38,888 bases of DNA from Nanobdellati archaeon. Its GTDB lineage: Archaea > Nanobdellota > Nanobdellia > Woesearchaeales > JAADFO01. Location of the stretch: NCBI GenBank assembly GCA_013152815.1, contig JAADFO010000002.1:1-38888 (forward strand), given 5' to 3'. The position numbers and the translations under genes are program-made. Below are positions 1 through 38,888 of the stretch, piece after piece (positions within the stretch are counted from its first letter, which is position 1; every line of letters starts with the position of its first letter). The notes below the pieces were generated by a model, which saw nothing but the letters and a program-made list of their open reading frames with translations, did no database searches and was not told the DNA's origin.

Positions 1-119
1 GGGATTTCTATACGGCAGCATACCGGGTGCTGATCAACAAGGAGAAGGGACCGAAGCTGGCGGGCTTTATCTTAACGATCGGGAAAGAGAAGGCAATACA
101 ACTCTTTGAGCAGGTGTGA
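1..119 (+). CDS. lysS: Lysyl-tRNA synthetase, class I (C-terminal end only)
   Basis: The reading frame that is open from base 3 to the TGA at 117-119 encodes 38 residues beginning DFYTAAYRVLINKEKGPKLA. The pattern Y-x-V-L-x-x-K-E-K-G-P-x-L-x-x-F-I followed by a short helix is typical of the extreme C-terminus of archaeal class I LysRS, which charges tRNA-Lys in the cytoplasm. The catalytic HIGH and KMSKS regions lie upstream of the window and cannot be checked. The gene converges on the minus-strand surface operon, with only 22 bp between the stop codons. The call rests on a short tail, so it is likely rather than certain. Confidence 0.7.
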   Translation, partial: DFYTAAYRVLINKEKGPKLAGFILTIGKEKAIQLFEQV

Positions 120-141
120 GAGAAGGCAAGGGGGTGCAGGA

Positions 142-1599
142 TCAAATCGGCGATGTCCATTTTTTATCTTCTTCAATCTGCTTATTGACCGCAATTGCAA
201 AGGCTGAGTCTTTATCGGAACCAAGAATATCGGTGATCTTCAGTTTATTTTCCCCGATGAAGTCTGCTGCAAACTTGACCAGGTTGTCCTGTGTTGAAGC
301 ATCATCGCTGTTTTTGTAGAAGAGCGATGCGGCGTTGAACACAGCAATCTTATCATCAGCTGACACTACGGCATCTCCTGCGTCTTTCAATTCATCTATG
401 GCCCCATCCAAACGCTGGACATACTGGTTTTGATAGTTCGCCTGCAGTAGATGGACATAAGCGGTCTTTTTACTGATAGCATCGTATGCTTTCTCAACTT
501 TTTTCTTCTCTTTAGCAGTGGCATCTTTCGGATTATCAGGCAACTTATCATAAACTTCAAGATAGGCTGTTACTTTTGAAATATCATCAGAGTCCTTTTG
601 CATTTCATTAAGCTTCATAACCAATTTATCATGTTCAGTAGGAAGATCCAACGGATTCCCTTCCAAAGTAAACGGATTTTCGGGGTCTTCTGCCAATTCT
701 TTAATCGAATCTGTGAGTTTCTTTACCTTAGCAGCCCGAGAAACCCTCTGGGCAGCTACCAGCGCAGATATCTTTTTCTTGAAATCCTGAACATCCGTAA
801 AGCCTGATTTGATGGCGGGCGGTTGTTGGCTCTGTTCAATAGACGCAAGAACTTCAGAGTCAAGAACGGTCAATTTATTGAGAAAGTTATCAATCGATTT
901 CACACCACTTTTCCTTTTCTTTAAATCAGCTAATTTTTTCTTATACTCTTCCAGCTTACTTAAACTATCAGCATTTGAAATACCCAGGTGCAGAGTTCCA
1001 AGATCCGCAATCTTCTTTTCCAAATCAGTTATTTTCAAGTCAGCTAATGTTTTCTTATACTCTTCCAGCTTACTTAAACTAGAAATACCCAGGTGCAGAG
1101 TTCCAAGATCCGCAATCTTCTTTTCCAAATCAGTTATTTCTTTTTCTTTCTGTCTACTTGTGACAGGATTATTGGGAGACTTTGATTTTTTGATGTTCAG
1201 CACCTGGGCCAGGAGGGTATTCCCGGCTGTGATATCCTTGGAATTGGAATTGTCTTTTTTTGTGAATTTCTTTGCGTATGATTTGATGATCGCATCAGTA
1301 AAACTTCTCGTTTTCAGGTCATTATTTATTTTATTAAGCTTTTTTGTATCAGTGAGATATTCGTTCATCGCCGTAATGGTGTCTGTATCGACAATGCCAT
1401 TGACAGTAATTGGTTTGCCTTTATGTTCTTGATTGTAGAGGATCTTGAAGGCAAGGACAGCGGCCTCTGTCCTGGAGCCGTACTTTCCGTCGATGTTGCC
1501 GGGATCCAAACCCAACGTTTTCAGGCCCTTCTGGATCTTGTGGACATCACCATCGTTATCCTTATCAACAGTGGTCAGCTTTTTGTTTTCAAAAGTCAA
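142..1599 (-). CDS. Peptidoglycan-binding-domain / coiled-coil protein, probably the split C-terminal half of the upstream ORF
   Basis: 485 residues. Residues about 15-80 (DGDVHKIQKGLKTLGLDPG..DGKYGSRTEAAV) match a PG_binding_1-type domain, and the rest is Lys/Glu/Asp-rich and mostly helical coiled coil. Residues about 150-225 hold a tandem duplication of a 30-odd-residue unit (ITDLEKKIADLGTLHLGIS). The only start that fits is TTG at 1599 (TTGA overlaps the previous stop) and it has no Shine-Dalgarno site. There is no signal peptide, although such a domain is expected outside the cell. Removing one copy of the 5-bp tandem AAGTC (plus strand, 1593-1602) would fuse this frame to the 632-residue secreted ORF upstream, reading IYKLTFENKKLTTVDKD without a break. 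I therefore think this is the C-terminal half of one surface protein of about 1,115 residues, broken by a real frameshift or an assembly error; translational coupling is the alternative. Confidence 0.7.
   Translation of the reverse strand: MTFENKKLTTVDKDNDGDVHKIQKGLKTLGLDPGNIDGKYGSRTEAAVLAFKILYNQEHKGKPITVNGIVDTDTITAMNEYLTDTKKLNKINNDLKTRSFTDAIIKSYAKKFTKKDNSNSKDITAGNTLLAQVLNIKKSKSPNNPVTSRQKEKEITDLEKKIADLGTLHLGISSLSKLEEYKKTLADLKITDLEKKIADLGTLHLGISNADSLSKLEEYKKKLADLKKRKSGVKSIDNFLNKLTVLDSEVLASIEQSQQPPAIKSGFTDVQDFKKKISALVAAQRVSRAAKVKKLTDSIKELAEDPENPFTLEGNPLDLPTEHDKLVMKLNEMQKDSDDISKVTAYLEVYDKLPDNPKDATAKEKKKVEKAYDAISKKTAYVHLLQANYQNQYVQRLDGAIDELKDAGDAVVSADDKIAVFNAASLFYKNSDDASTQDNLVKFAADFIGENKLKITDILGSDKDSAFAIAVNKQIEEDKKWTSPI
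926..1139 (-). repeat. Near-identical tandem duplication of about 100-108 bp inside a coiled-coil gene
   Basis: Bases 926-1033 and 1040-1139 are almost identical. They differ by about one substitution and a 9-base in-frame deletion (codons for N-A-D) in the second copy. The translation is two successive ITDLEKKIADLGTLHLGIS...KLEEYKKxLADLK units. The near-identity at DNA level implies a recent event. Confidence 0.9.
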
Positions 1600-3494
1600 G
1601 TCAGCTTATAGATCTTTTCTTTATCGTTCAGAACGATCTTTTTATCGCCCTCGCTGTTTTGTCCGTCATTATTATTTTGGGATCCGCCGCCGCCATTAGC
1701 GTTATTCGTGGACTCGTCGTTACTCTGTTTATCCTTCTTTTGAAGTTTTTCGTTCTTCGTCACGATCTTAGAAAGAGTCACAGTTCCTTTGAGGTCTACC
1801 GTGTATTCTTTCGGATTTTCAGTATCCTGATTATCGGTAATCAGCATCAGAGCGTCAGATACTTTTGTATCCGTCGTTCCAGAGAATTTTGTCGTCCCAT
1901 CTTGATTGTTCAGGATAAAGCTCCCAATGACTTTATCTTCCTCTTGGTGAAGATTCTTTTTGTCTATTAGATATTTATAAGACTTGTCGTCTGCACCAAC
2001 AAGAACAGGCACATCAAGTTTGCCGAAAGAGATGGTGGCGACCTGGGTGCCGGGTAATCTCATCTGGAGTCTTTTATCTGGCTGCAACACAACAGCATGA
2101 TCCTTAGAAGTGATATGCCCAAGATTGACATCATCCTCTGAGCTGACATGCAGATTATCAACGGTTATGTCGCCGACCTTGCCGGAAAAAGAGATGGTCG
2201 TGGCACCAGGATAATAGTCTATGAACACGGTATCAAAGGAGGTTTTCATTTTATCATTTATCTCCAGACCGTTCTCTGTTTTCTTGAAGAAGTGCTCTTT
2301 GTTATTGAACAAAATCAAGGTTGATGCATCGTCATCAGGGCGGGATTGAATCTTTACCTCAAGTTCAGGGTTTTTGCCAACTTCAGGCTCGTATGCATAA
2401 AAATATCCTTTCTTAAGAAGATTAACTGATTGCATAAACCCCTGCTTGTCAATCTTGAGACTAACCTGAGAACCGGTGATTAACTGAGAAACAGTGTGGG
2501 TTTCATCAGGCATATCCCCTCTATGTATAGTAAAGGTTTCATCCCTGTAGAAGTCAGCATTGTTTTCTCCTTTGAGGGTCAAGGTGTCATCTTTCTTGCT
2601 TACCGTAACTTCGCTCCCTTTCCAAAGGGTTACTTTGGTTGATCTGTCTGCATCGGTTACCTTGAGTGTTGGATTACTCGCACTTCCTAAGAAACGACCC
2701 TCAGAACCTCCTCCTTCATACACGACTGGACCGCTCGTTACCTCCACCACATACTCCCCCTTCTGGTTGAGCTGCACTCCTTTTGGAAGGGTATACTGGT
2801 TGTTGCTGTAAGAGAGGGTACTTGTCTTATCCATACCAGAGAGGTCTAATTCAAGGAGATCGTTGACCGTGAGAGAGATATCTTTAGGGCTTGTGTGCGT
2901 CTTCACCTCGATTGTTTCCATGCCCTTGACATTATACCCATCGATCTTGAACCCGCCGTCAGGTGTGCTCGAAACAATATCCTGGTCACGAAGATTGGCC
3001 AACTTCAGCTTTGTCGTGGTAGCTCCGACCGTGTTGATGAGATAAATGTCATCGTCTTTTTTTTCGTATACAAGGTTTCCGTAATTAACTTGAACAACGG
3101 CCGGAGAGAGAGAAGAGAAGTACTCACCCGCAGCATCTCTGTTCTCATCGATCTTTCCGTCCTTCTGGAAATAGGCATCGGCGAGGTCTTTGAATTTAGT
3201 CTTGTCTGAAACTGTTGTATAGTCGTCCTTGAAGAAGTCATCGACCTTATTCTCATACTTCCCGAGAAGAAACTCCACAGAATCTTCATAACCATGAGGT
3301 GTTCCCTCATACGCCATCGCTTGCTCCATGGCTGCGGTAGGATTTTTCTCATAATATGTGGTGAAGTCCAACAGAACCTTATCCGGTTTCCAAGAGTTGA
3401 TATCCTCAGGCACAACACCGCCACCGTCCTGCGCAACGGCAAAGGGCAGCAGGAGCAGCGCCAGCACCAACAGCAGTGTCATTTTCCTGAGCAT
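1596..3494 (-). CDS. Large secreted beta-rich surface protein (N-terminal part)
   Basis: 632 residues. The N-terminus (MLRKMTLLLVLALLLLPFAVAQ) is a clear Sec signal peptide. What follows is a helical segment (about 30-120) and a long, strand-rich, Thr/Asp/Lys-rich ectodomain with recurring short motifs such as VTLWKGSEVTVSKKDDTLTLKG. I do not recognise a named family. The start at 3494 has a good Shine-Dalgarno (GAGGTG, plus-strand 3500-3505, 5-nt spacer) and overlaps the stop of the pilin-like gene by 1 bp, so the two are one operon. The ORF ends in a Gly/Asn/Gln-rich linker and IYKLT at a TGA that lies in a 5-bp tandem duplication, after which the next frame continues naturally. Base composition is visibly AT-richer than most of the window. 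It is probably an envelope or surface-layer component. Confidence 0.8.
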   Translation of the reverse strand: MLRKMTLLLVLALLLLPFAVAQDGGGVVPEDINSWKPDKVLLDFTTYYEKNPTAAMEQAMAYEGTPHGYEDSVEFLLGKYENKVDDFFKDDYTTVSDKTKFKDLADAYFQKDGKIDENRDAAGEYFSSLSPAVVQVNYGNLVYEKKDDDIYLINTVGATTTKLKLANLRDQDIVSSTPDGGFKIDGYNVKGMETIEVKTHTSPKDISLTVNDLLELDLSGMDKTSTLSYSNNQYTLPKGVQLNQKGEYVVEVTSGPVVYEGGGSEGRFLGSASNPTLKVTDADRSTKVTLWKGSEVTVSKKDDTLTLKGENNADFYRDETFTIHRGDMPDETHTVSQLITGSQVSLKIDKQGFMQSVNLLKKGYFYAYEPEVGKNPELEVKIQSRPDDDASTLILFNNKEHFFKKTENGLEINDKMKTSFDTVFIDYYPGATTISFSGKVGDITVDNLHVSSEDDVNLGHITSKDHAVVLQPDKRLQMRLPGTQVATISFGKLDVPVLVGADDKSYKYLIDKKNLHQEEDKVIGSFILNNQDGTTKFSGTTDTKVSDALMLITDNQDTENPKEYTVDLKGTVTLSKIVTKNEKLQKKDKQSNDESTNNANGGGGSQNNNDGQNSEGDKKIVLNDKEKIYKLT

Positions 3495-4762
3495 CAGGGC
3501 ACCTCGATGACATAGGCAGTCTTGTTGATGAACACCCCGTCGTCGAAGAGCAGGACCTCGAAGAAGTGCTCTCCCTGATCAGCCATGAGGGGCGTATAGG
3601 TAAGCGACGATCCATTGAAAGCAAAGGGACCGGTGACATATCCGGTGTAGGGAAAGTCAGGAAGGGGGGATGCGACCGGGAAGCTGTGGCGGAAGGTCAC
3701 TCCGACGGCAGCGCGCAGACGCAGGGAATCTGCCGGAACGGTCTGGGTGATCTCGATGGGCACCGCTTCCCTCACCAGGACAGGACCGTCCTGCAGCTCC
3801 AGGAAGAGGGTGTGGTTGCCCACATCCTCTGGAAGAGGCGTGAACCTGAGCACACCTGCAGACCTGTTGATGAAAAAGCCGGGCGTGTGCATGCTGAAGT
3901 TGACATCGCTCTCATTGAGCGCGTCGAAATCATAGGAGAAGGGCTGGCCGACGACTGCCCGGAGGGGAGCAAGGTTGGTGAACCTGTTCTCAGGGGTGGT
4001 GTCAAAATCATAGATCGAGCTCACCATGAAGACCAGGGGGAAACCGAGAAGTTCCTCATCACCCTTGATGACATAGACGACCTCATTCTCCCGGTAGGCA
4101 TGCACAGAGACATCCATGCCGAACTGGTTCATGAACGTGGGATCGATCTCATCGGGAAGGGCAAGCTCCATGTCGGCGATGGCCTTCCCCACATAGAGCG
4201 CGTGGCCGAATTGGGTAGTCAGTTCGGTGCGGAAGGCATCGACGGTCAGCACCTCGTCATCGAGGGTCATCTCCAGAGTGTAGGATGTCTCGAAGATCAC
4301 CTTGCTCTCGGTGATGGTTGCCAAGGTATGAGGTTCTGCCAATACCTTGACCGGATAGGGGAAGTCCTGGAAATCGTTGAGGCACGAAGGGAGCACCTCA
4401 TCCATGTAAAGAGAGAGCTGTGAAGCAACCTCTTCATCTGTCGGCCGCGTATCCATGCCCTTGTCATACCAGGCAGCGACAGAGGACATGATCGTATCCA
4501 CCCTCGGCTGGTCATCGGGAAGGTGGGTGAAACCGCCCTGGGAGCCCGCCAGGACCAGGGCCTGCCGGCCTGTCTGCCGCATGCAGGCCTCGACATAGGA
4601 CTGGAGCGGAGCTGCCTTCTGGGGCGTCTTCTGCCGAAGCCCTGTCTCGGTCTGCGCAGGCCCCACTGCAGAGGGTTCTGCGATGGAAAAGAACAGGACA
4701 GCTGCTGCGAGAAGAACAAGACCGATGATGATGAAAAGGCTCACCTGACCTTTAGGATGCAT
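3494..4762 (-). CDS. Pilin-like membrane-anchored protein with Ig/cadherin-like domains
   Basis: 422 residues from the ATG at 4762. The N-terminus MHPKGQVSLFIIIGLVLL resembles an archaeal class III (type IV pilin-like) signal, with KG/Q before the hydrophobic helix. An extracellular helical/mixed part (about 35-250) follows, then a putative-Ig-like stretch from about 262 (VGQPFSYDFDALN...GVLRFTPLPEDVGNHTLFLEL) and a second related one to the C-terminus. It is the first gene of the surface operon. An ATG seven codons upstream (4783) is open, but a TATA box at 4789-4796 puts the transcription start close to 4762, so the shorter, leaderless form is preferred. Role inferred: surface or pilus-associated protein; no enzymatic motif seen. 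Confidence 0.7.
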   Translation of the reverse strand: MHPKGQVSLFIIIGLVLLAAAVLFFSIAEPSAVGPAQTETGLRQKTPQKAAPLQSYVEACMRQTGRQALVLAGSQGGFTHLPDDQPRVDTIMSSVAAWYDKGMDTRPTDEEVASQLSLYMDEVLPSCLNDFQDFPYPVKVLAEPHTLATITESKVIFETSYTLEMTLDDEVLTVDAFRTELTTQFGHALYVGKAIADMELALPDEIDPTFMNQFGMDVSVHAYRENEVVYVIKGDEELLGFPLVFMVSSIYDFDTTPENRFTNLAPLRAVVGQPFSYDFDALNESDVNFSMHTPGFFINRSAGVLRFTPLPEDVGNHTLFLELQDGPVLVREAVPIEITQTVPADSLRLRAAVGVTFRHSFPVASPLPDFPYTGYVTGPFAFNGSSLTYTPLMADQGEHFFEVLLFDDGVFINKTAYVIEVP

Positions 4763-4788
4763 TATGGCTCTATTTCTGAGCATGATGA

Positions 4789-4796
4789 TATATAAA
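4789..4796 (-). promoter_or_regulatory. TATA box of the surface operon
   Basis: TTTATATA on the minus strand, with its centre about 30 nt from the ATG at 4762. The spacing implies leaderless or near-leaderless transcription and decides the start codon. The mobile element at 4812-5106 sits immediately upstream. Confidence 0.6.
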
Positions 4797-4811
4797 CATT
4801 ACTATCTGGGA

Positions 4812-5106
4812 GGCTCTGGAGAAAGTTACGCTTTCGCGTGGTCAGCATCAGGCTCGGCCACAGTAATGAGTCTGCTTCTGCCGTTCCGGCCCCGCACCTG
4901 GTTACGCTCAGTTGACACGCAATATGGAGCATGAAGCGCCATTACGCTGCCATGCTGTGCATCTGCAAGGCAGCGATGCGGAACAACGGGTTCCGCTTCC
5001 TTTGATCAAACTTTCGTGAAAGTTTGGGGGCAACCCCCGAAACTCCTTCGCTCCTGTCTTGGATAATGCCTCGCAAAGGATGCTGACCTCACTTTCTTAC
5101 AGAGCC
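4812..5106. mobile_element. MITE-like non-autonomous element, copy A, with 9-bp target-site duplication
   Basis: Flanked by the perfect direct repeat TATCTGGGA (4803-4811 and 5107-5115). The ends are inverted: GGCTCTG...CAGAGCC at the tips, then GAAAGT, then GGTCAGCATC on the left mirrored by GATGCTGACC on the right, with an extra GAAAG-TTACG-CTTTC hairpin in the left end. Inside are more hairpins: GCTGCC/GGCAGC, GCGGAAC-AACGG-GTTCCGC, AAACTTTC-GT-GAAAGTTT and GGGGG-CAA-CCCCC. There is no conserved reading frame. A copy about 90% identical by eye lies at 31680-31975. It inserted between the zinc-ribbon gene and the surface-operon promoter. No transposase is present in this window. Confidence 0.85.
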
Positions 5107-5124
5107 TATCTGGGAAGGGCAAAC

Positions 5125-5514
5125 CTATTTCTTCTCTTTCATCTTCTTGGTGATGTCGATATTGGCATCGCAGTGCTGACAGTGCACGCGGATGGTATCC
5201 ACGCCGTCGATCTTCTTCCGCTTGTAGGGAACAGCCGCCTCGCCTTCTTTGCCGCAGGAAGGACAGCGATAGGCCGACTCGATCATCAGGCTCTCTTCAT
5301 AGGCTTTCTTCTCGACAGTGTACCCGCAGGCTGGGCATACATACTCTTTGGCGCGGATCTTCACCTGACCCTGCTTTCCGGTCGGCTTGCCCATCTTCGC
5401 CTTGCCGCATTTCGGGCAGAGGGACCGATAGACCCATGCCCTCACGTTGCCATCGCCAATGGTCCTGTTGGTGAAATAGATCAGCTCTTCCATGCTCTCG
5501 GGTTCTGTCACCAT
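5125..5514 (-). CDS. Zinc-ribbon protein with four CxxC knuckles, function unknown
   Basis: 129 residues from the third of three consecutive ATG codons (5514), chosen because GAGGTG at plus-strand 5522-5527 gives it a 7-nt spacer. Four Cys pairs are visible, CPKC, CPAC, CPSC and CQHC, enough for two zinc ribbons of the rubredoxin-like or TFIIS-like kind. Basic segments (KPTGKQGQVKIRAKEY, YKRKKIDG) lie between and after them, and the C-terminus is very Lys-rich (KKMKEKK), which suggests nucleic-acid binding. It is the last gene of an operon with a small membrane protein and a PLP enzyme. No named family is recognised. Confidence 0.8.
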   Translation of the reverse strand: MVTEPESMEELIYFTNRTIGDGNVRAWVYRSLCPKCGKAKMGKPTGKQGQVKIRAKEYVCPACGYTVEKKAYEESLMIESAYRCPSCGKEGEAAVPYKRKKIDGVDTIRVHCQHCDANIDITKKMKEKK

Positions 5515-5516
5515 CA

Positions 5517-5780
5517 TCATGCACCTCGCTTGACCACAAAGGTCTTGATCGTCATGTTCTTCTGTTGCTCTTCCCTACCGACCTGAGGAAGCCAGGTCTG
5601 TCGGATCACGAGAGCTGTTATGTCCTTGATATTGCTGCCGAGATGCACCACCCACCTCGCGAAGTCCCAAAAAAAACCTATCCTGTCCTGCTTCCTGTCA
5701 AGCTGGTACTGGTTGGTCGCGACGATGAGCACACCGCCGATGACCAGGAACAGGAGCACGAACACGACTGTTTTACCCAA
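5517..5780 (-). CDS. Small single-pass membrane protein, function unknown
   Basis: 87 residues. One N-terminal transmembrane helix (about 3-22, VVFVLLFLVIGGVLIVA) is followed by a short soluble tail with an amphipathic stretch (FFWDFARWVVHLGSNIKDITALV). The start is TTG at 5780 and is supported by GAGGTGA on the minus strand (plus-strand 5787-5793) with a 6-nt spacer. It overlaps the end of the PLP-enzyme gene by 8 bp and nearly abuts the zinc-ribbon gene, so the three are probably translated together. Nothing in the sequence assigns a function. Confidence 0.7.
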   Translation of the reverse strand: MGKTVVFVLLFLVIGGVLIVATNQYQLDRKQDRIGFFWDFARWVVHLGSNIKDITALVIRQTWLPQVGREEQQKNMTIKTFVVKRGA

Positions 5781-6570
5781 GACGTTTCACCTCGATGGAC
5801 ACGGCATCTCTCTTGACACGTATGTCTTTTGGGCACAGGACAGAGGGATACTTATGCTTTTCGCAATAGGAGAGGATAGCTTTCTTTTCCCCGGCAGACG
5901 AGAAGGGGACGATGACGTTGATGCCCTTGCCAGGATGAAGCACGTGACCCCTGAAATCCTTCAGGATGGCATCATGGATCATCCTCCAGCGTTCCAGGCG
6001 TGGACGCAGGGAGGTGAGCTGTTCCAAAAGAGCCGGGAAATCTATCTGATGGGAAAGGTCCTGTCTGGACAGGAACCCATCGATGGGGCCATCATCGAAG
6101 GCGAGGAAACCGCCGGTCCGGATGCTGACAGGCTTCCAGCGACCGAAGCTCCCCAGGATGAGGTCACCGAAACGTTCCTGCCCGGTCCCTATGGCACCGG
6201 ACACATCATTGATGAGAAAGACGCCCTGCTGCTTCGCCCAACGTGCAATCGCATCCATGTCCAGGAGCGCATGGTAGCCGGGCATGGCATTGAGGATCAT
6301 GACACCGGGGACATCCTTCAGACCCTCCAGCAGGGAGACATCCACAAGACCGTCATCTGTCGGAATGAACCTGATCCGGTAGCCTTCCTTCACGCCGGAC
6401 TGTCCATAGGTCATCCAGCCACCCTGGTCAGGAAGTGCAAGGGTCTCGGCGAACGACCGTGCGTAGCGCAAAGACAACCGTATCGCCTGATTCCCCCGAC
6501 GGCAGAACATGATATGGCGCTTCCCGGTCATCTTCATGAGCAACCGCCTGCAGGCTGTTTCATAATCCAT
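5773..6570 (-). CDS. PLP-dependent aminotransferase-fold protein (DegT/DnrJ/EryC1/StrS-like), short form
   Basis: 265 residues, short for a fold-type I PLP enzyme (usually 350-400). The order of recognisable pieces fits the fold. RRGNQAIRLSLR matches the N-terminal phosphate-binding region. LINDVSGAIGTG contains the Asp that contacts the pyridine nitrogen, and SFGRWKPVSIRTGGFL contains the candidate Schiff-base Lys followed by GG. The C-terminal small domain looks abbreviated. The substrate is unknown; sugar aminotransfer is common in the family, but nothing here demands it. It heads an operon with a membrane protein and a zinc-ribbon protein. A TATA element 26 nt upstream of the ATG suggests a leaderless mRNA. 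Confidence 0.75.
   Translation of the reverse strand: MDYETACRRLLMKMTGKRHIMFCRRGNQAIRLSLRYARSFAETLALPDQGGWMTYGQSGVKEGYRIRFIPTDDGLVDVSLLEGLKDVPGVMILNAMPGYHALLDMDAIARWAKQQGVFLINDVSGAIGTGQERFGDLILGSFGRWKPVSIRTGGFLAFDDGPIDGFLSRQDLSHQIDFPALLEQLTSLRPRLERWRMIHDAILKDFRGHVLHPGKGINVIVPFSSAGEKKAILSYCEKHKYPSVLCPKDIRVKRDAVSIEVKRLG
5787..5793 (-). promoter_or_regulatory. Shine-Dalgarno site supporting a TTG start
   Basis: GAGGTGA on the minus strand, inside the 3' end of the PLP-enzyme gene and a few bases before TTG at 5780. It is the main evidence that the 87-residue membrane protein starts there. Confidence 0.65.
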
Positions 6571-6592
6571 GGGCCCGGAAAAAGCGATGAGG

Positions 6593-6601
6593 ATTATAAC
6601 T
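6593..6601 (-). promoter_or_regulatory. TATA box of the PLP-enzyme operon
   Basis: AGTTATAAT on the minus strand, centred about 26 nt from the ATG at 6570. This is leaderless geometry. Confidence 0.55.
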
Positions 6602-6661
6602 TTTCCCCTGCGTCATGTCCTTTGGACGACAAGCCCAGACCATCCTCAATATACCTTTTTC

Positions 6662-6701
6662 TATACTAATAGAAATCTTTATATACTAATTAGAGTATTG
6701 T
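6662..6701 (+). promoter_or_regulatory. parA promoter with possible operator
   Basis: A TATA box TTTATATA lies at 6678-6685. It is embedded in two direct copies of TATACTAAT (6662-6670 and 6682-6690), the second of which runs into the palindrome CTAATTAG framed by ATACT and AGTAT. A dyad sitting on and just after a TATA box is a plausible repressor site, perhaps for autoregulation. The binding protein is not known. Confidence 0.5.
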
Positions 6702-6755
6702 GGTCTGTAATTCTCAAAGAGGACTCATAGCAACAACAGAGGGAGGGACGACAAA

Positions 6756-7562
6756 ATGAGAAAAATCGCAGTGATCAACCAGAAGGGTGGAGTCGGCAAG
6801 ACCACCACAGCTATCAATCTTTCCGCAGGGCTTGCCAGGGAAGACAAGAAAGTGCTGCTCCTGGACCTGGACCCGCAGGGACATGTGGCCAGCTTCTTCC
6901 CAGGAGGGGGAGAGAAGAAGGACATGTTCGAACTGCTGACCAACGGGGCGACGGCCGAGGAATGCATCGTCTCCATAGGAAAGAACTTCGACGTCATACG
7001 GAGTTCCTCCACCATGCGGGGAGCAGAATACGCCCTTTACCAGAAACAGGACGGGGCAGCCAAGCTCCAGGAAAAGCTCGAGCATCTCTCTGGCTATGAC
7101 TTCGTGATCGTCGACTGCCCGCCCTCGGTGGGCATCATCACCCAGAACGCGCTCCAGTACTGCGACGAGGCGTTCATCCCGGTCTCCACCGAACCCCTTG
7201 CCATCGACGGCGCGAGGAAGATCATCGCCACCATCAAGGAATTCACCGAACACAGCGGCAAGGACGTCAGGGTGAGCAAGGTCATCCCGACACTCTACGA
7301 CCGAAGGAACAGGATCTGCAAGGAATCCCTTGAGAAACTGCAGAATGAATACTATGACATCATCACCGAACCCATACGGCAGAACAGCAAGCTCAAGGAA
7401 GCGCCGCTCCATCGGAAATCCATCTTCACCTACGCCCGGAGCTCCCGGGGAGCGAAAGATTATGGCAGGCTTGTCATGCAGGTCCTTGCCGATGAAGCGC
7501 GGACCGTCCCCTCAGGAGGGGCAGACAGCATCATCCTGCAACCCATGACCGGCCATGCATGA
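6756..7562 (+). CDS. parA: ParA/Soj-family partition ATPase
   Basis: 268 residues, normal for chromosomal ParA/Soj. The deviant Walker A KGGVGKTTTAINLS is at about 10-23, the A' motif LLLDLDPQGH at about 34-43, and Walker B YDFVIVDCPPSVG at about 113-125. Family members bind DNA non-specifically as ATP dimers and position chromosomes, plasmids or other cargo. The ATG at 6756 has a purine-rich SD (gggaggg). It is unusual that no ParB follows; glutamate dehydrogenase does. It could serve chromosome segregation with a distant partner, or position another cargo, as MinD/ParA-like proteins do. Confidence 0.92.
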   Translation: MRKIAVINQKGGVGKTTTAINLSAGLAREDKKVLLLDLDPQGHVASFFPGGGEKKDMFELLTNGATAEECIVSIGKNFDVIRSSSTMRGAEYALYQKQDGAAKLQEKLEHLSGYDFVIVDCPPSVGIITQNALQYCDEAFIPVSTEPLAIDGARKIIATIKEFTEHSGKDVRVSKVIPTLYDRRNRICKESLEKLQNEYYDIITEPIRQNSKLKEAPLHRKSIFTYARSSRGAKDYGRLVMQVLADEARTVPSGGADSIILQPMTGHA

Positions 7563-7597
7563 GAGCCAGAAAAGAATCGGATAACATTCTGGATAAA

Positions 7598-7607
7598 ACA
7601 TATAAAC
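7598..7607 (+). promoter_or_regulatory. TATA box of gdhA
   Basis: ACATATAAAC, centred about 28 nt before the ATG at 7631. It lies inside the open upstream extension, so the extension is not translated. Confidence 0.6.
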
Positions 7608-7630
7608 ATACTCCTTGCTTCCAGCTAGCC

Positions 7631-8869
7631 ATGGCAACCTCTGAATCACAATACGAAAACGCCCTCGCGAGGGTGAAGAAGGCGTTCGACATCCTCAAGA
7701 TAGACGACCAATATTTTGAGATGCTCAGGGCTCCGAAAAGGACCGTGACCGTGTCGCTCCCGGTCCGCATGGACAACGGGAAGATCCGCATCTTCGAAGG
7801 CTACCGCGTCCAGCACTCAGACCTGCGGGGCCCGAGCAAAGGCGGCATCCGTTTCCACCCTGAAGTCGACATGGACGAGGTCAAGACCCTCGCCTTCCTC
7901 ATGACCTGGAAGAACACGGTCATCGACATCCCCTACGGCGGAGCGAAGGGAGGGGTCATCGTCAACACCAAGGAACTCTCGCTCAATGAGCTGGAACGGC
8001 TCTCAAGGATGTACATCCTCAAGATGGCCGCGGTCCTCGGACCCAAGAGAGACATCCCTGCTCCCGACGTCTACACCAATCCTGCTGTCATGGCCTGGAT
8101 GATGGACGAATACTCCAAGATGATGGGCCACAATGTCTTCGGCGTCATCACCGGCAAACCGGTCGAGCTCGGAGGCTCTTTGGGAAGGGACAAGGCGACA
8201 GCCCAGGGCGGCATCTTCGCCCTCAATGATGCCCTGAAGAAGCTGGAGCTCAAGCCGACGACGGCCGCGGTCCAGGGCTTCGGGAACGCCGGCTATACCT
8301 TCGCGAAGTTCCTGTTCGACGACGGCTTCAAGGTGGTTGCGGTCTCAGACTCCTCAGGAGGGATATATAACGCAGAGGGCTTGCATATCGACCAGGTATG
8401 GGCACACAAGCAGAAGACCGGCAAGGTCCAGGGATTCCCTGGAGCGAAGGACATCACCAACCAGGAGCTGCTCGAGGTCGACGCAGAGGTGCTCGCGCCG
8501 GCAGCGCTCGCCTACCAGATCGACAAGGAGAACGCGAACAATGTCAAGGCCAAGGTCATCGTCGAGCTCGCGAACAACCCCACCGCGCCCGAAGCGGACG
8601 AGATCCTCCACAGGAAGGGCATATTCCTCATCCCGGACATCCTCGCCAACTCAGGAGGGGTCGCAGTCTCCTATTTCGAATGGGTGCAGAACAACCAGGG
8701 CTTCGCATGGACCCGCAAGGAAGTCAACGAGAGGCTCAAGCAGAAGATGGAGCACGCGTTCAACGAGGTGTACAGCCGGGCACAGAAGCATAAGGTGGAT
8801 ATGCGGCTCGCAGCCAACATCTACGCCACCGAGAAGATGGTCAAGGTCATGAAACTCCGGGGCTATTGA
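7631..8869 (+). CDS. gdhA: Glutamate dehydrogenase, NAD(P)-dependent
   Basis: 412 residues, the usual hexameric GDH length. It interconverts glutamate and 2-oxoglutarate plus ammonia in the cytoplasm, linking carbon and nitrogen metabolism. Motifs include GPSKGGIRFHP (substrate binding), PYGGAKGGV with the catalytic Lys, AAVQGFGNAG (Rossmann dinucleotide loop) and the C-terminal ILANSGGVAVSYFEW. The frame is open for 24 more codons upstream, but the TATA box at 7598-7607 and the family's N-terminus support the ATG at 7631. Cofactor preference cannot be settled by eye. Confidence 0.96.
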   Translation: MATSESQYENALARVKKAFDILKIDDQYFEMLRAPKRTVTVSLPVRMDNGKIRIFEGYRVQHSDLRGPSKGGIRFHPEVDMDEVKTLAFLMTWKNTVIDIPYGGAKGGVIVNTKELSLNELERLSRMYILKMAAVLGPKRDIPAPDVYTNPAVMAWMMDEYSKMMGHNVFGVITGKPVELGGSLGRDKATAQGGIFALNDALKKLELKPTTAAVQGFGNAGYTFAKFLFDDGFKVVAVSDSSGGIYNAEGLHIDQVWAHKQKTGKVQGFPGAKDITNQELLEVDAEVLAPAALAYQIDKENANNVKAKVIVELANNPTAPEADEILHRKGIFLIPDILANSGGVAVSYFEWVQNNQGFAWTRKEVNERLKQKMEHAFNEVYSRAQKHKVDMRLAANIYATEKMVKVMKLRGY

Positions 8870-8889
8870 ACGTCAACCCATCCCTTCTC

Positions 8890-9384
8890 ATGAACGACAG
8901 CTACTATGACGGCATCGCATCCGGCTATGACCAGTTGCATGGAGAGGAACAACAGAAGAAGTTCCTGTTGATCAAGGAACGGTTTCTTTCGCATATCGAC
9001 GTCGAGGACATCGGGCGCGCACTCGACGTTGGCTGCGGGACAGCACCCTATGCTGCGATGATCGGCTTCCCTGTCGAAGGCATCGACCCTTCGGCCGGGC
9101 TGCTCAGGCGATGTCCCTACAGGAAGAAACGGGTCGGCAATGCCGAAGCATTGCCCTACCCTGACCATGCCTTCGACCTGGTCTTCTCCCTGACTGCCAT
9201 ACAGAACTTTGCTGACATCGAGAAAGGGCTGCGGGAGATGCGACGGGTCGGCAAGGAGATGTTCATCCTGAGCTATCTCAAGAGGAGTGAAAAGGCAGAG
9301 CGCATAAAGCAATCCATAGGGCAGCTCTTTACAGTCGAGGAACGTCTCGAAGAGGACAAGGACATCATCCTCCTGTGCAGGTGA
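8890..9384 (+). CDS. Class I SAM-dependent methyltransferase
   Basis: 164 residues. Motif I ALDVGCGTAPY and the acidic post-I residue in EGIDPS mark the SAM pocket; NAEALPYPDHAFDLVFSLTAIQNF is the motif II-III region of Methyltransf_11 proteins. The N-terminal YYDGIASGYDQLHGEEQQKK matches the standard opening of small-molecule methyltransferases of this group. A TTG at 8866 overlaps the gdhA stop, but the ATG at 8890 places the conserved opening at the N-terminus and is preferred. It probably reads through from gdhA. The substrate is unknown, and it is somewhat short. Confidence 0.85.
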   Translation: MNDSYYDGIASGYDQLHGEEQQKKFLLIKERFLSHIDVEDIGRALDVGCGTAPYAAMIGFPVEGIDPSAGLLRRCPYRKKRVGNAEALPYPDHAFDLVFSLTAIQNFADIEKGLREMRRVGKEMFILSYLKRSEKAERIKQSIGQLFTVEERLEEDKDIILLCR

Positions 9385-9419
9385 CGAAAGCCAGGAAACC
9401 AACACGCCTCTTTCTTCCT

Positions 9420-10001
9420 TCAGCCGAGCGGCACCGGCGGGAGGCTGCTTCCCATGAGACCGAACATCAGAGGGAACACGATTTTCAGCAGACCGAGATA
9501 GAGGGAGATGAACAGCAGGAGATAGAGGGTCGTAAAGGTGACCACGACCGTCAGAAGATCGACCTGGAAGAACTCCATGGTTGCGCGGAACAGGGTCATG
9601 GCCGAAAGGAGAAGCAGGGAAAGGAGGGCGATGCCAGAGAGCACGCCTTTCACGAGCGTCATAGAGAGTTCATCTCCAGGTATCATGCCGATGAGGACGA
9701 CGACAAGGAATCCGAAGGATGAGATATAGTATCCAAGAGACAGGGCAGTCAAGGATTCATAGAACCCTCCCCGTTGGATCAGCACATGCAGGGCAATCTT
9801 TATCAGGAAGGCGATGAACAGGTTTAGCAGGAACACGCCGACGAATACGGTGACAGCCATCTCCCAGTGCTGGGTCATCAGGAATGCGCTGAGGGCGGTC
9901 AGCAGGCTGGCTCCCAGCAAGAGCAGCAGGGTCTTTGTCATGGATCGCTCTGCCTTCGCCCGGGCGATGGCATCCAACGGAAAGAAGATTGCATCAAACA
10001 T
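9420..10001 (-). CDS. Yip1-like polytopic membrane protein
   Basis: 193 residues with about five hydrophobic helices (roughly 24-42, 48-72, 88-108, 115-135, 150-180). A short cytosolic N-terminus begins MFDAIFFPLDAIARAKAE, the kind of amphipathic lead seen in YIP1-domain proteins of archaea and bacteria. No enzymatic motif is visible. The start is supported by GAGGTGA (plus-strand 10009-10015) and a TATA box further up. The family assignment is from topology and the opening motif, so moderate. Confidence 0.65.
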   Translation of the reverse strand: MFDAIFFPLDAIARAKAERSMTKTLLLLLGASLLTALSAFLMTQHWEMAVTVFVGVFLLNLFIAFLIKIALHVLIQRGGFYESLTALSLGYYISSFGFLVVVLIGMIPGDELSMTLVKGVLSGIALLSLLLLSAMTLFRATMEFFQVDLLTVVVTFTTLYLLLFISLYLGLLKIVFPLMFGLMGSSLPPVPLG

Positions 10002-10053
10002 GTCAAAATCACCTCATCGATGTTAACAAATCATTTCTTCCTATAGCAGATCC

Positions 10054-10061
10054 ATATATAA
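10054..10061 (-). promoter_or_regulatory. TATA box of the Yip1-like gene
   Basis: TTATATAT on the minus strand, about 55 nt upstream of the ATG. This leaves a leader of about 30 nt that carries the GAGGTGA Shine-Dalgarno at 10009-10015. Confidence 0.55.
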
Positions 10062-10116
10062 GTGTTTTCATCTATACTTCATCGGTCCAGGGAGGACCGA
10101 ATGGTTCTGTCATAAG

Positions 10117-10125
10117 CTTTAAATA
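10117..10125 (+). promoter_or_regulatory. TATA box of the DUF1189-like gene
   Basis: CTTTAAATA, about 37 nt before the ATG at 10158, giving a very short leader. Confidence 0.5.
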
Positions 10126-10157
10126 CCATTGATTCCTGAGAGCAGCAGGGAACAGCC

Positions 10158-10886
10158 ATGGAGAACACCAAGGAATTTCTTCGCAACATACCCCGGACCT
10201 TCAACCCGGACACCTATGTCGAATTCTCCAGACGGAGCTTCCGCGAGGCCATCTCTTATTTCATCTCTTTGGTATTGGTCTCCTTCTTCGTCATGATCCT
10301 GCTCTTCCTGCCCAAGGCAGCGTTCCTGCCGTCCATGGTGAGCGAAGAGTTCCAGCATTTCGATACGCTCAGGCTGGTCCCTGAGATCAACATGACGGCA
10401 CCGTTCACCATCAACATCACCGGACCGTTCCTCAGGATCGACACGACCACCAACCACACGGCAAGAGGCGATGAGAGCATCCTCATCACACGGGACAAGG
10501 CATTCTTCAGCCTGTTCTTCAAGGAACACGAAATCACCCTCGACAGCTATGAGGATGTCAAAGGCAACCAGGAGGCCTTCTTCGCCATGTTCTGGATGTT
10601 CCTCGTCCTGATGATGCCAAGCCTCCTCTTCCTGCTCTACATCTTCATGCTCGTGAAATACCTGGCCATCATCCTGCTGTTCTCGGTGATAGCCTATGGC
10701 AGCATACGGCTCGCCAAGAGACGGCTCGGATTCAAGAGGATACTCAACATCGGGCTCTACGGAAGCACGGTCCCGCTTGCCATCGAGGCCATCACCAGAC
10801 CGTATCTGGGCAGCTTCTATCAGATCCCTCTCATCATCTTCATCGTCTATTTCTCGATTGCGGTGATCCTCAATGCCGACCGATGA
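10158..10886 (+). CDS. DUF1189-like integral membrane protein
   Basis: 242 residues. One transmembrane helix lies at about 32-52 (ISYFISLVLVSFFVMILLFLP). An extracytoplasmic domain follows at about 55-140 with N-glycosylation-type sites (NMT, NIT, NHT). A cluster of C-terminal helices then covers about 143-180, 197-212 and 218-238. This one-plus-several topology and the opening NTKEFLRNIPRTFNPDTYVEFSRRS agree with DUF1189 proteins, whose function is unknown. It overlaps the flavin-reductase-like gene by 14 bp, so the two are co-transcribed. Confidence 0.65.
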   Translation: MENTKEFLRNIPRTFNPDTYVEFSRRSFREAISYFISLVLVSFFVMILLFLPKAAFLPSMVSEEFQHFDTLRLVPEINMTAPFTINITGPFLRIDTTTNHTARGDESILITRDKAFFSLFFKEHEITLDSYEDVKGNQEAFFAMFWMFLVLMMPSLLFLLYIFMLVKYLAIILLFSVIAYGSIRLAKRRLGFKRILNIGLYGSTVPLAIEAITRPYLGSFYQIPLIIFIVYFSIAVILNADR

Positions 10887-11388
10887 GCTCGGCCAGATTC
10901 TCGGCCCGAGACAGACCGTCCTCATAACCGCCCGGACCGAGAAGACCCCCATCGGCGTCAAGCGGGTGGTGGACGATCTTTATCCCACAGACCATCACTG
11001 CCTGCTCTCTGCAGATCCCTTCCATTACGCCATCGTGCTGCCCGCCGACTCCAAGATGGCCACGACCATCAGGACGAGCAAAAGCTTCTGCGTCAATTTC
11101 CTCTCGCTCCGGTTCGCAGGCGTCATGCATGATGCCCTGCGGAAGGACCCTGACTTCCAGGACAAGTTTGCAGTCCTCAACATCAACAAGACAGAATGCA
11201 GACACATCGATGCCCCCTGCGTCAGGGAAGCGGCGGCCACCATGGAAGTGGAAGTCATGAGCATAGAGGAATTCGGGAAGAACGTATTCATCGCCGGAAA
11301 GGTCCTCCGCCAGACCTTCTCACGTGAAGAGCATCGGCCGTTCCATCTCAGCGGCGGAAGGTTCACTACCACGGAAACCATCCAGTGA
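10873..11388 (+). CDS. Flavin-reductase-like FMN-binding split-barrel protein
   Basis: 171 residues. The middle (YAIVLPADSKMATTIRTSKSFCVNFLS, about 53-79) is the classic flavin reductase-like pattern in which a loop binds FMN phosphate before a VNxxS strand. Such proteins use FMN, with or without NAD(P)H, for small redox reactions or as electron carriers. Two Cys (CRHIDAPC) in the second half are unusual and might hold a metal or disulfide. It overlaps the preceding membrane-protein gene by 14 bp. No substrate can be assigned. Confidence 0.75.
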   Translation: MPTDELGQILGPRQTVLITARTEKTPIGVKRVVDDLYPTDHHCLLSADPFHYAIVLPADSKMATTIRTSKSFCVNFLSLRFAGVMHDALRKDPDFQDKFAVLNINKTECRHIDAPCVREAAATMEVEVMSIEEFGKNVFIAGKVLRQTFSREEHRPFHLSGGRFTTTETIQ

Positions 11389-11423
11389 GAAGGAAAAGCA
11401 CAACAAGGAAGGCAAACGTTAAC

Positions 11424-11432
11424 TATATATAT
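11424..11432 (+). promoter_or_regulatory. TATA box of the acidic-protein gene
   Basis: TATATATAT. The predicted start leaves an A/G-rich leader of about 75 nt ending in a gagggag Shine-Dalgarno just before the ATG at 11529. Confidence 0.5.
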
Positions 11433-11528
11433 AGCATCCTAGGAAGGAACTAACAACGAGAAAGGAAAGAAGGCAGAGAAGCGACATCACAGACAACATC
11501 AAAAAAGAAAACAAACGAGGGAGAACAC

Positions 11529-12575
11529 ATGGATCATGAAGACAAGGTCAAAGAACTCGCAGCAACGTTGAAGAGATCAGGACTCGCCGCATCGCTCATG
11601 GAGGCGATGGAACGTGCCAAGGCCATCCTTTCTGTCAAGAAGCCCAAGCCAGAGCCTCAACAGGAGCTTCCGACAGGAGAGAAGAACATCCTTGCGGAAG
11701 ACAAGACGCTCCAGGAGCTCATGGACCAGGATGCCCAGGAAGTCTACAGCAAGGACAAGGAAAGGAAGATGCCCTCTGCTGAGACGCCCACAGAGACAGC
11801 GGCTTCCCGGAAGGATGCTCCCGAAGAAGAAGCTCATGAAGAAAGACCGACCCTGACAGAAGAGACAGGACAGCCAAGGCAGGATGCGAGTGAACCTGTT
11901 GCTGAGCAACAGCCAGCCGAAGCAGACCATGCTGATGTCCAAGAAGACAGGACAGCATCGCAGCCTCACCGACCCGAACATTCCGACGGTTCACCTGATG
12001 AACCGATCGTGGCCATCCAGGAGGATCTCAACGAGATAAAGGAAGAGCTGAAGGCAGAGGAAGAGACCATCCATGAGGAGACAGAGACCAGACCCCTGAC
12101 TTCAGGGGTTGTTGCAGAGGAACCTGTCCCTGCAGAGCCTGCTGCACCCGCTGTCCAGGAAGCACAGGAAGATGCGGTTCCACAAACACAAAAAGAGCCT
12201 GCAGACACCCAGGAACAGGAGCCTGCGATGCCAGAGGCAGAAGAACCGACAGCAGAGGTCCGGGAAGAACAGGCAGCAGAAGCCGGACGGCAGGACACAG
12301 GAGAAAGCCCTTTCATCGTTGAAGAGCATGATGCCGAGAGCAGAAGAGCTGACGGACAGGCTGAACAGGCAGCAGAGGCGAGAGAGGATGCACAGATAGA
12401 AGAGGAACTCCCGCCCTCACCAGAACCGCCTGCGGGAACAGCCGCTCCAGGACTGTCCGGAACAGGAATGGCCGGCCCGGAACAACCAGCAGCAGAGACA
12501 GACAAGACCGAAGAACCTTTCATCGTCAGGACAGAGGAAGAGCTTGAAGAGGAGAAGGCGCAAGAACATCCATAG
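11529..12575 (+). CDS. Acidic, intrinsically disordered protein with a short N-terminal helical module
   Basis: 348 residues. Residues 1-37 (KVKELAATLKRSGLAASLMEAMERAKAIL) form one or two amphipathic helices and look like a conserved docking module. Nearly all the rest is Glu/Ala/Pro/Gln-rich low complexity without Cys or Trp. FIVEEHD and FIVRTEEE occur as two related short motifs near 265 and at the C-terminus. Such tails usually act as flexible scaffolds or counter-ions to basic proteins. There is no signal peptide or membrane helix, so it is cytoplasmic. The ATG is supported by a gaggga Shine-Dalgarno. Function unknown. Confidence 0.75.
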   Translation: MDHEDKVKELAATLKRSGLAASLMEAMERAKAILSVKKPKPEPQQELPTGEKNILAEDKTLQELMDQDAQEVYSKDKERKMPSAETPTETAASRKDAPEEEAHEERPTLTEETGQPRQDASEPVAEQQPAEADHADVQEDRTASQPHRPEHSDGSPDEPIVAIQEDLNEIKEELKAEEETIHEETETRPLTSGVVAEEPVPAEPAAPAVQEAQEDAVPQTQKEPADTQEQEPAMPEAEEPTAEVREEQAAEAGRQDTGESPFIVEEHDAESRRADGQAEQAAEAREDAQIEEELPPSPEPPAGTAAPGLSGTGMAGPEQPAAETDKTEEPFIVRTEEELEEEKAQEHP

Positions 12576-12690
12576 GAGCATATCGTCCAGCTCAACACGT
12601 TCTCACAGCTATTGTTTGTTCTTTGATATCTTTGATACATCGTCTTCCGGAGAGGAGAAAAAGCAGGAAGACCATCAAAGAATAGTAACA

Positions 12691-12698
12691 TTTAAATA
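12691..12698 (+). promoter_or_regulatory. TATA box of a candidate small RNA
   Basis: TTTAAATA preceded by AACA, about 26 nt upstream of a stretch with no open reading frame that ends in a hairpin terminator at 12771-12797. Confidence 0.45.
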
Positions 12699-12717
12699 AT
12701 CGTATTGACTACTCAGT

Positions 12718-12797
12718 GGTTACATCATGTAGAGATGACAGGATAATCCCTATAGTGACTTCAATGATGGAAAGAAGGCCAGAACGGCCTTCTTTTT
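12718..12797 (+). ncRNA. Candidate small non-coding RNA or leader RNA
   Basis: Between a good TATA box (12691-12698) and a perfect GC-rich hairpin with a U-tract lies about 80 nt of non-coding sequence. It can form small stems (CATC/GATG at about 12723-12738, GGAT/ATCC) before the terminator stem. It precedes the promoter of a large surface-protein gene. It could be an independent sRNA or, if transcription reads through, an attenuating leader. No known RNA family is recognised; C/D-box signatures are incomplete. The 5' end is inferred only from TATA spacing. Confidence 0.35.
12771..12797 (+). terminator. Intrinsic-terminator-like hairpin with U-tract
   Basis: A perfect stem of 9-10 bp (AAGAAGGCC / GGCCTTCTT) with the loop AGAAC, followed directly by T residues. 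Archaeal termination relies mainly on the U-tract, and a bacterial-looking hairpin of this quality is unusual. Confidence 0.6.
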
Positions 12798-12800
12798 ATG

Positions 12801-12806
12801 TTTAAA
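12801..12806 (+). promoter_or_regulatory. Probable TATA box of the surface-protein gene
   Basis: TTTAAA directly after the terminator. It would give a leader of about 30 nt containing GGGTGA (12848-12853) before the ATG at 12860. A second AT-rich box at 12827-12840 would instead give a leaderless start. Confidence 0.4.
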
Positions 12807-12859
12807 CGCAAAAGGCCCTTAGAAATCATAAAAATAAAAACCGTACGGGTGAAAGCAAC

Positions 12860-14908
12860 ATGAAAAAAACCTTTTTGTTCGGAATTGTTCTTTTCCTGAT
12901 CACGGTCAGTTCAGCCTTCGCCGCTGATGACCTAACCATCTCAGGAACCCCGGGTCTGCTGACCGCAAACCCCGGAGACACGGTGAACACCAGTTTTCTG
13001 CTGACCAACAGCGGCACCACAGATCTCAACCTCACCTTCGCTCCGCTCACCCTCACGCAGGGGATCGAGAGCTTCACCGGCACACTGACACCGGTCACCA
13101 CCGAGAACTTCATCGCCGGCTCCACCCAGCTGGTGAACATCAGCATGCTGCTCGGAGCCGACCAGTTCGCCGGAACCTATGCAGGCACCGTTGAAGTCAG
13201 CGGCGGCAATGCAAGCGACTCCTTCACCCTCCAGGTGAGCGTCAACGCAGAACCCTCTGCCACCATGAACGACCTGAGCATGACCATCATCCAGGGGAAT
13301 GCCGGGACCGGCCTCCTGACCGTCACCAACACAGGCAACACCGTCTACGGAGCAAATCTCGTCTCCGGCAACCTGGTGGGCCTCAATCCTGCCAATGTCA
13401 TCTCATCTGCAGCAGTCATCTTTGATGATGCGGTCTTCGACGTCGCCTATGGCTCGTCCCACTCCACCGGCATGACGGTGACCATCCCCTCGGGAGCTGC
13501 AGCAGACACCTATACCGCAACCCTCAGCTGCTCGGCATGCGCCTCCACTCTCACCTCAACCTTGACAGTCACGGTGCAAGAGCCTGTCGCGACACTGAGC
13601 CTGTCTAAAAGTACACTGGAGTTCAAGGAGAAGCCCGGCCAGACCTTCTCAGGGACCATAACGGTCACCAACGACGGAAGCGTCAACCTGGTAGACATCA
13701 CGCCGGTGTTCAGCGGACTCTCCGCCTACAACATCACCACCGATGCAGGGACGTTCTCCCTCAACATCGGCCAGACCAAGCTGGTCACCATCAAGGGAAG
13801 CATCCCTGTCGATGCAGACATCGAGCAGAGCCCCTTCACAGGCGACCTCACCTTCAGCAACAGCCTCGCCAGCGCAAGCACAGGAATCAAGCTCTACGCT
13901 GAGAACCAGCTCGAGCTGAAAAAGTTCGACATCTACGTGAACAACAAGCACGAACGGGTCAGCGACGGCGAGACCATCGACAACATCAAGCCCGGAGACA
14001 CCATCCGCTTCAAGGGCGAGGTCGAGAACACCTGGTCCACCTCAAGAACAGAGGACAAGGACATCAACGACATCGAAGCAGACCTGTTCGTCGAGAACAT
14101 CGATGACAGCGACGACATCGATGAGACCCTCGACATCAATGACCTCAACGCCAGGGATACGGACACCTTCGAGTACACATTTGTGGTCCCCCTGAACACG
14201 GATGAGGACACCTTCGACGGCTATGTCATACTTCGGGGAGAGGACGATGACAACGCCCGGCACTACTACAGGCTGGACTTCTCGCTCAAGGTCGAGCGGG
14301 ACCGGAACGACATCAAGCTCAGCGACATCGTCGTGCAGCCCCAGACCCTTTCCTGCGACAGGAGCTTCTCCGTGGATGCGAGAATCATCAACATCGGACG
14401 GGACACCCAGAGGAACGTTGTCCTCGAGGTGAAGAGTTCCCAGCTTAACATCCAGCAGCAGGAGACCGGTATCAGGCTGTCTGACAACCCTGACGACAGC
14501 GATAACGAGTTCGAGAAGAACTTCCTCCTGAGCATACCGGATACCCAGAGGGCAGGCACCTACCGGCTCAACATCAACGCCTATCTTGACAGGACATCGC
14601 TGGCCGATTTCAAGACCGCGGACATCATCGTCAAGGATTGCGCCACCCAGGAACCGACAGGAACCACCGGAAACGAGGGCACAGGACAGACGAACGAGAA
14701 CGCGGGCAGTGGCAACGGCAACGTGAAGGTCATCACTTCCCCGACCACCACGACCACCGAGATCCCCGACGTGTCGGTCATCGCACAGCCTGTCCAGAAA
14801 GAGACCAGCTTCACCGACACCTCAGCCTACATCGTGCTGCTCGGCTTCATCGCCCTGCTGCTCCTGGTCGGCGTGATCTCTCTGTTGGTGCTCCTGTTCA
14901 AGAAATAG
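12860..14908 (+). CDS. Cell-surface protein with Ig-like repeats and C-terminal membrane anchor
   Basis: 682 residues. Signal peptide at 1-21 (KKTFLFGIVLFLITVSSAFA). Three related beta-sandwich segments follow (about 25-130, 135-245, 250-350), each with a NxGxxxL or TNTGN/TNDGS strand as in NPCBM-associated NEW3/COG1470-type domains. An Asp-rich domain follows (about 355-500; ENIDDSDDIDETLDINDLNARD may bind Ca2+), then another beta domain (about 490-600). A Thr/Gly/Asn-rich stalk and a transmembrane helix (about 656-679) ending FKK close the protein. The topology is extracellular with a short cytosolic tail. It is monocistronic, and its 3' end overlaps the antisense tail of taw3 by 82 bp. Confidence 0.85.
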   Translation: MKKTFLFGIVLFLITVSSAFAADDLTISGTPGLLTANPGDTVNTSFLLTNSGTTDLNLTFAPLTLTQGIESFTGTLTPVTTENFIAGSTQLVNISMLLGADQFAGTYAGTVEVSGGNASDSFTLQVSVNAEPSATMNDLSMTIIQGNAGTGLLTVTNTGNTVYGANLVSGNLVGLNPANVISSAAVIFDDAVFDVAYGSSHSTGMTVTIPSGAAADTYTATLSCSACASTLTSTLTVTVQEPVATLSLSKSTLEFKEKPGQTFSGTITVTNDGSVNLVDITPVFSGLSAYNITTDAGTFSLNIGQTKLVTIKGSIPVDADIEQSPFTGDLTFSNSLASASTGIKLYAENQLELKKFDIYVNNKHERVSDGETIDNIKPGDTIRFKGEVENTWSTSRTEDKDINDIEADLFVENIDDSDDIDETLDINDLNARDTDTFEYTFVVPLNTDEDTFDGYVILRGEDDDNARHYYRLDFSLKVERDRNDIKLSDIVVQPQTLSCDRSFSVDARIINIGRDTQRNVVLEVKSSQLNIQQQETGIRLSDNPDDSDNEFEKNFLLSIPDTQRAGTYRLNINAYLDRTSLADFKTADIIVKDCATQEPTGTTGNEGTGQTNENAGSGNGNVKVITSPTTTTTEIPDVSVIAQPVQKETSFTDTSAYIVLLGFIALLLLVGVISLLVLLFKK

Positions 14909-15636
14909 GACCCTTTTTTCTTTTTTTCTTCTTTCTTTTTCTTATCATCTATCTTTCTTTGCCTGTTCTTCTTTGCCTGTTCTTCTTTGCCTGTTCTTCT
15001 TTGCCTGTTCTTCTTTACCTGTTCTTTATCTCTGTTTCCTGCTTCGCACCGCCTCTGACGGTCAGGAAGCATCCGCACGTTGAGCTCAAACCTGTCGATG
15101 CGCCTGCTGTTCTCCTGCAGCTTGCCGTTCGCTATCTTTGTCAGGATACGCAGGTAGAGCTCTTCCACGATGAGCCCGCCGTCCCTGCCGACGATGGTGT
15201 CGAAGGCATCGGAACCCCTGATCTCGAGGACGATGTTGCGCCTGCCGGTGATGCCTGAATGCTTGAACCCTGCCCGTTGGCCCGCATCCAGAAGGGCATA
15301 GGCAGCTTCCATATCCCTGCAACGGACATGGAGGATGAAGCCCTCCTGGCGGAACCAGAGCTCTCCTGCGAACGGCTTTCTTGCAGCCATGATGAGCTGC
15401 TCCTCATCTGCAGGGTCATGGGTCTTGAAGGACCATGCCGCCTGATCCTTCCGGGAAGATGCCTTGGCGATGAGCTGGATCCGACCGGCGCAGGATGATG
15501 TGGTGCAATAATCGTCATCGGCGTTGAGAAGGCCGATGAGCCGGACAATCGCAGAGTCTATCCTGCCTTCTCTCGACTTGTCCTTCCTTGCGAGGACATC
15601 GCGTTTCATCTTCAGGAAGGGGTCTTGGGGCGCCAT
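14827..15636 (-). CDS. taw3: Taw3/TYW3-family wybutosine methyltransferase with an abnormal C-terminal tail
   Basis: 269 residues from the ATG at 15636; family members are about 200. The core (about 1-200) shows FLKMKRDVLARKDKSREG, DDDYCTTSSCAGRIQLIA and FVLHVRCRDM-like pieces typical of TYW3, the SAM-dependent N4-methyltransferase of wyosine synthesis at G37 of tRNA-Phe. After FELNVRMLPD the protein runs into a Lys/Arg/Gln tail encoded by five copies of a 14-bp repeat. It then reads 82 bp of antisense sequence of the neighbouring surface gene before stopping. The tail is probably a by-product of repeat growth. A frame open to 15783 exists, but a TATA box at 15661-15669 argues for 15636. Confidence 0.85.
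   Translation of the reverse strand: MAPQDPFLKMKRDVLARKDKSREGRIDSAIVRLIGLLNADDDYCTTSSCAGRIQLIAKASSRKDQAAWSFKTHDPADEEQLIMAARKPFAGELWFRQEGFILHVRCRDMEAAYALLDAGQRAGFKHSGITGRRNIVLEIRGSDAFDTIVGRDGGLIVEELYLRILTKIANGKLQENSRRIDRFELNVRMLPDRQRRCEAGNRDKEQVKKNRQRRTGKEEQAKKNRQRKIDDKKKKEEKKKKGSYFLNRSTNREITPTRSSRAMKPSSTM
14957..15026. repeat. 14-bp tandem repeat, five copies
   Basis: The unit CTTTGCCTGTTCTT is repeated five times without spacers; the last copy has one change (G to A). Because 14 is not a multiple of 3, the antisense frame cycles through all three phases, so the encoded basic tail has a 14-residue period (42 bp). Confidence 0.95.
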
Positions 15637-15660
15637 GGAAGATGACCAGGGGACAGGAAC

Positions 15661-15669
15661 GATATAAAT
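15661..15669 (-). promoter_or_regulatory. TATA box of taw3
   Basis: ATTTATATC on the minus strand, centred about 28 nt from the ATG at 15636 (leaderless geometry). It excludes the longer upstream frame. Confidence 0.6.
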
Positions 15670-15760
15670 CTTGCTCTGGCGAGAAGCGAGAAAATAGCGC
15701 ATACTCCAGGAGACCATGACCGCCAATACCAACCTCTGACCCATGAAGAACGATGACCGA

Positions 15761-16597
15761 TCATGACTTCTTCGCTTTGTCATGGCCTTTCTTGCGTTCG
15801 ATGATCCTCTTCATGTCACGGACGAAATCAGTCGCCTCTTTCTTGTAGCGGTCGAACTCCTGTCCCGAGACGGTCTTGAGCTCCCGATGGGTGATCATCT
15901 TCATGAGCCTGTAGAATTCGCGCATGGTCTGGGCATGGCTCTCATGGGCAAGTTTTTTCGGGACCAGCTCTTCCTCGATCATCTTCGCCACCTGGTCAGG
16001 CGAAGGCGGCAGCTTTCCCCGGCTCATCAGGGCGGCATGGGCAGCATCGATGACCGCCCAGTAGAGGTCGATGCACCCCTGAAGAAGATGCCATTCTGCG
16101 TTCGTTATGGTGACCGGGGCCCTGCTGTAGTAGACCCAGACCGCCTCCTTGGAAGGCCGTATCTGGCCAGCATAGAGCAGCCGCTGCAGCGGGTCGAAGA
16201 ACCCTGTATCGATGATGGCGACACCGTCGCGGAGTATGTTGATGATGAGGGGATCGCCTGCACGGGCATAGTCCCAGAAGGTCGCGAAACGGAGGGTCGT
16301 CAGGTGGATCTTCGGAGAGACGGTCTTGATGATCTTGGCCATCATGATCTTATAGGTCTGGATCATCGGGGGATTGAGCTCCAGGCTCACGTCATCGATG
16401 ACCACCAGCATGTCGATGTCTCCATGGGGATGGTCCTGCCTGCGTGAGGTGGCCCCGAAAAGGACGATGGCCTTGACGAGCTGCCCCATCTCCTTGTGCA
16501 CAGCCCCGGAGAAACGATATGCAGTATCCAGATGAGTCGGATGGTACCGCGATTGATTGTCCTGTCTAGAACGATTCTTTTTCACTGGGAACTCCAT
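15761..16597 (-). CDS. Fused nucleotidyltransferase (MNT)-HEPN protein
   Basis: 278 residues. The N-terminal half (about 40-110) has IVLFGATSRRQDHPHGDIDMLVV, a variant of the nucleotidyltransferase motif GSxxxG...SDxD that keeps the D-x-D pair, followed by IHLTTLRFATFWDYARAGDP and INILRDGVAIID. The C-terminal half (about 165-265) is helical and HEPN-like. It contains R-x6-H (RLMKMITH), which fits the HEPN RNase motif Rx4-6H. In two-gene MNT/HEPN systems the MNT modifies and silences the HEPN toxin; here both are on one chain, as in a widespread archaeal family of unknown role. A TATA box 26 nt upstream suggests leaderless transcription. Confidence 0.75.
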   Translation of the reverse strand: MEFPVKKNRSRQDNQSRYHPTHLDTAYRFSGAVHKEMGQLVKAIVLFGATSRRQDHPHGDIDMLVVIDDVSLELNPPMIQTYKIMMAKIIKTVSPKIHLTTLRFATFWDYARAGDPLIINILRDGVAIIDTGFFDPLQRLLYAGQIRPSKEAVWVYYSRAPVTITNAEWHLLQGCIDLYWAVIDAAHAALMSRGKLPPSPDQVAKMIEEELVPKKLAHESHAQTMREFYRLMKMITHRELKTVSGQEFDRYKKEATDFVRDMKRIIERKKGHDKAKKS

Positions 16598-16619
16598 AGG
16601 GCTCCAATGTGCTGGAAGG

Positions 16620-16627
16620 TTTATTAA
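16620..16627 (-). promoter_or_regulatory. TATA box of the MNT-HEPN gene
   Basis: TTAATAAA on the minus strand, centred about 26 nt from the ATG at 16597. The rest of the divergent gap (16628-16800) holds a weak plus-strand AT box at about 16718-16727 and nothing else recognised. Confidence 0.5.
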
Positions 16628-16800
16628 GTTTTATGACTATCCGGGAATGGTGGCCATCCCGGAGAAGAAGAGCAGACCGGGCCTGAGCTGTCGGGGATTC
16701 GGCAAAGACAGGAAAGACATTAATACCTGGAAAGAGGAGAACATAGGACGTTTACCAAGAAAGTTCACAAAAAAAGACCAGAAAGATATCGGGGAGGACG

Positions 16801-17511
16801 ATGCACGCGGGAACAGATGAGCAGGGACAGGCACAGGAGGAGGCACCGGAACCGTCCCCGAAGCTCGGGAGCAGGATGCAGCACATCCAGCTGCTGCTGG
16901 TCAAGCAAGGCGCCAAGCCTGCTCTGAGGATGGTCATCTCTGAGGAGCAGCTTCCAGGACTCAGTGGGTTCTGTCGGCAACAGGGCCTTGCTCTGGTGAC
17001 CAGCGGGAGGAAAGTGAAAGTCCTGGGCATCCCCGGCAAGAATGAAGGATATGTGGACAAGGGAGTGGCCATCCCGAGAGATGATCCTGCCCCCGGCAGG
17101 CCCATCGTGTTCATCGCACAGGACATGAACACCGCAGTGGCCCTCAAGGCAGCCGAGGACCTCGGGAACCATGATGAGATGGGCCGGCTCCTTGGCTATC
17201 CATCCTGCTGCATCAGGTTCTTCGGCGAACATCTTGAGGATCAACGAGAAGGGGACCTCAGTTTTCTCAGACCCATGATGCTCGCATCAGCCAAGACTAC
17301 CTATCCGAAAACCATGAACATCTTCGCCCGACACCAGGATGCGGCAGTGCTGTTCCACTGCCCCTGTTCACTGGACTGCGCACCCAGTCAGCGCATGGCA
17401 CAACAGTATCTGCACATCATAGAAGAGCAGGAACCTGCACTCGCTGAGAGCATTGATGCACAGCTACAGGGGACGGTCGAGCAGGACGGTCATTCCTATC
17501 GCTTCGTCTGA
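16801..17511 (+). CDS. DUF483-like protein
   Basis: 236 residues. The central RLLGYPSCCIRFFGEHL (about 135-151) is the signature of DUF483, with a Gly-Tyr-Pro-x-Cys-Cys motif. A second Cys cluster follows (HCPCSLDCAPS, about 186-196), typical of the family and suggesting a metal or Fe-S site. The first 25 residues are Gln/Glu/Pro-rich and probably disordered. The ATG is preceded by GGGGAGG at a good distance. Function unknown. The 3' end overlaps the convergent methyltransferase by 16 bp. Confidence 0.75.
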   Translation: MHAGTDEQGQAQEEAPEPSPKLGSRMQHIQLLLVKQGAKPALRMVISEEQLPGLSGFCRQQGLALVTSGRKVKVLGIPGKNEGYVDKGVAIPRDDPAPGRPIVFIAQDMNTAVALKAAEDLGNHDEMGRLLGYPSCCIRFFGEHLEDQREGDLSFLRPMMLASAKTTYPKTMNIFARHQDAAVLFHCPCSLDCAPSQRMAQQYLHIIEEQEPALAESIDAQLQGTVEQDGHSYRFV

Positions 17512-18110
17512 TGGCCAAAGCTCCTGCCCTGCTTCTGATTGTCCTGCTTTTGATTGCTCTGCTTCGGTTCCTTGTTCCGGTAGGCGGTCACCCGGTTGCC
17601 GTTGACCATGAAGGTCCTGACCTCCTCAAGGTCACGGGGATGGAAGTGATGGCCATGGACGACAAGGATACCGGAAAGTTCTTTCTTGACCTTCTGCTCC
17701 ACCCCTCGCCAGAGAGGCTTGTCCGGAGAGATATAGACCACATCATAGCCTGAAAGGGGATGGTCCATGAAATCCTGGTTGAGGAACTGCACAGGACCGG
17801 CAACACCCTTTGCAGCAAGTTTCGCCTGGATGTCTCCTGCGACCTCATGGAGCCAGGGGTCATGCTCGATGCCCGTTGCCTTGGTGAAGAGGGACGCGAT
17901 CATCACGGCGATGCCGTCGCCGCTCCCCAGGTCGAGAAAGGCGGACTTCTCGCCGAGCCCGATCCTTCGGAAGATGGAGTAGAGCTCATCGGGGTCGGAA
18001 GGGTTCCAGAAACCCACTCCGGTATCCTTGATGGGAAGACGTCCTTTCTTGAGCAGAGAACGGTGGAAGTCAGAGTAAACCCCTTTGATGGCCTCAAACT
18101 GCGTGTCCAT
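17496..18110 (-). CDS. Class I SAM-dependent methyltransferase
   Basis: 204 residues from the ATG at 18110. Motif I is AFLDLGSGDGIAVMIAS (about 57-73), with ATGIEHDPWL as the ribose-binding region and YDVVYISPDKPLW as the motif IV region. This arrangement resembles the FAM173/DOT1-like group of protein methyltransferases, but the substrate is not evident. A frame 58 codons longer is open, yet the TATA box at 18133-18140 and the hydrophobic junk character of that extension favour 18110. The C-terminus (SNQKQDNQKQGRSFGHQTKR) is a Gln/Lys tail made by a 15-bp repeat and overlaps the end of the DUF483 gene. Confidence 0.8.
   Translation of the reverse strand: MDTQFEAIKGVYSDFHRSLLKKGRLPIKDTGVGFWNPSDPDELYSIFRRIGLGEKSAFLDLGSGDGIAVMIASLFTKATGIEHDPWLHEVAGDIQAKLAAKGVAGPVQFLNQDFMDHPLSGYDVVYISPDKPLWRGVEQKVKKELSGILVVHGHHFHPRDLEEVRTFMVNGNRVTAYRNKEPKQSNQKQDNQKQGRSFGHQTKR
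17529..17567. repeat. 15-bp imperfect tandem repeat at the gene end
   Basis: CTGCTTCTGATTGTC at 17529-17543 is followed by CTGCTTTTGATTGCT and a partial third copy. It encodes the Gln/Lys/Asn tail of the minus-strand methyltransferase. Confidence 0.75.
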
Positions 18111-18132
18111 AGGACAATCAGACGGTTGCAGG

Positions 18133-18140
18133 ATTATAAA
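18133..18140 (-). promoter_or_regulatory. TATA box of the methyltransferase gene
   Basis: TTTATAAT on the minus strand, centred about 26 nt from the ATG at 18110. Confidence 0.6.
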
Positions 18141-18236
18141 TGCTTTTCGATGGAAAAAGACGACGACAGTGAACATCAGATGAGCAGATGGTCGGATGAG
18201 CAGAGGGAACAGAAGGGACAGGCCAGGTGGACAAAC

Positions 18237-18245
18237 ATTTAAAAA
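18237..18245 (+). promoter_or_regulatory. TATA box of purM
   Basis: ATTTAAAAA, centred 27 nt before the ATG at 18268. This is leaderless geometry and excludes the longer upstream frame. Confidence 0.6.
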
Positions 18246-18267
18246 CATACGGAGACAACCGGACCGC

Positions 18268-19320
<1,053 letters not shown>

Positions 19321-19447
19321 GCAGGGCATCTGGCAGCAATAGAAGCGATAATACGTCCAGGAAGCGATATACGTCCATGGATGCCAGCAGGGACATACAT
19401 CCAAAGGCGGGGAAAGATGCTCGGATGCAAGGAAAGATGTTCGGTTC
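19321..19447. other. Convergent intergenic gap with short direct repeats
   Basis: 127 bp between the stops of purM and the AbrB-PhoU gene. It has two short direct repeats (ATACGTCCA-type at about 19351 and 19369; GGAAAGATG at about 19409 and 19431) and no gene or clear terminator. Confidence 0.5.
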
Positions 19448-20452
19448 TCAGAGCTCAAATTTCGCAAGATCCCCTGTCTCAATCTCCTGGAGCTCCTGCA
19501 TGTTCAGCATGGCCCTGCCCATATGCCTGATGGCCCCTATGGAAAGCCGGTCATTGACGAGGGCAAGGAGCAGCTGCTTGTCCCGTACCCTGGCCATGAG
19601 GTCCTCTATCTGATCAGCAAGCTTCGCCAGATGCGTCTCGATGGTGTAGCAGGAAGGGTAATCCTCTGCATAATAGGCCTTCATGGTATTCTCGAAGCAA
19701 CGGAACAGCCGGCCATGGAGCTTCCTCATCTTCTGCAGGGTCGCAGGCCTGCCCTTCTGCAGCACCATGGCCCTGGCTATCCGTTTGGCATGGTCACCCA
19801 GATGCTCGAGCCGCATGGTCATGGACCAGTCACGATGAAGACCCTGGATGGAAAGCCCCTTTTCCTGCATGGACGAGGGTTCCTTGAGAAGGTAACGCAG
19901 GACCCTGAACAGGAGGAAGACAAGACGATTGATGTCGCGGTCCCTGTCGAAGAATTCCTCTGCATCCGCTTTGTTGGCGATGTGGACACAGTCACGCAGC
20001 TGGGTGCTGACGATCCGATGGATGTGACGCAGGGTCCTGTCGATGGAGACGGCCTCTTCGTCGAGGATGTCTCTCGCCAGTATCCTGTCCTTGGAGATCT
20101 CGATGACCTCGAGTCCGGTGAGACCATGGAGGATCTTCTTGATGGCCTGGGCATGCTTCAGGTGTCCCTCCGCCTTGACCTCGATGATGTTGGCCACCGA
20201 GAGATAGGCAGAGACGATCTCCATCTGAAGAAAAGACAGGGGGTTCCCTTCCTGCAGGATGGTCTTCTTGAGCAGAGGCCTCCGCTGGGGCTCATCATGG
20301 GGGCTTATCTTCAGGGTGGTCGCGCCCACCTCCAGGCCGAGCACATCCCCCTTCTTCAGCCCGTTGGCTGTTATCCATGTCTTCGGAAGGGAGATGACAA
20401 AGGAGCTCCTTCCGAACCTGATGAGTTTTCTGGTGTCCATGATTCTGCCCAT
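19448..20452 (-). CDS. AbrB-PhoU fusion regulator (archaeal phosphate-uptake-type regulator)
   Basis: 334 residues. An AbrB/SpoVT-type swapped-hairpin DNA-binding domain occupies about 5-50 (RKLIRFGRSSFVISLPKTWI..GLKKGDVLGLEV). A helical PhoU-like region follows, with repeats of LRDCVHIANKADAEEFFDRDRDINRLVFLL-type bundles and RLEHLGDHAKRIARA, a metal-binding E-x-x-x-D pattern. Archaeal fusions of this kind are annotated as phosphate uptake regulators, but no pst or pho transporter is in view, so the target is open. The start codon region is duplicated: a 12-bp repeat GGGCAGAATCAT yields two in-frame ATGs (20452 and 20440), either of which may be used. Confidence 0.85.
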   Translation of the reverse strand: MGRIMDTRKLIRFGRSSFVISLPKTWITANGLKKGDVLGLEVGATTLKISPHDEPQRRPLLKKTILQEGNPLSFLQMEIVSAYLSVANIIEVKAEGHLKHAQAIKKILHGLTGLEVIEISKDRILARDILDEEAVSIDRTLRHIHRIVSTQLRDCVHIANKADAEEFFDRDRDINRLVFLLFRVLRYLLKEPSSMQEKGLSIQGLHRDWSMTMRLEHLGDHAKRIARAMVLQKGRPATLQKMRKLHGRLFRCFENTMKAYYAEDYPSCYTIETHLAKLADQIEDLMARVRDKQLLLALVNDRLSIGAIRHMGRAMLNMQELQEIETGDLAKFEL

Positions 20453-20488
20453 GATTCTGCCCCGGCTCCGCGCAGAGGAGGATATCGT

Positions 20489-20549
20489 AGATTTTTAGGT
20501 TTTTCGGTCAAGCATATACCACATATATAGTATATCGTAAAGATATATA
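20489..20549. promoter_or_regulatory. Divergent promoter region
   Basis: An AT-rich segment with ATATATAT at 20542-20549 for the plus-strand small-protein gene, and CTATATATG / CCTAAAAAT boxes on the minus strand (about 20522-20530 and 20489-20500) for the AbrB-PhoU gene. Several near-palindromic TATA runs overlap, so the AbrB-PhoU protein could control both directions; that is a guess. Confidence 0.4.
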
Positions 20550-20590
20550 TGTCTTCCGGATACCCCTCTTTCCTAAGGAAGGTGAAAACG

Positions 20591-20758
20591 ATGAGAAAAG
20601 AAGCATGGAACATGAATCTGCGGGAAGAAGAGGAGTTCTCCGAGGATACAGACAACATCTATGATGCAGACGAGCTCAGCGCCCTGCTCCACGATGATGA
20701 ACTGCAGCCCCGGGAGGAAGCCTTCATGCGCGGCTACCTCGAAACGACAGAGGTCTGA
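20591..20758 (+). CDS. Small acidic protein, 55 aa
   Basis: 55 residues, strongly acidic (LREEEEFSEDTDNIYDADEL, then LLHDDELQPREEAFMRGYLE). The ATG at 20591 is chosen over an in-frame ATG at 20549 because AAGGAAGGTGA (20575-20585) lies at Shine-Dalgarno distance and the TATA box (20542-20549) overlaps the earlier codon. The end, x-D-D-E-L-x-P-x-E-E-x-F-M-x-G-Y, looks like a conserved helix-loop module of tiny archaeal proteins; I recognise the style but not a named family. It is probably the first gene of a short operon. Confidence 0.65.
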   Translation: MRKEAWNMNLREEEEFSEDTDNIYDADELSALLHDDELQPREEAFMRGYLETTEV

Positions 20759-20806
20759 AGCAGACGTGAGGCACGGACCAGACCGGAGCAGGACCAAAGA
20801 GGAATC

Positions 20807-20908
20807 ATGGCAAATAGACCGCGAAAACCCCTGACCACAGACAGGCGTGTCGAACTTCTGGACACCGAAGAGCTCCTTCTGCTCAACGGGTCGGCCGAAG
20901 GCCTCTGA
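20807..20908 (+). CDS. Possible 33-aa small protein
   Basis: An open frame from the ATG at 20807 to TGA at 20906-20908. It encodes a basic N-terminus (MANRPRKPLTTDRR) and an acidic/Leu-rich C-terminus (VELLDTEELLLLNGSAEGL). AAAGAGGA at 20796-20803 is a fair Shine-Dalgarno. It lies 48 bp after the 55-aa gene and ends just before the gyrB TATA box. No family is known, and a chance frame cannot be excluded. Confidence 0.35.
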   Translation: MANRPRKPLTTDRRVELLDTEELLLLNGSAEGL

Positions 20909-20919
20909 AACGAACGAAA

Positions 20920-20929
20920 CCTTTAAAAA
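20920..20929 (+). promoter_or_regulatory. TATA box of gyrB
   Basis: CCTTTAAAAA. It predicts a start near 20950, and therefore a leader of about 155 nt before the gyrB ATG at 21108. No start codon opens a credible frame in that leader. Confidence 0.5.
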
Positions 20930-21101
20930 ACCTCATTCTCTTTTCTTTCAGGACGAGAAAGGCAGGCTTAGCAGGGTAGAGCTTTCTCAGAGAAGCATCA
21001 CTGTCGAGGGATCGGCTGACATACCTTACCGATACACGAGAGAATCGTATCGTCCGTCGGACCGGAACAACAGCAGAACGGGCGTCGAACCGCAGGGATA
21101 A

Positions 21102-22997
<1,896 letters not shown>

Positions 22998-23032
22998 AAT
23001 GATGGGCGGCTGAGCCTGCGCACACAAAAAGC

Positions 23033-23040
23033 TTATATAA
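23033..23040 (+). promoter_or_regulatory. TATA box of the CNNM/CorC-like gene
   Basis: TTATATAA, about 35 nt before the ATG at 23071. It shows that the gene is not just a gyrB operon member. Confidence 0.6.
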
Positions 23041-23070
23041 AGGGACACTCATCTTGGTCCTTGAACACGT

Positions 23071-24345
23071 ATGCATGAAATCATCTGGCTTATTGCCTTC
23101 TTGGCCTTCTCGGCCTTCTTTTCCGGTTCAGAGATAGCGCTCATGTCCATCTCAGACCACCGCATCCGGTTCCTCAAGGAGCAGAAGAGACGGGGAGCCG
23201 ACACCCTTGCTGCCCTGCGGGCCAAGAAGAAGGACCTCCTCATCACCATCCTCATCGGCAACAATGTGGTCAATATCGCAGCGGCATCCATGGCGACCGA
23301 GGCGGCGCTGCGGCTCTTCCAGAACAATGCCGTCGCCATAACCACCGGAGTGATGACCCTGCTCATCCTCTTCTTCGGAGAGATCGTCCCGAAATCCTAC
23401 GCGACGGGAAAGGCAGAATCCATCGCGCTTGCCATCGCACCCATCTACAAGGTGCTTGATGTCCTGCTCTCACCCATCGTATGGATCTTCAAGATCCTCA
23501 TGCGGGCATCCAAGGTGAAGGCCCAGAACACCAACATCACTGAGGATGAGCTCAAGATGCTCATCAAGATAGGAGAAGAGGAAGGCGAGATCGCCCCCCT
23601 GGAAAAGGACCTCATACAGAAGGTCTTCCGGTTCAACGACATCGAGGTCAAAGAGGTCATGACACCGCGCACCAAGATGCGGCTCATCGACGCCAAAGAG
23701 TCCATAGCAAAGGCGCTCCTGCTCATGGGCAGACACAAGTTCTCACGGCTGCCTGTGTTCGACACCCGCATCGACAACATCATCGGCATCATCTATCTCA
23801 AGGAGCTCATCTCCATGCAGCCCCGGGACCGGCAGAAGCCCATCGCCGCCATCCGCAGGCAGTACCTGCACAAGCCCTACTTCATCCATGAAGGGCTCAC
23901 CATCGACAAGCTCTTCAAGGACTTCCAACGCAAGAAGATGCAGATAGCCATCATCGTGGACGAGCATGGAGGCGTGGCCGGCATGGTCACGCTGGAGGAT
24001 GTGCTCGAGGAGATCGTCGGTGAGATCTTCGATGAGTCAGACAAGGTGGAATACGAGGTGAAGCGTCAGGACAAAGACACCTACGACATCCTCGGGACAG
24101 CCATCATAGAGGACGTGAACCGATACCTCAAGACATCCATCCCTGAGGATGTGGCCTATGACACCATCTCAGGGTATTTTCAGGAGAAGCTGGGAAGGGT
24201 CACGAAGGTGGGCGACCATATCCGCGAAGGAAGATGGCGTCTCTCCATCATCAGGATGGCCGGCAACAGGATAGAGCTCATCAAGGCAGAAAAGGGGCAG
24301 GGACAGAGGCCGCGCCGGAGCAGACAACCCCTGAAGGACGGATAA
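23071..24345 (+). CDS. CNNM/HlyC/CorC-family membrane protein (DUF21-CBS-CorC_HlyC)
   Basis: 424 residues. The DUF21 (CNNM) membrane domain at about 1-175 has helices near 3-22, 58-78, 90-108 and 118-145 and the conserved FSGSEIALMS and FFGEIVPKSYA motifs. A CBS pair at about 190-310 contains VMTPRTKMRLIDAKESI and AIIVDEHGGVAGMVTLEDVLEEIVGEI. The CorC_HlyC domain closes at about 320-405. Family members bind ATP/Mg2+ and act in Mg2+ or Na+/Mg2+ transport; direct transport is proposed for archaeal and bacterial CNNMs. The ending is a basic tail (GQGQRPRRSRQPLKDG). Confidence 0.93.
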   Translation: MHEIIWLIAFLAFSAFFSGSEIALMSISDHRIRFLKEQKRRGADTLAALRAKKKDLLITILIGNNVVNIAAASMATEAALRLFQNNAVAITTGVMTLLILFFGEIVPKSYATGKAESIALAIAPIYKVLDVLLSPIVWIFKILMRASKVKAQNTNITEDELKMLIKIGEEEGEIAPLEKDLIQKVFRFNDIEVKEVMTPRTKMRLIDAKESIAKALLLMGRHKFSRLPVFDTRIDNIIGIIYLKELISMQPRDRQKPIAAIRRQYLHKPYFIHEGLTIDKLFKDFQRKKMQIAIIVDEHGGVAGMVTLEDVLEEIVGEIFDESDKVEYEVKRQDKDTYDILGTAIIEDVNRYLKTSIPEDVAYDTISGYFQEKLGRVTKVGDHIREGRWRLSIIRMAGNRIELIKAEKGQGQRPRRSRQPLKDG

Positions 24346-24380
24346 AACCAAAAGGTTTTTATGTATCGCCACAATCTCAC

Positions 24381-24388
24381 TTTTAAAG
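24381..24388 (+). promoter_or_regulatory. TATA box of the winged-helix gene
   Basis: TTTTAAAG, centred about 27 nt before the ATG at 24411 (leaderless geometry). Confidence 0.55.
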
Positions 24389-24410
24389 AAAAGGCTTTGG
24401 GGAACACACA

Positions 24411-24620
24411 ATGAGCCAGCAAGATGTATACATCTTTCTTTCCAAGAACAAAAGAAAATGGTATACTGCAAAGGAGATCATCAGTGCGCTCAACCTTTCT
24501 ACCGGTTCTGTCACCAACAGCCTGAAGCGGCTGCGTGAGACCGACCAGATCAAGTACAGGATCACGAAGGACAAGAAGACCAACAAGAGAAGCATCTACC
24601 AGTATCAGTTCAAGAAGTGA
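24411..24620 (+). CDS. Small winged-helix DNA-binding protein
   Basis: 69 residues making a single wHTH. Helix 1 is QQDVYIFLSKNKRKW, then YTAKEIISALNLSTGSVTNSLKRLRETDQIKYRI is the helix-turn-helix and recognition helix. The wing is KKTNKRSIYQYQFKK. It has no other domain, so it is probably a transcription factor of the MarR/ArsR-like fold, acting as a dimer. It stands alone, with its own TATA box, just upstream of two chromatin-type genes. Confidence 0.85.
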   Translation: MSQQDVYIFLSKNKRKWYTAKEIISALNLSTGSVTNSLKRLRETDQIKYRITKDKKTNKRSIYQYQFKK

Positions 24621-24677
24621 AAGAGTCCTGTTCCTGGGAGAAAAAGGTGCTTTAGCAGCGACAGGAGTGATATTCTC

Positions 24678-25175
24678 ATGAAACGAAGCGCAAAGAAAAA
24701 AGTCCTTCCCAGCTATGTCTTCAAGAAGATAAGCGGGGTCAAGCACCGCATCACCTGTTATGGGTGCGGGAAGAAATTCACTACGTTGCATTCTGCGAAG
24801 AAATACTGCGACGAATGCCTCAACCGGACCAAGAAAGCAGAACAGCTGGAGATGAGAAGGATCGCGGCCGCCAGGCGACGGGCTGCGAAGAAGGCAGAGG
24901 AAGCGAAACAGAAGACCAGGAAGAAGACCGCTCCCAAGAAGAGGACCGCAGCGAAAGTGAAGCGGACGAAGGGATCCCTCAAGAAAGGCGCAAAGAAGAG
25001 ACCCAGGAGAACGGCAAAGAAGGCCCTGAAGAAGATGAAGAAGCCGACTGCCAAAAGAAAGATGACCAGGCAGGCGATGAAAGGGAAGGCAAGACCGAAA
25101 CCAAAGGCCAGGAAGCCTGCCCGAAAAACTGCCAAAACAGACAGAAGACCCGCAGCACGCAAAAAAGGCCGATAA
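24678..25175 (+). CDS. Zinc-knuckle protein with histone H1-like basic tail
   Basis: 165 residues. An N-terminal module (about 1-55) holds CYGCGKKF...KKYCDEC, a four-Cys zinc knuckle in a basic setting. Everything after about residue 60 is Lys/Arg/Ala/Pro-rich with KKxxKK, PKKR, AKKALKKMKKP and PKPKARKPARK, like the C-terminal tails of eukaryotic H1 and of bacterial Hc1/AlgP-type proteins. DNA or RNA compaction is the likely role. The ATG is supported by aggagtga. It lies between the winged-helix and Alba genes, consistent with a nucleoid function. The exact repeat number of such tails often varies among strains. Confidence 0.75.
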   Translation: MKRSAKKKVLPSYVFKKISGVKHRITCYGCGKKFTTLHSAKKYCDECLNRTKKAEQLEMRRIAAARRRAAKKAEEAKQKTRKKTAPKKRTAAKVKRTKGSLKKGAKKRPRRTAKKALKKMKKPTAKRKMTRQAMKGKARPKPKARKPARKTAKTDRRPAARKKGR

Positions 25176-25226
25176 ACGCCGTTTTTCCTAAACATTTATA
25201 AATTCTGAAGTCACTACTACCTCATC

Positions 25227-25234
25227 ATATATAG
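25227..25234 (+). promoter_or_regulatory. TATA box of albA
   Basis: ATATATAG, with a second GTATATAG at 25241-25248. The leader of 30-40 nt carries a G-rich Shine-Dalgarno (25281-25286). Confidence 0.5.
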
Positions 25235-25295
25235 CATAGAGTATATAGTACCAGCAGCGATTGTACTTGTCGACATTGCCCGGGGGGAATCAGTG

Positions 25296-25586
25296 ATGGC
25301 TCAAGACAACTTCATCTTCATCGCAGCGAAGCCGTTCATGAACTACGTGACCGGCGTCGTCATGCAGTTCACCACCAAGAACGCTGACGAAGTCATCATC
25401 AAGGCCAGGGGGAAATTCATCAGCCGGGCCGTCGACGTCGCCGAAGTGGCGACCAAAAGGTTCCTCGTCGGGCAGGTAGGCGTCAAGGACATAAAGATCG
25501 ATTCTGAGGAGTTCGAGAACAATGAGGGAAAGAAGATCCGGGTCTCCACCATAGACATCACGCTCATCAAGAAAGGACACGCATGA
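25296..25586 (+). CDS. albA: Alba DNA/RNA-binding chromatin protein
   Basis: 96 residues, the standard Alba length. DNFIFIAAKPFMNYVTGVVMQF contains the conserved KPxMNYV with the Lys that contacts nucleic acid and is acetylated in Sulfolobus. It is followed by EVIIKARGKFISRAVDVAEVATKRFL and the C-terminal beta hairpin IDITLIKK. Alba dimers coat DNA and bind RNA in archaea. The ATG at 25296 is preferred to an overlapping GTG one codon earlier. It ends exactly one base before a convergent 41-aa gene. Confidence 0.95.
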   Translation: MAQDNFIFIAAKPFMNYVTGVVMQFTTKNADEVIIKARGKFISRAVDVAEVATKRFLVGQVGVKDIKIDSEEFENNEGKKIRVSTIDITLIKKGHA

Positions 25587-25712
25587 TCAGTCTTTCTTCC
25601 GGGGTTTCATCCCCTTCTTCTGGACCTCATACTGGATGGCGATGCTGATCCTGCCCAGGATGAAACCTACGGCAAAGATGCTAAAGTATTTAAGGAAGAG
25701 GAGGAGGTCCAT
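25587..25712 (-). CDS. 41-aa single-pass membrane microprotein
   Basis: The frame runs from the ATG at 25712 to the TGA at 25587-25589 and encodes a transmembrane helix (about 3-24, LLLFLKYFSIFAVGFILGRI) then a basic cytosolic tail (VQKKGMKPRKKD). The positive-inside rule places the tail in the cytoplasm. A strong TATA box (TTTATATT, plus-strand 25733-25742) is centred 25 nt upstream, the leaderless spacing of real genes here. The stop directly abuts the Alba stop. No family is known. Confidence 0.65.
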   Translation of the reverse strand: MDLLLFLKYFSIFAVGFILGRISIAIQYEVQKKGMKPRKKD

Positions 25713-25727
25713 GACAGGTCAGAAGCA

Positions 25728-25742
25728 TAAAAATATAAATGT
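25728..25742. promoter_or_regulatory. Bidirectional TATA region between the microprotein and tRNA-Arg
   Basis: TAAAAATATAAAT reads as a TATA box on both strands. On the minus strand it is placed for the 41-aa gene; on the plus strand it would start a transcript about 25 nt before the tRNA. Confidence 0.5.
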
Positions 25743-25788
25743 GTTTCGGGTCATGCCGGAAAAAAGCACTTTTCCTTCAATCTCCTAC

Positions 25789-25863
25789 GGGCGCGTGGCG
25801 CAGTCTGGATAGCGCACTTGGCTTCGGACCAAGGGGTCGGGGGTTCGAATCCTCCCGCGCTCA
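25789..25863 (+). tRNA. tRNA-Arg (anticodon TCG)
   Basis: Full cloverleaf by hand. The acceptor GGGCGCG/CGCGCTC has one G-U pair. The D stem is GCGC/GCGC, the anticodon stem CTTGG/CCAAG with loop CTTCGGA (anticodon TCG), the variable loop GGGTC, and the T stem GGGGG/CCTCC with loop TTCGAAT. The discriminator base is A. There is no intron and no encoded CCA. A HIT-family gene starts 30 bp downstream. Confidence 0.95.
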
Positions 25864-25892
25864 TTCTTTCCTGAACAAACACAAGGAGACCC

Positions 25893-26996
25893 ATGACCCC
25901 GCTCTCACCAGAGATGAAGGCACAGCTTGAGGAACAGAAGAAACAATGCCTCTTCTGCCGGATCATCGCAGGAGAGATACCTGCGAAGAAAGCCTATGAA
26001 GACAGCAGGATGGTAGCCATCCTGGACATCAATCCCGCAGTCAGAGGCCACCTGCTCCTCATGCCGAAGGAGCATCATCCTATCCTGCCCTATCTGCCGC
26101 CCGACGAGTTCGCCCACCTTTTCGGAAGGCTCCCGCAAATCGTCAGTGCAGCGAAGTCTTCCCTGGCTGCGAGCGGCGTCACCATCATCATCGCGAACGG
26201 CTATGCTGCGGGACAGCAATCACCCCATCTTCTTTTCCATCTCCTGCCCAGGGAACAGGGCGACCAGGCAGACCTGGCGTTGAACAGCTCTTCTTCGGTC
26301 GGCCCGACCGACCAGGGATCTTTCTTCAGGAGCATAAAGAAGACCCTTTCCCCGAGGCTGGAACGTCTGAGAGACCGCACAGATGCGACGCCGAAAGGAG
26401 AGGTCAAGACAGCAGGATTCCTGGCCGGGAAAAAGATAGGCAAGATGGTGGCCTATGAGGATAGGAAAGCGCTGGTCACGCTCGCGCCCCACCCTCTTGC
26501 CAAGGGACATCTCATCATCTTTTCCCAGGAAGAGCCCGCGCTCATCGAAAGGCTCAGCCCGGAGAGCATGGTCTACCTCATGAACATGGCGAGCCTCGCC
26601 GCGACAACCGTCTTCGAGAGCCTGCAGGCCCAGGGGACCAACATCATCATCAGGTCAGGGAAGAGCGACGACAACCCGGAAGGGATCCTCGACATCCACA
26701 TCATCCCCCGCTGGACCGAAGACAGCCTCGGGCTGCAGCCCAGACCCATGGAACAGCCGCCTGACCAGGACCAGATCCTGGACCAGCTGCGGGAAGAGAT
26801 GATCCTCATCGAACAGGAAAAAGACGTCTGTCAAGAGAAGGACCTCATCGACCTAGACAATCGTGAAGAGGCAGCGAAAGAAGAAGATCCTGGTACACCG
26901 GAAGCATCCCTGGAACAGAAAGCAGGCATCCCGCTCATACCGAAGGATCCTGCCGATGAGATCAAGGAAGCCATCGGAAAGATACAGAAGAGATGA
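25893..26996 (+). CDS. Tandem HIT-domain protein with degenerate catalytic histidines
   Basis: 367 residues. HIT domain 1 (about 15-125) has the CLFCRIIAGEIPAKK opening and a triad region PHLLFHLLPR, in which the nucleophilic middle His is Leu-114 while H112 and H116 remain. HIT domain 2 (about 165-275) ends GILDIHIIPR, where the first His is Ile-265, the nucleophile is Asp-267 and only H269 remains. Active HIT proteins need HxHxHxx, so neither copy should hydrolyse nucleotides by the usual mechanism. Residues about 290-367 are an acidic, disordered tail ending in a helix. AAGGAG precedes the ATG. It may be a nucleotide-sensing or scaffold protein. Confidence 0.85.
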   Translation: MTPLSPEMKAQLEEQKKQCLFCRIIAGEIPAKKAYEDSRMVAILDINPAVRGHLLLMPKEHHPILPYLPPDEFAHLFGRLPQIVSAAKSSLAASGVTIIIANGYAAGQQSPHLLFHLLPREQGDQADLALNSSSSVGPTDQGSFFRSIKKTLSPRLERLRDRTDATPKGEVKTAGFLAGKKIGKMVAYEDRKALVTLAPHPLAKGHLIIFSQEEPALIERLSPESMVYLMNMASLAATTVFESLQAQGTNIIIRSGKSDDNPEGILDIHIIPRWTEDSLGLQPRPMEQPPDQDQILDQLREEMILIEQEKDVCQEKDLIDLDNREEAAKEEDPGTPEASLEQKAGIPLIPKDPADEIKEAIGKIQKR

Positions 26997-27060
26997 GAAG
27001 ATACGGAAATACAGAAGATCGGATAAGAAGATACAGAAGAGACAAGAACAGAAGAGACGA
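26980..27060 (+). repeat. Degenerate purine-rich repeats at the 3' end of the HIT gene
   Basis: AGATACAGAAGAGA occurs at 26980-26993 (last codons and stop) and again at 27029-27042, with partial copies (GATACGGAAATACAGAAGAT, ACAGAAGAGACGA) between and after. Confidence 0.7.
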
Positions 27061-27071
27061 GCAGAGCAGGA

Positions 27072-27653
27072 TCAGAGTTCTTTGAAGCTGAGGATCGCGT
27101 CCCTTTTCTTCCGGGAAGGTATCAGCTCGGCCAGGCTCCCGCCGGAGATGGTCTTCCCTCCTGATTGCAGATACAGATGGTACTGGCGTACGGATTCAGG
27201 GTTGCCGATGTCAAGGAGATGGTTCAGCAGGAACCAGAGCGAAAGCTTCTCCCCGTAATCCTTGCAGCCCGTGGAGATCCTGCACTGCAAGGGCTTTGCA
27301 GGATGGACCCTGCAATGACCGTCTGTCTGGAGGAAGATGCAGGGCCCATAGGGCAACCCGTTCTTCCTCCTGAGCTTCGGCCTGAAGAACACACGGTCGA
27401 ACTGCTCCACCTCTTCGAGAAACTCTTCCTTCAGCCGTTCTTCAGGAACCTTCAGGTGAACGGCGAGACGATGCAGATCATCCCCTATGAGGATGCCGGA
27501 TCCCATGCTGCAGCCATGGGTGCATGCAGGACAATCACAGGCAGGTGCAAGCCTCAGGATGCGTTCCAGAGGCGTGTCCTTCCTGATCGTCGGCCTCGCC
27601 TGTCTTGACCGATGAGCCGGGTCTTTCTTCCCCCCTGACGCTTTCTTCTCCAT
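27072..27653 (-). CDS. Cysteine-cluster protein of the CxxCxxCC/YkgJ-like (UPF0153) kind
   Basis: 193 residues from the ATG at 27653. A first Cys group CDCPACTHGC (about 40-49) is followed by GPCIFLQTDGHCRVHPAKPLQCR and TGC, the spacing of the YkgJ-like family, which is thought to bind zinc or an Fe-S cluster. The family has no settled function. The frame is open for 34 more codons upstream, overlapping the divergent nicotinate phosphoribosyltransferase gene, but the TATA box at 27675-27682 fixes the shorter start. The N-terminus is basic (KKASGGKKDPAHRSRQ). Confidence 0.75.
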   Translation of the reverse strand: MEKKASGGKKDPAHRSRQARPTIRKDTPLERILRLAPACDCPACTHGCSMGSGILIGDDLHRLAVHLKVPEERLKEEFLEEVEQFDRVFFRPKLRRKNGLPYGPCIFLQTDGHCRVHPAKPLQCRISTGCKDYGEKLSLWFLLNHLLDIGNPESVRQYHLYLQSGGKTISGGSLAELIPSRKKRDAILSFKEL

Positions 27654-27674
27654 GGACAGGATGAAGACAGGAGG

Positions 27675-27682
27675 GTTTAAAT
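27675..27682 (-). promoter_or_regulatory. TATA box of the Cys-cluster gene
   Basis: ATTTAAAC on the minus strand, centred about 26 nt from the ATG at 27653. Confidence 0.55.
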
Positions 27683-27706
27683 GAGTATCCACCGCGCACA
27701 GAAAAG

Positions 27707-27715
27707 CCTTAAATA
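27707..27715 (+). promoter_or_regulatory. TATA box of the nicotinate phosphoribosyltransferase gene
   Basis: CCTTAAATA, centred 26 nt before the ATG at 27737. Confidence 0.6.
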
Positions 27716-27736
27716 AGCCAGGAACTCTGCCGGCCC

Positions 27737-29128
27737 ATGAACACATCACCGTCACCAGCCCAAGAGAAGATATCGCCGCTCTTCACCGACCTCTATGAGC
27801 TCAACATGGCAGCAGCCTATTTCTCAGAAGGGATGGACGATGAGGTGACGTTCGAACTGTCCATACGGGGATTGCCCAAGGACAGGGGATTCCTGGTCGT
27901 GGCAGGTCTCGAACAGACCGTGGCATTCCTCCGGCAGATGCGGTTCCCGGCAGAGGACCTGGACTACCTCAGAAGAACCCGGAAATATGACGGGCGGTTC
28001 CTGGAATATCTTGGAAGGCTCAGGTTCACCGGAGATCTCTGGGCCATGCCCGAAGGAGAGCTTGCCTTCGCCAACGAACCTCTCATCCAGATAACCGCTC
28101 CCCGGATACAGGCACAGATCATCGAGACCATGCTTCTCAACAACACGACCCTCCAGACCATGCTCGCGACCAAGGCAACGAGAGTGGTCCTCGCTGCCCA
28201 GGGCAGGCAGGTCATCGACTTCTCGGCGCGACGGGATCATGGGATAGACGCGGCCATGAAAGCGGCGAGAGCATCGTTCATCGGAGGCTGCAAAGGGACC
28301 TCCAACGTCCTCGCGGCGAAACGCTTCGGCATCCCTGCCTACGGCACCATGGCCCATTCCTTCATCCTCAGCTTCCCCGATGAGCTCCAGGCCTTCAGGA
28401 GCTATGCGTCGTCCTATCCCGACGGGTCGGTCCTGCTCATCGATACCTATGACATCTCCCGGGGGACAGCCCATGCCATCATCGTCGGCAAAGAGCTCGG
28501 GGAGAAGGGGCATCAGCTCAGAGGGGTCCGCATCGACAGCGGAGATTTCGTCGAGGAAAGCCAGAAGGTCAGACGCCGCCTGGATGAGGCAGGGCTCACC
28601 GGGGTGAAGATCCTCTGCTCAGGCAACCTGGACGAATACGCGATAGCGAAGATAGAGGAGGCAAAGGCGCCGGTCGACATCTACGGCGTCGGCACGGCCA
28701 TGGGAACGAGCAATGATGCACCGTCACTCAACTCCATCTATAAGCTCGTCGAACAGCGACAGGATGGCAAGTCGCAGGGAGTCTGGAAGCAGAGCGAGAA
28801 CAAAGGCAGCCTGCCCCTGAGGAAACAGGTCTTCAGAAGCTATGAGAAAGGGATGATGAAAGAAGACACCCTCGGACTTCACAGCGAGAAGCCCGACAAC
28901 AGAGCAGAGCCGCTGCTCAGACAGTATCTCAAGAGAGGACAGCTCACTGCAGAACTCCCGTCACTCGGGCAGATCCAGGCCTTTGCAGCGCAGCGGATAA
29001 AGAGACTGCCGAAGGGATATCTTGGTCTCACCGCTCCCCTCACCTACCCGGTGAAGATGAGCCAGGGACTGCAGGAACAGGCGGCTTTGCTCAGGACAGA
29101 CAAGAACCTGACAAGAGACCGCCGATAG
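27737..29128 (+). CDS. pncB: Nicotinate phosphoribosyltransferase
   Basis: 463 residues. The enzyme makes nicotinate mononucleotide from nicotinate and PRPP in NAD salvage. Recognisable pieces are FTDLYELNMAAAYF at the N-terminus, the DFSARRDHGIDAAMKAARAS region, GTMAHSFILSF with the His that is phosphorylated in the family, VLLIDTYDISRGTAHAI, GVRIDSGDF and YGVGTAMGTSNDAPSLNSIYKLVE. Length is normal. The start is supported by a TATA box 26 nt upstream. The gene is transcribed away from the Cys-cluster gene across a short divergent promoter. Confidence 0.93.
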   Translation: MNTSPSPAQEKISPLFTDLYELNMAAAYFSEGMDDEVTFELSIRGLPKDRGFLVVAGLEQTVAFLRQMRFPAEDLDYLRRTRKYDGRFLEYLGRLRFTGDLWAMPEGELAFANEPLIQITAPRIQAQIIETMLLNNTTLQTMLATKATRVVLAAQGRQVIDFSARRDHGIDAAMKAARASFIGGCKGTSNVLAAKRFGIPAYGTMAHSFILSFPDELQAFRSYASSYPDGSVLLIDTYDISRGTAHAIIVGKELGEKGHQLRGVRIDSGDFVEESQKVRRRLDEAGLTGVKILCSGNLDEYAIAKIEEAKAPVDIYGVGTAMGTSNDAPSLNSIYKLVEQRQDGKSQGVWKQSENKGSLPLRKQVFRSYEKGMMKEDTLGLHSEKPDNRAEPLLRQYLKRGQLTAELPSLGQIQAFAAQRIKRLPKGYLGLTAPLTYPVKMSQGLQEQAALLRTDKNLTRDRR

Positions 29129-29151
29129 GGAGAGCCCCTTCATCCATAAGA

Positions 29152-29165
29152 CATAAAAAGCATAT
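29152..29165 (+). promoter_or_regulatory. AT-rich promoter of the 2-hydroxyacid dehydrogenase gene
   Basis: ATAAAAAGCATATA. It would give a leader of 70-80 nt holding gaggtga (29251-29257) ahead of the ATG at 29262. Confidence 0.4.
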
Positions 29166-29261
29166 ACAAACACAGGAAACCCTGAGAAAGGGATGCGAAA
29201 GCGTCAACAGCAACCCACGACGACCACAACAAACAGGGTTCAACAGCATCGAGGTGAACGG

Positions 29262-30242
29262 ATGAAGAAGCTATTTGTGACCAAGCCCCTCCCCGGGAAG
29301 GTCATGGAACGGTTGAAGGATTCTTTTGACATCACGGTCAACGAGGAGAACAGGCATCTCTCCAGGGAGGAGATCATCGAAGGGGTGAAGGGCAAGGACG
29401 GGCTCGTGAGCCTGCTGACCGACCCCATCGACAGCACCATCATGGATGCAGAACCAAACCTGAAGATCATCGCCAACTATGCGGTCGGATTCAACAACAT
29501 CGACCTGAAGGCGGCCACCGACCGGAACATCCTGGTGACCAACACCCCGGGCGTGCTGGACGAGACCACCGCTGACCTTGCTTTCACCCTGCTCTGCGCT
29601 GCAGCCCGCAGGATCCATGAAGGGGAGAAGTTCCTCAGGTCAGGAAGCTGGGACGGATGGGGGCCATTGCAGTTTCTGGGCCAGGACATCCACAAGAGGA
29701 CCCTCGGCATCGTCGGCCTGGGCCGCATCGGGAAAGAGGTCGCGCGACGCGGGAACAAAGGGTTTTGCATGCCCATCCTCTATGCAGACCCCCGGAAGAA
29801 CGAGGAGTTCGAACGCATGACCGGAGCGAAGCACGTGGACATCAGGGAACTGTTCATGAAAGCTGACTTCGTCTCCCTGCACTGCCCGCTCAACGACAAG
29901 ACCCATCACCTGGTGAACCGGGAACTCATCGACCTGATGAAACCCACCGCCATCCTCATCAACACGGCAAGAGGACCGGTGGTGGACGAGAAGGCGCTGG
30001 TGCAGGCGCTCAGGGAGAAGAAGATCTTCGCTGCTGCCCTGGACGTGTTCGAACATGAACCCAAGATATCGGAGGAGCTTCTGGCATTGGACAATGCCAT
30101 CATGGTACCGCACATCGGTTCGGCATCCATCGACACCCGGACAAGGATGGGTGACCTGGTCATCCAGAACCTGGAATATGCGTTCAGAGGGGAACGGCCG
30201 CCTTTTCTCGTGAACAAGGAGGCATGGAAAAGCCAGGAGTAG
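29262..30242 (+). CDS. gyaR: D-2-hydroxyacid dehydrogenase, glyoxylate/hydroxypyruvate reductase type
   Basis: 326 residues. It reduces glyoxylate or hydroxypyruvate (or oxidises D-glycerate) with NAD(P)H. The Rossmann motif GLGRIGKEVARR is at about 152-163. Catalytic residues are seen as Arg in INTARGPVVDE, Glu in DVFEHEP and His in VPHIGSAS. NTPGVLDETTADLAFTLL is typical of the archaeal GyaR group rather than 3-phosphoglycerate dehydrogenase, and there is no ACT domain. The start at 29262 has GAGGTGA; an upstream extension (Thr/Gln-rich) is unlikely. It is followed by an aminotransferase, which suggests a linked glyoxylate/serine-glycine-type pathway (inference). Confidence 0.85.
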   Translation: MKKLFVTKPLPGKVMERLKDSFDITVNEENRHLSREEIIEGVKGKDGLVSLLTDPIDSTIMDAEPNLKIIANYAVGFNNIDLKAATDRNILVTNTPGVLDETTADLAFTLLCAAARRIHEGEKFLRSGSWDGWGPLQFLGQDIHKRTLGIVGLGRIGKEVARRGNKGFCMPILYADPRKNEEFERMTGAKHVDIRELFMKADFVSLHCPLNDKTHHLVNRELIDLMKPTAILINTARGPVVDEKALVQALREKKIFAAALDVFEHEPKISEELLALDNAIMVPHIGSASIDTRTRMGDLVIQNLEYAFRGERPPFLVNKEAWKSQE

Positions 30243-30372
30243 AGGAACACCCGCAACCATGAACCGGAATTCCGCCAGAACACATCCATATCATCGATAT
30301 CATTGTCAACAAAACAATATCATCAACAAAACAAAAAACAAATAGCATGAACAAGACAGGAAGGTGAGACAC

Positions 30373-31620
30373 ATGGCCAAGGAACAGTTCAGACTCGCGA
30401 GCAGGATGGCAAAGCTAGGCACGGAAACGGCATTCGAGGTCCTCGGAGAGGTCAAGGCGTTGGAGGCAGAGGGCAAGCATATCGTCAGCTTCTGCATCGG
30501 CGAGCCGGACTTCGACACACCAGCCAACATCCGCAAGAAGGCCGTCGAAGCCATCGACAGTGGAGACACCCATTATACCGGGCCCCAGGGAAAGATCCCC
30601 CTCAGGGACAGCATCTCCAGGCACATGAAGAAGACCCGCGGCCTTGACTATTCCCGGGATGACATCGTTGTCACCCCCGGAGGGAAGCTGGTCATCTTCT
30701 CCACCATCATGGCATTGGCAGGGGAAGGCGATGAGGTCATCTATCCCAATCCGGGCTATCCCATCTACGAGAGCGCCATCGACTTTGCAGGGGCAAAGGG
30801 CATCCCTCTTCCCTATCTTGAGGAACGGCGGTTTGTCTTCGAGCTGGAGACGCTCAAGGGCCTCATCACCGACAGGACCAGGCTCATCGTCATCAACTCA
30901 CCACAGAACCCCACCGGAGGATACGTCCCCCGTGAAGACCTGGAAGAGCTGGCCAGGATCTGCGTCGAGAAGGACATCATGGTGCTTTCCGATGAGATCT
31001 ACTCCCGGCTGCTCTATGAGGGCGAGTTCACCTCAATCGCGACCTTCCCGGGCATGAAGGAAAGGACCATCATCCTTGACGGATTCTCCAAGACCTATGC
31101 CATGTGCGGCTGGAGACTCGGCTGGGCCGCCTGCCCGCCTGGATTCGCCTATTGGGTGACCAGGATGAACACGAACACGGTCTCCTGCGCCCCTTCCTTC
31201 GTCCAGACTGCAGGCATCGAAGCGTTGGATGGCCCTCAGGACGACATCGACAGCATGGTTGCAGAGTTCAAGACACGACGGGACCTCATCGTGGGACTGC
31301 TCAACGATATCGAGGGAGTCTCCTGCCACAGCCCCAAGGGAGCGTTCTACGTCTTTCCCAACGTGACCAAGGCGGTGAAGGACCTGGGCTTTGCAGACGC
31401 CAAGGAACTGCAGGAATACCTCCTGTACCAGGGCAACGTAGCTGTGCTCCATCGGGAGAACTTCGGCAGGAAGAACACCGGCGAGGACCAGGAATACCTC
31501 AGGCTGAGCTATGCGACCTCCCAGGACAACATACGGAAAGGCCTGGCGATGATAAAAGCGGCCCTTGAGGACAAGGAAAAGATAGCAAGCTTCCTGAAAG
31601 CGAAGGGAGCAAAGGAGTAG
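30373..31620 (+). CDS. Class I/II PLP-dependent aminotransferase (AspC/AlaT-like)
   Basis: 415 residues. Fold-type I aminotransferase motifs: IVSFCIGEPDFDTP, YTGPQGKIPLRDSIS, NSPQNPTGGYV, SDEIYSRLLYEGEF (Asp to pyridine N) and DGFSKTYAMCGWRLGWA, with the Schiff-base Lys and the phosphate-binding Arg, then a C-terminal YLRLSYAT with the Arg for the substrate carboxylate. Aspartate, alanine or glutamate:glyoxylate specificity cannot be chosen by eye. The ATG at 30373 follows AAGGTGA; a GTG three codons upstream is inside that site. The upstream 130 bp is AT-rich with repeated ATCAACAAAACA. Confidence 0.92.
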   Translation: MAKEQFRLASRMAKLGTETAFEVLGEVKALEAEGKHIVSFCIGEPDFDTPANIRKKAVEAIDSGDTHYTGPQGKIPLRDSISRHMKKTRGLDYSRDDIVVTPGGKLVIFSTIMALAGEGDEVIYPNPGYPIYESAIDFAGAKGIPLPYLEERRFVFELETLKGLITDRTRLIVINSPQNPTGGYVPREDLEELARICVEKDIMVLSDEIYSRLLYEGEFTSIATFPGMKERTIILDGFSKTYAMCGWRLGWAACPPGFAYWVTRMNTNTVSCAPSFVQTAGIEALDGPQDDIDSMVAEFKTRRDLIVGLLNDIEGVSCHSPKGAFYVFPNVTKAVKDLGFADAKELQEYLLYQGNVAVLHRENFGRKNTGEDQEYLRLSYATSQDNIRKGLAMIKAALEDKEKIASFLKAKGAKE

Positions 31621-31679
31621 GAAGCGATGGCGAGGGAAACGAGGAGGTCTTGTTTCAGCCGGCTCGACCATCTTCTGAC

Positions 31680-31975
31680 AGCTCTGTAGAAAGTTACGCT
31701 TTCGACGTGGTCAGCATCGGACTCGTCCACCGATGAATATACCTCTTCTGCCGTTCCGGCCCCGCACCTGGTTACGCTCAGTTGACACGCAATAGGGAGC
31801 ATGAAGCTCCATTACGCTGCCCTGCTGTGCATCTGCAAGGCAGCGGTGCGGAACAACGGGTTCCGCTTCCTTTGATCAAACTTTCGTGAAAGTTTGGGGG
31901 CAACCCCCGGAACTCTTCCGCTCCTGAGCAGGGTAAGGCCTCGCAAAGGATGCTGACCTCACTTTCTACAAAGCC
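31680..31975. mobile_element. MITE-like non-autonomous element, copy B, with 9-bp target-site duplication
   Basis: Same element as at 4812-5106, about 90% identical by eye over 296 bp. The flanks are tCTTCTGAC (31671-31679) and cCTTCTGAC (31976-31984), a 9-bp duplication with one mismatch. Both copies use the same boundary and duplication length. The ends are inverted (aGCTCTGTAGAAAGT left, ACTTTCTACAAAGCC right; GGTCAGCATC/GATGCTGACC inside), and the internal hairpins are conserved, including the perfect GGGGG-CAA-CCCCC. It inserted 15 bp upstream of the metS TATA box. No reading frame is shared between the copies. Confidence 0.85.
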
Positions 31976-31989
31976 CCTTCTGACCGAAG

Positions 31990-31998
31990 TTTTTTAAA
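31990..31998 (+). promoter_or_regulatory. TATA box of metS
   Basis: TTTTTTAAA, centred about 28 nt before the ATG at 32022 and immediately downstream of the mobile element's right target duplication. Confidence 0.6.
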
Positions 31999-32021
31999 GC
32001 ACGCTGCGTTCTTCAGTCGCC

Positions 32022-34208
32022 ATGGAAGCTGATAGGCCTGCAAAGCGCATCCTGGTGACCTCGGCATTGCCCTATGCCAACGGCCCCATCCACATCGGCC
32101 ATCTCGTGGAATACATCCAGACAGACATCCATGTCCGGTTCCTCAGGCTCCTGGGCAAGGATGTCATCTACTGCTGCGCCGACGACACCCACGGCACGCC
32201 CATCTCCATCAAGGCAGAGCAGCTGGGCATCAGGCCTGAAGAGCTCATCGCACAGACCCAGAAGGAACATCTGGAGGATTTCTCATCGTTCCACATCTCC
32301 TTTGACTCATACTATTCCACCAACTCTGCGGAGAACCAGGAATACGCCAACAAGATATTCGGAGAACTGAAACAGAAAGGGCTCATCTACCAGAAAGAGG
32401 TCGAGAACTTCTACGACGAGAAAGAGCACCGGTTCCTTCCGGACAGGTATGTGAAGGGCGAATGCCCGAAATGCGGCGCCAAGGACCAGTACGGCGATGT
32501 CTGTGAAGCCTGCGGCTCGACCCACAAGCCGACCGATCTCATCAACCCTTATTCAGTGCTGTCCAAGACCAAACCCATCAGGAAGAAGTCGATGCACTAC
32601 TTCTTCAGGCTCAGCGCCCTCTCGGAGAAGCTGGACCATTGGCTCAGAGGAAACAGCAAACTCCAGCCAGAGATCGTGAACTATGTCGGAAACTGGATAA
32701 AGGAAGGACTGCAGGACTGGGACATCTCCAGGGACGGCCCCTATTTCGGCTTCAGGATACCCGGAGAGGACGACAAGTATTTCTATGTGTGGCTCGACGC
32801 TCCCATCGGCTACATCTCCTCGACCCAGCATTGGTGCAGGCAGCACGGCCTTGATGCAGAAGAGCACTACTGGAAGAGCAGGGACAGCAGGATCATCCAC
32901 TTCATCGGCAAGGACATCATGTATTTTCATTTCCTCTTCTGGCCTGCCATGCTCATGGAATCAGGGTTCAACCTGCCGGACAACCTTGTGGTCCATGGTT
33001 TCCTCACGGTCAACGGAGAGAAGATGTCCAAGTCACGGGGGACCTTTCTCACGGCGAAGGACTTCCTCAGAAGAGCAGACCCTGAGTTCCTCAGGTATTA
33101 CTACGCAGGCAACCTGTCCCACAGCATCAACGACATCGACCTGAACTTCCAGGACCTCCAGGAGCGGATCAACACCGAACTGGTCGCCAACGTGGCCAAC
33201 TTCTTCTACAGGGTATTGTCCTTCACCCACCAGAACTTCCAGGGAACGACCGGCAAGGTGAAAGACACGAAGACCGCGACAGCCTGGTCTGCCCTGTTCG
33301 GGCAGGTCAAGGAAGCGTTCCAGTCCTTCGAATACCGGGAGGCGGTGAAGCGGATCATGCATCTCAGCACCCTGGGAAACCGCTATTTCCAGGAAAAAGA
33401 GCCATGGAAGCTCATCAAGGAAGACCGGGAAGAGACCCTGTCTGTGCTCACCCTCTGCGTCAACCTGGTCAAGGACCTGACCATCTCCCTGAAACCCATC
33501 CTGCCTGTCTTCACCGCTGCCATCGAGAAGCAGCTCAACCTCAAGGAGCTCACATGGAAAGACCTTGACTTCAGGCTGGAAGGACACCGGCTGGGAACCC
33601 CGAAGATCATCCTCAGGCCGACCGAGATCATATTCGATGACATCAAGGAAGACAAAAAAGACAAGCAGGACAAGAAAGACAGACAAGACAAGAAACACAG
33701 CCAAGACAAGAAACACAAGCAAGACAAGACAGACGATGCTTCTGGTGATTTTGGACTCCTGAACCTGAAGGTTGCGGAAGTGCTCGAAGCGAAGGAACAT
33801 CCCGACGCAGACAGGCTCCTGGTGCTGCAGATAGACCTCGGAGAGGAGCAGCGGCAGCTGGTGGCAGGCATCAGGAAGCATTATCGTCCAGAAGAGCTCG
33901 TCGGAAGGCACATCGTCATCGTCGCAAACCTCAAAGAGGCCACGCTGCGGGGCAAGAAGAGCCAGGGAATGCTCCTCGCCGGCCAGGAAGGGGAAAAGCT
34001 CGTCCTGGTGGAAGCCCCAAAAAGCAGGCCAGGAGACCAGGTGACGGTCCCGGGCATCACCCCGAACCAGGAGGAGATAACCATCGACGATTTCAGTACC
34101 GTAAAGATCCTCGCTCTCGACGGCAGGGTGCTCTGGGACGGGAAAGAGCTCAGGACAGGGACAGAACCCTTACGATGCCAGGGCATCGCCAGAAGCAGGA
34201 TCGGCTGA
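32022..34208 (+). CDS. metS: Methionyl-tRNA synthetase with C-terminal tRNA-binding (EMAP/OB) domain
   Basis: 728 residues. Class I catalytic core: ALPYANGPIHIGHLVEY (HIGH at about 22-25), the zinc knuckle CPKCGAKDQYGDVCEACG, the WLDAPIGYIS pocket and GEKMSKSRGTFL (KMSKS). An anticodon-binding helical domain follows (about 380-540). A highly charged linker (about 544-572) repeats QDKKxxQDKK and is encoded by a purine-rich repeat. It leads to an OB-fold tRNA-binding/dimerisation domain (about 580-690; LKVAEVLEAKEHPDADRLLVLQIDLG). The 3' end overlaps the convergent Cys-repeat gene by 39 bp. The protein charges initiator and elongator tRNA-Met. Confidence 0.97.
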   Translation: MEADRPAKRILVTSALPYANGPIHIGHLVEYIQTDIHVRFLRLLGKDVIYCCADDTHGTPISIKAEQLGIRPEELIAQTQKEHLEDFSSFHISFDSYYSTNSAENQEYANKIFGELKQKGLIYQKEVENFYDEKEHRFLPDRYVKGECPKCGAKDQYGDVCEACGSTHKPTDLINPYSVLSKTKPIRKKSMHYFFRLSALSEKLDHWLRGNSKLQPEIVNYVGNWIKEGLQDWDISRDGPYFGFRIPGEDDKYFYVWLDAPIGYISSTQHWCRQHGLDAEEHYWKSRDSRIIHFIGKDIMYFHFLFWPAMLMESGFNLPDNLVVHGFLTVNGEKMSKSRGTFLTAKDFLRRADPEFLRYYYAGNLSHSINDIDLNFQDLQERINTELVANVANFFYRVLSFTHQNFQGTTGKVKDTKTATAWSALFGQVKEAFQSFEYREAVKRIMHLSTLGNRYFQEKEPWKLIKEDREETLSVLTLCVNLVKDLTISLKPILPVFTAAIEKQLNLKELTWKDLDFRLEGHRLGTPKIILRPTEIIFDDIKEDKKDKQDKKDRQDKKHSQDKKHKQDKTDDASGDFGLLNLKVAEVLEAKEHPDADRLLVLQIDLGEEQRQLVAGIRKHYRPEELVGRHIVIVANLKEATLRGKKSQGMLLAGQEGEKLVLVEAPKSRPGDQVTVPGITPNQEEITIDDFSTVKILALDGRVLWDGKELRTGTEPLRCQGIARSRIG
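33651..33732 (+). repeat. Purine-rich degenerate repeat encoding the MetRS linker
   Basis: GACAAG/GACAAGAAA units repeated about every 12-15 bp encode DKKDKQDKKDRQDKKHSQDK. This linker joins the synthetase core to the OB domain and is probably variable in length. Confidence 0.75.
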
Positions 34209-35396
34209 GCTTGCCTTCTTTGCAGCGGCCTTCTCAAGATTGAGGCAGGAATTCATCAGATAGATGTTCGTGATCTCACTACAGACTGTATAGTCCCCTT
34301 CCAGGGCGAAGGACAGGAGACAGGAGTCCTTCTTGCTCGGGATGAGGATCTGGTCACACATCGCCTTGTCATCCACCTCATCCGCCACCTGGGCGATGCA
34401 TTCATCCTTCTGCGCCTGGTCGGTGAGCGTGGTGCAGAGGTCATGAGCCTGGTCAGGATCGGTTGTTGCAAGGTTCCTCGCGAAGATCAGCTGTTCACGC
34501 GGGTCCAGGTCACGGAAGCTGCGGTCTCCCTGGGTGCATGCCCGGCAGATGCCGCCGCAGTCGATGCCGGTCTCGTCCTGGTTCCTGATGCCGTCGAAAC
34601 AGGAAGCGGTCAGGCAGGGCCTGCAGACGCCGCCGCAGTCCACCCCTTCCTCATCCTGATCCTGGACATTGTCGAAGCAGCTCCCCTCGACGCAGGGGAC
34701 GCAGGAACCCCCGCAATCCACATCGGTCTCATCACCGTCCAGCAGTCCGTCGCTGCAATGGTCGCAGGGGTCGCAGCTCCCGCCGCAGTCCACCCCGGTC
34801 TCGTCCTGGTTCTGCTCATTGTCGAAGCAGGTGGGGACCGGCCCTTTCTTATAGACCTTGAAGAGGAAACTCGCCACCGCCTGCTTGCCCTCATAGTCGG
34901 CCAGGGTCTGCATAAGATAATAGCCCGGAGAGAGGTCAGCGGGTATGTCGATGGTCGTCGTGGAGGAACCTTTGGTCTCGATGGCCATGGTCTCTTTCTT
35001 CGAGAGCAGCTCGTCACCGTTCCGGGGATTCAGGATCGAATGGGTCAATACCATATCATGGCGTTTTGCAGAGCCCATGCTGGAGATCTCCTTGATGAAG
35101 GACAGCTGGCCTCCCGGCTCTACGTCCACCTGCAGCGGCTTGGTGTTGAGGTCGAGGAGGAACGACGGTTCAGACCGGTTGAACGCGGTGAAGAAGACGA
35201 CCGCCATGGCCACGACCACGACGAGAAAGCCGACGATGATGAGGGCCATCGGCAGATGATGGTGTTCCTGCCGGGCAAGGCCGGCATCGATTATTGACGG
35301 GGCATAGCCTGCCCGCAGGAGCGAGAGCTTTATCTGGGAATCCGGAACACCCCTTTTTCGCTGCTCCTGGATGTAGGCATGGAGTCGCGGGTCCAT
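34170..35396 (-). CDS. Membrane-anchored protein with four Cys-rich (CxDxxxNQDETGVDCGGxCxxC) repeats
   Basis: 408 residues from the ATG at 35396. Residues 1-42 (LHAYIQEQRKRGVPDSQIKLSLLRAGYAPSIIDAGL) form a small helical cytosolic module, and one transmembrane helix follows (about 49-70). A beta-rich extracellular region (about 75-200) precedes four tandem repeats (about 205-300), each with D-E-x-x-V/I-D-C-G-G-x-C-x-x-C. The C-terminal domain has regularly spaced Cys (LCTTL, DECIAQ, MCDQI, SCLLS, VCSEI, SCLNL), so it is probably disulfide-linked. Asp clusters in the repeats suggest Ca2+ binding. The TATA box at 35418-35427 sets the start. The frame is open upstream to 35528. Confidence 0.8.
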   Translation of the reverse strand: MDPRLHAYIQEQRKRGVPDSQIKLSLLRAGYAPSIIDAGLARQEHHHLPMALIIVGFLVVVVAMAVVFFTAFNRSEPSFLLDLNTKPLQVDVEPGGQLSFIKEISSMGSAKRHDMVLTHSILNPRNGDELLSKKETMAIETKGSSTTTIDIPADLSPGYYLMQTLADYEGKQAVASFLFKVYKKGPVPTCFDNEQNQDETGVDCGGSCDPCDHCSDGLLDGDETDVDCGGSCVPCVEGSCFDNVQDQDEEGVDCGGVCRPCLTASCFDGIRNQDETGIDCGGICRACTQGDRSFRDLDPREQLIFARNLATTDPDQAHDLCTTLTDQAQKDECIAQVADEVDDKAMCDQILIPSKKDSCLLSFALEGDYTVCSEITNIYLMNSCLNLEKAAAKKASSADPASGDALAS

Positions 35397-35417
35397 CGTG
35401 AAAGAACAGGGAACACA

Positions 35418-35427
35418 TCTATATAAA
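35418..35427 (-). promoter_or_regulatory. TATA box of the Cys-repeat gene
   Basis: TTTATATAGA on the minus strand, centred about 27 nt from the ATG at 35396. Confidence 0.6.
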
Positions 35428-35525
35428 AGCTTCTTTGTGAACGCTTTTTGGTATCTCCCCGGAGACGACAGAGCAGGGGACAGGAAGAAAACAGCAAATA
35501 AGCAGATGCAGCACAGGGTGCAATA

Positions 35526-35534
35526 CATTTAAAT
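35526..35534 (+). promoter_or_regulatory. TATA box of the large surface-protein operon
   Basis: CATTTAAAT. It predicts a start near 35555 and a leader of about 40 nt with gagg before the TTG at 35596. Confidence 0.55.
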
Positions 35535-35595
35535 AGGAGCACCATCAGTTATCCTACCATCAGGGGACCCATTGTCTTAAAAGAGGACGTTTACT

Positions 35596-38500
35596 TTGAA
35601 GGGAAAAATTGGCGACATCAGAAATAGGAGCCTCTTCATGATATGGCTCATCATCTCCCTGCCCATCATCTCTGCTTCGGTCATGGCCCAGAGCTCGAAC
35701 GGCATGCATGCGCGTGCAGCCGGTGCAGACGATGTCGACGGCTTCTTCAGGGGACAGGGAGACCCGGTCACCCTGACGCTCACTGCAGAGGACCAGGCGA
35801 CACCGCTTACCCCTGACCTGGTGGGCATGAGCTATAAGACCTATACGCCGTTGTTCTCTGACACTGTCATCTGCCATGGCACCGGAAACCCGGAACCGGG
35901 CTGCACCGAACTCACCGGCGCAGAATATGCTCCCAGCACCTATGCATGCACCTGTGTCGAGACCTTTACCCAGCCGTTCCGCAACTACCGTCTCTACACG
36001 CTTGACGCAGCAGGGACGAAGCATTTTTCCGATTATCTCGACCTCTACCCTGACAAGCTCCCTCCCCAGGCAAGCATCGTCGGGCTTTCCCAGACAGGGT
36101 CGTCGGTCACCCTTACCACCCAGCTGAGCGACACTGCCTGCAGCACCTGCGGCAACATCTGTTCCGGCGTCAGGGAGATGGAGATCTACAGCCAGGGAAG
36201 CCTGCTCGACACGCTCACCTTTGACAAGAAAAGCTGCAGCTTCGAGAACACGACCGTCCTTGACGTGGGCGCAAGCGGCGACATCCCCATCTGCGTGAAG
36301 GTCAAGGACAAGATGCACAATGGCGGGACCGATCCAGAACATGAATCGCCATTGGTCTGCAAGAACGTCACCACCGATTTCTCGGCCCCCGGGGTCTGTC
36401 CTGACGGCTCGTTCAGGATCATGCAGGGCTCTGAAGAGGTCACCCAGTATTCCACCGGCAACCTCAACTCTGCCTTCACCGCCGATGTCCTGTTCCATGT
36501 GGACGAAGAGCACCTGGCCAGGGTAGAGGTGGACGCCCATGAGCTCCACCTGAGCAGCATCTACAGCGACCCGTTCTACGGAGGCAACTACCTCCATCTC
36601 ACCTATCCCGGCAGGGTGAGCTGCACAAAGGCAGGCACCGGCTACGACTGCAGGATCCCACATCTGCTCATCATGCCGGGAAGCGACACTCTCCAGATAC
36701 AGGTGAAGGCCAAAGACCTGCAGGACAACGAGGGAGACGGAAGCTGCACCGACACGCTCACCAAGGATGACACCAAGCCGGTCTCCACCTTTCTCGGAAC
36801 AAGTACCTGCGACAGCGACCGATGCTACATCAGGCCTGGCAGGATGAAGTTCCTCACCCGCATCGACGAGACAGGATCGGGGTTCGGGAACGGCCTCGTG
36901 TTCTTCGACCTCAACGGCATCAGCACCGCCTACAAGAACGACGGAAACGATGCCTACTGGGCGTACCAGTGCGACGAGGATTCCGGCGTCTGGACCTGCT
37001 ATGGCTACGGTCTGGTTCCTGAGGGCGAGCATCGGTCAGGGGACACGGTGGACATCTCGCTCCATTACAATTCCATCGACGACGCGGGCAATTCCGTAAC
37101 AGGCGTCACCGATGCTGCCCTGGTCTATGATGATGTGGCTCCCTCATTGGTCGAAGACGTCAGTGTCCTTACCGATGCAGGGCTGGACTTCTACACTGAA
37201 GGGTCGAACCTGGAGATCAACGCGCGGCTGACCGACGACGTATCAGGAGTCGAACGGGCGGTGGCAGATTTCAGCAGCATCAAGCAGGGGCTCAACCACT
37301 CAGAGACCACCTGCACCAAGGAGACGGTGGAGGGCAAGGACGAATACCGATGTTCCTGGCTGGTCTCCCAGATAGAAGGGCCGGTGAGCAATGCAGAGCT
37401 TGATTTCACGTTCTATGACATCGCAGGCAACAGCCTGGAGAACTCGACCAGGATAACGGTCCTGGAGAACCAGGACCAGGAGGTCAACTTCTGGGACATC
37501 GACGAGAGCAACATCGTCCGACGGCCCGACAGGATAGACAAGACCACCATGACCCTCAATATCAACCAGAGGATCTATTTCAGCATCCCGCTCCGCAAAC
37601 GGATCGGTTCCAGGGTGAAGACCCTGCAGATGCACGCCGACTGCGGACCCCAGACAAGCACCGATTTCCTGCTGCCTGACAGCCAGGGGAACAGCATCGT
37701 CACCTTCAACGACCAGCAGGGCTCCACCAACCCATTCATCCTGATGACGCTGAAGAAGACCGACGTGCCCATGACCGAAGGGCAGGACATTGATTTTGAC
37801 TGCACCCTGACCACCCAGTCACGGAAAGGGCTCTCCACCTATCCTGCAGAGGAAGACAACTTCACCATCTCCCTGAAATTCTACAACCAGCCCCTGGGCG
37901 AACTTGATAAGAATGTCATGGACGAGGTCTACAGGGTCAAGAACTCAGACCTCGTGTCCCAGAAAGGCTTTGCCTCCATCCAGAAATGGGAGAAGATCGT
38001 GGGCTTCGGCCAGAGCATCTGCACCCTACTGCAGACCATCACGATCACGCTGAATGTGTTCGGCATCACCATGGGAAGCATTTCTGCAGCAGCAGAGAAA
38101 ACAGGGATTCTCGCATGGCTGGCACGGCTTCTCGTAGCAGTCAATGATGGTGCCCAGATAGGAGGGGATGTTGTCATGTTCTCGGTCCACTGGATCTGCG
38201 CAGCCGCAACATGCACCATCCCGCAGAAACTGCTCAATCAAGCAGGTCTCAGGGGAGTATCGACCGTGTGGGGTTTCGCACTGAAGAACCCTGAGTCCAG
38301 CATCATCACCAGCGTCATCACGTTATGCATCCCCGGCATCATCCAGAACCTGAAGAAGGCAAGGGCAGTGGAATGCAGATACATCTCCTGCCTCCGCAAC
38401 GAGGTGAAAGCAGGGATGCCTGTCTTCGCCTGCACGTCTGAAAGAGGATATAACTGGTGCAAATACGTCTATCAGCAACGCATCAATTCCATCCCCTTTG

Positions 38501-38754
38501 TCCAGATGCTCAACACCATCACCAAGATGGTGAGAGAAGCCCTGCGGAACCCGCTGGCCCTGGGCCTTGCTCTGCTGGCAGTGGCATGCGCTGTAATCCC
38601 CAACATCGAAGGCAAGACCGCTTGCCAGATCTCGAATAACATCGGCAAACTCGGACAGATCTATGACTATGTCATGAACTTTGACATCGACAAGTTCTGG
38701 TCAAAGCCTGCAGACGTCTGCACAGGAGCATTGGAGGGACTCGATGACAAATAG
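35596..38754 (+). CDS. Very large surface protein with Ig-like ectodomain and hydrophobic C-terminal region
   Basis: 1052 residues from TTG at 35596 (an ATG at 35638 with AGGAG upstream is the alternative; both keep the signal sequence LFMIWLIISLPIISASVMAQ). The ectodomain (about 35-790) has repeating beta-sandwich units with DDxxP and Cys pairs, e.g. CSTCGNIC and CDSDRC. From about 795 to 1030 the protein is strongly hydrophobic with several helices (ICTLLQTITITLNVFGI, LAWLARLLVAV, PLALGLALLAVACAV) and conserved Cys (RYISCLRNEV, CTSERGYNWC). I know this architecture only as a style of DPANN envelope proteins, with no assigned function. The next gene overlaps by 11 bp. Confidence 0.8.
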   Translation: MKGKIGDIRNRSLFMIWLIISLPIISASVMAQSSNGMHARAAGADDVDGFFRGQGDPVTLTLTAEDQATPLTPDLVGMSYKTYTPLFSDTVICHGTGNPEPGCTELTGAEYAPSTYACTCVETFTQPFRNYRLYTLDAAGTKHFSDYLDLYPDKLPPQASIVGLSQTGSSVTLTTQLSDTACSTCGNICSGVREMEIYSQGSLLDTLTFDKKSCSFENTTVLDVGASGDIPICVKVKDKMHNGGTDPEHESPLVCKNVTTDFSAPGVCPDGSFRIMQGSEEVTQYSTGNLNSAFTADVLFHVDEEHLARVEVDAHELHLSSIYSDPFYGGNYLHLTYPGRVSCTKAGTGYDCRIPHLLIMPGSDTLQIQVKAKDLQDNEGDGSCTDTLTKDDTKPVSTFLGTSTCDSDRCYIRPGRMKFLTRIDETGSGFGNGLVFFDLNGISTAYKNDGNDAYWAYQCDEDSGVWTCYGYGLVPEGEHRSGDTVDISLHYNSIDDAGNSVTGVTDAALVYDDVAPSLVEDVSVLTDAGLDFYTEGSNLEINARLTDDVSGVERAVADFSSIKQGLNHSETTCTKETVEGKDEYRCSWLVSQIEGPVSNAELDFTFYDIAGNSLENSTRITVLENQDQEVNFWDIDESNIVRRPDRIDKTTMTLNINQRIYFSIPLRKRIGSRVKTLQMHADCGPQTSTDFLLPDSQGNSIVTFNDQQGSTNPFILMTLKKTDVPMTEGQDIDFDCTLTTQSRKGLSTYPAEEDNFTISLKFYNQPLGELDKNVMDEVYRVKNSDLVSQKGFASIQKWEKIVGFGQSICTLLQTITITLNVFGITMGSISAAAEKTGILAWLARLLVAVNDGAQIGGDVVMFSVHWICAAATCTIPQKLLNQAGLRGVSTVWGFALKNPESSIITSVITLCIPGIIQNLKKARAVECRYISCLRNEVKAGMPVFACTSERGYNWCKYVYQQRINSIPFVQMLNTITKMVREALRNPLALGLALLAVACAVIPNIEGKTACQISNNIGKLGQIYDYVMNFDIDKFWSKPADVCTGALEGLDDK

Positions 38755-38888
38755 GAAACGGTTCCTGGCCCTGCTGTTCGTGGCGTTGCTGCTGGCGGGG
38801 CTTGCAGGAGGAGACGGCAATGACAATAAAGACGGTGATAAATCTCCGTATACGACGATAGAGAAAGGTAAATTCACACCAAACAAAG
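38744..38888 (+). CDS. Secreted or lipoprotein-like protein (N-terminal fragment, runs off the window)
   Basis: 48 codons are visible. The N-terminus TNRKRFLALLFVALLLAGLAGG is a signal peptide, followed by an Asp/Asn/Lys-rich segment (DGNDNKDGDKSPYTTIEKGK). The start overlaps the end of the large surface gene by 11 bp, and GGAGGG lies a few bases upstream, so it is the second gene of that operon. The rest of the gene is outside the window; its style resembles the signal region of the AT-rich secreted ORF at 1596-3494. Confidence 0.75.
   Translation, partial: MTNRKRFLALLFVALLLAGLAGGDGNDNKDGDKSPYTTIEKGKFTPNK

Follow-up and report, generated by a model that had tools for sequence, protein, structure and literature searches.

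The window, by which we mean the whole stretch of 38,888 nucleotides that was analysed, carries two copies of a short repeat element on its forward strand. Copy A (295 bp, positions 4812 to 5106), recognised by direct reading, BLAST and alignment, has terminal inverted repeats (TIRs) GGCTCTGGAGAAAGT / GGCTCTGTAAGAAAGT and lies between two identical target-site duplications (TSDs) of 9 bp, TATCTGGGA (4803 to 4811 on the left and 5107 to 5115 on the right; 9/9 matches). Copy B (296 bp, 31680 to 31975; direct reading and alignment) is flanked by TCTTCTGAC on the left (31671 to 31679) and CCTTCTGAC on the right (31976 to 31984), which agree at 8 of 9 positions. To the left of copy A, a gene on the reverse strand (3494 to 4783, with a likely start at ATG 4762) has its TATA box, TTTATATA (4789 to 4796, reverse strand), 15 bp outside the left end of the element. 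Downstream of copy B, a TATA box, TTTTTTAAAG (31990 to 31999, forward strand), precedes an ORF on the same strand (32022 to 34208), whose start ATG is 46 bp from the element end and whose predicted product, judged from its N-terminus, is methionyl-tRNA synthetase-like.

In a pairwise alignment the two copies are identical at 267 of 293 aligned positions (91%), with three one-base gaps, and the ends of copy A form imperfect inverted repeats (GGCTCTGgAGAAAGT / GGCTCTGTaAGAAAGT). Outside the duplications their flanks show no homology (local scores of 13 and 10 in 300 bp), so that a segmental duplication as the origin of the pair is ruled out. The two copies share no ORF of at least 80 aa in a common frame. 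The combination of repeat and duplications is confirmed to be far beyond chance. The original prediction, made from the letters of the window, thus described the pair correctly: two copies of about 295 bp and about 90% identity at unrelated sites, 9/9 and 8/9 duplications, imperfect inverted-repeat ends, a series of internal hairpins that are all present in the sequence, and no conserved frame.

The middle of the element (element positions 84 to 215) is a discrete module of 132 bp, hereafter the core. It occupies positions 4895 to 5026 in copy A, between CCCCG and GGGG, and 31765 to 31896 in copy B (direct reading and covariance model), on the forward strand in both. In copy A it comprises hairpins H1 (loop GGTTACGCTC) and H2 (loop ATGAA) at 4895 to 4943, a part also found in tRNA introns, followed by three hairpins defined by alignment and covariation: H3 (CGCTGCC...GGCAGCG; 4945 to 4975), H4 (GCGGAAC...GTTCCGC; 4978 to 4996) and H5 (CAAACTTTC GT GAAAGTTTG; 5007 to 5026).

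A BLAST search with copy A against its own draft genome (1.49 Mb in 76 contigs, 90.8% complete; a DPANN, Woesearchaeota-like archaeon) gave 19 matches, corresponding to about ten two-ended elements plus solo or decayed ends, and we count about 15 relatives of copies A and B there. Four are long copies (A, B, L003 and L004), and the shorter forms measure about 165 bp (L005, L006, L007 and L011), 120 bp (L008) and 55 bp (L015). The whole-genome search that had been proposed for further copies with 9-bp duplications was productive: most copies have such duplications, exact or nearly so, among them exact ones in L003 (GTCTTGATA), L006 (CATTTGCCC), L007 (TCTTGTTCC) and L011 (TTGTCCACC), while L008 has none. 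These forms span 55 to 296 bp and contain neither a transposase gene nor a conserved ORF. With TIRs, TSDs at independent sites and no internal transposase gene, copies A and B and their kin are MITEs. The solo or decayed ends (L010, L013, L014, L018, L052 and L053) are remnants of older insertions.

MITEs are mobilised in trans, and genomes of the order to which this archaeon belongs contain a candidate transposase. Of 353 genomes from the order, 104 contain the end motif GGCTYTGTAGAAAR, often many times over, whereas the reversed control pattern gave only scattered single matches; pairs of this end at a spacing of 120-300 bp that are bordered by 9-bp duplications turn up frequently. A search for PF01609 in the TIR-rich genomes led to full-length elements of about 890 bp, which encode a 270-aa DDE transposase (PF01609, IS5-like), have the same ends as the MITEs (GGCTCTGTAGAAAGT) and are bordered by exact 9-bp duplications. 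Three of them have ends of type GGCTC[AT]GTAGAAAGT: L257 (890 bp, duplication ACACCAACA), L261 (901 bp, CTTATAAGC) and L272 (889 bp, GTTAAAAAG); L265 and L275 are likewise autonomous, with good ends and exact 9-bp duplications, and similar elements occur in sister lineages. The transposase scores 45 bits against PF01609 (DDE_Tnp_1; cut-off 23), its DDE residues can be read by eye in DGTGF, LMDKGFDAE and NIVESLFS, and relatives of it are found in 83 of the 353 genomes. It shares with the IS5 family (IS903-like) the PF01609 DDE transposase, the small size of the IS and the 9-bp duplications, yet its score against the NCBIfam model IS5_2 (NF033579), the best of all models at 120.4 bits, stays below the cut-off of 140. 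The ends, of the GGCT(C/T)TGT type, also resemble those of IS903, and we know of no IS5 member with a TATA-linked target.

One genome (G047) holds both partners: an IS that is flanked by TIRs but has lost its TSD, and a MITE that bears the core, has this same TIR and retains a 9-bp TSD. The genome of copies A and B, at 90.8% completeness, gave no match to PF01609 or to the transposase of the relatives, and of ten ORFs tested beside solo ends in relatives, three had no match and those with a family match were host genes. Because autonomous elements share their ends and 9-bp duplications, these MITEs are best explained as cross-mobilised by the IS5-like clade, which would now be absent from, or unassembled in, their own genome. 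The trans-acting transposase of the original prediction thus gains support; the full-length element that it proposed to look for exists in relatives and was not detected in the genome itself.

The position of the TATA boxes beside copies A and B recurs throughout the family. In all ten elements examined in the genome (10/10), an archaeal TATA box lies about 15-17 bp outside one end, and the same spacing is seen in practically every one of 24 elements that were selected by TIR and duplication alone, a set that includes full-length IS copies. Twenty further elements, fetched afterwards, served as a test set. Pooled over many genomes, 41 of 46 insertions have a TATA-like match (TATA boxes being here matches to a regular expression) starting 14-18 bp from the element on one flank, three of them on both, and the remaining five show no signal under that expression. 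Positions 14-18 hold 66 matches, where the rate at positions 22-54 predicts 2.4; between positions 19 and 25 there is none. The starts are concentrated at offsets 15, 16 and 17 (24, 20 and 12 matches), with nearly none elsewhere. Read outwards from the element, the flank consists of the 9-bp duplication, a purine followed by AA (BRE) and TTTATAWA at 15-22, a composition that comes only from flanks chosen for the match; the BRE begins right after the duplicated 9 bp. The start codons are concentrated at 43-49 bp from the end of the element, usually at about 45 bp, a spacing that fits leaderless mRNAs.

An ordinary MITE inserting at random could leave a similar picture if selection purged every insertion that does not lie just ahead of a promoter, and in gene-dense genomes with short intergenic gaps promoter-proximal survivors are indeed expected. 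We consider this very improbable. The free sequence on the far side of the insertions has a median of about 70 bp (from crude ORFs), so half of the sites offer more room than that, yet the TATA offsets peak within 2-3 bp; with this much room, selection in favour of promoter-near sites would hardly be expected to hold the spacing to about 1-2 bp, and purifying selection alone fails to explain its precision. Nor does selection account well for the same spacing being kept in elements whose transposases are only 32-38% identical, from the same and from other orders of the class. It is also kept in elements with other TIRs, including core-bearing ones in G041. Insertion is not random, and from these distances we infer that the basal promoter directs integration.

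Under promoter-directed insertion, the transposase complex would be positioned by the basal promoter, either through TBP-TFB bound to BRE/TATA or through the BRE-TATA DNA itself. Insertion would then take place where the preinitiation complex ends on its upstream side, sparing BRE/TATA and the coding sequence, and the element would thereby persist in a gene-dense genome. That the transposase reads the sequence or bend of BRE/TATA directly, with no help from TBP or TFB, is a sub-variant of promoter targeting with a real chance of being correct, if somewhat short of even: BRE and TATA could hold all the target information, and DDE_Tnp_1 is the one domain recognised in the transposase. Against this, the 9-bp duplication ends where the BRE starts, as steric positioning by TFB would give, although sequence cannot separate the two.

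Solutions of this kind are known from elsewhere. In bacteria, TnGBS/ISLre2 (p-MULT 3) and members of the ISKra4 group (p-MULT 4) insert at a distance of 15-17 bp before the −35 boxes of sigma-A promoters, and for the archaeal ISH6 a promoter or intergenic preference has only been raised as a possibility (PMC3942029). The likeness is close, as both those groups and the present family are DDE transposons that settle at a set distance of 15-17 bp before a core promoter element and leave the promoter intact; those with near-perfect TIRs insert in both orientations, as the family of copies A and B does. Those groups, however, are bacterial, Mutator-like and directed to the sigma-A −35 box, whereas the present elements are IS5-like, with PF01609 as the sole Pfam match of their transposase and nothing Mutator-like matched, and face the archaeal BRE/TATA. 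Ty3 and the TRE5-A element of Dictyostelium also integrate harmlessly in compact genomes at a fixed spot (PMC8632968, PMC5391098), set relative to a promoter factor assembly, as proposed here; they are retroelements at Pol III genes, in contrast to a DNA transposon at archaeal basal promoters with putative tethering. In the literature searched (open papers only) we found no archaeal report of a DNA transposon directed to a fixed distance from TATA, and, as far as searched, neither the transposase clade nor its promoter-fixed target has been described. If correct, archaea would here have their own version of the answer to compact genomes that TnGBS gives in bacteria and Ty3/TRE5-A in eukaryotes; the spacing suggests how a transposon lives in a gene-packed genome without breaking genes, and tethering of the transposase by TFB/TBP becomes testable with purified parts.

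We then turn to the core. Across 18 instances from several families of the order its five helices align, and 16 of 34 base pairs show compensatory changes; 97.2% of the cells are paired, against 34-48% when the columns are slid by 1-3, and none of 500 shuffles reached the observed covariation score. This evidence, in which structure prediction had no part, supports the suggestion that the conserved internal hairpins are a selected structure, and the compensatory changes that were to be looked for are there. Such a signal is to be expected from DNA hairpins as well as from RNA hairpins. Compared with Rfam, the core matched no family at or near threshold, and a known Rfam RNA was rejected as its identity.

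Forms of 165-175 bp have no core, and at its position carry an "empty" hairpin: the filled CCCCG[core]GGGG is replaced by CCCCG-TA-GGGG, both in the genome of copies A and B and in G041, while G239 has CCCCG-GA-GGGG and G047 a similar small hairpin. Empty and filled pairs thus exist in four lineages (the own genome, G000, and G041, G047 and G239), and many elements of about 120-240 bp with paired TIRs are found in the order. Perfect duplications flank forms that have no core (L006, L007 and L011 in the own genome; L152, L157 and L181 in G041), so the hairpins are evidently unneeded for transposition, and by this comparison the core is dispensable cargo. The empty forms could be deletions and not empty sites; that two lineages share an identical TA junction speaks for empty sites over repeated deletion.

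Could the core nevertheless be an integral part of the transposon, bound by the transposase or regulatory, with the short forms being decayed? Its conservation and covariation in elements with several TIR types would fit, but the perfect TSDs of the core-less forms in the own genome and G041 do not, nor does its presence in arrays of G239 and G232, in which no such TIR or TSD was found, and, in part, in tRNA introns, and we regard this reading as improbable. Taken together, the comparisons make it very probable that copies A and B belong to MITEs mobilised by IS5-like transposases, with promoter-directed insertion and a nested, structured cargo core. The MITE part of the original prediction holds; what it lacked was the promoter-fixed target and the empty/filled modularity of the hairpin core. 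Prokaryotic MITEs in general are short and non-coding, with TIRs, TSDs and stable hairpins, and are moved in trans (PMC10969869), from which the present ones differ in their fixed promoter spacing and in a discrete covarying hairpin module with empty and filled forms.

By the covariance model, 71 of the 353 genomes from the order contain the core, roughly 16 of them with strong full-length matches. A search for the exact core motif GGTTACGCTCNNTTGACACGCAA over 84,980 species returned 34 stretches, all in archaeal records, titled Woesearchaeota, Nanoarchaeota, 'DPANN group archaeon', 'archaeon' and, once, 'Candidatus ainarchaeum'. In this last record (L155) the motif is apparently outside Woesearchaeota, and horizontal spread is possible. 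The core sits within elements of differing ends, GGCTCTGTAGAAA in the own genome and G047 and GTAWGTAAWAAGTC in G041, and within a single genome, G179, it is found with at least GGCTCTGTCCGAAA, GAGGTTGGTGCTAA and GGCTGCGTTCAAGA ends. The several TIRs around one core in G179 (L101-L108) suggest an exchange of cargo between IS5-type sublineages. The core is not confined to MITEs of the A/B type, because its loci in G232 and G239 are hairpin arrays in which neither IS5-type ends nor a TSD was detected. In G239 (L093-L100), long nested-hairpin arrays surround the core, of types GACGG-hairpin-CCTACG and GAGTCGGGG...CCCCGACTC.

Apart from the transposon, the hairpin module poses a puzzle of its own, and its link to tRNA introns is real. 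An H1-H2 module (loop GGTTACGCTC, linker AYACGCAA and a stem with an ATRAA-type loop) also interrupts tRNA genes in relatives, at the T-loop of several tRNAs and at other places, and removing the insert restores tRNA-Leu (L036), tRNA-Pro (L025) and tRNA-Val (L038). Removal was by brute force over many cut pairs, with only clear cases counted, and the restoration concerns these H1-H2 inserts of relatives and not the MITE core itself. The H1 stem covaries in the introns too (CAACTG/CAGTTG, CAAATG/CATTTG, CAACGG/CCGTTG). Several introns have an additional intron-closing helix, whereas the MITE core has no convincing one. The literature assumes that archaeal tRNA introns transpose, by a mechanism that it describes as unknown (PMC4090602), and similar intron modules at several tRNA positions imply movement (Fujishima et al. 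2010, as cited in PMC4090602; also PMC3293823). Alike modules at several tRNA positions are found here as well, with the difference that ours is common to the cargo of a DNA transposon, which offers a handle on the spread of archaeal tRNA introns.

The core is a structured module set into the apex of the C4G/G4 hairpin. Most likely it was gained in one or a few events and has kin among the hairpin modules of tRNA introns, whose sites are hairpin loops as well. It would probably act as RNA (folding, splicing or insulating), or else be a mobile hairpin in its own right. Alternatively, MITEs may have captured a structured RNA of the host, for instance one derived from a tRNA intron, that is cargo only and not itself mobile. 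This proposal, compatible with the MITE reading, is plausible without being favoured: the H1-H2 module inside tRNA genes whose tRNA-Leu, -Pro or -Val is restored by its removal speaks for it, but it sits less easily with the same hairpin apex having empty counterparts in four lineages and with the patchy occurrence of the core (71/353 genomes). In the boldest version of the mobile-module reading, the TBP-TFB preinitiation complex would attract the family, whose spread through tiny genomes would thereby do no harm, and the cargo would be a second, nested mobile element: a hairpin of RNA or DNA that enters the apical loops of other hairpins in MITEs, hairpin arrays and, as introns, tRNA genes. 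Transposons would then be connected with the movement of archaeal tRNA introns. We put this version forward only tentatively and hold it to be rather doubtful.

Some further observations concern the family and its surroundings. Contigs end about 85-140 bp inside elements in G025, G016, G087, G164 and G041 (e.g. L044). The elements appear to fragment metagenome assemblies of these archaea, and copy numbers appear underestimated because contigs stop inside elements. Many tRNAs carry T-loop inserts of the H1-H2 type, some with a second insert, which ARAGORN misses (L130, L131, L132, L139, L036, L025 and L038, from genomes G110, G111, G057 and G007). Finally, at L031, L032 and L022 (G039, G011 and G019) hairpin inserts are flanked by duplicated tRNA 3' ends or by a direct repeat of about 18 bp, flanks unlike the 9-bp duplications and perhaps due to another integration route.
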